Shown here: positions 1 to 46,522 of the stretch, piece by piece
Layout: each line of letters starts with the position of its first letter
Position numbering within the stretch: position 1 is the stretch's first letter
Source: Candidatus Woesearchaeota archaeon
GTDB taxonomy: Archaea > Nanobdellota > Nanobdellia > Woesearchaeales > GW2011-AR4
Length of the DNA stretch: 46,522 nucleotides
NCBI GenBank assembly: GCA_016187495.1
Contig: JACPJP010000011.1
Span: forward strand, 1 to 46,522
Reading direction: 5' to 3'
Position numbers and translations under genes: made by a program
Notes under the pieces: model-generated
What the model was told of the DNA's origin: nothing
Databases searched by the model: none
The model's input: the letters and a program-made list of their open reading frames with translations, nothing else

Positions 1-3000
1 AAAAAAGAAAAAATGATGATAGCTGAGCAGCAGGAAGAGGTTTTGGAAAATCTTGACTTAAATTACGATTTTGAATTAAAAAACAAGTTTTCAAGTGTAA
101 ATGGCTTTAGCGGAGAAGTTACGGAAGAAGGGCTTGAAAAACTGAAAAATGACCCAAATGTCAAAAGAGTTTACCCTAATAGGCCTGTAAAAGCCTTCCT
201 GTCTGACAGTAAAAACATTGTGAATGCGACAAATGCGTGGAGATTAATCTACAATTCAAGCAATTTGACTGGAAAAGGAGAAACAGTATGCATTATTGAT
301 ACGGGGGTTGATTATACACATTCTGACTTGGGAAATTGTGCTAGCACATCAAATATTAATGGCAGGTCATGCGCAAAAGTTATTGGGGGATATGATTTTG
401 TAAATAATGATGAAAACCCGATAGATGACAATGGCCATGGAACGCATGTTGCAGGAATTGTTGCTTCAACTAATGTAACTTATAGGGGTATTGCGCCTGA
501 TGCTAATATTGTTGCAATTAAGGTGCTCGATTCTGGAGGCAATGGGAATACCGCCGATCTAATTAGCGGCATTGATTGGTGCTGTGATACAAGCGATAAC
601 CCTCTGCTAGTAAACTCAATACATAATGCAATAAATAGCAATATATCGGTTATTGTTGCAGCTGGGAATGATGACAATTCACCATTAGGAGTTAGCAGCC
701 CAGCATGCATATCTAATGTCACAGTTGTCGGCTCAACAACAAAAAGCAATTCAATTTCGTCATTTTCAGATTTATGGGGTCTGCCAATGCTACTTGCTCC
801 AGGTTCTAGTATAACTTCGTTACAAGCAAATGGAGCAGATACGACAGGTTGTAGTGTTGTTGATTCCAATATGATGACATGTTCTGGAACATCAATGGCA
901 ACTCCAATGGTGGCAGGAGCTTTCGCCCTGATACACCAGTACTTCAAGCTGACAGAAAACAAAGTCATAATGCCGAATGAGACGCAAAGATACCTCAACA
1001 ATACAGGAAAGCAAATTACTGACACAGGAGGCAGCGGATTGACATTTTCAAGAATTAATATTTTCGAGGCAATAAAATCTTTGGACAAGTTAAGCCCAAA
1101 TATCACAATAACAAATGCAAATAACAGCATAAGAACAAATATTACATTCATTGTAAATACAATATCTAATGAAGTCCTCTCAAATGCGACATTAGAGATA
1201 AATAATACAAACTACACGATGTCGGGCTCCGGATTAAGCTGGAGTGCCAACATAAGCAGCATAAAGAATGGGACTTATACATACAAGGCTTACGGAAACG
1301 ACAGCTTTGGAAACAATAATATTTCTAATACTTTCACTATAAACATAGATTTAATAGCTCCATACTGGTCAAATAATATTACAAATGCAAGTAATGTAAA
1401 CGACTTAAAAAAAGATGATTCAATCCAATTCAATGTTACATGGGATGATACAACAGATTTATCAAGTTTTATTTTTAGCTGGAATGACACTGGCTTATGG
1501 CAAAATGTTACAAATGGAAGCTTAAGCGGAAAAGTCCAGATTGTCTCCATAAACAAAACAGTAACAGCTACAAGAGGAAATGCTGTTGGATACAAATTTT
1601 ATGCAAACGACTCTACAAATAATTTTAATGAAACAGACACATGGATTTTTTCAGTCGCTAATGCTATCCCATCAGTTTTAAATATAACAATAAATTCATC
1701 TGACGAGATTAATAGGACAAATGCGACATTGTTGGGCATTTTTTCCTATTCTGATATTGATAATGATGCTCTTTCTGGAAACGAAACCAAATGGTACAAT
1801 AATACAGAAGAAGTATTGGAATTAATAAATTATACAGCAATAACCTCAAACTATACAAAGAAAAACCAGAACTGGACTCTTTCCATAAGAGTTTATGACG
1901 GCTTTAACTGGAGCGAGTGGGCAAACAGCACAAAAATTATAATAAGAAATACAAAGCCCGAAATTAACATAAGCATTGACAGCATAACCATAAACGAGAC
2001 TCAAAAAGTAAACATAACAACAAACGCATCCGACATAGACAATGAAGCATTGACATTCACAATTAATGACTCAGCAAGATTTAGCTTAAATGGGATTTAT
2101 TTTATCTGGAACACAAATTTGACTGATTCTGGAAATTATAATTTGAATATAACAGTAAATGACACAGAGGGCATAGACTCAAAAATTATAACAGTTACTG
2201 TTTTAGACGCCCGCGACCTTGACAATGACGGAAATCCTGATTTTAATGATACTGATGACGACAATGACAATATCAATGATGACAATGACTTCCTTCTTGG
2301 AAATGCCTCAAGCATTAATTCCACTCCAGATTTAAACCTTAATCTAACTATTAATGGAACTACAAATTTGTCAAAATTATTCAACGGAACTTTCCCTATA
2401 AGGATAACTACAAATATTTCCAATAATCTAACAAATTCCACATTAAATCTTGTTGAGTTTGAATTTACATTTAACTCGTCAAATAACTTGGATATTGGCA
2501 GCATTACAACAAACTACACTTTCAGCGGCTTCAGCGGATTATCTTTGAGGGGGTTTACAAGGCCCTCCAGCAATTTTACCAAGAATTTTACCATAGATAA
2601 AGTAAACACAACTGCAAAAGCAGTATGCATAAAAGACGCAGATGCAAGCTTCGAGAACATAAGCGGTTCTTGCAATGGCAATAATGAATTTTTGGTTAAT
2701 TGCAATAATGTAACCAGCAATGGATATACCTGTTTTGATACAGGAACAAGATACAAGATTACCGGATTAAATCACTCTGCCCTGAAAGAGCTTTGCGTTG
2801 ATAATGACGGAGATGGTTATGGTGATGGCTGCAACTTAGGCAGCGATAATTGCGATAGCAACCCAAGCCAGCATACTTCATCAGGGTGTAATCCATCTGA
2901 TTCTGACTCCTCAGGCGGTGGGGGCGGAGACTCTGGAGGCGGTGGTGGAGGTGGTGGAGCATTTTATATATGCAACATGGACTGGAGCTGCACATCATGG

Positions 3001-3387
3001 TCAGCATGCGAAAACAGCTGGCAGACTAGGGAATGCTCATTCATCAAAGTTTCCCAGCATACTACCAACGAATCATGCGCAACTATAGATAATGTCCCTC
3101 AAAGGGCTAAAAAATGCAAAGCTATTGTACAAGAAAACGAAACTATAGAAAAAGCCGAGGATATTCTTAATAAAACTGCTAATGGTAAATCTAGTGGCAA
3201 ATCTGGTATAGGCATAACTGGAGCTGCTATAAAAGATATAGAAAAAGGAACAAGAAATTTATTTGTCGGTGTAATAATCATTGCCTTAATTGTTGCTGTT
3301 GGAATATCAATCTATATTGTTGCTTTTGGGACAAAAGAGCAAAAAGATAAAATCAAAGGGCTGCTAAACAGAAAAAAGCCTGAATGA
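1..3387 (+). CDS. Cell-surface subtilisin-like serine protease (S8), N-terminus cut by window edge
   Basis: Secreted, membrane-anchored endopeptidase. The frame is open to base 1, so the ATG at 13 need not be the start and a signal peptide may lie outside; numbering here is from that ATG. Residues 1-75 resemble an I9 propeptide. The S8 triad is complete: Asp96 (IIDTGVD), His142 (GHGTHVAG), Ser294 (SGTSMATP). Residues ~360-735 are Asn/Thr-rich beta modules with many N-glycosylation-type sequons. An Asp-rich calcium-binding-like stretch (~737-765), a second Asp-rich Cys-containing stretch, a Gly-rich linker and a Cys/Trp-rich thrombospondin-1-like segment follow. A helix near 1085-1107 with a Lys-rich tail anchors the protein. 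Convergent with nusA, 7 bases apart. Function certain at family level; substrate unknown. Confidence 0.93.
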   Translation, partial: KKEKMMIAEQQEEVLENLDLNYDFELKNKFSSVNGFSGEVTEEGLEKLKNDPNVKRVYPNRPVKAFLSDSKNIVNATNAWRLIYNSSNLTGKGETVCIIDTGVDYTHSDLGNCASTSNINGRSCAKVIGGYDFVNNDENPIDDNGHGTHVAGIVASTNVTYRGIAPDANIVAIKVLDSGGNGNTADLISGIDWCCDTSDNPLLVNSIHNAINSNISVIVAAGNDDNSPLGVSSPACISNVTVVGSTTKSNSISSFSDLWGLPMLLAPGSSITSLQANGADTTGCSVVDSNMMTCSGTSMATPMVAGAFALIHQYFKLTENKVIMPNETQRYLNNTGKQITDTGGSGLTFSRINIFEAIKSLDKLSPNITITNANNSIRTNITFIVNTISNEVLSNATLEINNTNYTMSGSGLSWSANISSIKNGTYTYKAYGNDSFGNNNISNTFTINIDLIAPYWSNNITNASNVNDLKKDDSIQFNVTWDDTTDLSSFIFSWNDTGLWQNVTNGSLSGKVQIVSINKTVTATRGNAVGYKFYANDSTNNFNETDTWIFSVANAIPSVLNITINSSDEINRTNATLLGIFSYSDIDNDALSGNETKWYNNTEEVLELINYTAITSNYTKKNQNWTLSIRVYDGFNWSEWANSTKIIIRNTKPEINISIDSITINETQKVNITTNASDIDNEALTFTINDSARFSLNGIYFIWNTNLTDSGNYNLNITVNDTEGIDSKIITVTVLDARDLDNDGNPDFNDTDDDNDNINDDNDFLLGNASSINSTPDLNLNLTINGTTNLSKLFNGTFPIRITTNISNNLTNSTLNLVEFEFTFNSSNNLDIGSITTNYTFSGFSGLSLRGFTRPSSNFTKNFTIDKVNTTAKAVCIKDADASFENISGSCNGNNEFLVNCNNVTSNGYTCFDTGTRYKITGLNHSALKELCVDNDGDGYGDGCNLGSDNCDSNPSQHTSSGCNPSDSDSSGGGGGDSGGGGGGGGAFYICNMDWSCTSWSACENSWQTRECSFIKVSQHTTNESCATIDNVPQRAKKCKAIVQENETIEKAEDILNKTANGKSSGKSGIGITGAAIKDIEKGTRNLFVGVIIIALIVAVGISIYIVAFGTKEQKDKIKGLLNRKKPE

Positions 3388-3394
3388 ATTTGAA

Positions 3395-3805
3395 TTAAGC
3401 AACCATAACTTCATTGTCAAAAAACCTCTTGACAACATTGTTTATAAAATTTATATTGTGCCGGTCTCTCCCTATGAGCATGCCTTTTGATTTTACATCA
3501 TTGCAGTAAATATTGACTATGCCATTTTCTTCCTTAATCTCTTTTGCCTTGATTGGATAAATAAGGTTCTGGACAAATTGTGCAAGATTATTATTGAATT
3601 CCACAAGCCTTATTTTCTTTTTCACAAGATTCTCAATTCTTTTTACGTTTGAGCCTTGCTTCCCGATGGCCTTGCCCATGTCATTCTCATTGACTATAAA
3701 AAGTATCTGCTCGTTGACAATGCAATCTTTTACTTTTGCTGCTGTAAGAGACTCAAAGATTGAAATGTACTGCATTACATCTGCACTATACCTTATCCTT
3801 GCCAC
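3395..3805 (-). CDS. nusA: Archaeal NusA-like KH-domain transcription factor
   Basis: 136-residue protein of two KH domains, the short archaeal NusA that lacks the N-terminal RNAP-binding and S1 domains of bacterial NusA. The first KH has a clear GxxG loop (GKQG, about residues 48-51). The second has a changed loop (GRDR), as often in this family. It is the last gene of the RNAP operon and abuts rpl30e without a gap, the usual archaeal arrangement. Expected role is RNA binding during elongation or termination. The str genes (S12, S7, EF-1A) that usually follow are absent; a convergent protease lies next. Confidence 0.93.
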   Translation of the reverse strand: MARIRYSADVMQYISIFESLTAAKVKDCIVNEQILFIVNENDMGKAIGKQGSNVKRIENLVKKKIRLVEFNNNLAQFVQNLIYPIKAKEIKEENGIVNIYCNDVKSKGMLIGRDRHNINFINNVVKRFFDNEVMVA

Positions 3806-4090
3806 TTACTCACCTTTAAGGATGGAAAGAACAGAAACAGAAAAAGGCTTTTTGCAAATAACGCCAAGCTCGTCATTAGGGTACCTTACCCTGATTGTTT
3901 CAGCCTTGCTGAGATCAGCATAATAATTGATGTCATTAACAACGCGCTCAGCGCAATTTGAGCTCAAGAGCACCTTGTCAACTTTTCCTAGCTTAAGGCT
4001 TTTGATGGTTCTTTCGGTACCTATTATAATATTCTTAGCCTTGATAAGCTTCTTAATTTCAGTTGAGCTAAACGATTTTTTCATCGCCAT
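3806..4090 (-). CDS. rpl30e: Ribosomal protein L30e
   Basis: 94 residues, normal L30e length, with the L7Ae/L30e-fold core: a basic N-terminus, the IIGTERTIKSLKLGKV segment, a VLLSSNCAE strand-turn and a GVICKKPF segment. It lies between rpoA2 and nusA, its standard place in archaeal RNAP operons, 4 bases after rpoA2 and directly abutting nusA. Large-subunit protein. The family can bind kink-turns, which is not evident from the sequence alone. Confidence 0.95.
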   Translation of the reverse strand: MAMKKSFSSTEIKKLIKAKNIIIGTERTIKSLKLGKVDKVLLSSNCAERVVNDINYYADLSKAETIRVRYPNDELGVICKKPFSVSVLSILKGE

Positions 4091-4094
4091 TTTT

Positions 4095-5243
4095 TTAGTT
4101 TTTACCGTTCTTTGGCTTCATGATTAAATCTGTCATTCCCGTACCTATAGGCACAACCTGGTTAAGCATGACGTTCTCAACAACAGAGTTGAGGTTGTCT
4201 ATCTCCCCTATAAGGGCCGCATTTATGATGTGTTTTATAGGGGTTTCAAAACTTGCACGGGCCAACGCAGATGCTTTCTCGCTTACAACGCCATACCTTG
4301 TGATGCCCTTTACTGCGCCAGAAACACACATTGTGTCTGCAACCAGCATTATATGCCTTATATCAACATTAAAGCCCTGGTTCTCTATCACCTTAAAAAC
4401 TTCATTAATTATAGATTGCCTGGCAGCCTCTATGCCTAAAATTTCCCGGATTTCATCAACATTATTGGTTGTTGTTCGGTAATGGTCTACACCTTCAAGC
4501 TGCAAAACATCTGCAAGATTGGAGCCTGAAGTCATTATTAGGTATTCTTCCCCGCGTTTTACAGGCAATACCTGGCTTATGCCTTTTACGCCCTTGATAT
4601 GGACATCTTTTATTTTTTCCTTGGCCCTGTATACTTCGTTAACGGACTCTTCCTTGCTTTTCATCCTCAGCAATATGGAATCCTTGTTATCCTTGGCATT
4701 AAACCCTTTTACCTGCTTGCCAATGCTGCTTATTACATACGAGTTATTTATGTTGAGGCTTTTCATTTTTTCCTTGTCCAGCTTAACCTCTATTTCAGAG
4801 TCAATCAAGCTAATAGAGAATTCCAAAGCTATGTCGCTTAATTTTGTCTCTTTAAGCGCAAGTGCGAATTCCCTTATGTCCTTGCCTTTTGAATATGGCT
4901 GCTTAAGGTAGATTTCCATCGAAGGAGTTTGCAGCTCTTTTCTTCCATCGAGTATCTCAATAATTCTTGGCAGGCCTAAAGTAACGTTCATCTCCATAAC
5001 CCCTGCGAAGTGGAATGTGTTTAACGTCATTTGGGTTCCTGGCTCTCCAATAGACTCGGCAGATATTAACCCCACTGATTCCCCTGCTTGTACGCGCGCA
5101 TTATTGTATTCATCTACTGCAGTATCAAGTATCTTCTTAAGCTTGGACTCATTGACTTTGCCTTTTTTCTCAAGATAATCTCTCAGATCGTCAAGCATCT
5201 TTTTTGGAAGCTTGTCCGCATATTCACCCATTATCTTTTCCAT
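4095..5243 (-). CDS. rpoA2: DNA-directed RNA polymerase subunit A'' (C-terminal part of the largest subunit)
   Basis: 382 residues. Contains the trigger-loop region SAESIGEPGTQMTLNTFH (about 61-78), which contacts the incoming NTP, and the C-terminal cleft/jaw elements ending near PIGTGMTDL. Together with A' it equals one bacterial beta' subunit. A'/A'' splitting is the archaeal hallmark. Unlike the tightly packed rest of the operon, 130 bases separate it from rpoA1, and that spacer holds a dispersed repeat (5251-5360) also seen at 20840-20952. The start is the ATG at 5243; an in-frame ATG occurs 4 codons later. Confidence 0.97.
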   Translation of the reverse strand: MEKIMGEYADKLPKKMLDDLRDYLEKKGKVNESKLKKILDTAVDEYNNARVQAGESVGLISAESIGEPGTQMTLNTFHFAGVMEMNVTLGLPRIIEILDGRKELQTPSMEIYLKQPYSKGKDIREFALALKETKLSDIALEFSISLIDSEIEVKLDKEKMKSLNINNSYVISSIGKQVKGFNAKDNKDSILLRMKSKEESVNEVYRAKEKIKDVHIKGVKGISQVLPVKRGEEYLIMTSGSNLADVLQLEGVDHYRTTTNNVDEIREILGIEAARQSIINEVFKVIENQGFNVDIRHIMLVADTMCVSGAVKGITRYGVVSEKASALARASFETPIKHIINAALIGEIDNLNSVVENVMLNQVVPIGTGMTDLIMKPKNGKN

Positions 5244-5250
5244 TTTTATC

Positions 5251-5360
5251 TAGCAAAAAATCCTCATATTATTTTTTTATTTTTATTGTGTTGATATTAT
5301 TGTTGTGAATCTCAAATTAATTTTAATTTTTTATGAACTTGGCTGTGTTTCATATTGTAC
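5251..5360. repeat. Dispersed repeat R1, copy A (rpoA1-rpoA2 spacer)
   Basis: About 110 bases starting TAGCAAAAAATC align with 20840-20952. A core of more than 30 bases, beginning TTTTATTGTGTTGATATT, is identical, followed by a weaker ACTTGG(C/T)TGTG block. In both places the repeat starts just past a stop codon of a minus-strand gene (rpoA1 here, UPF0147 there), so on the transcribed strand it is a 3'-UTR-like segment. I see no strong hairpin and no ORF in it. Confidence 0.75.
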
Positions 5361-5373
5361 TTCCCAATGGTTT

Positions 5374-8139
5374 TTATCCAACTGATTTTACTATTCTCTT
5401 CACATTAATAAGTCCCTTTTCTGATTTTGAAACATCTATCCCATCCTCGCCATAATCAAACTGGATTATCCTGTTAGAGGAGTCTCTAACGCTGCCATCA
5501 TACTCAACTTTTAGGTCCTGCATAGCATTCGCCAATCTTCTGTACAAATAGCCCGATTTTGGAGTCCTCAATGCAGTATCCATTAATGAGTCTCTTCCAG
5601 TCATAGATCCAAAGTAAAATTCCGTCGGTGTAAGCCCTGTCTTAAATCCATTGCTTATAAAACCGCGAGCTTCAGAGCTTAAATCCATCCTTTTATAGGA
5701 AGATAATGTCCTTTCAGCAAAGCCCTTTTCTATCCTTTTGCCGCGCATAGCCTGCTGGCCAACGCAAGCTGCCATTTGCGCCAGGTTAAGTAAATTGCCT
5801 CTAGCGCCTGATTTTGCCATTATCATTGTATGCGAACCCTGATCCGCAAAATCCTCCACAATTTTTCCTGTTTCGTTCCTTGCTTTGTTCAGCACTTCCA
5901 AAATCCTTAGTTCGAGGCTTTCCTGCAGCGTCTTCCCAGGGAACGCATCAAGCTTGTTATCTTTAAACTCGCTGATCAAATGGTCTACCTCCTTCCTTGC
6001 GTTGTCTAAGGTTTCCTTTATTTTCAACCTTGCATTTTCAGGAAGGTCTGTATCTGAAATTACGGAAGAAAACCCATTCCTCAAGAGGACCTCTATGCCA
6101 AGCCTAAAAATCTTTCCAAGAAGGTCTATTGTAAAAGCCTTGCCGTATCTCTTGTGCATGTTTCTTAGCAATAATCCTGAGCCTTCGCCTAAATTGGCCC
6201 TGTCCATATATCCCTCTACAAGCTTTCCATCTTTAATAGTGACTTCCTCGTTTTCTCTTGTTTTTCCTGTAAAGTTAAAATCGTCCGGAATCAAAGCGGA
6301 AAACACTTCTTTGCCATCAACTTTTTCTTTTCTTGGAAGCTTTGAAAAATTATCTATGCCAACCGCTGCAAGCAGGTCAATTGCCTCGTTCTTGCTCAAC
6401 TCCATGTTTTTTGTAAGAAGATAGTTTCCTGAAATAGCATCTTGCACGCAGCCAATAATGCTCAAGCCATACCTTACAGAAATAAGCTGTGTCTGGACTT
6501 CCATTAAAATCTCGGCTTCTGCACGCGCCTCTTCTGTTTGGGGTATATGCAGGTTCATTTCATCACCGTCAAAATCGGCATTATAAGGGTGGCAGACAGC
6601 GGGGTTTAGCCTTAATGTCTTTCCTGGAAGAACTTTAACGCGATGACACATCATTGACATCCTATGCAGGCTTGGCTGCCTGTTAAAAACAGCAATATCT
6701 CCATCCATAAGGTGCCTTTCAACGGTGTACCCGGGCTGTATTTCCTCCAATGAGGCTTCTTTGGTCTCATCAGTAATTTTCTTCTTCTTGCCATCAGGCC
6801 TTATTATATAGTTAGCCCCTGGGTATTTTTTCGGACCCATCTCTACAAATTTTTTTAGGTATTCCCTATTCCATGCAGTGACTCTTTCAGGCACTGTAAG
6901 CTTCATTGCTATTATATTAGGGACGCCAACTTCGTTAAGCTCAAGCATAGGATCCGGGCTTATAACTGTCCTTGCGCAGAAATTTGTCCTTTTGCCTGCA
7001 AGATTGTGCCTTATCCTGCCTTCCTTGCTCTTTATCCTTTCTGTTAACGTCTTTAATGGCTGTCCTGATCTATGCCTAGCTGGAGGAAGCTGCGCAATCT
7101 CATTGTCAAAGTAAGTTGTTACATGATACTGGAGTAAATCCCACAAATCCTCTACAATAATTTCCGGAGCGCCAGCATTTATGTTCTCGAACAATCTTTG
7201 GTTTATCCTTACTATGTCTCCAAGCTTGTGCGTAAGATCATCTTCGCTTCTTTCGCCGCTTTCAAGGGTAATACTAGGCCTCATTGTAACTGGAGGTATG
7301 GGCAATAAAGTCAAAACCATCCATTCCGGCCTTACATGCGGAGCATGCAATCCGAAAAGCAAGGTGTCCTCATCCGGAATTTTTTCCAGCCTTGTCCTTA
7401 TCTCTATTGGGCTTATTCTTTTTTCTTCCTCTATGAATGTTGTAGGCTTTTCTAAGGTAATTTTTTTCTGCCTTGCTTTGCAGTTCGGGCATTTGTTTAT
7501 TGTCTTAAGGTTTGTTATTACATCCTTAATTTTATCCCTTCTGGCTTCGATGCCCCTTTCCTTTTCAACCTCATCTAAAATTTCCTTATACCTGCTTAGC
7601 TTGTTTTTAGGGATCAAAATCCTTCCGCAATCCCTGCACGTTGCTTTCAGCAATGTCATGATTATGTTCACGAACTTGATATGTATGATGGGCCTTGCCA
7701 GCTCTATATAGCCAAAATGCCCTATGCATTCCTTTAGCTTGCTTCCGCAGGTTTTGCACCTTAATCCAGGATCGATGACTCCAAGCCTTATGTCCATTAA
7801 GCCCCCATCAACAGGATAGCCTTCCTTGTCATAAAGCTCTGGCGTCACTATCTTAGCTGACGCCATGTCCTTTATCAGCTTCGGGCTCAAAATAGAGAAG
7901 GAAATAGACTTAACCTGCTTTGATATATGAGATTCCTGAGGCTCTATCTCTTCTTTTTTCGGTGCAATAGGACTAGCTTCTGCCGCTGCTGACTCTAATG
8001 CCTCTTCAGGAGTTTGCTCTGCTAATCCTTCTGCCAATAGTTCCGCTTCTTCTGACGGCTTTTCAGCTGCTTCAGCAATTCCTTCTTCTTCCTTTTTTTC
8101 TGCTTTTGCTTCTTTTTCAACAATCTTTTCTTTTGCCAT
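5374..8139 (-). CDS. rpoA1: DNA-directed RNA polymerase subunit A' with acidic N-terminal extension
   Basis: Catalytic largest-subunit part, 921 residues. The active-site motif NADFDGDEMN carries the Mg-binding aspartates at 522, 524 and 526. A clamp zinc site is visible at C128/C131/C138/H141, with a second CxxC...CxxC site about residues 168-222. Residues 1-70 are a Glu/Ala/Lys-rich, probably disordered extension absent from typical archaeal A' subunits, where the conserved region begins near SISFSILSPKLI (~78). The ATG at 8139 lies 11 bases after the rpoB1 stop. A downstream start would remove the extension, but no better start is evident, so I keep the long form. Confidence 0.96.
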   Translation of the reverse strand: MAKEKIVEKEAKAEKKEEEGIAEAAEKPSEEAELLAEGLAEQTPEEALESAAAEASPIAPKKEEIEPQESHISKQVKSISFSILSPKLIKDMASAKIVTPELYDKEGYPVDGGLMDIRLGVIDPGLRCKTCGSKLKECIGHFGYIELARPIIHIKFVNIIMTLLKATCRDCGRILIPKNKLSRYKEILDEVEKERGIEARRDKIKDVITNLKTINKCPNCKARQKKITLEKPTTFIEEEKRISPIEIRTRLEKIPDEDTLLFGLHAPHVRPEWMVLTLLPIPPVTMRPSITLESGERSEDDLTHKLGDIVRINQRLFENINAGAPEIIVEDLWDLLQYHVTTYFDNEIAQLPPARHRSGQPLKTLTERIKSKEGRIRHNLAGKRTNFCARTVISPDPMLELNEVGVPNIIAMKLTVPERVTAWNREYLKKFVEMGPKKYPGANYIIRPDGKKKKITDETKEASLEEIQPGYTVERHLMDGDIAVFNRQPSLHRMSMMCHRVKVLPGKTLRLNPAVCHPYNADFDGDEMNLHIPQTEEARAEAEILMEVQTQLISVRYGLSIIGCVQDAISGNYLLTKNMELSKNEAIDLLAAVGIDNFSKLPRKEKVDGKEVFSALIPDDFNFTGKTRENEEVTIKDGKLVEGYMDRANLGEGSGLLLRNMHKRYGKAFTIDLLGKIFRLGIEVLLRNGFSSVISDTDLPENARLKIKETLDNARKEVDHLISEFKDNKLDAFPGKTLQESLELRILEVLNKARNETGKIVEDFADQGSHTMIMAKSGARGNLLNLAQMAACVGQQAMRGKRIEKGFAERTLSSYKRMDLSSEARGFISNGFKTGLTPTEFYFGSMTGRDSLMDTALRTPKSGYLYRRLANAMQDLKVEYDGSVRDSSNRIIQFDYGEDGIDVSKSEKGLINVKRIVKSVG

Positions 8140-8150
8140 TTTTTATTGAG

Positions 8151-9953
8151 CTAGTACTTATCCTCCAAATGAAGCCTTTGGTATATTCCCAAAGACTTGA
8201 ACTCGTCCAAAATCAGCTTGAATGCGTAGCTTATCTCAACATCGCTTATCTCCACATTTTCCCCGCAGACAGTGCAGTAGCTTTTTCCCTTATACTCGTC
8301 CCTTATAGCTATTAAGCCGCAGTTTTCACATACTGGAACTACGGTCTTATCTGAGTCGAACCTTTCCTTAAGCAGCAATGATGCTCCATGCGCTACAAAA
8401 GTATCCTTTTCCATTTCCCCAAGCCTTAATCCCCCTTCCTTTGCACGGCCTTCTGTCGGTTGCCTTGTAAGCAGCTGTATAGGTCCTCTTGCTCTTGAAT
8501 GTATCTTGTTGGCAACAAGATGTTTTAATTTGAGGTAGTACATGTTGCCTACAAATATCTTGGCAGGCATAATTTCTCCAGTTACGCCATTATAGAAAGT
8601 TTCTACTCCATTTTCCCTGAAGCCTAATAACTTTAACTCTTCTCTCAATTTTTCCTCGGGCTCTGCATCAAAAGTAGTCCCATTCACATACCTTCCGCTT
8701 AATGCTCCAACCTTTCCAGCAAGGATTTCTATTAAATGGCTTATTGTCATTCTTGACGGTATTCCATGGGGGGAAAAGATTAAATCCGGTTTTATTCCAG
8801 ATGCAGAGAATGGCATATCTGATTCCGGCACAATCAGCCCCACAACCCCCTTTTGGCCATGCCTGCTTGTGAATTTGTCTCCTATTTCAGGCACTCTTTC
8901 GTCTCTTAGCCTTACCTGAACCAGCCTATTTCCCTCCTCATTTTCTGTAAGCAAAACAAAATCAACAATTCCTTGCTCGCCATGCTTCATTGCAACAGAG
9001 CTTTCTCTTCTTGTCCCTGCAGCTAAATTGTACTCTTCCAATGAGCTCAAGAATCGAGGAGGGGATGTCTTTCCTATAACCACATCGCCTTCAGCAACCT
9101 GCGCTTCGGGATATATTATCCCGTCCTGTTCCAGGAAGCGGTAATCATGCTCGCTTTTATAGCCTTTAACATCCTTATCCGGAATGCTTATCTGGTCAAT
9201 TAAGCCGCCAGAATAGCGTAATTCTTCAGAAACGCTTGGCCTGTAATATGTGCTTCTTCCAAATCCTCTTTCAATTGAAGCCTTATTGAGTATTATTGCG
9301 TCTTCCATATTGTATCCTTTATAGCTCATGACAGCTACAACTATGTTCTGGCCTGCAGGATGCTTCTCATAATTGCTGATGTCATGCATAATGGACTTCA
9401 CTATTGGCGCCTGAGGATAATGCAGCAGATTAACATCCATGTCCATTCTTACAGAATAATTTGAGGCATAAAGCCCTAAAGCCTGCTTCTGGTTCTTTGA
9501 TCCTGCATTCACTCTTGTAGATTGGTTATAGTTTGAATATGGAACAAGAGAGGTAGTAAGGCCAAACATTGCTAAGGGTGTGATTTCAAGGTGTGTATGT
9601 TCTGATGTGATATCCTTTTCAAAAAATGCAACCAACACATTTTCTTCCTCGCTTGCATCTAAATACTCTATAATCCCCTGTTTCACCAAATCCGACCATG
9701 AGATTTCATTCTTTTCCAGCTGCTTGAGATATTTTTCAGTCAGCAAAGGCTGTCCGTCTTTGACAACTATTAATGGCCTTCGTGCGCGTCCCCTTGAAGA
9801 TTCTATCAAAACCTCGTTAGATTCCTGATTGTGGTAAATATTTAAATTAGAGGTTATGTTTCCTGCCCTGCGATCTTCCCTTATTTTTGCTACAAAAGCT
9901 GGCGCATCATCCACTGTTCCTACAAATTTGCTGTTCAAGTATACTTCTACCAT
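8151..9953 (-). CDS. rpoB1: DNA-directed RNA polymerase subunit B' (C-terminal half of the second-largest subunit)
   Basis: 600 residues. Contains the GDKFTSRHGQKG active-centre motif (about 358-369), the hybrid-binding region with SHLIEILAGK, the RPTEGRAKEGGLRLGEME anchor and a C-terminal zinc ribbon (CENC...CTVC). With B'' it makes a full beta-like subunit. Splitting of rpoB into B'' and B' occurs in several euryarchaeal and related groups. Twenty-one bases downstream of rpoB2 and 11 upstream of rpoA1, so co-transcribed. Confidence 0.97.
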   Translation of the reverse strand: MVEVYLNSKFVGTVDDAPAFVAKIREDRRAGNITSNLNIYHNQESNEVLIESSRGRARRPLIVVKDGQPLLTEKYLKQLEKNEISWSDLVKQGIIEYLDASEEENVLVAFFEKDITSEHTHLEITPLAMFGLTTSLVPYSNYNQSTRVNAGSKNQKQALGLYASNYSVRMDMDVNLLHYPQAPIVKSIMHDISNYEKHPAGQNIVVAVMSYKGYNMEDAIILNKASIERGFGRSTYYRPSVSEELRYSGGLIDQISIPDKDVKGYKSEHDYRFLEQDGIIYPEAQVAEGDVVIGKTSPPRFLSSLEEYNLAAGTRRESSVAMKHGEQGIVDFVLLTENEEGNRLVQVRLRDERVPEIGDKFTSRHGQKGVVGLIVPESDMPFSASGIKPDLIFSPHGIPSRMTISHLIEILAGKVGALSGRYVNGTTFDAEPEEKLREELKLLGFRENGVETFYNGVTGEIMPAKIFVGNMYYLKLKHLVANKIHSRARGPIQLLTRQPTEGRAKEGGLRLGEMEKDTFVAHGASLLLKERFDSDKTVVPVCENCGLIAIRDEYKGKSYCTVCGENVEISDVEISYAFKLILDEFKSLGIYQRLHLEDKY

Positions 9954-9974
9954 TCTATTTTTGCCTTAATTTTC

Positions 9975-11462
9975 TTATCTTATTGTCTTTAAGCCAAAGC
10001 TCTTGCATTGCTTTATTATTTCGTTCTCCTCAGATTCTTTTGATATTGTGCATAACAATGAAAGGTTTTTTCTTAAGCCGATATTTGTTCCTTCCGGCGT
10101 TTCGATGGGGCATAGCCTTCCAAGATGCGTTGAGTGCAATTCGCGAGCTTCAAAATTTTCCTGGCTGGCGCTTAATGGGCTGACAACGCGCTGAAGATGA
10201 GAAAGCATCTCTAGGTAATTCAGCCTCTGAATTCTTTGGCTTATCCCTTTTCTTCCGCTAACCCATGTGCCTGTTGCCATGGAAGAGTAAATTCTTTGGG
10301 TAAGGAGCTTGTCCCTTATGAGATTCTTGATTGTAGGGAACTTCCCGCGCTTCACCATCCTCTGGAAATTGTATAATAAGTCCCCAATAAGAACCTTTAA
10401 GTTGAGCCTTAACAAATCTCCAAGAAGGTCTCCAGCTAATTTTAGCTTTTTGTTCATGTAATGGTCCTTGTCATCTACTGGAAGCTCTTCCCTTGAAACT
10501 CTTAAAAATTTCTTCAACATCTTGCACAAGTTGTAAGCTTTGAAAATCCTGTCTTCCTTCTTTATTCCCAAATGGGGAAGCAGGTACTTGTCAAGAATTT
10601 CCTGCATCCTCTCTGTCCTTACCTCTTTTGATTGCGTAATTCCTATTTTCTTTGCTATGTAATCCAAAGCCTCTTCTTCTGTCTTTATGCTTGCAAACTC
10701 TATCAAGTTGATAATAACTTCATCAAACTGCCTATCTTCTGAAACAAGCCTTGTGATTTCCTCATCCTTAAGAAGGCCTAAGGCTTTTATTACTACAATG
10801 GCAGGTATTCTCCTTACACGCGTAAAAGTCAGGTAGAAAATCCCATCCTTGAGCTTATCTAATGTATGGGGGATTTTAAACGAGCCATATTCAGAAAACA
10901 TCTTCCCAACATACTCCGATGCACCTGACGAAGGCTTCTCAACAAGGAATTTATTGGATGCTAGATCTTCTATGGTTATAAGCACCTTTTCAGTTCCATT
11001 AATTATGAAATACCCACCCGGTTCATTGGGGTCTTCACCTTTCTCCACTAATTCTTCCTTGCTCAAGCCGTGCAGATGGCACCATCTGCTCTTCAGCATT
11101 ATCGGTATATTGCCTATCTGTGTGGTAAAGCTTTCCCTTTGGACGCCGTTAATATGCGCGCTGACTTCTATAAATGTTGGAGCAGAATATGTAAGCTTTC
11201 TCAATCTCGCTTCTACCGGGAATATATCCCTTTTGCTTCCATCCGCTTCTGTAATTTCAGGCTTTACTGCCCATATCTTATCCAGCCTTATCTTGAAATC
11301 ATCAATGTTATGCGGAATGATTGTAGGCACTATTTCGTGGTTTTCCTCCAAAATATTATTCAGCTCTTTCTCCATGAAATTGTTAAAGGACTCTATGTCC
11401 GAGTCTACAAAGCTCTGCTCATCAAAATATTTCCGGATTAAGGTCTTGCCGTATTTATACAT
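9975..11462 (-). CDS. rpoB2: DNA-directed RNA polymerase subunit B'' (N-terminal half of the second-largest subunit)
   Basis: 495 residues covering protrusion, lobe and fork. Recognisable motifs are GGYFIINGTEKVLI, the fork-region RVVSPLSASQENFEARELH and the C-terminal LCPIETPEGTNIGLRKNLSL. The start overlaps the end of rpoH by 8 bases, indicating translational coupling. The C-terminus ends where archaeal split B genes usually break, and B' resumes 21 bases later. Confidence 0.97.
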   Translation of the reverse strand: MYKYGKTLIRKYFDEQSFVDSDIESFNNFMEKELNNILEENHEIVPTIIPHNIDDFKIRLDKIWAVKPEITEADGSKRDIFPVEARLRKLTYSAPTFIEVSAHINGVQRESFTTQIGNIPIMLKSRWCHLHGLSKEELVEKGEDPNEPGGYFIINGTEKVLITIEDLASNKFLVEKPSSGASEYVGKMFSEYGSFKIPHTLDKLKDGIFYLTFTRVRRIPAIVVIKALGLLKDEEITRLVSEDRQFDEVIINLIEFASIKTEEEALDYIAKKIGITQSKEVRTERMQEILDKYLLPHLGIKKEDRIFKAYNLCKMLKKFLRVSREELPVDDKDHYMNKKLKLAGDLLGDLLRLNLKVLIGDLLYNFQRMVKRGKFPTIKNLIRDKLLTQRIYSSMATGTWVSGRKGISQRIQRLNYLEMLSHLQRVVSPLSASQENFEARELHSTHLGRLCPIETPEGTNIGLRKNLSLLCTISKESEENEIIKQCKSFGLKTIR

Positions 11463-11697
11463 CTACAACCACCCTGTAAAAGATTGCTTCACCTGCAGTT
11501 TCGCTTGCCCTGGCTATTTTTATCACGTCTCCTGGCTTTGCGCCTAATGAGGAGATAGCTGCATCTGTCTTAAGAATTCTTGGCAGCTCTTTTACAGAAA
11601 CGTTATACTTCTCCAGCAGCTTTTGTTTCTGGGCATCGCTTAGCTTTTGGTGCTTCGGTATCAGTATATGCTTGTCTGTTTTGAACTTCTTCTTCAT
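11455..11697 (-). CDS. rpoH: DNA-directed RNA polymerase subunit H (RPB5 C-terminal homolog)
   Basis: 80 residues, normal for archaeal RpoH. It matches the RPB5 assembly domain: ILIPKHQKLS near the N-terminus, LPRILKTDAA in the middle and PGDVIKIARASETAGEAIFYRVV at the end. First gene of the RNAP operon. A TATA-like T/A-rich segment (about 11720-11735 on the minus strand) is correctly spaced from its start and coincides with the 3' flank of tRNA-Lys. Confidence 0.96.
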   Translation of the reverse strand: MKKKFKTDKHILIPKHQKLSDAQKQKLLEKYNVSVKELPRILKTDAAISSLGAKPGDVIKIARASETAGEAIFYRVVVDV

Positions 11698-11719
11698 TCT
11701 TTTGCTAAAACCCTTCCGT

Positions 11720-11735
11720 TGATTAAAAAATAAAT
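11720..11735 (-). promoter_or_regulatory. Shared T-rich tRNA terminator and rpoH TATA-like box
   Basis: Read on the minus strand, the sequence after the tRNA-Lys discriminator base is TTTATTTTTTAATC. Its T run would suit termination of the tRNA transcript. Its TTTATTTTTTAA part lies about 25-35 bases before the rpoH ATG, where a TATA box is expected. One short site may therefore do both jobs; alternatively the tRNAs and the RNAP operon are co-transcribed. Confidence 0.4.
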
Positions 11736-11871
11736 GGGCCGGACGAGATTCGAACTCGCGACCACATCATTGCTTTCAAATTTTTGAAAGTTCGAAAACT
11801 TCTGGTTTTCGTTAAAAGTGATGTGCTCTTCCCCGCTTCATGCTTGAAGTACCAGGCTGAGCTACCGGCCC
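11735..11871 (-). tRNA. tRNA-Lys(TTT) with D-loop and anticodon-loop introns
   Basis: Acceptor GGGCCGG/CCGGCCC, T stem GCGAG/CTCGT with TTCGAAT loop, A73; CCA not encoded. Removing 21 bases (11830-11850) restores D stem GCTC/GAGC with loop AGCCTGGTA. Removing 42 bases (11771-11812) restores stem CATCA/TGATG with loop CTTTTAA, anticodon TTT at 11814-11816. Mature length 74. Both introns form bulge-helix-bulge (BHB) sites. D loop: helix CCTG/CGGG with bulges GTA and GAA beside inner stem CTTCA/TGAAG. Anticodon: helix CTTT/AAAG with bulges TAA and CAA at the canonical 37/38 site. The predicted cuts (GT/A with GA/A; TA/A with CA/A) give exactly the expected tRNA. Confidence 0.95.
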
Positions 11872-11886
11872 GCGTTTTTAAAAAAA

Positions 11887-12041
11887 CGCCCTGGCCGGGA
11901 CTTTCACCAACATTGTTACATATGATTGCAAATAAAGTAACCAGTTGCTTTGAACCCGGGTCGAAGCCGTGACAGGGCTTCATGATAGTTGCTGCAACGC
12001 TTTATTGCTTAAAACGCTGTGCCAGGCTACACTACCAGGGC
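11887..12041 (-). tRNA. tRNA-Asp(GTC) with D-loop and T-loop introns
   Basis: Acceptor GCCCTGG/CCAGGGC with G73; anticodon stem AAGCC/GGCTT with loop CTGTCAC, uninterrupted. A 32-base insertion (about 11989-12020; ends uncertain by a base or two) splits the D loop after GCCTGGC. It holds a 9-bp hairpin (CAGCGTTTT/AAAGCGTTG) and a weaker CTG/CAG central helix. A 48-base insertion (11901-11948) splits the T loop after TTCAAA; helix TTCA/TGAA with bulges AAG and AGT predicts cuts that restore TTCAAAT. Mature length about 75. Fifteen bases upstream of tRNA-Lys, so probably one transcript. A TATATAAA lies only 6-14 bases before the mature 5' end, closer than usual. Confidence 0.93.
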
Positions 12042-12527
12042 ATTTTGTTTATATAGCATAGATAACCCTTCCATGACTAAAACAAGCTTAAAAGGATAGT
12101 GTTTGGTCTAAAGAAGGATTATTTTGCATTTATTAAAAGATAATTTGCTTATTTATAAATTTTACGGAATTTTGCTAAGATTGCATAGAATTATACCTCT
12201 TTAAAACTCCTTTACAAGAATTACTCAACTGCTTCCGTAAAGGTAGTATTTAATATTTTCGCTAGTGGAGTAAATAAGTAGAGTAAATATTTAGCCCATT
12301 ACTCAAAAATAAGAATAGTTATTCTGTATACAATAAAAATTTATTAATGGTAATTCTGCGGTTCTTTTTCTTTCAGAAAACTAGATGGAAAAAGAACAAC
12401 TGCTAGTTTACTTACTTCCATAGGTTCTATCTTTTTCGAGCAATAATGGTCTCTTCTATTGATTTTGCGTCATGAAATTTTTTGCATTCAGAAAGATATA
12501 TAAACACACTTATAGTTACAGAAATAA
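12042..12527. other. 486-base AT-rich intergenic region
   Basis: No convincing ORF. It separates the minus-strand tRNA/RNAP unit from plus-strand eif1a and must hold their promoters. A 10-bp inverted repeat, GTTCTTTTTC (12361-12370) and GAAAAAGAAC (12388-12397) with a 17-base loop, is the only clear structure. At the right end TATATAAA (about 12496-12503) is the likely eif1a TATA box. I see no box C/D or H/ACA RNA. Confidence 0.6.
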
Positions 12528-12872
12528 ATGAGCAAGAAGAAAGAGCAACTGGCAGAGCAGGAGAAGCTGCAGCAGGAGATTTCTAGAATAAAATTGCCAC
12601 GAGGCAACCAAACACTGGGTGTTCTCGAGCAAAGGCTTGGGGCATCAAGGATGCGTGTTCGCTGCTTAGACGGCAAGACAAGAATATGTAGAATACCTGG
12701 AAGATTAAAAAGAAAATTATGGGTAAGGGAAAATGACATTCTTATTGTAGAGCCATGGGAGTTTTCAGGAGAAGGTAAAGGAGATATACTCTATAAGTAT
12801 ACCCCAACCCAAATTGTTTTCTTAAAAAATAAAGGATACTTGAAAAAGTTAGATGATTTGGATGAGTTCTGA
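12528..12872 (+). CDS. eif1a: Translation initiation factor aIF1A
   Basis: 114 residues. An OB-fold core follows a charged, helical N-terminus. Typical eIF1A signatures are LPRGNQTLGVLEQRLGASRM, VRCLDGKTRICRIPGRLKRK and LWVRENDILIVEPWEF, then an acidic end (LDDLDEF). It binds the small-subunit A site during initiation. TATATAAA about 25-30 bases before the ATG and no ribosome-binding site point to a leaderless mRNA. Monocistronic by context. Confidence 0.97.
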   Translation: MSKKKEQLAEQEKLQQEISRIKLPRGNQTLGVLEQRLGASRMRVRCLDGKTRICRIPGRLKRKLWVRENDILIVEPWEFSGEGKGDILYKYTPTQIVFLKNKGYLKKLDDLDEF

Positions 12873-12914
12873 AATTTGCAATAATTTAGCTTTCTGAAGT
12901 AAATGTTTTATTCA

Positions 12915-12997
12915 GAAAATTTGCTTTCGCATATTTTCAGTATTTACTGCTCGGTGAAAATTTTACTGCCAATAAATTTTCTCCTCGCCTATTGATT
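12915..12997. repeat. Dispersed two-hairpin repeat R2, copy 1
   Basis: About 83 bases aligned with 34187-34267. Hairpin 1 is GAAAATTTGC-tttc-GCATATTTTC with one mismatch. A spacer of AGTATTTACTGCTC type follows. Hairpin 2 is GGTGAAAATTT/AAATTTTCTCC with one mismatch around an ACTGCCAA loop. In the other copy hairpin 2 is GGCGGAATTT/AAATTCCGCC, so pairs have changed on both sides. Lies between eif1a and the next gene. Confidence 0.75.
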
Positions 12998-13113
12998 GCA
13001 ATACTAATGAATCAATCTAAATAAAATATTTCCAATACAATTAACTAAAATTTTCTTTTACCACTCTAGAATAGAAATATTTAAATATGAGCTGCGTTTA
13101 GTAACTGAACAAG

Positions 13114-13647
13114 ATGGGTGGAAACAAGTTTATTGTTTTTGTAATGTATATAGCATTATTGGTTGCATTTCTCGGATTAATATCCATGATTTTTGACCTC
13201 CATAGGTTTGCTTTTTACCTTGAATTCCTAATTCTGCTTGTATTATTTCTTATCGGAATTATTGCAGCTATAGGCATAAGCCACAACATGAGATGGGCTT
13301 GGATATTGCTTGCATTATTTTTTGGATTTGTATTTTTGAACATGATTTTCATAAAAGCGATAACAACTGCTAATATAAACTATTTTATGCATTTGATTGT
13401 CGTAGCAGTTGCAGGATTCTTTATTTCATTATTCAGCATTGAAAAAGAAAAAGTTGAAGCGGCTGAAGAGGAAACAGTGACAAAAATATTTACCCCGGGA
13501 AAGTATATAGCAAGCAAAACCGGAACAAAGTTCCACAGCCCGAAATGTGACTGGGGTAAAAAGGTAAAGAAAATCAATGCCGTTTGGTTTAATACAAAGG
13601 AGGAAGCAAAGGAAGCCGGATACAAGGCTGACGATTGCATTAGATAA
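13114..13647 (+). CDS. Four-helix membrane protein with C-terminal Cys-containing metal-binding-like domain
   Basis: 177 residues. Four hydrophobic helices at about 5-25, 33-53, 59-80 and 90-108 are followed by a short acidic linker. The soluble C-terminus reads YIASKTGTKFHSPKCDWGKK ... FNTKEEAKEAGYKADDC. This resembles the small domain found at the ends of nucleases and in Ada-like metal-binding modules (usual pattern YVASKNSKKYHxxxCxWA...AxxAGYxxCxxC), here with fewer cysteines. ATATTTAAATA (about 13076-13086) sits ~28 bases before the ATG, so the mRNA is leaderless. Function unknown. Confidence 0.82.
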   Translation: MGGNKFIVFVMYIALLVAFLGLISMIFDLHRFAFYLEFLILLVLFLIGIIAAIGISHNMRWAWILLALFFGFVFLNMIFIKAITTANINYFMHLIVVAVAGFFISLFSIEKEKVEAAEEETVTKIFTPGKYIASKTGTKFHSPKCDWGKKVKKINAVWFNTKEEAKEAGYKADDCIR

Positions 13648-13690
13648 TTTATTCGGTGCTAGACGGTACTAACTACCTATTTGTAAAAAT

Positions 13691-13930
13691 TTATTTTTTT
13701 CTCCCAACAATAATTTTATGCGCATTTTTAGCTTTTTCCTTGACGTGCTTAAGCAGAACGCGTGCCCATACAAATTCTGTTGCCAAAATTGCCAGCCCAA
13801 GAGGAATAATGATTATTGCAGGACCTGGAATAAAAACTAGGATAATGCCAAATAGCAAAACACTGCCTCCAATAACGAGGACAATAAGCTTTTTAGTATG
13901 CCTCAATACATTATTTATCATTTTTTCCAC
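13691..13930 (-). CDS. PGPGW-family small transmembrane protein
   Basis: 79 residues with two hydrophobic stretches. The second carries the family pattern FIPGPAIIIIPLGLAILATEF followed by WARVLLKHVKEKAK; the classic PGPGW is here PGPAI. Bacterial and archaeal members are uncharacterised inner-membrane proteins. Its start overlaps the end of lspA by 13 bases, so the two are co-translated and may work together in the membrane. Confidence 0.8.
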   Translation of the reverse strand: MEKMINNVLRHTKKLIVLVIGGSVLLFGIILVFIPGPAIIIIPLGLAILATEFVWARVLLKHVKEKAKNAHKIIVGRKK

Positions 13931-14361
13931 AAATAAATTATCAACCCAATGACCCCAATAGTCACAAAGCTGTCTGCAAAATTAAATATGGGCCATATCT
14001 GGAAGTCCAGAAAATCTATTACATGCCCATAAGCCAAGCGATCGATTAAGTTTCCAATTGTGCCGCCTAAAACAAAACCTGCAAGAATTTGCAGCAAAGT
14101 TTCATTATTTTTTATTTTATCAAAATTATATAATATTATACCAATGACAGCAACGGAAATAAAAATTAGTATTAATGCCTGGCTTTTTAAGATTCCGAAT
14201 CCAGCTCCGGTATTCTGGATATAGGTCAAATGAAATATGTTATTTATCAATGGAGTGCTTTGGTCTAATTGAAAATTTGTTTTTATTAAGAATTTCGCAA
14301 TCTGATCAATTAAAATTACAGCCAGTGCTGTTGAAAAAACAACAACATATTTTTTTCCCAT
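13918..14361 (-). CDS. lspA: Lipoprotein signal peptidase II
   Basis: 147 residues with four transmembrane helices, the usual LspA size. Conserved features are LIDQIAKFLI (18-27), QNTGAGFG (49-56), GGTIGNLIDR (99-108), VIDFLDF with catalytic-type Asp116, and FNFADS with catalytic-type Asp130. It would cleave lipobox signal peptides after lipidation of the cysteine. LspA is standard in bacteria and unusual in archaea; no Lgt is present in this window. Followed by, and overlapping, the PGPGW gene. Confidence 0.95.
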   Translation of the reverse strand: MGKKYVVVFSTALAVILIDQIAKFLIKTNFQLDQSTPLINNIFHLTYIQNTGAGFGILKSQALILIFISVAVIGIILYNFDKIKNNETLLQILAGFVLGGTIGNLIDRLAYGHVIDFLDFQIWPIFNFADSFVTIGVIGLIIYLWKK

Positions 14362-14443
14362 ATTTCAGAAATTAGATGGCAGGTATATAAATATTATTAA
14401 AAAATGGGCTGTTAAGTCTGTTGGATATAAAAATATAAAAAAA

Positions 14444-14575
14444 TTATTTTTTGAACGCACCTACAACCACACCACATCCCCTACAACATACTAAAATATA
14501 ATCCCCATAAATTCCCATTTTAATTTTTTCCATAAATGATGTTCCTTCGCACTTTGGACAAATAGCGGTTACCAT
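14444..14575 (-). CDS. 43-residue zinc-ribbon-like protein
   Basis: Short ORF beginning MVTAICPKCEG, with a second cysteine group LVCCRGCGVVVGAF near the C-terminus; two CxxC knuckles could bind one zinc. A ribosome-binding site GAGGTG lies 5 bases before the ATG and overlaps the stop of the AbrB-like gene upstream, so the two are translationally coupled. Too short for family assignment; could be an adaptor or DNA/RNA-binding partner of the AbrB-like protein. Confidence 0.7.
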   Translation of the reverse strand: MVTAICPKCEGTSFMEKIKMGIYGDYILVCCRGCGVVVGAFKK

Positions 14576-14583
14576 TTTTCACC

Positions 14584-14757
14584 TCAATCTTCCCAATCTT
14601 CTTTTTGTATAATCAATTTATTATTTTTAAGGTCAGCGTTTAATTCTTGCTTTGATTTCCAACCTAATTTCTCAATAATTTTAGAAGGAATGACAATCCA
14701 GAATTTTTCGTATTTTGTGCCTTTGTATTCCCTGCTAATCTGACTTTGAAGCCTCAT
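14584..14757 (-). CDS. 57-residue AbrB/SpoVT-like protein
   Basis: MRLQSQISREYKGTKYEKF then WIVIPSKIIEKLGWKSKQEL, ending LKNNKLIIQKEDW. The VIPSKIIEKLGW pattern matches the swapped-hairpin AbrB/MazE fold (I/V-P-x-x-I-x-x-x-L-G/W). A TATA-like TTATATAC on the minus strand lies ~25 bases before the ATG. It diverges from the transposase gene across five copies of a palindrome (14763-14868), making autoregulation plausible. No toxin-like partner is recognisable; the zinc-ribbon gene follows directly. Confidence 0.72.
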   Translation of the reverse strand: MRLQSQISREYKGTKYEKFWIVIPSKIIEKLGWKSKQELNADLKNNKLIIQKEDWED

Positions 14758-14762
14758 AGAGC

Positions 14763-14868
14763 TTTAGATACCTAACTTGTATATAAGCTTTTCGATACCG
14801 AAAACTATATTTTAGGTATCTATATTTTTAGATACCGAAATATTTATATAGTAGTTTAGATACCTAAA
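14763..14868. promoter_or_regulatory. Divergent promoter with five copies of a 14-bp palindrome
   Basis: Copies of TTTAG(A/G)TA(C/T)C(T/G)AAA occur at 14763-14775, 14791-14803 (diverged TTCGATACCGAAA), 14811-14822 (opposite orientation), 14827-14840 and 14855-14868. TATA-like boxes lie at about 14777-14787 (minus) and 14840-14850 (plus), interleaved with the copies. The arrangement looks like a repressor operator array covering both promoters. Confidence 0.75.
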
Positions 14869-14874
14869 TAGTAT

Positions 14875-15771
14875 ATGGAAAAGATAACATGTCGATATTG
14901 CAAAAGTGAAAATACTGTTAAGAGAGGATTAAGCCAAACCCAAAATAGAGGCAAACAGCAAAGGCACTTATGCAAAGATTGTAAGAAGACATTTATTTTA
15001 GATAATGGCTTTTGGAAGAAAAAGAACAGCGAAGCCAAGATTACAGCAACTATAGACCTTTACTTTTCTAATCTCTCAAGCAGGAAAGTAAGAAACCACT
15101 TTAGAAGGCATTGGGAGCATAATGCCTCTCATGTTACCGTTTTGAATTGGTGCAGGGAATATACTTTGAAAGTCAGCAAATTCATAGATACCCTAAAGCC
15201 ACAATTAAGCGGTCAGCTTTATGCAGACGAAACAGAAATCCCAAGAGGATGCAACACAAAAAGAAAGGGCGGGGATAAATTTTGGTGTGCGGTAGATTGG
15301 GGAACGAGATATATTAACGCTACGCTTTACAGCCCTAATCCTCAAAATATGGAAGATGCAGTAAGCTTTATGGCAAAAATTAAGCAGTCAAATGATAAGC
15401 CAAAATACATTCAGACAGATGCCTTAACTTTTTACCCAAGAGCATTTACAAAAGTATTTTATAATAACATTCGGAAAAAAGATGAAAGAGTAAAGCATCT
15501 TGTAAATAATGTTTCAAAAACAGGAAAACATAATGTAAGAATAGAAACAGTTTTCTCTAAAATAAAGGACAGGGTAGATGATTTTAGAGGGATTAAAGCA
15601 TTATGGTCAGCACCAATATTAATGCAGGGAATAATATTACAGCATAACTATATCGAGGCTCATACTACGACTGGAAAGATTCCTGCGGAATTGGCAGGGA
15701 TAAAATTAGATGTTGAGAAAAATAGGTGGTTAGGGCTTATACTTTTATCCCAATCTGCTCAACTTCCTTAA
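14875..15771 (+). CDS. DDE transposase (IS6/IS240-like) with N-terminal zinc ribbon
   Basis: 298 residues. A zinc ribbon (CRYC, 6-9; CKDC, 33-36) precedes a helical DNA-binding region and the catalytic core: Asp118 (LYADETEI), Asp182 (YIQTDALTF), Glu224 (RIETVFSKIKDR). The FWCAVDWGTRYI strand and the FRGIKA tail resemble IS6-type enzymes, though the family call is not firm. The catalytic residues are intact, yet I find no terminal inverted repeats. The upstream region is instead a structured, five-operator divergent promoter, and the last 35 bases overlap a convergent gene. It may be a stranded or domesticated copy. Confidence 0.85.
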   Translation: MEKITCRYCKSENTVKRGLSQTQNRGKQQRHLCKDCKKTFILDNGFWKKKNSEAKITATIDLYFSNLSSRKVRNHFRRHWEHNASHVTVLNWCREYTLKVSKFIDTLKPQLSGQLYADETEIPRGCNTKRKGGDKFWCAVDWGTRYINATLYSPNPQNMEDAVSFMAKIKQSNDKPKYIQTDALTFYPRAFTKVFYNNIRKKDERVKHLVNNVSKTGKHNVRIETVFSKIKDRVDDFRGIKALWSAPILMQGIILQHNYIEAHTTTGKIPAELAGIKLDVEKNRWLGLILLSQSAQLP

Positions 15772-16285
15772 CATCTTCTTCATTTTCTTTTTTTGCTTTC
15801 TTCATCTCAATACTAAACTGCTTCAGTTGGGAAACATATAACCTAAAGAATATATAAATTGCCAATCCAACAAAAAATAAGATTCCAAGTAAAAAAATTA
15901 AGAAAATATCTCCCTTATTTTCTTGAACATCAAGACCAAAATATCCCAAAAAATATGTTAAAAGAGGAAGACTAAAGAGTGCTAAAGACATCATCATCAA
16001 AATTGGCAAAAATGCTGGTTTGTAGAAAACCCTATCAACTTCATCCCCCCTTTTCCTAAGTTCCTTTAAGAATCTGTCTTTTTCTTTAATGCTAAATTCG
16101 GCATTTAGATGCTTTTGAATTTCATTTTTATAATTATCTTGTTTCTCCTTTACTTCCTCCTCCCTTCTTTTTAAAATCTCATCTAAAAGCGGAACTGTTA
16201 AAGTATAGAGAGCGACTACTAAACCTAAACCAATCATAGAACCCTCAATAATGAGAATATCTAATTGTTCGATTAGATAAGCCAT
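15737..16285 (-). CDS. Membrane protein of unknown function (182 aa)
   Basis: Hydrophobic helices at about 12-36, 92-116 and 126-152. Between the first two is a charged, probably coiled-coil cytoplasmic segment (DEILKRREEEVKEKQDNYKN). The C-terminus is Lys/Glu-rich. Its ATG overlaps the stop of the preceding small membrane gene (TAATG) and a GGAGG lies just upstream, so the pair is one operon. The 3' end overlaps the transposase 3' end by 35 bases. No family recognised. Confidence 0.78.
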   Translation of the reverse strand: MAYLIEQLDILIIEGSMIGLGLVVALYTLTVPLLDEILKRREEEVKEKQDNYKNEIQKHLNAEFSIKEKDRFLKELRKRGDEVDRVFYKPAFLPILMMMSLALFSLPLLTYFLGYFGLDVQENKGDIFLIFLLGILFFVGLAIYIFFRLYVSQLKQFSIEMKKAKKENEEDVKEVEQIGIKV

Positions 16286-16515
16286 TAGAAAAACCTCCTA
16301 AATATTATTGGGAAAATAGACAATAGAAGAATAATAACAGATATTATCAATAACACCAAGCTAAAGATTACATTACCTTGTCGAAATTCAATAAGTGAGA
16401 AAATAAAATAAACTATAGATAAAAACACAAATATAAATTGGAATATGGTTATTATATACCTATTCATCATTAACTTATCTATCTCATCTTTATTTAAACC
16501 TTTCTCACTTTTCAA
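16285..16515 (-). CDS. Small two-helix membrane protein (76 aa)
   Basis: Charged N-terminus (MKSEKGLNKDEIDKLMMNRY) then two hydrophobic helices at about 22-45 and 50-73, ending RRFF. The start is TTG at 16515, chosen because GGGGGTGA lies about 10 bases upstream; an ATG is available only inside the N-terminal charged part. Overlaps the next membrane gene by one base. Likely forms a membrane pair with it. No homology recognised. Confidence 0.7.
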   Translation of the reverse strand: MKSEKGLNKDEIDKLMMNRYIITIFQFIFVFLSIVYFIFSLIEFRQGNVIFSLVLLIISVIILLLSIFPIIFRRFF

Positions 16516-16721
16516 GAAATATCACCCCCTCGGTTGTCCGCTTCCGAAAGGGTTTCAATTCACTAAAATTACCAGAAAATTCCCCATCCCATATCCAAAA
16601 GACTTTACAGCTCATTAAAAAAGTGATGCTACCGAAAAGTCAAAAATTGGTCAATTGTCACCGATTATTTTCAAATATTACCACTAATTTTCTAATAGTT
16701 ATAAAAAATTTAGAAATCTCC

Positions 16722-17012
16722 TTATTTACTTTTTCTTATTACTAGTCTTAATCGGGCAACTCTTCTATCTATTTCAGCAAACTCATCTTCGAAAAATTGT
16801 TGCTCTCTCTTTATAGCTTCTAAATCTGATACATCTTCAAACGCAATTTGTTCAATCTCTCTACAATATGCCCTGAGACCATTAGCAAAATCCCTATTCG
16901 TCTTTTCCAACGCTCTTCCATATATTGAACTGATTCTTCTAGAAATAGCAACAATCATCTTTAATTTTTCTATCTCATGCTCTAAACCCTTATCTTTTAA
17001 TGCTCTAAACAT
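16722..17012 (-). CDS. Hypothetical coiled-coil protein (96 aa)
   Basis: Wholly helical by composition, with heptad-like spacing of Leu/Ile and abundant Glu/Arg (EIEKLKMIVAISRRISSI; AEIDRRVARLRLVIRKSK). No signal peptide, membrane segment or metal site. Separated from the membrane-protein pair by about 200 bases of AT-rich DNA without a gene. Function not recognised. Confidence 0.65.
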   Translation of the reverse strand: MFRALKDKGLEHEIEKLKMIVAISRRISSIYGRALEKTNRDFANGLRAYCREIEQIAFEDVSDLEAIKREQQFFEDEFAEIDRRVARLRLVIRKSK

Positions 17013-17361
17013 AGTATTCTCTTTTATTGCCAGTAACTACTATTTAAATATTTGCTTGTCGTGTATGAATTAAGCTCCGAGTAAAGATTTTAATTGTATA
17101 TGGTGGTGTAATCCTCTTAATTTCCACGTGCCAAACAAGCTCAACATTGTTTCTGTTGTTTTTCATTCTCTTGTTCCAGAAGCTCAATTCGAGCTTCTAA
17201 TTCTCTAACTAATTTTCTCCAGCCTGACATTCATAATCTTAAGAAAGAGCGAGTATTTGCTTTTTTCGGTCGTTAGCAGATACCTTAAAAGTTTCTCAAA
17301 CTTTAGATTTTTCCTTCAGGATGCTGCACTAATTAATCCTCACGGGAGAAACAAACAGTCG
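17013..17361. other. Intergenic region with a possible 29-codon ORF
   Basis: Little structure. On the minus strand 17141-17230 could encode 29 residues beginning MSGWRKLVRELEARIELLEQ, a short coiled coil like the neighbouring proteins. It has no clear ribosome-binding site or TATA box, so I leave it unconfirmed. Confidence 0.35.
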
Positions 17362-17796
17362 TTAATAATACCTTCTCCTTCTGCTACTCTCCTCATCGCC
17401 TCTTGCAATTGCTTCAAGATTTGCAAGGCGCTGGTTTAAGCTTTCGATAGAAGCCCTTAAAGCATCGAGCTTGCTTGATATTATCTCCAAATTTTTTGAT
17501 TCCATTTCCTGCTGCGGGTTATAGCCCGGCTGTGGATATGGCTGCGAAAAAGAGGGTTGTTGGGGAAAGGATCGTTGCTGGGAAAAGCCTTGCGGCTGTG
17601 GATATTGCTGGCCGTAAGAGCCATAGCCCCTTCCACCTACATCAGAGCCTAAATCTGTCCCAGGTGCTGCGTTCTGCCCGGGAAAACCGACATGGCCAAA
17701 GTCATCGCCAAAAGCTAAATTGCCTTTTTCTCCTAACCCTGCATCTGCAAACTCGTCTTTCTTCTTCCAGAACATCACTTTGTCAAGAATGCCCAT
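17362..17796 (-). CDS. Gly/Gln/Pro-rich disordered protein with C-terminal coiled coil (144 aa)
   Basis: A short N-terminal motif (MGILDKVMFWKKKDEFAD) is followed by a low-complexity Gly/Gln/Pro/Tyr/Ser stretch (~25-95). A coiled coil comes next (KNLEIISSKLDALRASIESL, about 100-125), and the protein ends with a basic RRRRYY tail. The layout suggests a membrane-peripheral or scaffold protein: a short amphipathic anchor, a flexible linker, and a coiled coil for oligomerisation. No enzymatic motif. Lies 34 bases downstream of the membrane-protein gene 17831-18529 on the same strand. Confidence 0.75.
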   Translation of the reverse strand: MGILDKVMFWKKKDEFADAGLGEKGNLAFGDDFGHVGFPGQNAAPGTDLGSDVGGRGYGSYGQQYPQPQGFSQQRSFPQQPSFSQPYPQPGYNPQQEMESKNLEIISSKLDALRASIESLNQRLANLEAIARGDEESSRRRRYY

Positions 17797-17830
17797 AATA
17801 TGCCCTCTTTTTGAATTTTATTTGTCCTAC

Positions 17831-18529
17831 TTATATAAATACTTTATTGTTCGCTTCTTCCACAAAACCCTTTGCCGTTTCCTTGGTTTTTGTGAACAAT
17901 GTGCTTGCCACATTTTCAAACAAATTTACAGGGATTAGTTTAACCGTCTTGAACAACGCTGTTTCGGGATAAATTATTATATTGCCATCCTTGAACTGTG
18001 AAAAGAAAAATAGCGGGTTTTTATTTGCAATTATCTCTTCCGAAAGCAAAGCTGCGAACAATGTTGCTTTTTCACTGCTGCTTCCGGATAATAGCTTGTT
18101 TTTGATTTCTTCCTGAGACATTTTTTGGTCAAGAACCTCGATTTCATTATCTAAACTTTCTAGAATATTTACATCTAAAATCATCAGCTTGTAATTGTCC
18201 CCTAAAATCTCTTCATAATTTTTATTTTTCAGCTCGTATGAGATTTCATTCAATTGCTGATTGCTAACAGTTTCAAAATCATTGCCTCTCAAAATTATTC
18301 CAGTCATAACATCGCTGCCGTCAACAAGCAGGACTTCTTTAGATGACGATCCAAAATTCTCCCTTAAGTCCATAAAATCCTGGTAAATAAAGTAAGCATT
18401 TGCAGCCATCAGCAAAAGGATTATTATGCCGGCATAGAACATAAGCTTAAACAGCTTCTTGAATATTCCCCATAAGAAAACTATTATTAGCACAACAATT
18501 ATTATTGTTATGATATTCTCTATTGGCAT
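17831..18529 (-). CDS. Membrane-anchored protein of unknown function (232 aa)
   Basis: Two adjacent hydrophobic segments (about 5-24 and 28-50), then a soluble domain beginning QDFMDLRENFGSSSKEVLLV. The soluble part has alternating strands and Glu-rich helices and no cysteine pairs or catalytic motif that I recognise. It is probably extracytoplasmic or a membrane-tethered sensor. Followed on the same strand by the disordered protein gene. Confidence 0.75.
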   Translation of the reverse strand: MPIENIITIIIVVLIIVFLWGIFKKLFKLMFYAGIIILLLMAANAYFIYQDFMDLRENFGSSSKEVLLVDGSDVMTGIILRGNDFETVSNQQLNEISYELKNKNYEEILGDNYKLMILDVNILESLDNEIEVLDQKMSQEEIKNKLLSGSSSEKATLFAALLSEEIIANKNPLFFFSQFKDGNIIIYPETALFKTVKLIPVNLFENVASTLFTKTKETAKGFVEEANNKVFI

Positions 18530-18582
18530 TTTTTATTATATTGTTTTTATTTGATTGTATTTAATGTTGTATTATTTAATTA

Positions 18583-19296
18583 TTATTGTTTTAAGTGTGT
18601 CGTATTGTGATAATTGCACATACTATTTATTGGGCATTGATTGCACAATGGCTTCTTTTTGCATATATTTTTTCCCAGTTCAACCCATAAAGCATGGTAT
18701 TCGTTGAACAATTTTTCATCATTATTTAGTTCTTTCATGAAGATTTGCTGCAATTCATCATATCCCAACTCTCTTTTAATATTAAAAACCCTGGAATAAA
18801 TTCTTTTAGTATATGCGTCTATTACAAAAATCGGCTTTTTTGCTGCGTAGAGAATTATCGAATCAGCAGTTTCAGGTCCGATGCCGTTGATTGATAACAA
18901 TTCATTTCTTAATTTTTTTATACTATTACTAAACATTTTTTTGATATATCCATTATAATTGTTCTTTAAAAACAAACAGAAATTCTTTAGCTTTTTAGAT
19001 TTCTGGTTGTGGTAGCCAGAACTTTTTATTATTTCTGCAAGCGCTTTATTATCAATTTTTATTATTTTATTTATGTCTATTAATTGATTCTTATTTAACT
19101 GTGCTATTGCTTTCTCAACATTCTTCCAGTTGGTATTTTGGGTTAGTATAGCGCCAAAGCAAATTTCCAGCTTTTGTTTTTTAGTTAATTTTATGTTTTT
19201 ATGATACTTTGGCGTAACATCACCATCTAATGTTACAGGCCACCAGTTTTGAGGGCCGAAGTAGGAATGGAGCTTTGTGGAGATTTGCTTAATCAT
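18583..19296 (-). CDS. HhH-GPD DNA glycosylase, endonuclease III family (MagIII-like)
   Basis: 237 residues. Helix-hairpin-helix LLSINGIGPETADSI followed by the catalytic-Asp segment PIFVIDAYTKRI, and a C-terminal iron-sulfur cluster motif C-x5-C-x2-C-x5-C (CKKKPLCNQCPINSMC). In EndoIII proper the helix-hairpin-helix holds the lyase Lys (GxGRKTA); here that position reads PETA. This suggests a monofunctional glycosylase, closer to MagIII-type 3-methyladenine glycosylases. Role: base-excision repair of damaged bases. Ends about 50 bases from the next gene. Confidence 0.88.
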   Translation of the reverse strand: MIKQISTKLHSYFGPQNWWPVTLDGDVTPKYHKNIKLTKKQKLEICFGAILTQNTNWKNVEKAIAQLNKNQLIDINKIIKIDNKALAEIIKSSGYHNQKSKKLKNFCLFLKNNYNGYIKKMFSNSIKKLRNELLSINGIGPETADSIILYAAKKPIFVIDAYTKRIYSRVFNIKRELGYDELQQIFMKELNNDEKLFNEYHALWVELGKNICKKKPLCNQCPINSMCNYHNTTHLKQ

Positions 19297-19370
19297 GAAT
19301 CAATAAGCAATAAAGAGTAAGTTTATCTAATTTATGAAAATCGTGGTCAAAGTAGATTATTTATTGATTT

Positions 19371-19569
19371 TCACAGCAGCGTATCAAAGAAGTAAAACAA
19401 CCTTAGTTGAGGATTTTCGTCGGTTGGCCCATAAAAATGGTCATTGAGGTCTATTATCCCTTTTTTTATCGGGATATGCAATGGCATTCAACAAATATGC
19501 CCCTACATCGCCTGGTTCCATTTTATCAAGATCGGATATTTTCTGAAGCAGAATTCCAGAGCCTTCCAT
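19371..19569 (-). pseudogene. Frameshifted small gene downstream of the receiver protein
   Basis: An ORF starting at 19569 (MEGSGILLQKISDLDKMEPG...) reads to a stop at 19441-19443. Coding-like sequence continues in another frame (KGIIDLNDHFYGPTDENPQL) to a stop at 19371-19373. Joining them needs one base fewer in the run of seven A's (19461-19467 on the plus strand as T's), giving about 65 residues. Either a sequencing indel or a decayed gene. No family recognised. It accounts for most of the 337-base gap before the receiver gene. Confidence 0.55.
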
Positions 19570-19633
19570 GTAGCCTGTAAATAAATTTAGTGGTTTATTT
19601 CTTCCTAATCTCTTTTAGAATGTTACAATGCAC

Positions 19634-20053
19634 TTAACCTTGCTGATGTTCCGCTAAGTATTCCTGGATCATTTCATCCAACTCTTTCTGTCGTTCCTTA
19701 GAGTCAAGTAAAGTAGATTTATCGACATAAAAATCTGCGCCGCTTCCTTCAATCCACAATTCTGAATAACGAATATTACCACTATCTGACATTCCCCCAA
19801 TTACAGCAAGTCTTCCATAATCTTCCTGCCTCATTTGCCTGCAAACATCGTAGCCAGCTTGACCGGGCATTTGTGTGTCCATCAGGACTACATGAGGTTG
19901 ATAATCTTTTGCTAAAGCTAACGCTTCCAGACCATCTGCAGCTGTTTTAATTGTTGAATAACCAAGCCGTGACAAAACTTGCTCAAGCAGTTCCATATGA
20001 TCTGGATTATCATCAACCAATAAAACCCGTATGATTGCTTTATCTATGCTCAT
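19634..20053 (-). CDS. Orphan response-regulator receiver domain (CheY-like)
   Basis: 139 residues, a lone REC domain. Acidic pair Asp14/Asp15 (LLVDDN), phospho-acceptor Asp59 (VVLMDTQMP), Ser in the Thr/Ser switch position (GGMSDS) and the conserved Lys112 (FYVDKS). No output domain, and no histidine kinase in the window. Its Gln/Arg-rich, less Lys-rich composition (GQAGYDVCRQMRQEDYGRL) differs from its neighbours and hints at transfer from bacteria. The PAS-GGDEF protein at 41618 is the only other signalling protein here. Confidence 0.9.
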   Translation of the reverse strand: MSIDKAIIRVLLVDDNPDHMELLEQVLSRLGYSTIKTAADGLEALALAKDYQPHVVLMDTQMPGQAGYDVCRQMRQEDYGRLAVIGGMSDSGNIRYSELWIEGSGADFYVDKSTLLDSKERQKELDEMIQEYLAEHQQG

Positions 20054-20148
20054 TTTATTTGTTATATCTTATTGTATATTTGTCATACGGGGGGGTTAGC
20101 GCTCTTATAAACCTTTTTATTTTATCACTACTAAACAAGTCATTAGAA

Positions 20149-20604
20149 TTATTCAAGCAAAGATTTAATGATGCTTAAAGCAATTTCCTTTTTTTTCGGA
20201 AAGGCTGCCACGCTTATCATGATATGGAAGCAATTCCCTGAATCAGTAAGAATCAATTTATCATTTTCAGTGTATTCGCGCTTGTCAAACCTTAAAAAGA
20301 AATCGAGATCATCATCTAATCTTGATTCTAATTGCGCAAGAATTAAATTTTTTTGGTCCTTGCCTATGTTTTTTGCGAGATTTTCCAAAAACTTGCTCGT
20401 GTGCTTCTCTTTTTCCAATGAGACCTCAAAGATTGCAATATTTTTTTCCCCAAAACCTGCTGCATTGCTTTTCATCAGCCCTATTTTCTCGTCTTTCAGG
20501 CTAAACGGGAATAATTGCAAAAACTTATCAAGAATTAGCTTCTCATCTTCGTTATGCTTCTCGTAAGAAAAAACCTTGATTTTTATTTGATGGGCAAGTT
20601 TCAT
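20149..20604 (-). CDS. COG1325-type RNA-binding protein (exosome-associated family)
   Basis: 151 residues beginning MKLAHQIKIKVFSYEKHNED, with the family pattern of an N-terminal strand, KFLQLFPFSL, a GFGEKNIAIFEVSL segment and a DLDFFLRFDKREYTEN region near the end. COG1325 proteins are archaeal RNA-binding proteins predicted to act with the exosome. Start at 20604 is the only good ATG. Lies downstream of the rpl37ae cluster after a 348-base spacer with hairpins. Confidence 0.8.
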   Translation of the reverse strand: MKLAHQIKIKVFSYEKHNEDEKLILDKFLQLFPFSLKDEKIGLMKSNAAGFGEKNIAIFEVSLEKEKHTSKFLENLAKNIGKDQKNLILAQLESRLDDDLDFFLRFDKREYTENDKLILTDSGNCFHIMISVAAFPKKKEIALSIIKSLLE

Positions 20605-20952
20605 TATTTGGCATTAAAATCTTATTTTTATCCTATGCTCACAACTATTTGCACTTTCATTAGTTTATTTTAACTATATTATTCATTTCACTGAAATTGA
20701 TATTAATAATAGGAAAAATTTCCATCTGTCTACTTTAATGAAATTTTCGTCCTATGCTGTTTGTGCACAACTACTTTGGATTATCCACGCAGTGGATACC
20801 GAACTTCGTTCGAGTATTTTTTGCTTTCGCATGAAAAGATAGCAAAAAATCTTATTATTGATTTTTATTATTTTTTATTGTGTTGATATTATTGTTGTGA
20901 ATCTCAAATGCATTATTTCTAATTTTTAAACTTGGTTGTGAAATATATTGCA
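20605..20952. other. 348-base spacer with three consecutive hairpins and repeat R1 copy B
   Basis: No ORF. From left to right: palindrome TTGTGCACAA (20761-20770); hairpin ATCCAC-gca-GTGGAT (20783-20797); hairpin CGAAC-ttc-GTTCG (20800-20812); and a 10-bp stem ATTTTTTGCT (20816-20825) with AGCAAAAAAT (20841-20850). The third hairpin's right arm is the beginning of repeat R1. On the minus strand these follow the UPF0147 stop, so they may define the 3' end of that operon's mRNA. Confidence 0.7.
20840..20952. repeat. Dispersed repeat R1, copy B (downstream of UPF0147)
   Basis: Second copy of the element at 5251-5360. The TAGCAAAAAATC start, the long identical core and the ACTTGGTTGTG block are all present. 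It abuts the UPF0147 stop on the minus strand. Confidence 0.75.
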
Positions 20953-21201
20953 CTATTTTATCTTCTCCAATGCGCTTATAACATTCAAAACCTGCATCCT
21001 TGTATATGACTGAAGGTTAACGTCATCAGCAACTTCTTCCAGCTCGTTAAGGGCCTTGCTGACTTTAATGGTTATTTCAGAATTCTTCCTGAGGATCCCG
21101 ATGGCTTTCTCAATTTTCATCTTTACATTCTTTGGGGCAGCAGCATCTTCCTTTAATTCTTTTAGTGCAGACTCTATGCTTTCAATAGCTTCCTGCCCCA
21201 T
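20953..21201 (-). CDS. UPF0147 family protein
   Basis: 82-residue all-helical archaeal protein; IESALKELKEDAAAPKNVKM and ALNELEEVADDVNLQSYTRM are typical of UPF0147. Function unknown. It follows prefoldin beta by one base in a cluster that also holds rpl37ae and rpoP, a common archaeal arrangement that hints at a housekeeping role in protein or RNA biogenesis. Confidence 0.9.
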   Translation of the reverse strand: MGQEAIESIESALKELKEDAAAPKNVKMKIEKAIGILRKNSEITIKVSKALNELEEVADDVNLQSYTRMQVLNVISALEKIK

Positions 21202-21202
21202 T

Positions 21203-21538
21203 TTATTCGTGGCCCATCTCCTTGAGAACTTCTGATTGCAATTTAGAGGCTTTTTCCCTTAAATGGCCTTCCTGCTTTTCCATATTTTTTATTCTTAACT
21301 CAATAACTTCTTTTTTTGACGCCAAATCATTTTCTAAGTCGGATTTCTTTGACAGGACCATTATGTTGCCAATAATCCTATATGCTTCATTCACATTTTC
21401 CAGCTCTTTCAGAGCTGATTCAATTTCCACCTGCTGTAGCTGGAATTGCTGCTTTTGCATCAATAAGCTTTGCATGCTCTGCTCAAGCATCTGCAATTGA
21501 TTTATTTTCTTCTCTGTCTCCTTAGAAACTTCTGCCAT
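21203..21538 (-). CDS. pfdB: Prefoldin subunit beta
   Basis: 111 residues forming the two long coiled-coil helices and short hairpin of beta-class prefoldin: INQLQMLEQSMQSLLMQKQQ at the N-terminus, NVNEAYRIIGNIMVLSKKSD in the hairpin region and a Lys/Glu-rich second helix. Six subunits (two alpha, four beta) form the jellyfish chaperone that hands unfolded proteins to the thermosome. Classic archaeal cluster rpl37ae-rpoP-pfdB. Confidence 0.95.
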   Translation of the reverse strand: MAEVSKETEKKINQLQMLEQSMQSLLMQKQQFQLQQVEIESALKELENVNEAYRIIGNIMVLSKKSDLENDLASKKEVIELRIKNMEKQEGHLREKASKLQSEVLKEMGHE

Positions 21539-21558
21539 TTTTTGTCTAGCTTTCTCTT

Positions 21559-21696
21559 TTATCTAGCCTTAACCTTTGTTGTCACGCTTCTAGGCTTAAA
21601 CAGCATCTTGCTGCCGCAGTAAGGGCACCTTATTTTTTTCCTTAAATAATCCTGGGCTACTTTCTTATTGCATTGAAAGCATTTGTATTCTACCAT
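21559..21696 (-). CDS. rpoP: DNA-directed RNA polymerase subunit P (Rpb12 homolog)
   Basis: 45 residues: MVEYKCFQCNKKVAQDYL, then IRCPYCGSKMLFKPRS. Two CxxC knuckles bind one zinc, and the basic tail (VTTKVKAR) is typical. Located between rpl37ae (2 bases away) and pfdB, its conserved archaeal position. Confidence 0.95.
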   Translation of the reverse strand: MVEYKCFQCNKKVAQDYLRKKIRCPYCGSKMLFKPRSVTTKVKAR

Positions 21697-21698
21697 AT

Positions 21699-22022
21699 TT
21701 ATGCAACCTCTTTTTGTTCTATTTGCTCTACAGCTTCATCTTCTTCCATGGCTTCTCCTGCTATGGCTTCTTTTTCTTCAGAGCCTTCTTTCTCGAAGGC
21801 TATTGCCTTTGAAACAGAATAAGCCTTGCCAGTAAATTTTGCATTGCACCTTTTGCAGTTCCATATTCCTGCTGATACTCTCTTTACCTTAATTGCATTG
21901 CAATAAGGGCACTTGTGCTTCTTTCTCTGCTCCTTTTCTATTTTAGCAAACTTATGCTTCGGCTTTGAGCCGTATCTTGCGCCAAAGCGCTTTGCAGTGC
22001 CTAATTTTTCTATTCTTTCCAT
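21699..22022 (-). CDS. rpl37ae: Ribosomal protein L37Ae with acidic C-terminal tail
   Basis: 107 residues. Core: GTAKRFGARYGSKPKHKFAK, then the zinc ribbon CPYC...CKRC (CPYCNAIKVKRVSAGIWNCK). Standard archaeal L37Ae ends soon after FTGKAYxP. Here a Glu/Ala-rich tail of about 30 residues (EKEGSEEKEAIAGEAMEEDE...) follows, echoing the acidic N-terminal extension of RpoA1. First protein gene of the cluster, 16 bases after tRNA-Pro. Confidence 0.95.
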   Translation of the reverse strand: MERIEKLGTAKRFGARYGSKPKHKFAKIEKEQRKKHKCPYCNAIKVKRVSAGIWNCKRCNAKFTGKAYSVSKAIAFEKEGSEEKEAIAGEAMEEDEAVEQIEQKEVA

Positions 22023-22038
22023 TTTATTGATTTTAAAA

Positions 22039-22213
22039 TGGGGCTGCCCGGACTTTCACAGCCCCAGTATCATTCTGAAAAAAGGGCATTTTGAACCGAG
22101 GTCGTCTGGTCTTTAGACGCGATGATTTATATCGCACACCCAAACCAGAAAGGCTAGCCAAGTTACCCCACAGCGTCATGTCCCTTATAAGGAACCCATG
22201 CTGGAACAGCCCC
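22039..22213 (-). tRNA. tRNA-Pro(TGG) with three insertions (acceptor region, anticodon loop, T loop)
   Basis: Acceptor GGGGCTG/CAGCCCC, A73, anticodon TGG at 22140-22142, T stem CTCGG/CCGGG. Insertion 1 is 36 bases and interrupts the acceptor region. A repeated GCTGT leaves its ends ambiguous; cutting after base 3 (removing 22175-22210) is favoured by a TATG/CATG helix with GGG and ACG bulges. Insertion 2 is 28 bases (22111-22138) at the canonical 37/38 site, with 7-bp stem GTGCGAT/ATCGCGT and a central helix TTTG/CTAA containing one mismatch. Insertion 3 is 37 bases (22053-22089) at T-loop 59/60, helix TTCA/TGAA with bulges AAA and AGT. Removing all three leaves a 74-base tRNA. Confidence 0.88.
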
Positions 22214-22408
22214 ATATATAAAACTTTTTACTAAACAGGATTAGTTGCTTGTTTTTAAATCTATCGTTCGAAGTGTTTTAATTCTTGGCTGTTTAGAATA
22301 AAAAAGTAGCTTGTGGTGGAAAAAGACAAAACATATAAAACACATTTGCATTCTTTTCGCATACAACATTCCCAAAGTTTTAATAATATAACATTCCAGC
22401 AACTAAAA

Positions 22409-22906
22409 ATGGATATTGAATATAAAGCGCTGGAAAAACTTAAGAGGTTCTCAAAGACAATGCCTCATTTTGAGGATGGAAGGATTGATTATCATAATGC
22501 TAAGAAGGCTTTTGTCATAATATGTTTCACAAAATTCAATGATGAAATCTTATTGTTAAAGAGAAGTGATAAGGTATGGACTTATAAAAACAAATGGAAT
22601 GTTGTTGCCGGCTACTTAGATGAGATAAAGCCAATAAAACAAAAAGCATTGGAAGAGTTAAATGAGGAAACCAGAATAACCAAAGATAAAGTTTCCAGCA
22701 TACAAATAGCAGAGCCTTTTGAGTTCCATGATGAGAAAATTAAAACAACTTTTGTAGTGCATCCCATTTTAATAGAGTTAAAGGAAAGGCCAGAAATTAA
22801 GCTTGATTTTGAGCATACCAAAGCAAAATGGGTAAAGAAAGAGGATTTAAGCGAATATGATGTTGTTCCTAACATGCTGGAAGGCGCAAAAAGAGTTCTT
22901 AAGTAA
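22409..22906 (+). CDS. Nudix hydrolase
   Basis: 165 residues from the ATG at 22409. The Nudix box reads GYLDEIKPIKQKALEELNEE, matching Gx5Ex7REUxEExGU in its second half (LEELNEET) but with Lys at the first Glu position. Expected to hydrolyse nucleoside diphosphate-linked compounds; substrate unknown. The frame is open upstream, but TTTTAATAATATAA about 25-30 bases before this ATG fits a leaderless start, and the upstream residues look non-coding. Divergent from tRNA-Pro. Confidence 0.85.
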   Translation: MDIEYKALEKLKRFSKTMPHFEDGRIDYHNAKKAFVIICFTKFNDEILLLKRSDKVWTYKNKWNVVAGYLDEIKPIKQKALEELNEETRITKDKVSSIQIAEPFEFHDEKIKTTFVVHPILIELKERPEIKLDFEHTKAKWVKKEDLSEYDVVPNMLEGAKRVLK

Positions 22907-23080
22907 TAATTAATCCCATTTATCTAATGTTATAGCATTGTGCAATAGATGCTGGACATAATTAAGATTAGACAATAATGCTTAACATAACCACTAAAAG
23001 ATATATCTTATAGAATATAACCAATCAACAACCTTTTTAAATCAAAATTAGATGTATAAGTACCCCAAAAGGCGATAATT

Positions 23081-23239
23081 ATGTATGATGAAAGCAAGGT
23101 TGACAAGGCTTTAAATTTCCTGGGCATGTACTCAAGCTTTGAAGAGATTAAGCAAAACTTAAGCTTAAGCGAAAAAGAGTATAATGAATTAAAGGAAAGG
23201 GCAAAAGAAAGGTACGGGAAAGAGGTTTTCTCAAATTAG
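23081..23239 (+). CDS. Small helical protein (52 aa)
   Basis: MYDESKVDKALNFLGMYSSF, then a charged helix with SEKEYNELKERAKERYGKEV. Codon use and length look genuine and AAGGCG lies ~9 bases before the ATG. No cysteines or membrane segment. Its end lies one base from the convergent metK stop. No family recognised. Confidence 0.6.
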   Translation: MYDESKVDKALNFLGMYSSFEEIKQNLSLSEKEYNELKERAKERYGKEVFSN

Positions 23240-23240
23240 G

Positions 23241-24425
23241 TTATACTTCAATTTCAGGCTTGATTTTCCTTGCAACTGTCTTTTCCAGTCCAGCTTCTTT
23301 CCTTAGTATTTCCGCCATGTCTGTCCTTTCCCAAGTAAAATCTGTGTCCTCTCTGCCAAAATGGCCATAGGCAGCTGTTTTCCTGTATATTGGCCTTCTT
23401 AAGTTCAAATGCTCAATTATCCATCTTGGAGTTAATTTAAAGTGTTTTTTAACTAACTCCCGGATTTTTTCTTCTGGGACATTATTAGTACCAAATGTTG
23501 CAACATTAACAGATGTCGGCTCAGCAACACCAATTGCATATGAAAGCTGCACCTCGCACTTATCAGCCAACCCGGCTGCTACGATATTTTTTGCGTCATA
23601 TCTTGCTGCATAGGCTCCGCTCCTGTCAACTTTAGTAGGGTCTTTTCCTGAAAAAGCCCCTCCGCCATGCCTTCCAATGCCTCCATAAGTGTCAGCTATT
23701 ATCTTCCTTCCTGTAACTCCAGAGTCTCCTTCAGGACCTCCAATTACAAATTTTCCTGTTGCATTTATGTAAACTCTAGTATTATCATCTATCCATTTAC
23801 CGCATACATAGTTAATTACCTTCTCCCTTATCTCTTCCTTTAGCCTTTCTTCGCTCAAATGCTCCAAATGCTGCTGCGCGATAACAACCGCACTAATTCT
23901 TTTTGGAACGCCATCATGGTATTCCACACTTACCTGAGACTTCCCATCCGGCCCTAAATCAATAATAATTCCCTTTTTTCTCACTTCAGCAAGCCTTCTT
24001 GTAAGCTTATGCGCCAGTGTTATAGGCAATGGCATTAGCTCGGGGGTCTCATTGCATGCAAATCCATACATCATTCCTTGGTCTCCAGCGCCTTCTTTGT
24101 CAACTCCTTGCGCAATGTCTGGGCTCTGGCCGTGGATGGTTACTAATACACCAGCATCCTCGCAATCTATGCCGTATTGTGGATTTGTATATCCTATTTC
24201 CCTTAAAGTTCTTCTTGCAATTCCTTGAACGTCAGCATAGCCATGAGTAGTGACTTCTCCCGCTACAACAATCAATCCTGTTGTTGTCAAGCACTCGACA
24301 GCAACCCTGGAATACGGATCCTGCGCGTATAGGGAATCAAGAATTGCATCGCTTATCTGGTCGCATATTTTGTCCGGATGCCCTTCTGTAACACTTTCAG
24401 ATGTAAAATACTCTATTTTTACCAT
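23241..24425 (-). CDS. metK: S-adenosylmethionine synthetase, bacterial type
   Basis: 394 residues. Makes SAM from methionine and ATP. Bacterial/eukaryal-type signatures: [32 protein letters not shown], and [20 protein letters not shown]. Archaea normally use the very divergent MAT family, so this copy suggests transfer from bacteria. The ATG at 24425 is preferred because GAGGTG lies 6 bases upstream; a GTG three codons earlier overlaps that site. A cystathionine gamma-synthase/lyase homolog in the window (28398) may feed methionine metabolism. Confidence 0.96.
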
Positions 24426-24575
24426 TTTTTCCACCTCAATCGTCTTATAGAAATCATTTTATTTCAATTTCAAGGTATTTTATCATTTTTTAAATGAATA
24501 TTCCGCCTATCTTAAAAAGATTGTTGACAAAAATATTCCGAAAGGAATAAATACTATAATTAATTCCTAAGGGTT

Positions 24576-25121
24576 ATGCCGTATGAATTAACCGAGATAA
24601 AGAAAATAAGGAAAAGCCTTGGGCTTACACAAACAGATTTAGCCAAAAGAGCCAATGTTTCTCAAAGCTTAATAGCAAAAATAGAGTCCGGAAAGATAGA
24701 CCCTACATTTACCAAAACAAAAAAGATATTTGACACGTTAAATGATCTGGAGAACAAGGAAGAGATAAAGGCAGAGGAGCTTATGAACAGGAAGGTTATA
24801 AGCATTTCTCCAGAGGATAGCATTAAAGAATCGGTAAGCAAGATGAAAAAATTCGAGATTTCCCAGATGCCCGTTATTGATGGGCATAATGTGGTTGGCC
24901 TTGTTTCTGAATCAACGCTGTTAGATGCCCTAATAAACAAAAAGAGCAATAGAATAGAAGAGATAATGGAAGAAAGCCCGCCGACGGTCTCAAAGACAGC
25001 ATCGGTAAAGGTTGTTTCAAGCTTATTGAAGCATTATCCTATGGTTTTGGTTTCTGAAAGTGGAAAATTAGCTGGTTTGATAACTAAATCTGATTTGTTG
25101 GGTAAGTTGTATAAAAGCTAG
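24576..25121 (+). CDS. XRE-family HTH and tandem CBS domain regulator
   Basis: 181 residues. HTH at about 6-58 (RKSLGLTQTDLAKRANVSQS, then LIAKIESGKIDPT) followed by two CBS motifs (~65-120 and ~124-180: MNRKVISISPEDSIKESVSK; EESPPTVSKTASVKVVSSLL). CBS pairs bind adenosyl ligands such as AMP, ATP or SAM. It diverges from metK, so a SAM-responsive repressor of metK is possible but unproven. Convergent with the phosphoesterase, no gap. Confidence 0.92.
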   Translation: MPYELTEIKKIRKSLGLTQTDLAKRANVSQSLIAKIESGKIDPTFTKTKKIFDTLNDLENKEEIKAEELMNRKVISISPEDSIKESVSKMKKFEISQMPVIDGHNVVGLVSESTLLDALINKKSNRIEEIMEESPPTVSKTASVKVVSSLLKHYPMVLVSESGKLAGLITKSDLLGKLYKS

Positions 25122-25970
25122 TCATAATCTTTTAAGCTCCACAAAATTATAGAGCTTGTCTGCCACGACAATAGCATTAAAATTTCTTAAATTATTCTTC
25201 AAAAACGGGCTCAAAACCCCTTCTTTCAGGACATCAGTTCCCTCAACAACCAAATTAAATGATGGCTGCACAATTAAGTTGCACTTTTTCCATTTTCCGA
25301 TAAGGAATGCTTTGAACAGCTCGGCTCTGGGGCCTTCCTTTATGGAAACCGCAGGATGCTCATGGCCAATGATGATAGTTTTAACATCTTTTAATAACCC
25401 CTTATCTGGGATTTTGTCTCCGTGAATTACGAGGATTTTATTTTTTGATTTTTTTTTCTTATTAATCATTTTTTTATTTTTAAATTGAGACTTATTATTT
25501 ATTGAAATTTTTTTAATTGTATTCTTAGTTTTTTCAATGTTTTCTTTATTTATTGTATTTCTCTCCATTGTACTTGGATTTATTAAATAGTGCTCCAAAA
25601 GATGGACATTCCTTTTATTTGCAATAGGGCCCAAAATAGTGTCATGGTTGCCTTTAATTAATATAATCTCATTGCAATGCTGCCCAAAATAATCCAAAAG
25701 CTTCAAGGTATGCCTCCATTCCTGATCAGATATGGTACCAAATTCATGCTTTAAGTCCCCATTGACAATAATCCTTTCAACACTCTTGTTTTTAAGCCTG
25801 GAAAATATCTTTTCAAGCCTTTCCATTATTTCCTGGAACTGAAAGCGAGGCACCATTAAGCCCTGCTTGTTCAAAGCTTCCTCATAGCCTATATGGAAAT
25901 CTGTAAGGATGAGGGTTTTATTAGTGTAAATGGCTAAGTCTATCAGCTCTATGCCATTAAGAACCTTCAT
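25122..25970 (-). CDS. Calcineurin-like metallophosphoesterase (COG1407) with low-complexity insert
   Basis: 282 residues. Dinuclear metal motifs in order: LTDFHIG (DxH), VNGDLKHE (GDxxH), IKGNHDT (GNHD), VIHGD and IGHEHP (GHxH). COG1407 members are archaeal ICC-like phosphoesterases, often near DNA-repair helicase genes. An insert of about 40 residues rich in Lys/Asn/Ile lies before VIHGD (KKISINNKSQFKNKKMINKK), coded by a strikingly A-rich stretch (about 25437-25560). It is probably a surface loop and the fold is otherwise intact. Substrate unknown. Confidence 0.9.
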   Translation of the reverse strand: MKVLNGIELIDLAIYTNKTLILTDFHIGYEEALNKQGLMVPRFQFQEIMERLEKIFSRLKNKSVERIIVNGDLKHEFGTISDQEWRHTLKLLDYFGQHCNEIILIKGNHDTILGPIANKRNVHLLEHYLINPSTMERNTINKENIEKTKNTIKKISINNKSQFKNKKMINKKKKSKNKILVIHGDKIPDKGLLKDVKTIIIGHEHPAVSIKEGPRAELFKAFLIGKWKKCNLIVQPSFNLVVEGTDVLKEGVLSPFLKNNLRNFNAIVVADKLYNFVELKRL

Positions 25971-26042
25971 AAGAACAAGTATTTCCTAGATGTATAAATA
26001 AGTGTTTGTTAAAAAGTAAAATAAAAAAAGAAAGAAATTGGC

Positions 26043-26402
26043 TTATTCGTTCTGTCCTAGGCTCCATACGTCCTTCAAGCCAACAACTACTGTTGCTGGA
26101 ACAACGAAGGCCAAGATATGGGTAAATATACCTGCTAGGTATGACCCTATAACCTGTACTCCGCCTAGAGTTTCTGAAGCGCCGCCAGCAAATGCTGCTA
26201 TTATCAGCACGGTAGCTACAATCATAAACTCTTTTGTTTCCTTACCAGTCACATTCAAGAAGCCGACTATCAAACCAAGTACAACTAGCAATGAAGCTAG
26301 CCATGGCTGAGCGCCTCCTAATGCTGCTGCTGGTACAAGGCCAAGTACAACTGCTATGATTACTCCTCCGATGAAGGAATATTGGCCTATTTTCTTTTCC
26401 AT
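26043..26402 (-). CDS. Four-helix membrane protein (119 aa)
   Basis: Small, Ala/Gly/Val-rich protein with four hydrophobic helices (about 6-30, 33-52, 60-80, 86-112), ending KDVWSLGQNE. The start at 26402 is chosen because GGAGGTGA lies ~7 bases upstream. A TATA box (TTTATATA, ~26488-26496) precedes a leader that contains the hairpin AATGCCAA-tgag-TTGGCATT. Family not recognised; strong promoter and ribosome-binding site suggest abundant expression. Confidence 0.78.
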   Translation of the reverse strand: MEKKIGQYSFIGGVIIAVVLGLVPAAALGGAQPWLASLLVVLGLIVGFLNVTGKETKEFMIVATVLIIAAFAGGASETLGGVQVIGSYLAGIFTHILAFVVPATVVVGLKDVWSLGQNE

Positions 26403-26440
26403 TTGGTTTTCACCTCCCAATGGTTTGTTTATCTATCACA

Positions 26441-26460
26441 AATGCCAACTCATTGGCATT
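26441..26460 (-). promoter_or_regulatory. 8-bp hairpin in the leader of the 26043-26402 membrane protein
   Basis: AATGCCAA and TTGGCATT separated by four bases, between the TATA box and the ribosome-binding site. It could be an mRNA hairpin or a protein-binding palindrome. Confidence 0.55.
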
Positions 26461-26568
26461 GAATACTGGTAATAGGGAGCCTAGTATATAAACCTTTCGG
26501 TCATTGATAATCAATAACAGTAATCTTTATATATAAGCAAGGCTTGTCTTTTCCTTATAGTATTAGTG

Positions 26569-26733
26569 GCTTCATCCAAAAAATCTGCTTCGCAGGGTTG
26601 CCATCGGTTCGCACCCTGCTGGAAAATGCAAAGAGCGGCGCCTCCCCGTAAGGGACGTCCCCCTCCGCTTGGCAATTGTTTAGTTTATAGGTGCTCACAA
26701 AATTGATGGCAACCTTCATTTTTTGGATGAAGC
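26569..26733 (+). ncRNA. Structured element E, copy 1 (candidate leader RNA or MITE)
   Basis: Closed by a perfect 16-bp stem (GCTTCATCCAAAAAAT with 26718-26733). An inner 10-bp stem pairs GGTTGCCATC (26596-26605) with GATGGCAACC (26705-26714). An apical arm pairs AGCGG with CCGCT around TCCC/GGGA (26643-26655). Blocks GTTCGCAC, CCCCGTAAGGGAC and GCTCACAAA recur in copy 2. A TATA box (CTTTATATATAAG, 26525-26537) would start RNA ~15 bases before the element. The next gene begins 24 bases after it, so it may be that gene's leader. No transposase found with these ends. Confidence 0.65.
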
Positions 26734-26757
26734 GAGTACTAGTTAAAGGCTTATAAA

Positions 26758-27387
26758 ATGTTTGATATAGATACTGAAAATAAAATTGTGGATTTTATCA
26801 AGAAAAGCCCTTTAGGAGTTACTTCTAACGATATTGCTAGATACCTAGGTCTTAACAGAATGACCATGACCAAATACCTTGCTATCATAAAAGAAAAAGC
26901 TTTGATAGACTTTAAACAATTTGGAATGGCTAAATTATGGTATATTCCAGTAAACTTGACTAAAGAAAGCTTTTTTAGCAAAATAATGTCTAACATAGCT
27001 ATAAAAATGCCAGAAAATGAATTTAAAGAGCTTTCTGAAAAAGTCGGAATAAGCCTTGGAGAGGGAATAAACCAGATGTATTTAAAGTTTAATGGGGCAG
27101 AGAAGCTTAGCATTGACCAAATTTCTAATGCCTACGAGGATATTGGAAAGAAGCTAAATGGCGGTTTTAAAGCAAAGCTTGGAAATGATAAAATTTCTGT
27201 GGAGATTTTACAAAATCCATTTGAGCAAAGCAATGTTAAAGCGATGAACAGGATCCTAAGCGCGGTTTTTGCTAAAATAGCAGCTTTAAATCTAGGTTAT
27301 GCAAGGGCTGTTGTTTCAGAGCAAGAAGGCAGCAACACAGTTATTGATGTTTATTTGAAGAAAGTAGAGTCAAACCTAAGTGCTTAA
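26758..27387 (+). CDS. Winged-helix protein with C-terminal sensor-like domain (209 aa)
   Basis: N-terminal winged helix (KIVDFIKKSPLGVTSNDIAR, then YLGLNRMTMTKYL, about 8-45). A C-terminal alpha/beta domain carries LSEKVGISLGEGINQMYLKF and ends with AALNLGYARAVVSEQ ... VIDVYL. The tail resembles the methanogen output domain or V4R-like sensor folds, but the match is loose and there is no cysteine cluster. Probably a transcription regulator. Its only nearby promoter appears to be upstream of structured element E1, which would then be its 5' leader. Confidence 0.75.
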   Translation: MFDIDTENKIVDFIKKSPLGVTSNDIARYLGLNRMTMTKYLAIIKEKALIDFKQFGMAKLWYIPVNLTKESFFSKIMSNIAIKMPENEFKELSEKVGISLGEGINQMYLKFNGAEKLSIDQISNAYEDIGKKLNGGFKAKLGNDKISVEILQNPFEQSNVKAMNRILSAVFAKIAALNLGYARAVVSEQEGSNTVIDVYLKKVESNLSA

Positions 27388-27503
27388 GAGATTTTCTTTG
27401 TAAAATCCTTTATTTCTTCAAATAATGGTTAGTAATAACTCTATCTTCTCATGGCGGTAAAAATATGTGAATATTTTTAAATTGTAGAGGCATACCAAAA
27501 CAT

Positions 27504-28052
27504 ATGCCCACAATAGACGAATTGGTAAAGCAGTTGGCAGAAACAATTGCCGCACGTAATGAAACTGAAATAAGAGATTACATGCTCCAACACATGAGAG
27601 TTTTGCCTGCCAATGAAGAGTATACTAGACAGGATGTTACTCATTTTGTTGTTGCATCAATAAAAGTCGCTAAATTATACGAGAAAGCTTGGCAAGCACA
27701 CACAAATGCACACACAATAAACGCAATGAGTTCATCAGAGTGGAGAAGAGCCGCAGATGACTATGAGAAAATTACTGGAGTTAGTTCACCAGTTCAGCTA
27801 GTAAGGATGTATCTAGCGCTAGAAAGACAAATAATATCAAATTTATCGGATGCTGTCGATGAACTTTACCCTCGCAGCAGAGTTAAAGGCGAAAGGTTAA
27901 TAGAAATAATGAGACAATTGCCCGTTATTGCAGGAGTGTTGGGCCGCTTAGATGCGGCAATAAAGAATGAGCGGGATGGTGTAAAAAATTACCTCGATTT
28001 TGTCGAAATCTCTATAAAACCGAGCTATAATAATGCTGGAGGAAAAGGCTAG
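27504..28052 (+). CDS. Helical protein of unknown function (182 aa)
   Basis: All-alpha by composition (MPTIDELVKQLAETIAARNE; RLIEIMRQLPVIAGVLGRLD). No membrane segment, metal site or known motif. An A/T-rich TATTTTTAAATT at about 27472-27483 lies ~25 bases before the ATG, so leaderless. Stands alone between the winged-helix gene and structured element E2. Composition (more Arg and His than neighbours) is slightly different. Confidence 0.7.
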   Translation: MPTIDELVKQLAETIAARNETEIRDYMLQHMRVLPANEEYTRQDVTHFVVASIKVAKLYEKAWQAHTNAHTINAMSSSEWRRAADDYEKITGVSSPVQLVRMYLALERQIISNLSDAVDELYPRSRVKGERLIEIMRQLPVIAGVLGRLDAAIKNERDGVKNYLDFVEISIKPSYNNAGGKG

Positions 28053-28118
28053 CAAGGTTAAGTGTTTTATAATTTAAATTTCTTCGTTTGGGGATAAGCC
28101 ATATGATTTTTATGAAGC

Positions 28119-28295
28119 CTAAAAAACGGTGGCATTGAAAAGTCCTCGCAAAGCTTCTATAATATTTCGGGTTGCCGTCGTTCGCACTTACTGTTTTAGC
28201 GAATGTTGACATCCCCGTAAGGGACTTCCACTTCTGTATGGCACTGGAAATATAGATAAATCGCTCACAAATTGATGCTAACATCCATTTTTTAG
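28119..28295 (+). ncRNA. Structured element E, copy 2 (candidate leader RNA or MITE)
   Basis: Outer stem CTAAAAAACGG (28119-28129) with CCATTTTTTAG (28285-28295), one mismatch. Inner stem GTTGCCGTC (28171-28179) with GATGCTAAC (28274-28282), where an A-T pair of copy 1 is replaced by G-T. Conserved blocks GTTCGCAC (28180), CCCCGTAAGGGAC (28213) and GCTCACAAATTGATG (28263). About 40 extra bases sit between the two stems compared with copy 1. TTTTATAATTT upstream (about 28062-28072) is a plausible TATA box. The PLP-enzyme gene starts 102 bases downstream. Confidence 0.62.
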
Positions 28296-28397
28296 ACACA
28301 CCCTTTTTTAGACGTTTTATTCTTATAAGAATATTTCTTTCAGCAGATTATTTAAAATAGGAATAGTAAGCATATTATTTTATCATTAAAAAATTTA

Positions 28398-29606
28398 GTG
28401 GTGATTAAACTAAGAATCGAAACAACTACCGTGCATGGGGGCCAAAAACCGGATCCAGTTACAGGAGCTATAGCTCCTCCAATAACTATAGCCAAAAATG
28501 GAGCATTTAGGGCTTTGGGAAACCCTATTGGAATAGAGTATGCTCGGACTCAAAATCCAACAAGGGAAATTTTAGAGAAGCAAAGTGCGGAATTAGAAGG
28601 CGGTGGAGAGGCTGTTGCATTTTCTTCTGGTGTTGCCGCTATCAATTGCCTATTCGCAACATTAAATAAAGGAGACCATATTATTTTAGGAAATAAGCTG
28701 TACGGAGGAACAGTGAGATTAGCAGATTTGGTGCTTTCTAAATTTCTTGAAATAGATTTTGCGGACCCAAACGATATAATAAGCTTAAAGAATACTGTAA
28801 AGCCGAATACACGGTACATCTTAGTTGAAACACCTACTAATCCCTTATTGGATATAGTTGACCTTGAAACACTTCAGCATTTTTCGTCTTTAACAGGCAT
28901 TCCTTACGTTCTTGACAATACCTTTGCAACACCATATCTGTTGCAGGGGTTTGATTATGGCGCTGAAGCAATAATTCATTCAACAAGCAAATACCTTGGA
29001 GGCCATGACGATTTGCTTGGCGGCCTTATTGTTACAAGGAATAAAGAGTTAGCTGAGAAACTGCGCTTATATTCTAAAACGCTTGGCGCTACGCCTAGCC
29101 CTTTTGATGTTTATAACACTATAAGGGGAATAAAAACTTTAGCTGTAAGGATGAATAAGCATTGTGAAAACGCCAAAAAAGTTGCTGAGTTTCTACTTAA
29201 CCATGAGGGGGTATCAAAGGTTTACTATCCAGGTTTGCCCAGCCATCCAGGGCATGAAACAGCAAAGAGGCAGATGAGAGATTTTGGGGGTGTAGTTTCT
29301 TTTGAAGTCAATGGCGATTATAAACAATTTGCTAATGCTATTGCATCACAAAAGCCATCAATAATATACCTAGCTGAATCTTTAGGCGGTGTTGAATCAT
29401 TACTTACCCATCCTGCTACAATGAGCCACGCTTATTTGAAACCTGAGGCAAGAGCAGCCGCTGGAATTAAAGATAACTTATTTAGGTTGTCTGTTGGCAT
29501 CGAACATGTAGATGATATAATAAATAGCCTAAAAGTTGCACTTGGAGTAGCTAAATCTTCAAATGAGCAGATTCTAACAGCTATTCCAACCATTGCCCTT
29601 TCATAA
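28398..29606 (+). CDS. PLP-dependent trans-sulfuration enzyme (cystathionine gamma-synthase/lyase family)
   Basis: 402 residues, Cys/Met metabolism PLP family. PLP lysine at 198 in HSTSKYLGGHDD; SSGVAAIN phosphate-binding segment; substrate loop EYARTQNPTR; VETPTNPLLDI. Sequence alone does not separate cystathionine gamma-synthase, beta-lyase, gamma-lyase or methionine gamma-lyase. With bacterial-type metK nearby a role in Met/Cys interconversion is likely. The start is GTG at 28398 (tandem GTG GTG); a start a few codons later is possible. Structured element E2 lies upstream. Confidence 0.92.
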   Translation: MVIKLRIETTTVHGGQKPDPVTGAIAPPITIAKNGAFRALGNPIGIEYARTQNPTREILEKQSAELEGGGEAVAFSSGVAAINCLFATLNKGDHIILGNKLYGGTVRLADLVLSKFLEIDFADPNDIISLKNTVKPNTRYILVETPTNPLLDIVDLETLQHFSSLTGIPYVLDNTFATPYLLQGFDYGAEAIIHSTSKYLGGHDDLLGGLIVTRNKELAEKLRLYSKTLGATPSPFDVYNTIRGIKTLAVRMNKHCENAKKVAEFLLNHEGVSKVYYPGLPSHPGHETAKRQMRDFGGVVSFEVNGDYKQFANAIASQKPSIIYLAESLGGVESLLTHPATMSHAYLKPEARAAAGIKDNLFRLSVGIEHVDDIINSLKVALGVAKSSNEQILTAIPTIALS

Positions 29607-29656
29607 GCAGCATCTTTCCTATTTTTTATCTTATTTCTTTTCCATATTGAAAATAA

Positions 29657-29709
29657 GCACTGGACATGCCCCTATTGCACTGGACATTTGCGCGTGAGGT
29701 ATTTAAATG
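29657..29709 (+). promoter_or_regulatory. Promoter with two direct repeats of GCACTGGACAT
   Basis: GCACTGGACAT occurs at 29657-29667 and 29677-29687, exactly two helical turns apart. A TATA-like GTATTTAAATGA (29699-29709) follows, then a leader with a ribosome-binding-site-masking hairpin and the small gene at 29826. Looks like an activator or repressor binding site. Confidence 0.6.
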
Positions 29710-29762
29710 ACCCAAGCTATATTATTTCTGACACCTCCAAGTGTTTGATCATAATAAAGGCA

Positions 29763-29825
29763 GGCAGGAGCCAAGTCACCCTCTAAGGCTTCCTGCCCTA
29801 CCCTTTAATTTACAAGAAGGTGACT
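29763..29825 (+). promoter_or_regulatory. Leader hairpin whose loop is complementary to the ribosome-binding site
   Basis: Stem GGCAGGAGCC (29763-29772) with GGCTTCCTGCC (29787-29797), one bulged base. The loop contains AGTCACC (29774-29780), a perfect 7-base complement of GGTGACT (29819-29825), which holds the ribosome-binding site directly before the ATG at 29826. Loop-ribosome-binding-site pairing would make a pseudoknot that shuts translation, as in translational riboswitches or autogenous control. Confidence 0.6.
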
Positions 29826-29990
29826 ATGATGGACAAATGCATTGATTGTGGAACTGCAATTAAAGATTATTTTGAAAAGTGCTACATCTGTAACAATATC
29901 AGAAAAATAAACAGAAATTTAGGTAGCATTGATCTTAATCCAAAAATCAAAATTAATTTTATGAAAGAAATGGGAATTGATTTTTGTTAA
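29826..29990 (+). CDS. Small Cys-rich protein (54 aa)
   Basis: MMDKCIDCGTAIKDYFEKCY then ICNNIRKINRNLG: two Cys pairs (CIDC and CYIC) form a likely zinc ribbon; the C-terminus ends with a lone Cys. Two in-frame ATGs at 29826 and 29829 both follow GGTGACT. The leader hairpin upstream suggests translational control. Function unknown. Confidence 0.72.
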   Translation: MMDKCIDCGTAIKDYFEKCYICNNIRKINRNLGSIDLNPKIKINFMKEMGIDFC

Positions 29991-30014
29991 AAAATAAAAA
30001 CGGCCGCTTAAGCC

Positions 30015-30039
30015 GGTAAAGCAAGAGATTGACACCCTC
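30015..30039 (+). pseudogene. Partial tRNA copy (D-stem to anticodon arm)
   Basis: Twenty-five bases match 30099-30123 of the downstream tRNA at 22 positions, including the whole GAGATTGACACCCTC anticodon arm. The flanks (GGCCGCTTAAGCC upstream, AAGACTAG downstream) only loosely resemble tRNA and no acceptor partner or T arm follows. Probably a decayed or partial duplication, 84 bases upstream of the intact gene. Confidence 0.6.
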
Positions 30040-30080
30040 AAGACTAGTTATAATGTGCTAATATATAAAATTTTCCAAAT

Positions 30081-30198
30081 GCCGCGGTCGCTCAATCTGG
30101 TAGAGCGGGAGATTGACACCCTCCTGCCAGAAATGGCATCTGGGTTCAAATCCACTTGAAGGATAAGAGCCTCTTGGGTGAAAATCCCAGCCGCGGCG
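30081..30198 (+). tRNA. tRNA with GAC anticodon (Val by anticodon), long variable arm and T-loop intron
   Basis: Acceptor GCCGCGG/CCGCGGC, G73, D stem GCTC/GAGC. A 34-base intron (30151-30184) splits the T loop after TTCAAA; helix TTCA/TGAA and AAT/AAT bulges restore TTCAAAT. Mature length 84. A 7-base anticodon loop TTGACAC gives GAC (30115-30117), valine, but closes with an A-C mismatch (GGAGA/CCTCC). The variable region has a 4-bp stem GCCA-gaaa-TGGC, a class II arm known for Leu and Ser tRNAs, and G73 also fits Ser. A 9-base loop closed by GGGAG/CTCCT would instead put TGA (Ser) after T33. Amino acid identity is unsettled. TATATAAAA lies at 30062-30070. Confidence 0.8.
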
Positions 30199-30233
30199 CG
30201 CATACTTATTTAATAAAAGACGAGGTAAAAAAA

Positions 30234-30350
30234 ATGGACTTAAGCAACGAAACAATAAAGGAGCTGTTTTACAAGCAGATAAGAGAGCTTACATTAAGGA
30301 AAACGGACACTTTTGATCTGCAATTTAGCGGAAAATTACTGGAAAGATGA
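30234..30350 (+). CDS. Small protein (38 aa)
   Basis: MDLSNETIKELFYKQIRELT then LRKTDTFDLQFSGKLLER. The ATG at 30234 follows GAGGT 7-8 bases upstream. The reading frame is open farther upstream but that part lies inside the tRNA. Followed after 10 bases by an acidic small protein in what looks like one operon. No family recognised. Confidence 0.55.
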   Translation: MDLSNETIKELFYKQIRELTLRKTDTFDLQFSGKLLER

Positions 30351-30360
30351 GGTGGTGAAA

Positions 30361-30543
30361 ATGGAAGAGGAGATGGAAGTAGAGGAAGAAGAATTAGTAC
30401 AGACCGCATTGCCGTTTGAGGAAAATTTTGAAACGGAAGAAGAACAGGACATCTACACAGAAGAAGGCATTGATGGATATATGGATGACGACAGCATATC
30501 ACCATCAGAGCAGGGATTTATGAAAGGCTATTTGGGAGCGTAA
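30361..30543 (+). CDS. Acidic small protein (60 aa)
   Basis: Strongly acidic: MEEEMEVEEEELVQTALPFE, then TEEEQDIYTEEGIDGYMDDD, ending SPSEQGFMKGYLGA. GAGGTGGTG just before the ATG sets the start, although the frame is open upstream. Probably disordered with a short conserved-looking C-terminus. An 18-codon ORF follows at 30546-30602 (MFSLFKISFMEWEDYKKK), which I regard as possible only. Confidence 0.6.
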   Translation: MEEEMEVEEEELVQTALPFEENFETEEEQDIYTEEGIDGYMDDDSISPSEQGFMKGYLGA

Positions 30544-30737
30544 AAATGTTCAGTTTATTTAAAATAAGTTTTATGGAATGGGAAGACTACAAGAAAAAAT
30601 AAGTTTATTGGTGATTTTTATTGGCAGCAGTATATTAGGAATCAAAGTATTAGTATTTCTTGTAATATGAACCATATAAGATAACAAAAGATTTAAATAT
30701 GCACAATTTTATTGAATATAATTAAGAGGCATGAAAG

Positions 30738-30977
30738 ATGGATAAGGAAACAATCATTTTATCTAAGGAAGATAAAAAAATTCTATTGGAAACATTAGGT
30801 TATACTGTTGATAAAGAAGGATTTGTGTTGTCTGCTAACAAGGACAGAGAAATATGCCCATTTACCAATAACCCCATAAAATTGGAAGATGCTTCTATAA
30901 TGCCTGGGTCTTTAATAATTATGAATACTACACCTGTAACTTTATCCGAATATTTCTACCAATATCCTGATGACTGA
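30738..30977 (+). CDS. Hypothetical protein (79 aa)
   Basis: MDKETIILSKEDKKILLETL, GYTVDKEGFVLSANKDREIC and a middle PFTNNPIKLEDASIMPGSLI. One Cys; no membrane segment. An AGAGGC and a TATA-like TTTAAATATG (~30691) lie upstream. Its stop overlaps the ATG of the next (frameshifted) gene by eight bases, so they are an operon pair. Confidence 0.62.
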   Translation: MDKETIILSKEDKKILLETLGYTVDKEGFVLSANKDREICPFTNNPIKLEDASIMPGSLIIMNTTPVTLSEYFYQYPDD

Positions 30978-31733
30978 GATACCTTCAGAGATTCCAGTAC
31001 CACCCGAATTATTGAAACTCAGTATTAAAGAATTAATAGATTTATTAAAAAATCTTCAGGTAAATTTGGGGAGATTGTAAAAGAACGGCTGAGACAGTTA
31101 GTTAAATCACATAAATACCTTATTTCTCTTTCTAAGGAAGTTACAACTAAACTTTATAAAATATCCAAACAGGAATTATACAAAAGATTAGAACGATGTT
31201 TAGTTAGCCACTGGTCCATGAACCTAATTGCTTTAGGAATATATATTTCCAAATTAAACGAACTAGACCAGGGAGAACTTGCTAAACAAGTAAAAAGTGA
31301 AGTGCACCGAAAATATCAAGCAAAAGGATTAAAAATATTGGCTATGGGCAGTACTGGAGTCATAAACCATGTAATAGAGTTTCTTAGCGATATAAAGACA
31401 GAAAAAAATTATAGTTTTACTGAAATGGGCGCTATTTTTGATAAAATTATTGAAAGATGGGAAGAAATAACTCTTTTTGTTAAATCTGAGGATCTTATCA
31501 GTTCAATTAAAGAATCATGTTTATCTTATTTACAAAAAGATGAACGTCTATTTTTTGTTTTTGCTTATGGGTCCGCCGTTAAATCTACTATAATGGCTAT
31601 AGCTGAGCTTAATAACTCAGGAAGTTTATCAGGTTATCTTTGGGACGCAAAAATGAAAAATATTGGTCAAAAAGAAGTTTATTCCTGTACTTTTCAATCT
31701 GTAAAAGGTGCTGGCATAGATATGTTTGTTTAA
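30970..31733 (+). pseudogene. Frameshifted gene of unknown function (~254 codons)
   Basis: Reading from the ATG at 30970 gives MTEIPSEIPVPPELLKLSIK..., stopping after 36 codons. The +1 neighbour frame continues uninterrupted from about 31040 (KSSGKFGEIVKERLRQLVKS) through MNLIALGIYISKLNELDQGE to the stop at 31733, with no start codon of its own until the ATG at 31218. Adding one A to the A6 run near 31045 joins the two halves smoothly. The product would be soluble and helical with no known motif. Could be an indel error, a pseudogene or programmed frameshifting; the ORF from 31218 could also be a shorter gene. Confidence 0.55.
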
Positions 31734-31762
31734 CGACTGTTTTAGTGTTTTAAACCTTAAAA

Positions 31763-31978
31763 ATGGAAATCAACTACAATAAGGAAGCTGATGCAATTTA
31801 CATAGAATTTAGGAAAGGAGATTTTGCCAGAAATAAGAAGATAGACGATTTTACAATTATAGATTTGGATAGGGACAATAATATATTAGGAATCGAGTTA
31901 TTGGATGCAAACAAAAGAATACCTAAAGAATCTCTTTCTAGGGTTAATGTAAAAAATTTATTGGCGGTTGCAAAATAA
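31763..31978 (+). CDS. DUF2283 family protein
   Basis: 71 residues: MEINYNKEADAIYIEFRKGD ... IIDLDRDNNILGIELLDANK. This is the usual compact beta-rich DUF2283 pattern (xYDxEADxLYI and DxxGxxxGIEIL). Family function unknown; often next to toxin-antitoxin-like genes. Thirty bases after the frameshifted gene. Confidence 0.85.
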   Translation: MEINYNKEADAIYIEFRKGDFARNKKIDDFTIIDLDRDNNILGIELLDANKRIPKESLSRVNVKNLLAVAK

Positions 31979-32024
31979 CTTTCTAACACAAAATATAAAT
32001 ACACTTTTAAATTTCCCTTCTTCT

Positions 32025-32594
32025 ATGAGAATCCTAAGCAAAGAGGAATTCGAGCAGGAAAAAGACATAATAATGACGAGCCTAAAGGAAAACTCGCCAA
32101 TATTTATTTACCCTACTGACACAATTTATGGCATCGGCTGCAACGCTTTAGATAAGAGGGCTGTTGAAAAAATCAGGGAAGCAAAGCAGAGGGAAAAAAA
32201 TCCTTTTTCTGTCATTGCGCCATCAAAAGAATGGATAGATGAAAATTTAATAGTAAATGAAAATGCAAAAGACTGGGTAAAAAGGCTTCCTGGCCCCTAC
32301 ACATTAGTTCTAAAGGTGAAAAATCAATGCGTTGCGGAAAATGTCGCTCCAGGTTTAGATACTTTAGGAGTAAGAATTCCGGATCATTGGTTCAGTAATT
32401 TTGTTGCAGAAGTAAACATACCGATTATAACTACTTCCGCAAATAAAGCAGGCAAGGATTTTATGACCTCTTTGGATGATTCGGACATAGAAATAAAAAG
32501 CAAGGTTGATTTTATTGTTTATGAAGGGGGAAAAAATGGCAGGCCAAGCAGAATTATCGATTTGATAGATAAGGAGAGGGTTATTGAGAGGTAA
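32025..32594 (+). CDS. tsaC: Threonylcarbamoyl-AMP synthase
   Basis: 189 residues, YrdC/Sua5 family. Makes threonylcarbamoyl-AMP from Thr, bicarbonate and ATP for the t6A modification at tRNA position 37. Motifs: IYPTDTIYGIGCNA; KRLPGPYTLVLK; TLGVRIPDHW; TTSANKAG. The frame is open upstream over the end of DUF2283, but AAATATAAATAC (about 31990-32001) sits ~28 bases before the ATG at 32025, supporting a leaderless start there. Single-domain form, without the Sua5 C-terminal domain. Confidence 0.92.
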   Translation: MRILSKEEFEQEKDIIMTSLKENSPIFIYPTDTIYGIGCNALDKRAVEKIREAKQREKNPFSVIAPSKEWIDENLIVNENAKDWVKRLPGPYTLVLKVKNQCVAENVAPGLDTLGVRIPDHWFSNFVAEVNIPIITTSANKAGKDFMTSLDDSDIEIKSKVDFIVYEGGKNGRPSRIIDLIDKERVIER

Positions 32595-32595
32595 T

Positions 32596-33408
32596 TTAAG
32601 GAGCATCAGTTGGGTCCCAACAAGTTCTGAGATTTTCATTGAATCCATCAAGTTTTTTCATGTCCTCTTTTGATAATTCAAAATCAAATACATAAGAATT
32701 TTCTATTATCCTATCTTTTTTAGAAGATTTTGGTATTACTATAAGATAATGCTGCAAGCCCCATTTAATAAGGACTTGAGCAGCTGATTTATTATATTTT
32801 TTAGCAATTTCAACAAGCTTAACGTCATTTAGCTTCTTGCCATGCGTCAATGGGCTGTAAGCTTCTAATTTAATTCCTTTTTCATTGCAGAAATCCAGCA
32901 GCTCTTTTTGGTAAAGGTAAGGATGAAACTCGACTTGATTAACTGCAGGAACAATATCCGAACTTTCTAACAATTCCTTGAGGTGCCTTATGGTAAAGTT
33001 GCTTACTCCGATGGCTTTTGCCTTTCCGCTCTTGTAGATTTTTTCCAAAATTTCCCATGACCTATTTCTTTCAGGAACTGGGAAATGTATTAAATACAAA
33101 TCAACATAATCAAGCTGCAATTTTTTTAAACTCTCATTAAATGCTTTTTTAGGGTTATTGTGGTCATCATTCCATAATTTAGTGGTTATAAAAAGTTCCT
33201 TTCTGGGAATATTTGATTTTTTAATAGCATTTCCTACACTTTCCTCATTTTTATATGCTGCAGCGGTGTCTATATGCCTGTATCCCGTATTTAATGCGCT
33301 AAGAACAGCTTCCTCGCAGACTTTTCCATTAGGAATTTGCCACATACCTAAACCAAGAATTGGTATTTTAATCCCATTATTAAGTTCAATAGTTGTTCTA
33401 ATATCCAT
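32596..33408 (-). CDS. Aldo/keto reductase
   Basis: 270 residues, TIM-barrel NADPH oxidoreductase close to the 2,5-diketo-gluconate reductase group. Catalytic tetrad visible: Asp and Tyr in [15 protein letters not shown], Lys in [10 protein letters not shown], His in DLYLIHFP. Cofactor-binding [14 protein letters not shown] near the C-terminus. Ends one base from the convergent tsaC stop. Substrate unknown. Confidence 0.92.
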
Positions 33409-33434
33409 AATGACAATGAATAAATTAAGATTTA

Positions 33435-34121
33435 TTAACGATTCGTTAAATTCATGTAATTATCTAATTCACCCATATCAATAACATTTCTCTTGTCTTT
33501 ATCATCGGCAATCCTAGGACAGGCAGTATTAACCCAAAAGTCTATGAAAGGAAAGTTTTCCATTTCTCTTGCATCCAAAGTGTCAAAAACAAAAATAAAA
33601 CACTTTTTTCCTTTTTCTTCTAATTTCTTCTTAATTTGTTTAGCCTTATTGTAGCTGTATTGTCCGGGTTTTATTGTTACCATTATCCCTATACTGTCTG
33701 CATGTAAAAGTTTTACATATCTTGCTTTTTTTAATTTTTTATACTTTTCAACTTCTTTTTCATCTAATTTTAAAAAAACTCCTGAAACCGGATTGAATAT
33801 AAAAACTTCTTTTTTGGTGTTTAAAACTACTCCAAGAGGGTGGAATTCTCCCGAGCCAATGTACAAAAATGCATCAATATTATTTTGCATCTTTGTTGCA
33901 GCGCCAACATCGCAGCCTAACAGCTGCCCTTCATTCCTTTGCTTCCCTTCATTAATAAAAACCTCTTTTCCATTCTTTTTCAAATAATTTTTAATTTCAT
34001 CAATTTTTCCTAAAAATTGCGTTGTAGTGACCAATCCCAATTTCTTCGGCAGTTTATCTAACCGGATTTTATTTAAATCAACATTTCCGGTGTACCTTGT
34101 CTGCAAAAAGACTGCTTTCAT
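33435..34121 (-). CDS. dph2: Shortened Dph2-like diphthamide synthase (lacks first domain)
   Basis: 228 residues matching domains 2 and 3 of archaeal Dph2, the radical-SAM-like enzyme that adds 3-amino-3-carboxypropyl to the EF-2 histidine. Cluster-type cysteines are present in domain 2 (Cys70, [10 protein letters not shown]) and domain 3 (Cys201, NTACPRIA). Full-length archaeal Dph2 is about 330-340 residues and binds its 4Fe-4S cluster through three Cys; the N-terminal domain with the first is missing. A TATA box (TTTATAAA, ~34144-34151) 23-30 bases before the ATG suggests this short form is transcribed leaderless. An IS remnant overlaps the start. It may be inactive or need a partner. Confidence 0.85.
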
Positions 34122-35085
34122 AAGAGAAAGAAATGCAAATTGGTTTATAAATACTATTAAAATAATGGATTTTAGATATTTTATTCCAAAAATTTGCTTC
34201 GCAAATTTTCAATATGTACTGCTCGGCGGAATTTGTCCTGCCACTAAATTCCGCCTCGCCTAATGATAACAATGAACAGGTTTTTAATTTTTTATTGTTA
34301 TAGATATGCAAAAACAAAAAAGCGCTCATGCCACGTTTGAGCATACTATTAATCGTCTCTGATAAAGGTCTTCTATGGTAACTTCTGCCAGGCCATTTCC
34401 GTCTTAATTCCTTGCGTCGCGACCCTTTTGTTCTCCAGATGGGGATGTTCTTATGCCTTAATGGCGCAACGCCTTTTCCGCCATATAAAAGAACAATCTT
34501 ATGAAATCTATCTTCCGCATCAAACTCAGTATCTGCTACAATTGTCTTATTTTTAATCCAATCCCCCGCCATTTTCTCGAAATCGTCAAGACCATTCCTA
34601 TGGCTGTCTTTGGCAATGAATGCGTCGATAATACGCAAGCTTCTTGTTCCTGTTGCAATGCTTGTTTTTCTGTTTGGCTCTTGCATAATATTCCTTTTGG
34701 TCCTTTTGCAGTATGCAATACTTGGCCTTGTGATCTCAAAATGAGTTGGGTCCAAGGCTATGCATTTGTCTCTTCCGCCTTTGCCACTCAAGCGCACTAG
34801 CTTACGCAGGAAGCGTGGCGAAAAGCGTCGCCATGCGCGCCACATCGTCGAATAGTGGGGTACTTTCTTCAAGCCAATGCATGATAGGTCAAGCACTTTA
34901 GCAAGTTCGCCAAAACGGTCTATTGCTATGTCCAACAAGCAATAGAGGACAAACAAAACAAGCATCTGATGCAAAGAATATTGCTCGTTTTTGCTTTTGC
35001 TGAAATGTTCGGGTACGTCGTGTCTCCGCAAAAATCTGCCGGTTATTTTCATTAATTTTTTAAGGTCTACTACATACGTTGCCAT
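34078..35085 (-). mobile_element. IS5/IS4-like DDE transposase, 3'-truncated remnant
   Basis: 335-codon frame. RNase-H core: Asp112 (CIALDPTHF), Asp185 (VADTEFDAED), Glu243 (RPLSETINSM). From about residue 272 the frame runs into repeat R2 copy 2 and then the dph2 promoter and start, so the last ~60 residues are not transposase and the true 3' end is lost. Only the upstream IS end looks intact: an inverted repeat (35087-35145) directly before the ATG. No matching end is found downstream. Probably inserted or left behind beside dph2; likely immobile. Confidence 0.85.
34187..34267. repeat. Dispersed two-hairpin repeat R2, copy 2
   Basis: Hairpin 1 is AAAATTTGC-ttc-GCAAATTTT. Hairpin 2 is GGCGGAATTT (34225-34234) with AAATTCCGCC (34246-34255), perfect, around an 11-base loop containing CTGCCA. 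Shares spacer (TACTGCTCGG) and loop sequence with copy 1 at 12915. Forms the false 3' end of the transposase frame. Confidence 0.77.
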
Positions 35086-35086
35086 T

Positions 35087-35145
35087 GTGGGTGCTCCCCA
35101 CCCCTCACGATTTTTTGGTTAGAAATTGTGAGTGGGGAAACCCAC
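35087..35145 (-). promoter_or_regulatory. Inverted repeat at the transposase start (IS end or translation-blocking hairpin)
   Basis: Outer arms GTGGGT/ACCCAC and inner arms CCCCA..CTCAC / GTGAGTGGGG around a ~19-base loop, with a 3-base bulge. The hairpin ends one base before the transposase ATG, so in mRNA it would sequester the start. Such structures protect IS elements from read-through expression; it may also be the IS terminus. Confidence 0.6.
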
Positions 35146-35305
35146 TTATAATCTTAACTTGCAAACGAGCAGCAAAAACAAAATCTTTTTAAACAATACC
35201 CATATACTTTTTTTAACCAATGATATGATGAAGGTTTTGCATAAGCAAGGCCTGAGTGAGGTTTAAATTCTGATTTAATACCTCAAAATAAGGAGGAAGA
35301 GTAAT

Positions 35306-35650
35306 ATGGCATCTATAGAAGTTCCAAAGGAATTGTTAGATAAGGTTTATGAGGCTATTGAGACAGCTAAAACGACAGGAAAGATAAAGAAGGGTACAAA
35401 TGAAACGACGAAGACCATAGAGAAGGGAAAAGCGAAGATGGTTGTCATAGCCAAGGATGTTACCCCGCCAGAGATAACCATGCACATACCGCTAATAGCA
35501 GAAGAAAAGAATGTGCCGTGCTTTACAGTGCCAAGCAAGGAAGAGCTTGGAGCAGCAGCTGGAATCCAAGTAGGGACAGGAAGCATTGCGATAGTGGAAG
35601 AAGGGGAAGCAAAAAACCTGATCAAGGAGATAGTAAGCAAAGCAATATAG
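35306..35650 (+). CDS. rpl7ae: Ribosomal protein L7Ae
   Basis: 114 residues, normal length. Kink-turn-binding core: [60 protein letters not shown]. It binds kink-turns in rRNA, box C/D and H/ACA RNAs and RNase P RNA. An AGGAGGAAGAG ribosome-binding site precedes the ATG. First gene of the cluster rpl7ae-rps28e-rpl24e-ndk. Confidence 0.97.
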
Positions 35651-35658
35651 ACCACAAG

Positions 35659-35985
35659 ATGGAAAGAGACAAAGCAAAAGGAAAGGAAATTGGGGAAACA
35701 GAGCAAAAGCCAGTCCAGCAAGAAAGAGTGCCGAGGCAGGAAGAAAAAAAAGGAACTGTGAATTTTTCATACGCTACCCCTGCAAAAGTCGAGGAAATTG
35801 TAGAAAGAACTGGCACGAGAGGAGAGGCTATACAGGTAAGATGCAGAATTTTGGAAGGCCGCGACCAGAATAAAGTTTTGAGGAGGAATATTCGTGGTCC
35901 TGTTCAAATAGGAGACATTTTAATGTTAAGGGAGACCGAGATGGAGGCAAGAAGATTGCAGAAATCCGGAAGGGGTTTGGGTTAA
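35659..35985 (+). CDS. rps28e: Ribosomal protein S28e with charged N-terminal extension
   Basis: 108 residues. The C-terminal ~70 are canonical S28e: [60 protein letters not shown]. Residues 1-35 ([20 protein letters not shown]...) form a Lys/Glu/Gln-rich extension not usual for S28e. The ATG at 35659, 8 bases after rpl7ae, is chosen; the frame is open farther upstream only inside rpl7ae. Confidence 0.93.
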
Positions 35986-36171
35986 ATGGCAAAGTGCACT
36001 TTTTGTGGAAATAGCATAGCGCTAGGGACAGGCAAAATATTCGTGCAGAAAGATGCAAAAATACTTTATTTTTGTTCCTCAAAATGCGAAAAAAACATGC
36101 TGAAACTAAACAGGAAGCCAATAACAACAAGATGGAGCAAAAGACATCCGCGCTACCAGAAACAAAAATGA
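35986..36171 (+). CDS. rpl24e: Ribosomal protein L24e
   Basis: 61 residues: zinc knuckles CTFCG and CSSKC, then KLNRKPITTRWSKRHPRYQK, the standard L24e ending. Starts directly at the rps28e stop, and its stop overlaps the ndk start (ATGA), so translation is coupled through the cluster. Confidence 0.96.
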   Translation: MAKCTFCGNSIALGTGKIFVQKDAKILYFCSSKCEKNMLKLNRKPITTRWSKRHPRYQKQK

Positions 36172-36671
36172 CCGTACAACAAACATTGGTCTTGATAAAA
36201 CCTGACGGATTGATCAAATCATTGACAGGAAACATACTTACAGAGCTTTCCAGCACGGACTTAATTATTGTTGGCGCTAAAATTGTCCAAGTTACTCGAG
36301 AGCTGGCGGAAGAGCATTACCAATATTTAAGAGAGGAAAATTTTTTTGATGAACTTATAAAATATATAATGGGGGAGTTTCATACAAAGAGAGTTTTAGC
36401 GCTGGTATACCATGGAGAAAACGCAATCGATAGTGTCAGAAAGGTTGTAGGGGCAACAGACCCTGAGAAAGCAGACCCCACAACTATAAGGGGGAAATAC
36501 GGGAGAGTTACCAGAGCAGGTGTTTTTGAAAATGTTGTGCATGCTTCCGAAAATAAGAAGGAAGCTGAGCGCGAAATTAAACTTTGGTTCAGGCCAGAGG
36601 AGCTGGTATATACCCTTTATCCTACAGAATCCAAAAAAACAACAAAAGTTGAATTTTTCTGGAAAGAATAA
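36168..36671 (+). CDS. ndk: Nucleoside diphosphate kinase
   Basis: 167 residues. N-terminal TLVLIKPDGLIKSLTGNIL, then IRGKYGR and the active-site histidine His125 in NVVHASEN. Transfers phosphate from ATP to NDPs through phospho-His. Starts in the ATGA overlap with rpl24e. Slightly longer than the common ~150 residues because of C-terminal and loop additions. In many archaea infB follows ndk; here the next gene encodes EF-2. Confidence 0.96.
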   Translation: MTVQQTLVLIKPDGLIKSLTGNILTELSSTDLIIVGAKIVQVTRELAEEHYQYLREENFFDELIKYIMGEFHTKRVLALVYHGENAIDSVRKVVGATDPEKADPTTIRGKYGRVTRAGVFENVVHASENKKEAEREIKLWFRPEELVYTLYPTESKKTTKVEFFWKE

Positions 36672-36712
36672 TTTCAATTAATTTTTTACAAATAATTCGG
36701 AGGCAATAGGCT

Positions 36713-38905
36713 ATGGCAGAAAGGATGGTGGATAAGGTTGCGAGAATAACCAAGAATCCTAATTTTATTAGAAATATTTGCACCTCTGCACATATTCACC
36801 ATGGAAAAACCGCGTTTACCGATAATCTTCTTGCAGCAGCCGGCCATATGGCATCTAAGCATGCAGGGGATTTAGAAGAAGGGATGGCAACATGGCAGCA
36901 TAAAGACGAACAGGAAAGGCTGCTGACAGTTGACGCTGCAAACGTCTCAATGGTTCACGAATACCAAAAACACGAGTATTTGATAAACTTAATTGACACT
37001 CCAGGGCATATTGATTTTGGAGGTAATGTAACAAGAGCAATGAGGGCTATTGACGGAACCGTAGTTTTGATCTGCGCTGTTGAAGGAATAATGCCCCAGA
37101 CAGAAACTGTTGTGAGGCAGGCTTTAAGGGAGAGGGTTAAGCCAGTTCTTTTTATCAATAAAGTTGACAGGCTTGTCAAGGAGCTAAAGCTCACTCCGGA
37201 AAAAATACAGGAGAGATTTGTAAGATTAATATCTGGCTTTAATAAGCTGATTGAGGATATTGCAGAGCCTCAATTCAAGCAGGCCTGGAAAGTAAGCATA
37301 ATGGACGGCTCTGTAGCTTTCGGCTCTGCAAGGGAAAACTGGGCATTATCCTATGCTTTCATGCAGAAAAAAAATATTTCATTTAAGGATATTCTAAAAA
37401 TCTATGAGATGAATGAAGATGAAAGGAAAGAATGGGTTTGGCAGAATGCTGCGCTGCATGAGGTAATTCTTGATATGGTAATAAGGCACCACCCAGATCC
37501 CATTGATGCACAAAAATACCGAATTCCAAAAATATGGAGGGGTGATTTAGAAAGCGAATTTGGAAAGGGTCTTTTAAGCTGCAATCCTAACGGAAAGCTT
37601 GCGTTTGTAATTACCAGGATAGTAGTTGATCCAAGATCAGGAAAAGACATTTCCGCTGGAAGATTGTTTTCAGGCACTTTAAGGCCTGGAACGGAAGTTT
37701 TCCTGAATAATGCAAGGCAGAAACAGAGAATACAAAATCTCTATATTTATAACGGCGTTAAGCCTGAAATAATTGAGTCTATTCCTGCTGGAAACGTATG
37801 CGCAATCTCTGGAGTTCTTGGAAATGCAGGAGAAACTGTAACACTTGGGGAGGAGCAGGCATTTGAGGAATTAAAGCACATTTTTGAGCCTGTTATAACC
37901 AAGGCAATAGAGCCGCAAAGGCCAAGCGACCTTCCTAAGATGATTGAGGTTTTAAGAAAAGTTGGAAGAGAAGACCCCTCAATTACAATCGAGATTAATG
38001 AAGAAACCGGGGAAAATCTAATTTCAGGAATGGGTGAGCTACATCTTGAGATAATTGAAAACAGGATTGTTACCGAAAAAGGCGTTGACGTAAAAACTTC
38101 GGCCCCAATAGTTGTTTTCCGTGAATCAATCACAAAAATTTCTCCTGAAGTTGAAGGGAAAACTCCAAATAAGCACAACAAATTTTATTTTACAGTTGAG
38201 CCCCTTAATCCTGAAATTTACAAGCTGATAAAAGATGGCACAATTCCGGAAGGAAGGATAAAAAAGAAAAATCTTGAAATCAGGGAAGCGTTTATTAAAA
38301 CAGGAATGACAGCAAAAGAAGCAGACCAGATTAAAAATGTCTATAAAGGCAATATTTTTGTTGAAAAAACCAGAGGCCAGGTCCATCTTGGAGAAGTGCT
38401 TGAAATGGTTTTTGATATGTTTGAAGAGGTAATGAGAAAAGGTCCTTTAGTCAGAGAGCCATGCGTAGGCATTAAGGTTAATTTAATGGATATGAGCCTG
38501 CATGAGGACGCAATCCATAGAGGTCCAGCACAAGTTTATCCTGCTGTAAGGGAAGGCATTAGGGGAGCAATGCTAATGGCAGGCCCGATTTTACTGGAGC
38601 CTATGCAGGTTATGCTGATTGAGGCGCCTGTTGAGTATACTGGCGAAGTGTCAAAGCTCGTCAACAGCATGCGCGGCCAATTGCTTGATGTGACTCAAGA
38701 CAGCAGTATGGTTATAGCAAAAGCAAAAATGCCGGTAATGAGCATGCTTGGATGGAGCTCAGATTTAAGGTCAGCAACAGAAGGAAGAGGAGTATCAAGC
38801 TTAGTTGACCAGAGCTTCGAGAAAATTCCATTTGAGCTGCAAACTAAAGTCGTGCAGGAAATAAAGAACAGGAAAGGATTGACGGATGCGATGGTTGGGG
38901 TATAA
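36713..38905 (+). CDS. fusA: Elongation factor 2 with altered GTPase motifs
   Basis: 730 residues, full-length aEF-2. GTPase motifs: P-loop AHIHHGKTAF (26-35), where position 29 is His instead of the usual Asp (AHIDHGKTT); switch I ERLLTVDAANVSMVH (68-82), normally ERGITI, so Gly->Leu at 70; G3 DTPGHIDF and G4 NKVD normal. Domain IV holds LHEDAIHRGPAQ with the diphthamide-acceptor His602 intact. EF-2 drives ribosomal translocation. It sits after ndk, where infB is common, rather than near S12/S7. Could be the sole EF-2 or a divergent paralog. Confidence 0.95.
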   Translation: MAERMVDKVARITKNPNFIRNICTSAHIHHGKTAFTDNLLAAAGHMASKHAGDLEEGMATWQHKDEQERLLTVDAANVSMVHEYQKHEYLINLIDTPGHIDFGGNVTRAMRAIDGTVVLICAVEGIMPQTETVVRQALRERVKPVLFINKVDRLVKELKLTPEKIQERFVRLISGFNKLIEDIAEPQFKQAWKVSIMDGSVAFGSARENWALSYAFMQKKNISFKDILKIYEMNEDERKEWVWQNAALHEVILDMVIRHHPDPIDAQKYRIPKIWRGDLESEFGKGLLSCNPNGKLAFVITRIVVDPRSGKDISAGRLFSGTLRPGTEVFLNNARQKQRIQNLYIYNGVKPEIIESIPAGNVCAISGVLGNAGETVTLGEEQAFEELKHIFEPVITKAIEPQRPSDLPKMIEVLRKVGREDPSITIEINEETGENLISGMGELHLEIIENRIVTEKGVDVKTSAPIVVFRESITKISPEVEGKTPNKHNKFYFTVEPLNPEIYKLIKDGTIPEGRIKKKNLEIREAFIKTGMTAKEADQIKNVYKGNIFVEKTRGQVHLGEVLEMVFDMFEEVMRKGPLVREPCVGIKVNLMDMSLHEDAIHRGPAQVYPAVREGIRGAMLMAGPILLEPMQVMLIEAPVEYTGEVSKLVNSMRGQLLDVTQDSSMVIAKAKMPVMSMLGWSSDLRSATEGRGVSSLVDQSFEKIPFELQTKVVQEIKNRKGLTDAMVGV

Positions 38906-38924
38906 TATAAAAGTTTAATTATTT

Positions 38925-39620
38925 TTATTCTGCTATAAAATCTTTCTCAACTACGACCATAGCCCTATTATTGTAATCAAATGCGTCGACTAAAATTAAT
39001 ATTAGTTTCTTAGGTAAATTAAGGTCATTAAATCCTATGTTTGTAACAGCTTTTTTAGTTATATGTTCTCCGACACCTAAACCGAATATATCAAATTCAA
39101 TTTCTTCTTGTATTCTAAACTTATCCTCTTTTCTGTCTTTCTCATCATAAAGCTGAACTAAAACTTTAGGATAAAACTCGTTATTACCTTCGTTCAAAAC
39201 TGTAAGAGTTATTTCTGTAATCTTACCCCAATTTTCTCCTTTTACTTCATATTTGAAATCATCAAGAGAAAGGGATATACCATTCTGTGTGTTGACAATG
39301 CTATCTGGACTAAACTTAAATTCTTCATCCTTTTCTTTTGCCTTTTCATCAATTGGCAAAGATTCATCAAATGTTTTTTGAATTTGTTGCTGGGCTTCTT
39401 CCCCTGTACGATAAGCTTCTTTAATTGCATTAGCAGTTATCTCATTAGATTTCTCTTCAATTTTCTTGGCATTACTCGAAATTAAAATACTACAACTCAC
39501 AGCAATAACAATCAAAGCTAGAAAAATACCAATAACTATACCAAAACCTTTACCAATTCCACTAACAACATTCTTTTTTGTAGTGACTTCGGCTTCTACT
39601 TTAATCTTTTTATCAGCCAT
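38925..39620 (-). CDS. Membrane-anchored protein with beta-sandwich-like domain (231 aa)
   Basis: Short basic N-terminus, one membrane helix (about 26-47, GFGIVIGIFLALIVIAVSCS), a Lys/Glu-rich stalk (50-95), and a C-terminal beta-rich domain (VNTQNGISLSLDDFKYEVKG, ITLTVLNEGNNEFYPKVLVQ) resembling LEA14/DUF4352-type extracellular domains. The ATG at 39620 is preferred over an upstream one because TTATATAT (39647-39655) lies ~28-35 bases before it. Three direct repeats (39684-39735) lie upstream of the TATA box. Confidence 0.78.
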   Translation of the reverse strand: MADKKIKVEAEVTTKKNVVSGIGKGFGIVIGIFLALIVIAVSCSILISSNAKKIEEKSNEITANAIKEAYRTGEEAQQQIQKTFDESLPIDEKAKEKDEEFKFSPDSIVNTQNGISLSLDDFKYEVKGENWGKITEITLTVLNEGNNEFYPKVLVQLYDEKDRKEDKFRIQEEIEFDIFGLGVGEHITKKAVTNIGFNDLNLPKKLILILVDAFDYNNRAMVVVEKDFIAE

Positions 39621-39683
39621 ACTAACCATCCATAATCGACCCATTCATATATAACTCTATAAAAACTTTACCCCAATATAAGC

Positions 39684-39735
39684 TTTGTGTAAAAAGTGGC
39701 TTCTGTGTATAAAGTAGTAGTTCTGTGTAAAAAGT
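39684..39735 (-). promoter_or_regulatory. Three direct repeats of GTGTAAAAAGT upstream of a TATA box
   Basis: TTTGTGTAAAAAGT (39684-39697), TTCTGTGTATAAAGT (39701-39715) and TTCTGTGTAAAAAGT (39721-39735), about 20 bases apart. They lie upstream of the TATA box of the 38925-39620 gene and downstream of the 39749-40300 gene. Likely a cooperative regulator-binding site. Confidence 0.6.
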
Positions 39736-39748
39736 CGGGTGTTGATGG

Positions 39749-40300
39749 TTAGGTTTTTTGCGTAGAAGCTGATTGTTCCTTTTTATAATCCACAAATATC
39801 CTTCTTACTTCATCCATTGACCTATTCACGCCTTCTTTAGGTTCTGGAATATCCTTTAACTTTTCTTTTAGTTCTTCTAATTCTGTTTCAGACCAGACCA
39901 ATATATCCCCTAACGCTTCAAATCGTTCAGCATAGGTCTTAACAGCTTTAATGCACCCCTTAAATTGGTCTTTTCTACCTTTAAACCCTTTTTCCAATAA
40001 TACAACAATTCCGATAGCAGGGGATAACTCAAGTAGGTTCAGAATGTTACCCTTTAGATGTTTCCTTGTTCTAAATCCCGTTTCAACTTCAAAACCAACA
40101 ATAGGGATTCGTTTAAATTTCCTTTGTGAAAGATTGAAAGGTAAATCAAGAAACCATACATAATCAACCCTTCCTGTTTTTGTTTTCCATTCCTTTTCAG
40201 TTTCAAAACCAAGTTTTGCACCTGAAACCATTAATTTAACAAAGGTCATTCCTTTCATTGAGGAAAGTAATGATTTTCTTTCTTCATTTAATTTTACCAT
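39749..40300 (-). CDS. Restriction-endonuclease-fold-like protein (183 aa)
   Basis: A conserved-looking core has Asp46 in GRVDYVWFLD, then IPIVGFEVETG with Glu71 and Glu73, followed by a helix with LLELSPAIGIVVLLEKG. Spacing of an Asp, then E-x-E on a second strand, fits a PD-(D/E)xK nuclease variant. The C-terminus is Glu/Lys-rich. Seven bases from the Lys-rich protein upstream on the same strand. Function inferred only from motif layout. Confidence 0.6.
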   Translation of the reverse strand: MVKLNEERKSLLSSMKGMTFVKLMVSGAKLGFETEKEWKTKTGRVDYVWFLDLPFNLSQRKFKRIPIVGFEVETGFRTRKHLKGNILNLLELSPAIGIVVLLEKGFKGRKDQFKGCIKAVKTYAERFEALGDILVWSETELEELKEKLKDIPEPKEGVNRSMDEVRRIFVDYKKEQSASTQKT

Positions 40301-40306
40301 TTGTAG

Positions 40307-40486
40307 TTATTTAAGCTTTGCTTGTTTCTCCGTCTTTTCTTCCTTAATTGGCTTGCCCTTGCCCCAACCAGAATAATACCTTATTGATTTTTCTTTTTTC
40401 AGTTTAAGCACAGCCTTCTTTTTCTTCTTGGCTTTTTCTTTGGTTACTTCTTCATCCAGTATTTTCAATAATCTGTCATCAAACAT
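40307..40486 (-). CDS. Lys-rich small protein (59 aa)
   Basis: MFDDRLLKILDEEVTKEKAK then a run of basic residues and a conserved-looking IRYYSGWGKGKPI. The start at 40486 follows GGGGTG by 4 bases; an earlier in-frame start is possible. The basic composition suggests nucleic-acid binding. Immediately upstream of, and probably co-transcribed with, the nuclease-like gene. Confidence 0.6.
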   Translation of the reverse strand: MFDDRLLKILDEEVTKEKAKKKKKAVLKLKKEKSIRYYSGWGKGKPIKEEKTEKQAKLK

Positions 40487-40620
40487 TCTCCACCCCAAAT
40501 TAAGCTATCATATAAATAATTCTATAAAAGCTTTGCCCAACCTTTCTAACCAAGAGAAAACAGAAAAGTTTATAAATAAGTTTATCTTACTATAAGAAAA
40601 TAAGAATATTGGAGGTCAAA

Positions 40621-40896
40621 ATGCCGGCAGAAACCATTAAAATGTCTTCAAGGGGGCAAATTGTCATACCCCGAGATATAAGAGGGGAATTAAACGCTAG
40701 TGAGGGGACTATTTTTTCTGTTGTTTCCGCCAAAGATGCAATTATCCTAAAAAAAATATTAACTCCATCAAAAGAAGAGTTAATTAAGGAACTGGGGGCA
40801 ATGGCATTAGAGGGCGGAAAAAGAGCGGAAAAGCTAGGCATCAAAGAAAGCAATGTGCCTGAACTAATCCAAAGAGTCAGAAAATCAAAGAGATAA
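40621..40896 (+). CDS. vapB: AbrB/MazE-type antitoxin
   Basis: 91 residues. Swapped-hairpin DNA-binding domain: IKMSSRGQIVIPRDIRGELN, then EGTIFSVVSAKDAIILKKI. The C-terminal tail (~45-91) would wrap the toxin. The ATG follows GGAGGT by 5 bases and TTTATAAATAAG lies upstream. One base separates it from the PIN gene, a standard VapBC arrangement in which the complex represses its own promoter. Confidence 0.88.
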   Translation: MPAETIKMSSRGQIVIPRDIRGELNASEGTIFSVVSAKDAIILKKILTPSKEELIKELGAMALEGGKRAEKLGIKESNVPELIQRVRKSKR

Positions 40897-40897
40897 A

Positions 40898-41311
40898 ATG
40901 AAAGTTACGGTAGATACTAATTTTCTTATTTCAGCTACTCAATGGGATTACAGCGTTGCACATAAATTATTGAAGAAATTTATTATTTCAGATGCTATAA
41001 TCTTCACAACACAGGATATTTTGGACGAGGCAGTTGAAGTGCTTGAAAGAGATTTTGAATACAATAAAAATGAAGCTAAAAATATCATCGAAAAAATATT
41101 GCTTTTTGCTAATCTGGTAGAACCGAAACAAAAAATAGAAATAATAAAAGATGATCCTGATGATAATAAGGTGATAGAATGTGCCGTTGAATCTTCTTCT
41201 GATTATATCCTAACTTATGACAAGCATTTATTAAAGATTAAAAAGTATAAAGGAATCAGGATTATTAAACCTGAGGAAATTTTGAAACAGCGGCATTCCA
41301 CTCATCTGTGA
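40898..41311 (+). CDS. vapC: PIN-domain ribonuclease toxin
   Basis: 137 residues. PIN acidic residues: Asp6 (VTVDTNFLIS), Glu in ILDEAVEVL, Asp pair in DDPDDNKVIECA and Asp in DYILTYDKHLL. The KHLLKIKKYKGIRIIKPEE ending is typical. Predicted Mg-dependent endoribonuclease; VapC toxins commonly cut tRNA or rRNA. Encoded one base after its antitoxin, and 109 bases from tRNA-Arg. Confidence 0.9.
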   Translation: MKVTVDTNFLISATQWDYSVAHKLLKKFIISDAIIFTTQDILDEAVEVLERDFEYNKNEAKNIIEKILLFANLVEPKQKIEIIKDDPDDNKVIECAVESSSDYILTYDKHLLKIKKYKGIRIIKPEEILKQRHSTHL

Positions 41312-41419
41312 TGGGTGGTTAAAGTGGGGCAAAATTAAGACTTATTACACAAAGCCGGTTTTGGGTTTTGATGCAGATAGCAGCCAATAAAAATCTTAGA
41401 GGCAATAATTGGTATTTAA

Positions 41420-41505
41420 TGCCCCTGCTGGGAATCGAACCCAGGTCGCAAGGTGTTTGCTAAAAAACCGCAACCTCGCATTCTGATCCACTAAACTACG
41501 GGGGC
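41420..41505 (-). tRNA. tRNA-Arg(GCG) with 13-base anticodon-loop intron
   Basis: Acceptor GCCCCCG/CAGGGGC (one C-A mismatch at 6-67), A73, D stem GTTT/GAAT, T stem CTGGG/CCCAG with TTCGATT. Stem CGAGG/CCTTG; removing TTTTTTAGCAAAC (41455-41467) at the canonical 37/38 site gives loop TTGCGGA, anticodon GCG at 41469-41471. The splice motif is helix TTGC/GCAA with bulges GGT and ACA and only a 6-base loop in place of an inner stem. Mature length 73. No T-loop intron. Confidence 0.93.
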
Positions 41506-41617
41506 TTGGTATAAACTAATTTTGCTTGATTTATAAATATTCTTACATTTATATTAACTACCTTAAAATAGTAAAAATAGAAAGATATATAAATATAAAA
41601 AATCCCCATAAAATAGT

Positions 41618-42483
41618 ATGACACTTGACACATTAATTGAGCAGATAAAATCATTATCAGATATAACTGCGGTTTGCAGGAATATATTGTAGTTACAGAT
41701 ACCAATGGGATAATTAGGTATCACAGCCCTCAATTCGCAGAATTAGTTGGAGCAAAAGATAATGAGAATATTACAGGAAAACACGTTTTTAGGGATTTTC
41801 CTTTTGAGGCTAATGATTTTCCTTTTGAATCACCAAGCCAGAAAACTACGCTTCTAGAGCATGCACTTAAAACACAAGAAACTGCAGTATCAAGTAGGGT
41901 TAGGTATGGCGATAAAGGCAAGGATGAAAAATATATCAATATAAAAATATCGCCAATGCCTGAGCATGGCGCTGCTGTCGTAAGCTTTGTTGATGTGACG
42001 AGGGATGTTATGGCTGCAATCGTAGATGGTCTTACGGGAGCATATTCTCAAACCTATTACAGAACAGGATTAAAAGAACGCACAATCGCCGAGGCAGAAA
42101 GAACCAAAAATAAATATTTAGGGATTGTTGGTATAGATTTAAAGGGCCTTAAAAATGTTAATGACGAGAGAAGCCATGCTGCAGGAGATGTTGTCTTAAA
42201 AGATTTAGTTGAAATATTAAAATCTGCTGTGCGTAAAACAGACTATGTTGTAAGGGATGGGGGAGATGAATTCTTGATATTGTGTCCTGGAGCAGACGAA
42301 GGGGTTATTGGAAGAATTATGCATCGAATATATGGACGCACTAATGCTTATAACGCCAAAGTAAGCGACCCTTTATTGAAGATAAACCCATATATTGTTG
42401 GCATAGCAGGCAATTCTGATTACGAGGATTTATTTGCAGGTGTAGAGGAAAGAATTAATGCGCAAAAGCGTTTATCAAAGTAA
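41618..42483 (+). CDS. PAS-GGDEF protein (predicted diguanylate cyclase) with apparent frameshift near the start
   Basis: A TATA box (TATATAAATA, ~41585-41594) points to the ATG at 41618, which reads MTLDTLIEQIKSLSDITAVC and stops at 41692. The PAS domain continues in another frame from a TTG at 41674 (QEYIVVTDTNGIIRYHSPQF); one extra T near 41673 would fuse them. The GGDEF domain is complete: DGLTGAYSQTYYRTGL, IDLKGLKNVNDERSHAAGD, and RKTDYVVRDGGDEFLIL with active site GGDEF and, five residues earlier, an RxxD I-site. Predicted to make cyclic di-GMP from GTP under PAS control. GGDEF proteins are rare in archaea. May be translated from the TTG if the frameshift is real. Confidence 0.85.
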
Positions 42484-42498
42484 ATCGTCCTTAACTTG

Positions 42499-42981
42499 CT
42501 AATCTAACTTACTAAAGAACTGCTGTAATTTCTCCTGTTTAAAATCAGGAAAAGTATGCCAAAAATCCATAACTTTACCGTTCTTAAATTCCAGCACTTT
42601 ATGCGCAAAAACACCTTCCCCTAAATCTTCCTTAAATTCTTTGCCTTTGAAAGACGCAAGAACAACCTCTTTGCCATTAAAGTAGCCAGGATCTATATTC
42701 ACATTTCTTTTGTTATTGCCATCACAAAGTTCATGTTCAACCTGAGAAGAAATTATCTTTATCTCAGCTAAATCTTCCTTACTGATTATTTTATCAAAAA
42801 TAATCAATACTTTTTTTAAATCAGTGCCGAATTCCTCTTTATAGTAATCAGTAAAATTAAAGTTATAGTCGGCGCTGTTGGATAGTATAGCCCCAAAGTC
42901 GTCTTTCAATAATTGGACAGCTTTCTCGAAAATACTTTTGTCTTTATACATCAGCGCAAAAAACAATTTTCCGCCTTCCAT
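42499..42981 (-). CDS. DUF4416 family protein
   Basis: 160 residues. Family pattern: KLFFALMYKDKSIFEKAVQL at the start, DYYKEEFGTDLKKVLIIF, RNVNIDPGYFNGKEVVLASF, and the C-terminal VMDFWHTFPDFKQEKLQQFF. DUF4416 is found in bacteria and some archaea; function unknown. Convergent with the GGDEF gene, 15 bases apart. Confidence 0.85.
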   Translation of the reverse strand: MEGGKLFFALMYKDKSIFEKAVQLLKDDFGAILSNSADYNFNFTDYYKEEFGTDLKKVLIIFDKIISKEDLAEIKIISSQVEHELCDGNNKRNVNIDPGYFNGKEVVLASFKGKEFKEDLGEGVFAHKVLEFKNGKVMDFWHTFPDFKQEKLQQFFSKLD

Positions 42982-43128
42982 TTAAGAGAGTATATCAAGA
43001 TTTAATATAAACATTACTAGAACTCAACAATAAAATCAATAAAAATATCCCTATATCAAATAGTGATAAGGAGCAACAAAAAAGAAATAAAAATAAACAA
43101 AATAATAAAAAACAAAATCATTTATAGC

Positions 43129-44412
43129 CTACCCATAAGCCTCTTCCCTGTGCTGGCTGATGTCAAGGCCTTTTTCTTCCTCTTCCTTGCTAACTCTTAT
43201 GTTCTTAAACAAGCTGATTAGCTTCAGCAGCACATACGAACCGACAAATGTGTATGCAACGACTGCAGCAACGGCTATTGTTTGATTTACCAACTGCATG
43301 GGGTTTCCATAGAATAACCCATTAATGCCATTTATTGCCGCACTTGCAAACAAGCCCGTAGCTAAAGCGCCCCATATTCCAGCAGCTCCGTGACATGCGA
43401 AAACATCTAATGTGTCATCTATCTTTGTTCTGGTTGTGCGCCAATTAGCTATAAAATTAGATAAAATTCCGGCAAACAGCCCTATTATTATTGACGGAAT
43501 TACCCCTACAAAACCCGATGCAGGGGTTATTGCAACTAATCCGCAAATAACCCCAATGGCAAATCCAACAGCAGAAGGCTTTCCTTTCCTTATCCAGTCA
43601 ATGCCCATCCAGCTTAATCCAGCAGCAGCTGCTGCTAAGTTCGTGACAACCAAAGCGCTTGCTGCAAGCCCATTGGCTGCTAAGGCACTTCCGCCATTAA
43701 ATCCAAACCATCCAAACCACAGCAAAGCGGCACCTAAAATCACAAATGGCACATTATTTGGCTTGCTCTCGCTCACAGCGTCCTTACTTCTTCCTATGAA
43801 CAAAGCGGCTGCTAAAGCTGATACACCAGCTGCAATGTGGACTACTGTGCCGCCAGCAAAGTCTATTGCCCCTAACTTAGCGAGCCATCCATTAGCATTC
43901 CATACCCAATGCGCTATTGGAGAATAAATTAAAGTTGTCCATAAAACAGTAAACAGCATTAACGAACTGAATCTTATTCTTCCTGCAAATGCTCCTATAA
44001 TTAAAGCAGGAGTAATAGCTGCAAACTTTAACTGGAAGAAGTAAAACAGCCACTCTGGAATTGTTGATCCGTAATCGCCAGGCTCTGCTCCAACATTGTT
44101 TAATCCAGCTTTAGACAAATCCCCAAAATATCCATTTACGCTAGGCCCAAACGCAATTGAGTAGCCCCATAATGTCCATACTATGCTTACAACCGCAAAT
44201 ATCGCTATACTCTGAAAAATCGTAGAAAGGGCATGTTTCCTGTGAACTAAACCTCCATAGAAAAATCCTACAGCAGGTGTCATAATCATAACCAAAGCTG
44301 AAGCAGCAGCAACCCAGGCAACATCCCCTGCATTAATTTCCTGCGCATTAACACTAGATGCTAAGATAACGGACATCGCTAAAAATAAAATTAATATTGA
44401 AATTTTTTTCAT
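43129..44412 (-). CDS. amt: Ammonium transporter
   Basis: 427 residues: a cleavable-looking signal (KKISILILFLAMSVILASSV) then 11 membrane helices, as in AmtB/Rh proteins. Pore twin histidines are visible at 168 (SPIAHWVW) and 341 (FACHGAAGIWG); DFAGGTVVHIAAGVSAL is a family signature. Conducts ammonia/ammonium. Same strand and 73 bases downstream of glnA. A perfect 14-bp tandem repeat lies in the spacer. Usually regulated by a PII protein, but no glnK is in the window. Confidence 0.96.
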   Translation of the reverse strand: MKKISILILFLAMSVILASSVNAQEINAGDVAWVAAASALVMIMTPAVGFFYGGLVHRKHALSTIFQSIAIFAVVSIVWTLWGYSIAFGPSVNGYFGDLSKAGLNNVGAEPGDYGSTIPEWLFYFFQLKFAAITPALIIGAFAGRIRFSSLMLFTVLWTTLIYSPIAHWVWNANGWLAKLGAIDFAGGTVVHIAAGVSALAAALFIGRSKDAVSESKPNNVPFVILGAALLWFGWFGFNGGSALAANGLAASALVVTNLAAAAAGLSWMGIDWIRKGKPSAVGFAIGVICGLVAITPASGFVGVIPSIIIGLFAGILSNFIANWRTTRTKIDDTLDVFACHGAAGIWGALATGLFASAAINGINGLFYGNPMQLVNQTIAVAAVVAYTFVGSYVLLKLISLFKNIRVSKEEEEKGLDISQHREEAYG

Positions 44413-44440
44413 TTATTCTCACCTTTTATTCTTATATCTA

Positions 44441-44468
44441 TACATAATCAAAAATACATAATCAAAAA
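44441..44468 (-). promoter_or_regulatory. Perfect 14-bp tandem repeat upstream of amt
   Basis: TACATAATCAAAAA occurs twice in tandem (44441-44454, 44455-44468) between glnA and amt. A 13-base part, CAAAAATACATAA, also occurs in the glnA/Lrp divergent region (46034-46046). Candidate nitrogen-regulator site. Confidence 0.5.
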
Positions 44469-44485
44469 GTAATTAAAACAAATCT

Positions 44486-45949
44486 TTAGGTATCATAATA
44501 TAGGTAATACTCCCATGGATGCGGCCTTAGCCTTACTGGATCAATCTCCTTTGTTTTTTTGTAGTCTATCCACGTCTCAATTAACTCTTTTGTAAAAATA
44601 TTTCCTTCCAATAAGAACTTGTGGTCGCTTTCCAAGGCGTCCATAGCTTCTTTTAATGACGATGGTACACTCTTTACCTTCTTCAGCTGCTCCTTATCCA
44701 ATGCATACAAGTTTGCGTTCATTGGCTTTCCAGGGTCTATCTTTCTTTTTATTCCATCTATGCCTGCCATAAGCATTGCAGAGAATGCCAAGTAAACGTT
44801 GCAGCTCGGATCTGGGGTCCTAAACTCTATCCTTTTTGTCTTTTCGCTTTTTGAGTACATTGGTATCCTGACAGCTGCGCTCCTGTTCCTCTCCGAATAA
44901 ACAAGATTTACTGGTGCTTCAAATCCTGGAACTAGCCTTTTGTATGAATTTGTAGTAGGCGCAATTATTGCGCATAATGCAGGTGCGTGCTCCAACAAGC
45001 CTCCAATATAGTATCTTGCGGTGTCGCTTATCAATGCATCACCTTTTTTGTCATAGAACAGATTTTTTCCATCCTTCCACAAGCTCATATGTGTATGCAT
45101 TCCGCTTCCATTATCATTGAATAACGGCTTTGGCATGAAAGTAGCTGTCTTACCATGCATCACTGCAGTATTCTTAATCACATATTTGTACATCATAACC
45201 TGGTCTGCCATCCTGCTTAATGAAGAAAACCTCATATCGATCTCGCATTGGCCTGCAGTAGCAACCTCATGATGATGGCATTCTACCTCTATGCCAACTC
45301 TCATCAGCGTTTCAACTATCTGGTTTCTTATATTTTGCAAAGAATCTGTAGGAGCAACTGGGAAATATCCTTCTTTGTGTCTTATCTTATTCCCGAGATT
45401 ATTTTCTTCGCTTCCAGTATTCCATGCGCCTTCCGCAGAATCAATGTAATAATAGCCAAAATTTTCTTTTTGGTCAAACCTCACCTTGTCAAAAATAAAG
45501 AATTCAAGCTCAGGGCCACAATAGGCTGTATCAGCTATTCCCGTTTCTTTTAAGTAGGCTTCTGCTTTTTGCGCTATAAATCTTGGATCCTTGCTGTAAA
45601 ATTCCCCTGTAATAGGGTCCTTTACGTTTCCAATAACACTCATAGTGCTGTCAGAAAACGGGTCTGGGGTGCAGGTCTTTAAATCTGGTATTAAAACCAT
45701 GTCGCTTTCATTTATCTCCTGAAATCCCCTTATAGAGCTGCCATCAAATCCCAGCCCTTCCTGAAGGGAACTAAGGCTTAGTTCTTGTACCGGCACAGTA
45801 AAGTGCTGCCATATTCCCGGTATGTCCGTAAACTTTACGTCAACAAACTTTACATTTCCCATATACCTTTTAAGGTTTTCCACAAATTCACCGTTTCTTA
45901 TCTTGGAAGGTTCTTTCTCTATTAACTCCATTACTTCTTTCGTAATCAT
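44486..45949 (-). CDS. glnA: Glutamine synthetase, type I
   Basis: 487 residues. Condenses ammonium with glutamate using ATP. Motifs: [37 protein letters not shown], the ATP site [20 protein letters not shown], the Glu-loop region [20 protein letters not shown] and [30 protein letters not shown] segment stands where adenylylated GS has its NLYDLP tyrosine, so modification is uncertain. GGGGTGAAAAT gives the start at 45949. Divergent from an Lrp/AsnC gene and upstream of amt: a nitrogen-assimilation unit. Confidence 0.97.
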
Positions 45950-46033
45950 ATTTTCACCCCATAACTTTTATTAAATTTTATTTTTTATTGGTACAAAGAG
46001 TAAATATAAATACTTTTTTGCATTTTAATTAAA

Positions 46034-46046
46034 CAAAAATACATAA
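46034..46046. promoter_or_regulatory. CAAAAATACATAA site shared with the amt repeat
   Basis: Thirteen-base match to the amt upstream repeat, inside the 193-base divergent promoter region of glnA and the Lrp-like gene. TATTTATATTT (minus, ~46002-46014) is a plausible glnA TATA box and TTATAAAATTAA (~46083) one for the regulator. Confidence 0.4.
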
Positions 46047-46142
46047 AAATACAATAATTTTAAATATATGTTTACTTATTTGTTATAAAATTAATTAGAA
46101 ATAAACAAATGATTGGCTCTAGTAGGAGATTAACGGCAAAAA

Positions 46143-46522
46143 ATGAGATTGGAAGAGACCGATAAAAAAATACTGAATATAATTGTGGAAAATTCAAGGC
46201 TTTCCCTTAGGCAGATAGCCCAAAAAGCAGGAGTTTCTGTAGCTACGGTTATGCATCACATAAAAAATCTCGAAAAAGAAGGCATAATAAGGAAATATAC
46301 TGCAAAATTGGACTATGAAAAAATGGGTTATGATGTAGAGGTAATGATAGAAATAAGAGTTTCTAAGGGCAGATTATTGGATGTTGAGAAGAAGATTGCA
46401 ATGGACCCTAATGTTTTTGCAGTTTATGATGTTACTGGAGCTTTTGACGCTTTAGTTTTGGCGAGATTCCCGACAAGAAGGAAGATGGATAATTTCCTTA
46501 AGAAAATCCAGACTTATGAATT
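46143..46522 (+). CDS. Lrp/AsnC family transcription regulator (3' end beyond window)
   Basis: First 126 codons visible. N-terminal helix-turn-helix: METD-type start (MRLEETDKKILNIIVENSRL), SLRQIAQKAGVSVATVMHHI, then KNLEKEGIIRKYTAKLDYEK; the RAM-type sensor domain follows (VEVMIEIRVSKGRLLDVEKK, VFAVYDVTGAFDALVLARF). Lrp proteins sense amino acids. Divergent placement from glnA suggests control of nitrogen assimilation in response to glutamine or another amino acid. The C-terminus is cut by the window edge. Confidence 0.93.
   Translation, partial: MRLEETDKKILNIIVENSRLSLRQIAQKAGVSVATVMHHIKNLEKEGIIRKYTAKLDYEKMGYDVEVMIEIRVSKGRLLDVEKKIAMDPNVFAVYDVTGAFDALVLARFPTRRKMDNFLKKIQTYE

Follow-up and report, generated by a model that had tools for sequence, protein, structure and literature searches.

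Two related structured elements, E1 and E2, lie in the window analysed here, i.e. the whole stretch of 46,522 nucleotides of Woesearchaeota DNA. A preliminary description had left it open whether they are leader RNAs such as riboswitches, a stand-alone non-coding RNA, or MITEs, and the question raised by this locus is which of these they are. Our analysis indicates that E1 and E2 very probably belong to a family of non-autonomous transposons (MITEs) from one DPANN order (Woesearchaeota) that inserts at the edge of promoters.

A family of related elements in one archaeal order

E1 is located on the + strand at positions 26568-26734, between direct repeats at 26559-26567 and 26735-26743. E2 is an older copy with decayed ends at about 28118-28302 on the + strand, with its core at 28169-28286. 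The three conserved blocks that were first noticed in these elements (GTTCGCAC, CCCCGTAAGGGAC and GCTCACAAA) are all present in both, and so is the change from an A-T to a G-T pair in the inner stem. The long terminal stem, which had been described for both, is present in E1 but degenerate in E2. In the own draft genome (778 kb in 31 contigs, with a completeness of 67%), a nucleotide search detected 8 copies including E1 and E2, and after a search for terminal inverted repeats (TIRs) and with a covariance model there were 10 strong copies, 1 distant relative and 1 fragment. The copies in this genome have lengths of 152-212 bp and none of them contains a transposase; a multi-copy occurrence of this kind is what is expected of a MITE. 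The distant relative (L235, G000:C9:45540-45664) has a new outer stem (ATGTGTTTAGCAGC/GCTGCTAAACACAT) and an apex of the same kind, and adjoins a lone MITE-type TIR.

The preliminary description had proposed a covariance-model search in archaeal genomes and Rfam. With the resulting model, R1, matches (E≤0.001) were obtained in 70 of 194 relatives, many of which have more than 10 copies, and about 60 matches at this threshold were found in the Woesearchaeota MAG NC_groundwater_1854_Pr3_B-0.1um_45_49 (G113). Across the class, 34 of 378 genomes gave a match, and 33 of these 34 belong to the own order. The view that E1 and E2 are genuinely related is thus borne out by the 10 strong copies in the own genome, by the 70 matching relatives and by a covariation that exceeds that of shuffled alignments (see below). 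A strict pattern of the apex had no match in viral contigs, and the matches of a loose DNA pattern in genome contigs and viral contigs were mostly due to chance, with L025 being a locus in a true carrier genome. A search against Rfam at relaxed thresholds returned only a tRNA in the window, and no match at E≤1 in 20 loci of the family. The family is therefore without a counterpart in Rfam, in agreement with the original remark that it was not recognised as a known one.

The ends of the copies are those of a mobile element

When the first copies were aligned, the interior was found to be common to them, but the ends were not. Most copies are bounded by TIRs of 13-17 bp, which follow the theme GGCTNTGTNNNAAAAT (GG[C/T]T..GT...AAAAT). 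The 5′ TIR of E1 (GGCTTCATCCAAAAAAT, 26568-26584, + strand) is complementary to its 3′ TIR at 26718-26734, and the identical TIR bounds copy L003, where the flanking 9-bp target-site duplication is perfect (ATTTTTATC on both sides). Copies L002, L004 and L007 end in GGTTGGTGCGAAATT and L005 ends in GTGTCTAAAAAAT, each pair of ends forming an inverted repeat, and the 3′ end of E2 (TTTTTTAGACACACC) resembles the TIR of L005. Direct repeats outside the TIRs were likewise found at L002 (GGAACAAAT twice) and at E1, where the 9-bp sequence AGTATTAGT at 26559-26567 is repeated with one mismatch as AGTACTAGT at 26735-26743. This layout holds widely in a set of about 100 copies drawn from some 30 relatives: 45 of the 75 copies with a clear TIR are flanked by a duplication of 8-10 bp (mostly 9 bp) with at most one mismatch. 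A small hairpin (ctgcttcgcag, 26585-26595 on the + strand of E1) with a CTCGCTTCGCTC-like sequence occupies the same place in most copies, always on the side of the 5′ TIR. Comparative sequence analysis establishes with high confidence that the family is a mobile element of the MITE type with IS5-type ends and promoter-edge insertion.

Several copies depart from this layout. L246, L253, L257, L261 and L322-L324 have no IS5-type TIRs; in genome G161 (L257, L322, L323 and L324), the core is found within a repeat with ends of its own, partly beside a second, inverted core. L347, L348 and L349 carry extra palindromic hairpins in the stem or the apex, with the flanking complementarity being retained. 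Lastly, L346 (G082:C91:1847-3578) measures 1.7 kb and is bounded by the same TIRs. It contains no transposase gene, but a gene for a wHTH-nucleotidyltransferase (MntA-like) and a gene for a HEPN-domain protein. This cargo is possibly a toxin-antitoxin pair riding on the element.

Autonomous IS5-family elements share the ends

Transposases that match PF01609 above its cut-off and that are encoded between MITE-type ends were found in genomes G002 and G080. The best NCBIfam model for the partner transposases is NF033579 (transpos_IS5_2), with scores of 120 and 135 that stay below the cut-off of 140 bits. A protein search with the G080 enzyme detected relatives in 55 of the 194 genomes, many at contig ends, as is expected for collapsed repeats. 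The autonomous IS5-family elements are about 900 bp long, lack the core of the MITEs and end in GGCTCAGTAGAAAGTCT, GGCTCTGTTCAAAATC, GGCTCTGTCCTGAATC, GGCTGCGTTGAAAATC and similar sequences. Two of them are flanked by 9-bp duplications (CTTAATATT in G192 and CATAAAACC in G147). Furthermore, the autonomous elements L394-L409 share a structured leader between the TIR and the start codon, in which a CAGCCGTTAGGCTG hairpin is followed by GGGGGTGGGG..CCCCACC. This leader possibly controls translation of the transposase.

Ends of IS elements and MITEs that match within one and the same genome were observed in G113 and G080. In G113, the TIR GGCTCTGACGAAAAT is common to the ends of the IS elements L436 and L438 and to the MITEs L441 and L442. 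The first type of IS element in this genome ends in GGCTCTGACGAAAATC, as do the 5′ ends of L441 and L442, and the second type (L437) ends in GGCTCCGGTGAAAAAG, which matches the 3′ ends of the MITEs L439-L441. L441 is therefore a chimera with one end of each IS type, and this is direct evidence that ends were exchanged while the core was kept. Altogether, the target duplications, the TIRs shared with autonomous IS5-family elements and the dozens of copies favour the MITE among the readings that had been offered initially. We infer that the IS5-family transposases of this order act in trans on the ends of the MITEs and thereby move them.

The own draft genome, which is 67% complete, yielded no IS5 transposase whose TIR matches, and some genomes that carry the element have no PF01609 match, so that other transposases or a loss must be assumed there. 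Transposases of the PF13610 type were considered as mobilisers and dropped, because matching TIRs were not found around them. The same is true for the IS6/IS1-like transposase encoded in the window at 14875-15771, around which MITE-type inverted repeats were not found. The product of this latter gene has an N-terminal zinc-binding domain, and relatives of it occur in 38 of the 194 genomes.

Insertion at the upstream edge of promoters

Many copies, duplications and transposases with the same ends had been named as the findings that would identify a MITE, and all of these were obtained. However, the insertion sites, which had been expected to be random, are not, as they lie at a fixed distance from a TATA box. 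The distance from the junction to the start codon of the flanking gene shows a sharp peak at 40-49 bp (44 of 118 flanks). In 90 flanks, 39 outward TATA-like hexamers were located at positions 15-17, compared to about 0.5 per position elsewhere. Among the 45 copies confirmed by a duplication, 43 have on at least one side a TATA box that starts 12-20 bp outside the junction, mostly at 15-17, and that faces away from the element. The consensus on this side reads [9 bp duplication][RAAA..][TTTWWAAA], which corresponds to a BRE plus a TATA box; on the opposite side there is nothing comparable. An IS903-like palindromic target was rejected for this reason, the motif being one-sided.

The offset was reproduced with 20 duplication-confirmed copies of G113, which had been left out when a weight matrix was built from these BRE/TATA sites. 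Their scores peaked at the same offset, with a mean of 1.6 versus about -10, and 9 of the 20 scored above 4 at the expected position. It should be noted that the strict TATA hexamer is present in only 8 of these 20 copies, because several of the promoters read TATATAA or TTTAAG instead of TTTAWA, and the peak in G113 thus rests on the weight matrix. The autonomous IS copies show the same TATA spacing as the MITEs. Comparison of the copies therefore shows the insertions to lie immediately upstream of a neighbouring gene's BRE/TATA, at a position that is precise to the base pair.

The genomes of DPANN archaea are compact, and 84 of 87 copies are intergenic. In genomes that are this dense in genes, the placement at promoter edges could reflect nothing but selection against harmful insertions, and the removal of such insertions could indeed account for part of it. 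As a full explanation we consider this highly improbable, since the offsets have a precision of about 1 bp and are tied to a BRE/TATA on one side only, and since the spacing recurs in an independent genome (G113) and for the autonomous IS elements. Insertion that is aimed at the promoter is the preferred view: the transposase would find its site through promoter-bound TBP/TFB, which is the targeting that we infer, or by reading the BRE/TATA sequence itself.

The position of the promoters argues against a leader RNA

According to the preliminary description, each element has a TATA box placed to start an RNA at its left edge and precedes a gene on the same strand. This raised the possibility of a cis-acting, riboswitch-like leader RNA of the downstream gene that is transcribed from this TATA box. 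The conserved loops and the strong covariation of the core would suit such a function, and E1 and E2 are indeed intergenic and in front of same-strand genes. The latter, however, does not extend to the family: over 87 sites, the orientations relative to the flanking genes are mixed (-E+ 31, -E- 20, +E+ 19 and +E- 11) and the flanking genes are unrelated. Hence, a position on the same strand within the 5′ UTRs of related genes was not found across the family. The TATA box on the left side of E1 (26525-26537) is not part of the element and is located beyond its target duplication, and in a survey of 91 copies, TATA-like sites oriented into the 5′ end did not outnumber those in other positions or orientations (24 versus 25-31). 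The idea of a dedicated inward promoter was therefore abandoned.

What is conserved across the family is a TATA box that points away from the element, usually placed between the element and the gene. At E1, the TATA-like box CTTATAAA of the winged-helix gene (26750-26757, + strand) starts 15 bp from the junction and points away from E1, at the offset seen in the family-wide profile, and a TATA-like site is also present between E2 and the PLP-enzyme gene (28348-28360, + strand). This probably places the promoter of the winged-helix gene downstream of E1 and speaks against a leader RNA. The start codon annotated for this gene, an ATG at 26758, would fall inside the CTTATAAA promoter, and an in-frame GTG at 26788 appears to fit better as its start. 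Considering also that target duplications and shared IS ends indicate mobility, we regard the probability of a leader RNA as almost negligible.

The folded core

Between the exchangeable TIRs of 13-17 bp, the core of about 117 nt forms one long interrupted hairpin. In E1 (all on the + strand), the 5′ arm of helix P2 (26596-26605) pairs with its 3′ arm at 26705-26714, as supported by covariation: all 10 pairs were changed on both sides and 98.6% of the cells were paired in about 100 copies. Conserved block 1, which forms the 5′ arm of helix P2b with a UC/UC internal loop (26606-26614), and conserved block 3 (GTGCTCACAAAATT, 26691-26704), which comprises the 3′ arm of P2b and a bulge, were delimited by the core alignment and mutual information. 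The apical box CCTCCCCGTAAGGGACGTCCCCCTCC (26641-26666) sits on helix P3. In E2, also on the + strand, the 5′ arm of P2 (GGTTGCCGTC, 28170-28179) pairs with 28274-28283, and the alignment of the copies places the apical box TCCCCGTAAGGGACTTCC at 28212-28229.

In 101 distinct copies, 95.3% of the cells were paired, compared to 23-46% in slid registers, and changes on both sides were found in 552 cells versus 153±10 in shuffles. The 101-copy alignment was fitted to the model and so leans toward it, but the first nine-copy MAFFT alignment agrees. A lack of covariation in further copies had been named at the outset as the result that would speak against a structured element; instead, the covariation was above all 500 shuffles on the main measures. 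The helix pairs also rank top in mutual information, including internal pairs that are far from the TIRs. The conserved loops consist of the apical CCCGTAAGGG with the pyrimidine run that follows it, TC/TC mismatches and AAATT.

With its strong covariation and its conserved loops, the core, but not the element as a whole, is a candidate for a stand-alone non-coding RNA; the near absence of G-U pairs does not fit this reading. One version is that the core is a trans-acting or processed non-coding RNA that was spread by transposition and whose apex forms a short triple helix of the pyrimidine motif. The loops are conserved while all stems change, and the core was retained while the ends were swapped. 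Moreover, a pyrimidine strand covaries with the purine strand of the apical hairpin in a manner that is suggestive only: 82 of 89 copies have a third strand that matches in parallel register, versus 69.6±2.2 when shuffled, and the antiparallel alternative, with 64 of 89, was discarded. This suggests that the apex is a short pyrimidine triple. However, the test for parallel covariation was not significant after correction for the tree (about 4-5 changes in the same way and about 0 in the opposite way, with a median p-value of 0.125 and a range of 0.06-0.6). G-U pairs slightly exceed A-C pairs (30 versus 15), but they are very few next to the 1950 Watson-Crick pairs among the compensatory changes. 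Furthermore, copies without an apex were amplified in G176, where at least 9 of them are identical, which implies that transposition does not require the apical box. On balance, a trans-acting or processed RNA appears somewhat doubtful.

The compensation by almost purely Watson-Crick pairs would be the natural outcome of mutual repair between inverted repeats or of a function as DNA, and such repair could produce it without any RNA function. The core could thus be a DNA device, i.e. a cruciform or a hairpin of single-stranded DNA that either helps transposition or persists through replication repair between long inverted repeats. The stems run on into the TIRs, and in L276, L270 and L307 the internal loops have become fully paired. 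Against this, template switching leaves the conserved unpaired boxes and the mirror-type covariation of the apex unexplained, and the autonomous IS5 elements move without the core. We hold a DNA device to be a possibility, albeit a tentative one.

Our best guess is that the core acts as a folded strand in some role other than transposition, the RNA and DNA readings being close to equal. It might perhaps work as a folded single strand, and in read-through transcripts of the upstream gene its hairpin would shield the adjoining promoter, and in this it would be comparable to ERIC and Correia elements. A DNA-level role as a cruciform or as single-stranded DNA is about as likely as such a hairpin in the transcript. 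A combined scheme holds that the IS5-type transposases read bound TFB/TBP, that IS elements and MITEs consequently land at the upstream edge of promoters as a safe haven, and that the MITE core functions as an RNA with an apical triple helix and has exchanged its transposon ends while its fold was kept; taken as a whole, this scheme is rather unlikely.

Relation to known elements and significance

Prokaryotic MITEs, including SM1-SM4 of Sulfolobus, are short, non-coding, multi-copy and intergenic elements with TIRs and target duplications that are mobilised in trans and whose transcripts are predicted to fold, according to a review (PMC10969869). The family of E1 and E2 matches these general features, but differs from the MITEs described there in that one core was kept across many genera of an order while the TIRs were exchanged. 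The passages of the review that were consulted do not name Woesearchaeota among the archaea with MITEs. Correia/NEMIS elements are described in this review as intergenic, with palindromic cores that are conserved, fold within transcripts and in some cases contain internal inserts. The elements studied here share such a core with them and with ERIC, but differ from both in hosts, ends and duplications. ERIC, too, has a conserved palindromic intergenic core that folds in transcripts, and we know of no fixed promoter distance for either ERIC or Correia/NEMIS.

The nearest precedent for the promoter-edge insertion is the bacterial p-MULT group (TnGBS/ISLre2/ISKra4), the members of which insert 15-17 bp upstream of the -35 box and, in analogy to Ty3, were proposed to contact the initiation complex (PMC3942029). 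The likeness extends to the fixed distance of 15-17 bp upstream of a promoter element and to insertion in either orientation by elements with near-perfect end repeats. However, p-MULT elements use bacterial sigma-A promoters and Mutator-type transposases, whereas the elements described here are found at an archaeal BRE/TATA and their partners are IS5-family (DDE_Tnp_1) enzymes that match PF01609 and IS5-type NCBIfam models. Integration of the Ty3 retrotransposon is placed by the transcription-initiation machinery (PMC3942029). Yet Ty3 is a retroelement at Pol III genes, and for the archaeal IS elements and MITEs a contact with the initiation complex is a presumption. An archaeal promoter-edge insertion of this kind was not found in the open-access literature that we searched. 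As for the transposase family, the IS903 subgroup of IS5 elements generates 9-bp duplications and has a TIR, GGCTTTGTTGAATAAAT, that looks similar to that of the MITEs. IS903 prefers a palindromic target, in contrast to the asymmetric target observed here, and the NCBIfam IS5_2 scores of the partner enzymes are below the cut-off.

Targeting of the transcription machinery as a way to avoid harm is known for transposons of yeast and for a few bacterial families. Base-pair-precise insertion at an archaeal BRE/TATA in uncultured DPANN archaea makes the recognition of archaeal promoters by transposases directly testable, and the insertions mark promoters in genomes for which there is no transcriptome. 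The core represents a large, order-restricted structured element without an Rfam entry, in which the stems vary freely and the loops are fixed. It is therefore a good test case for separating an RNA function from the maintenance of a palindrome at the level of DNA.
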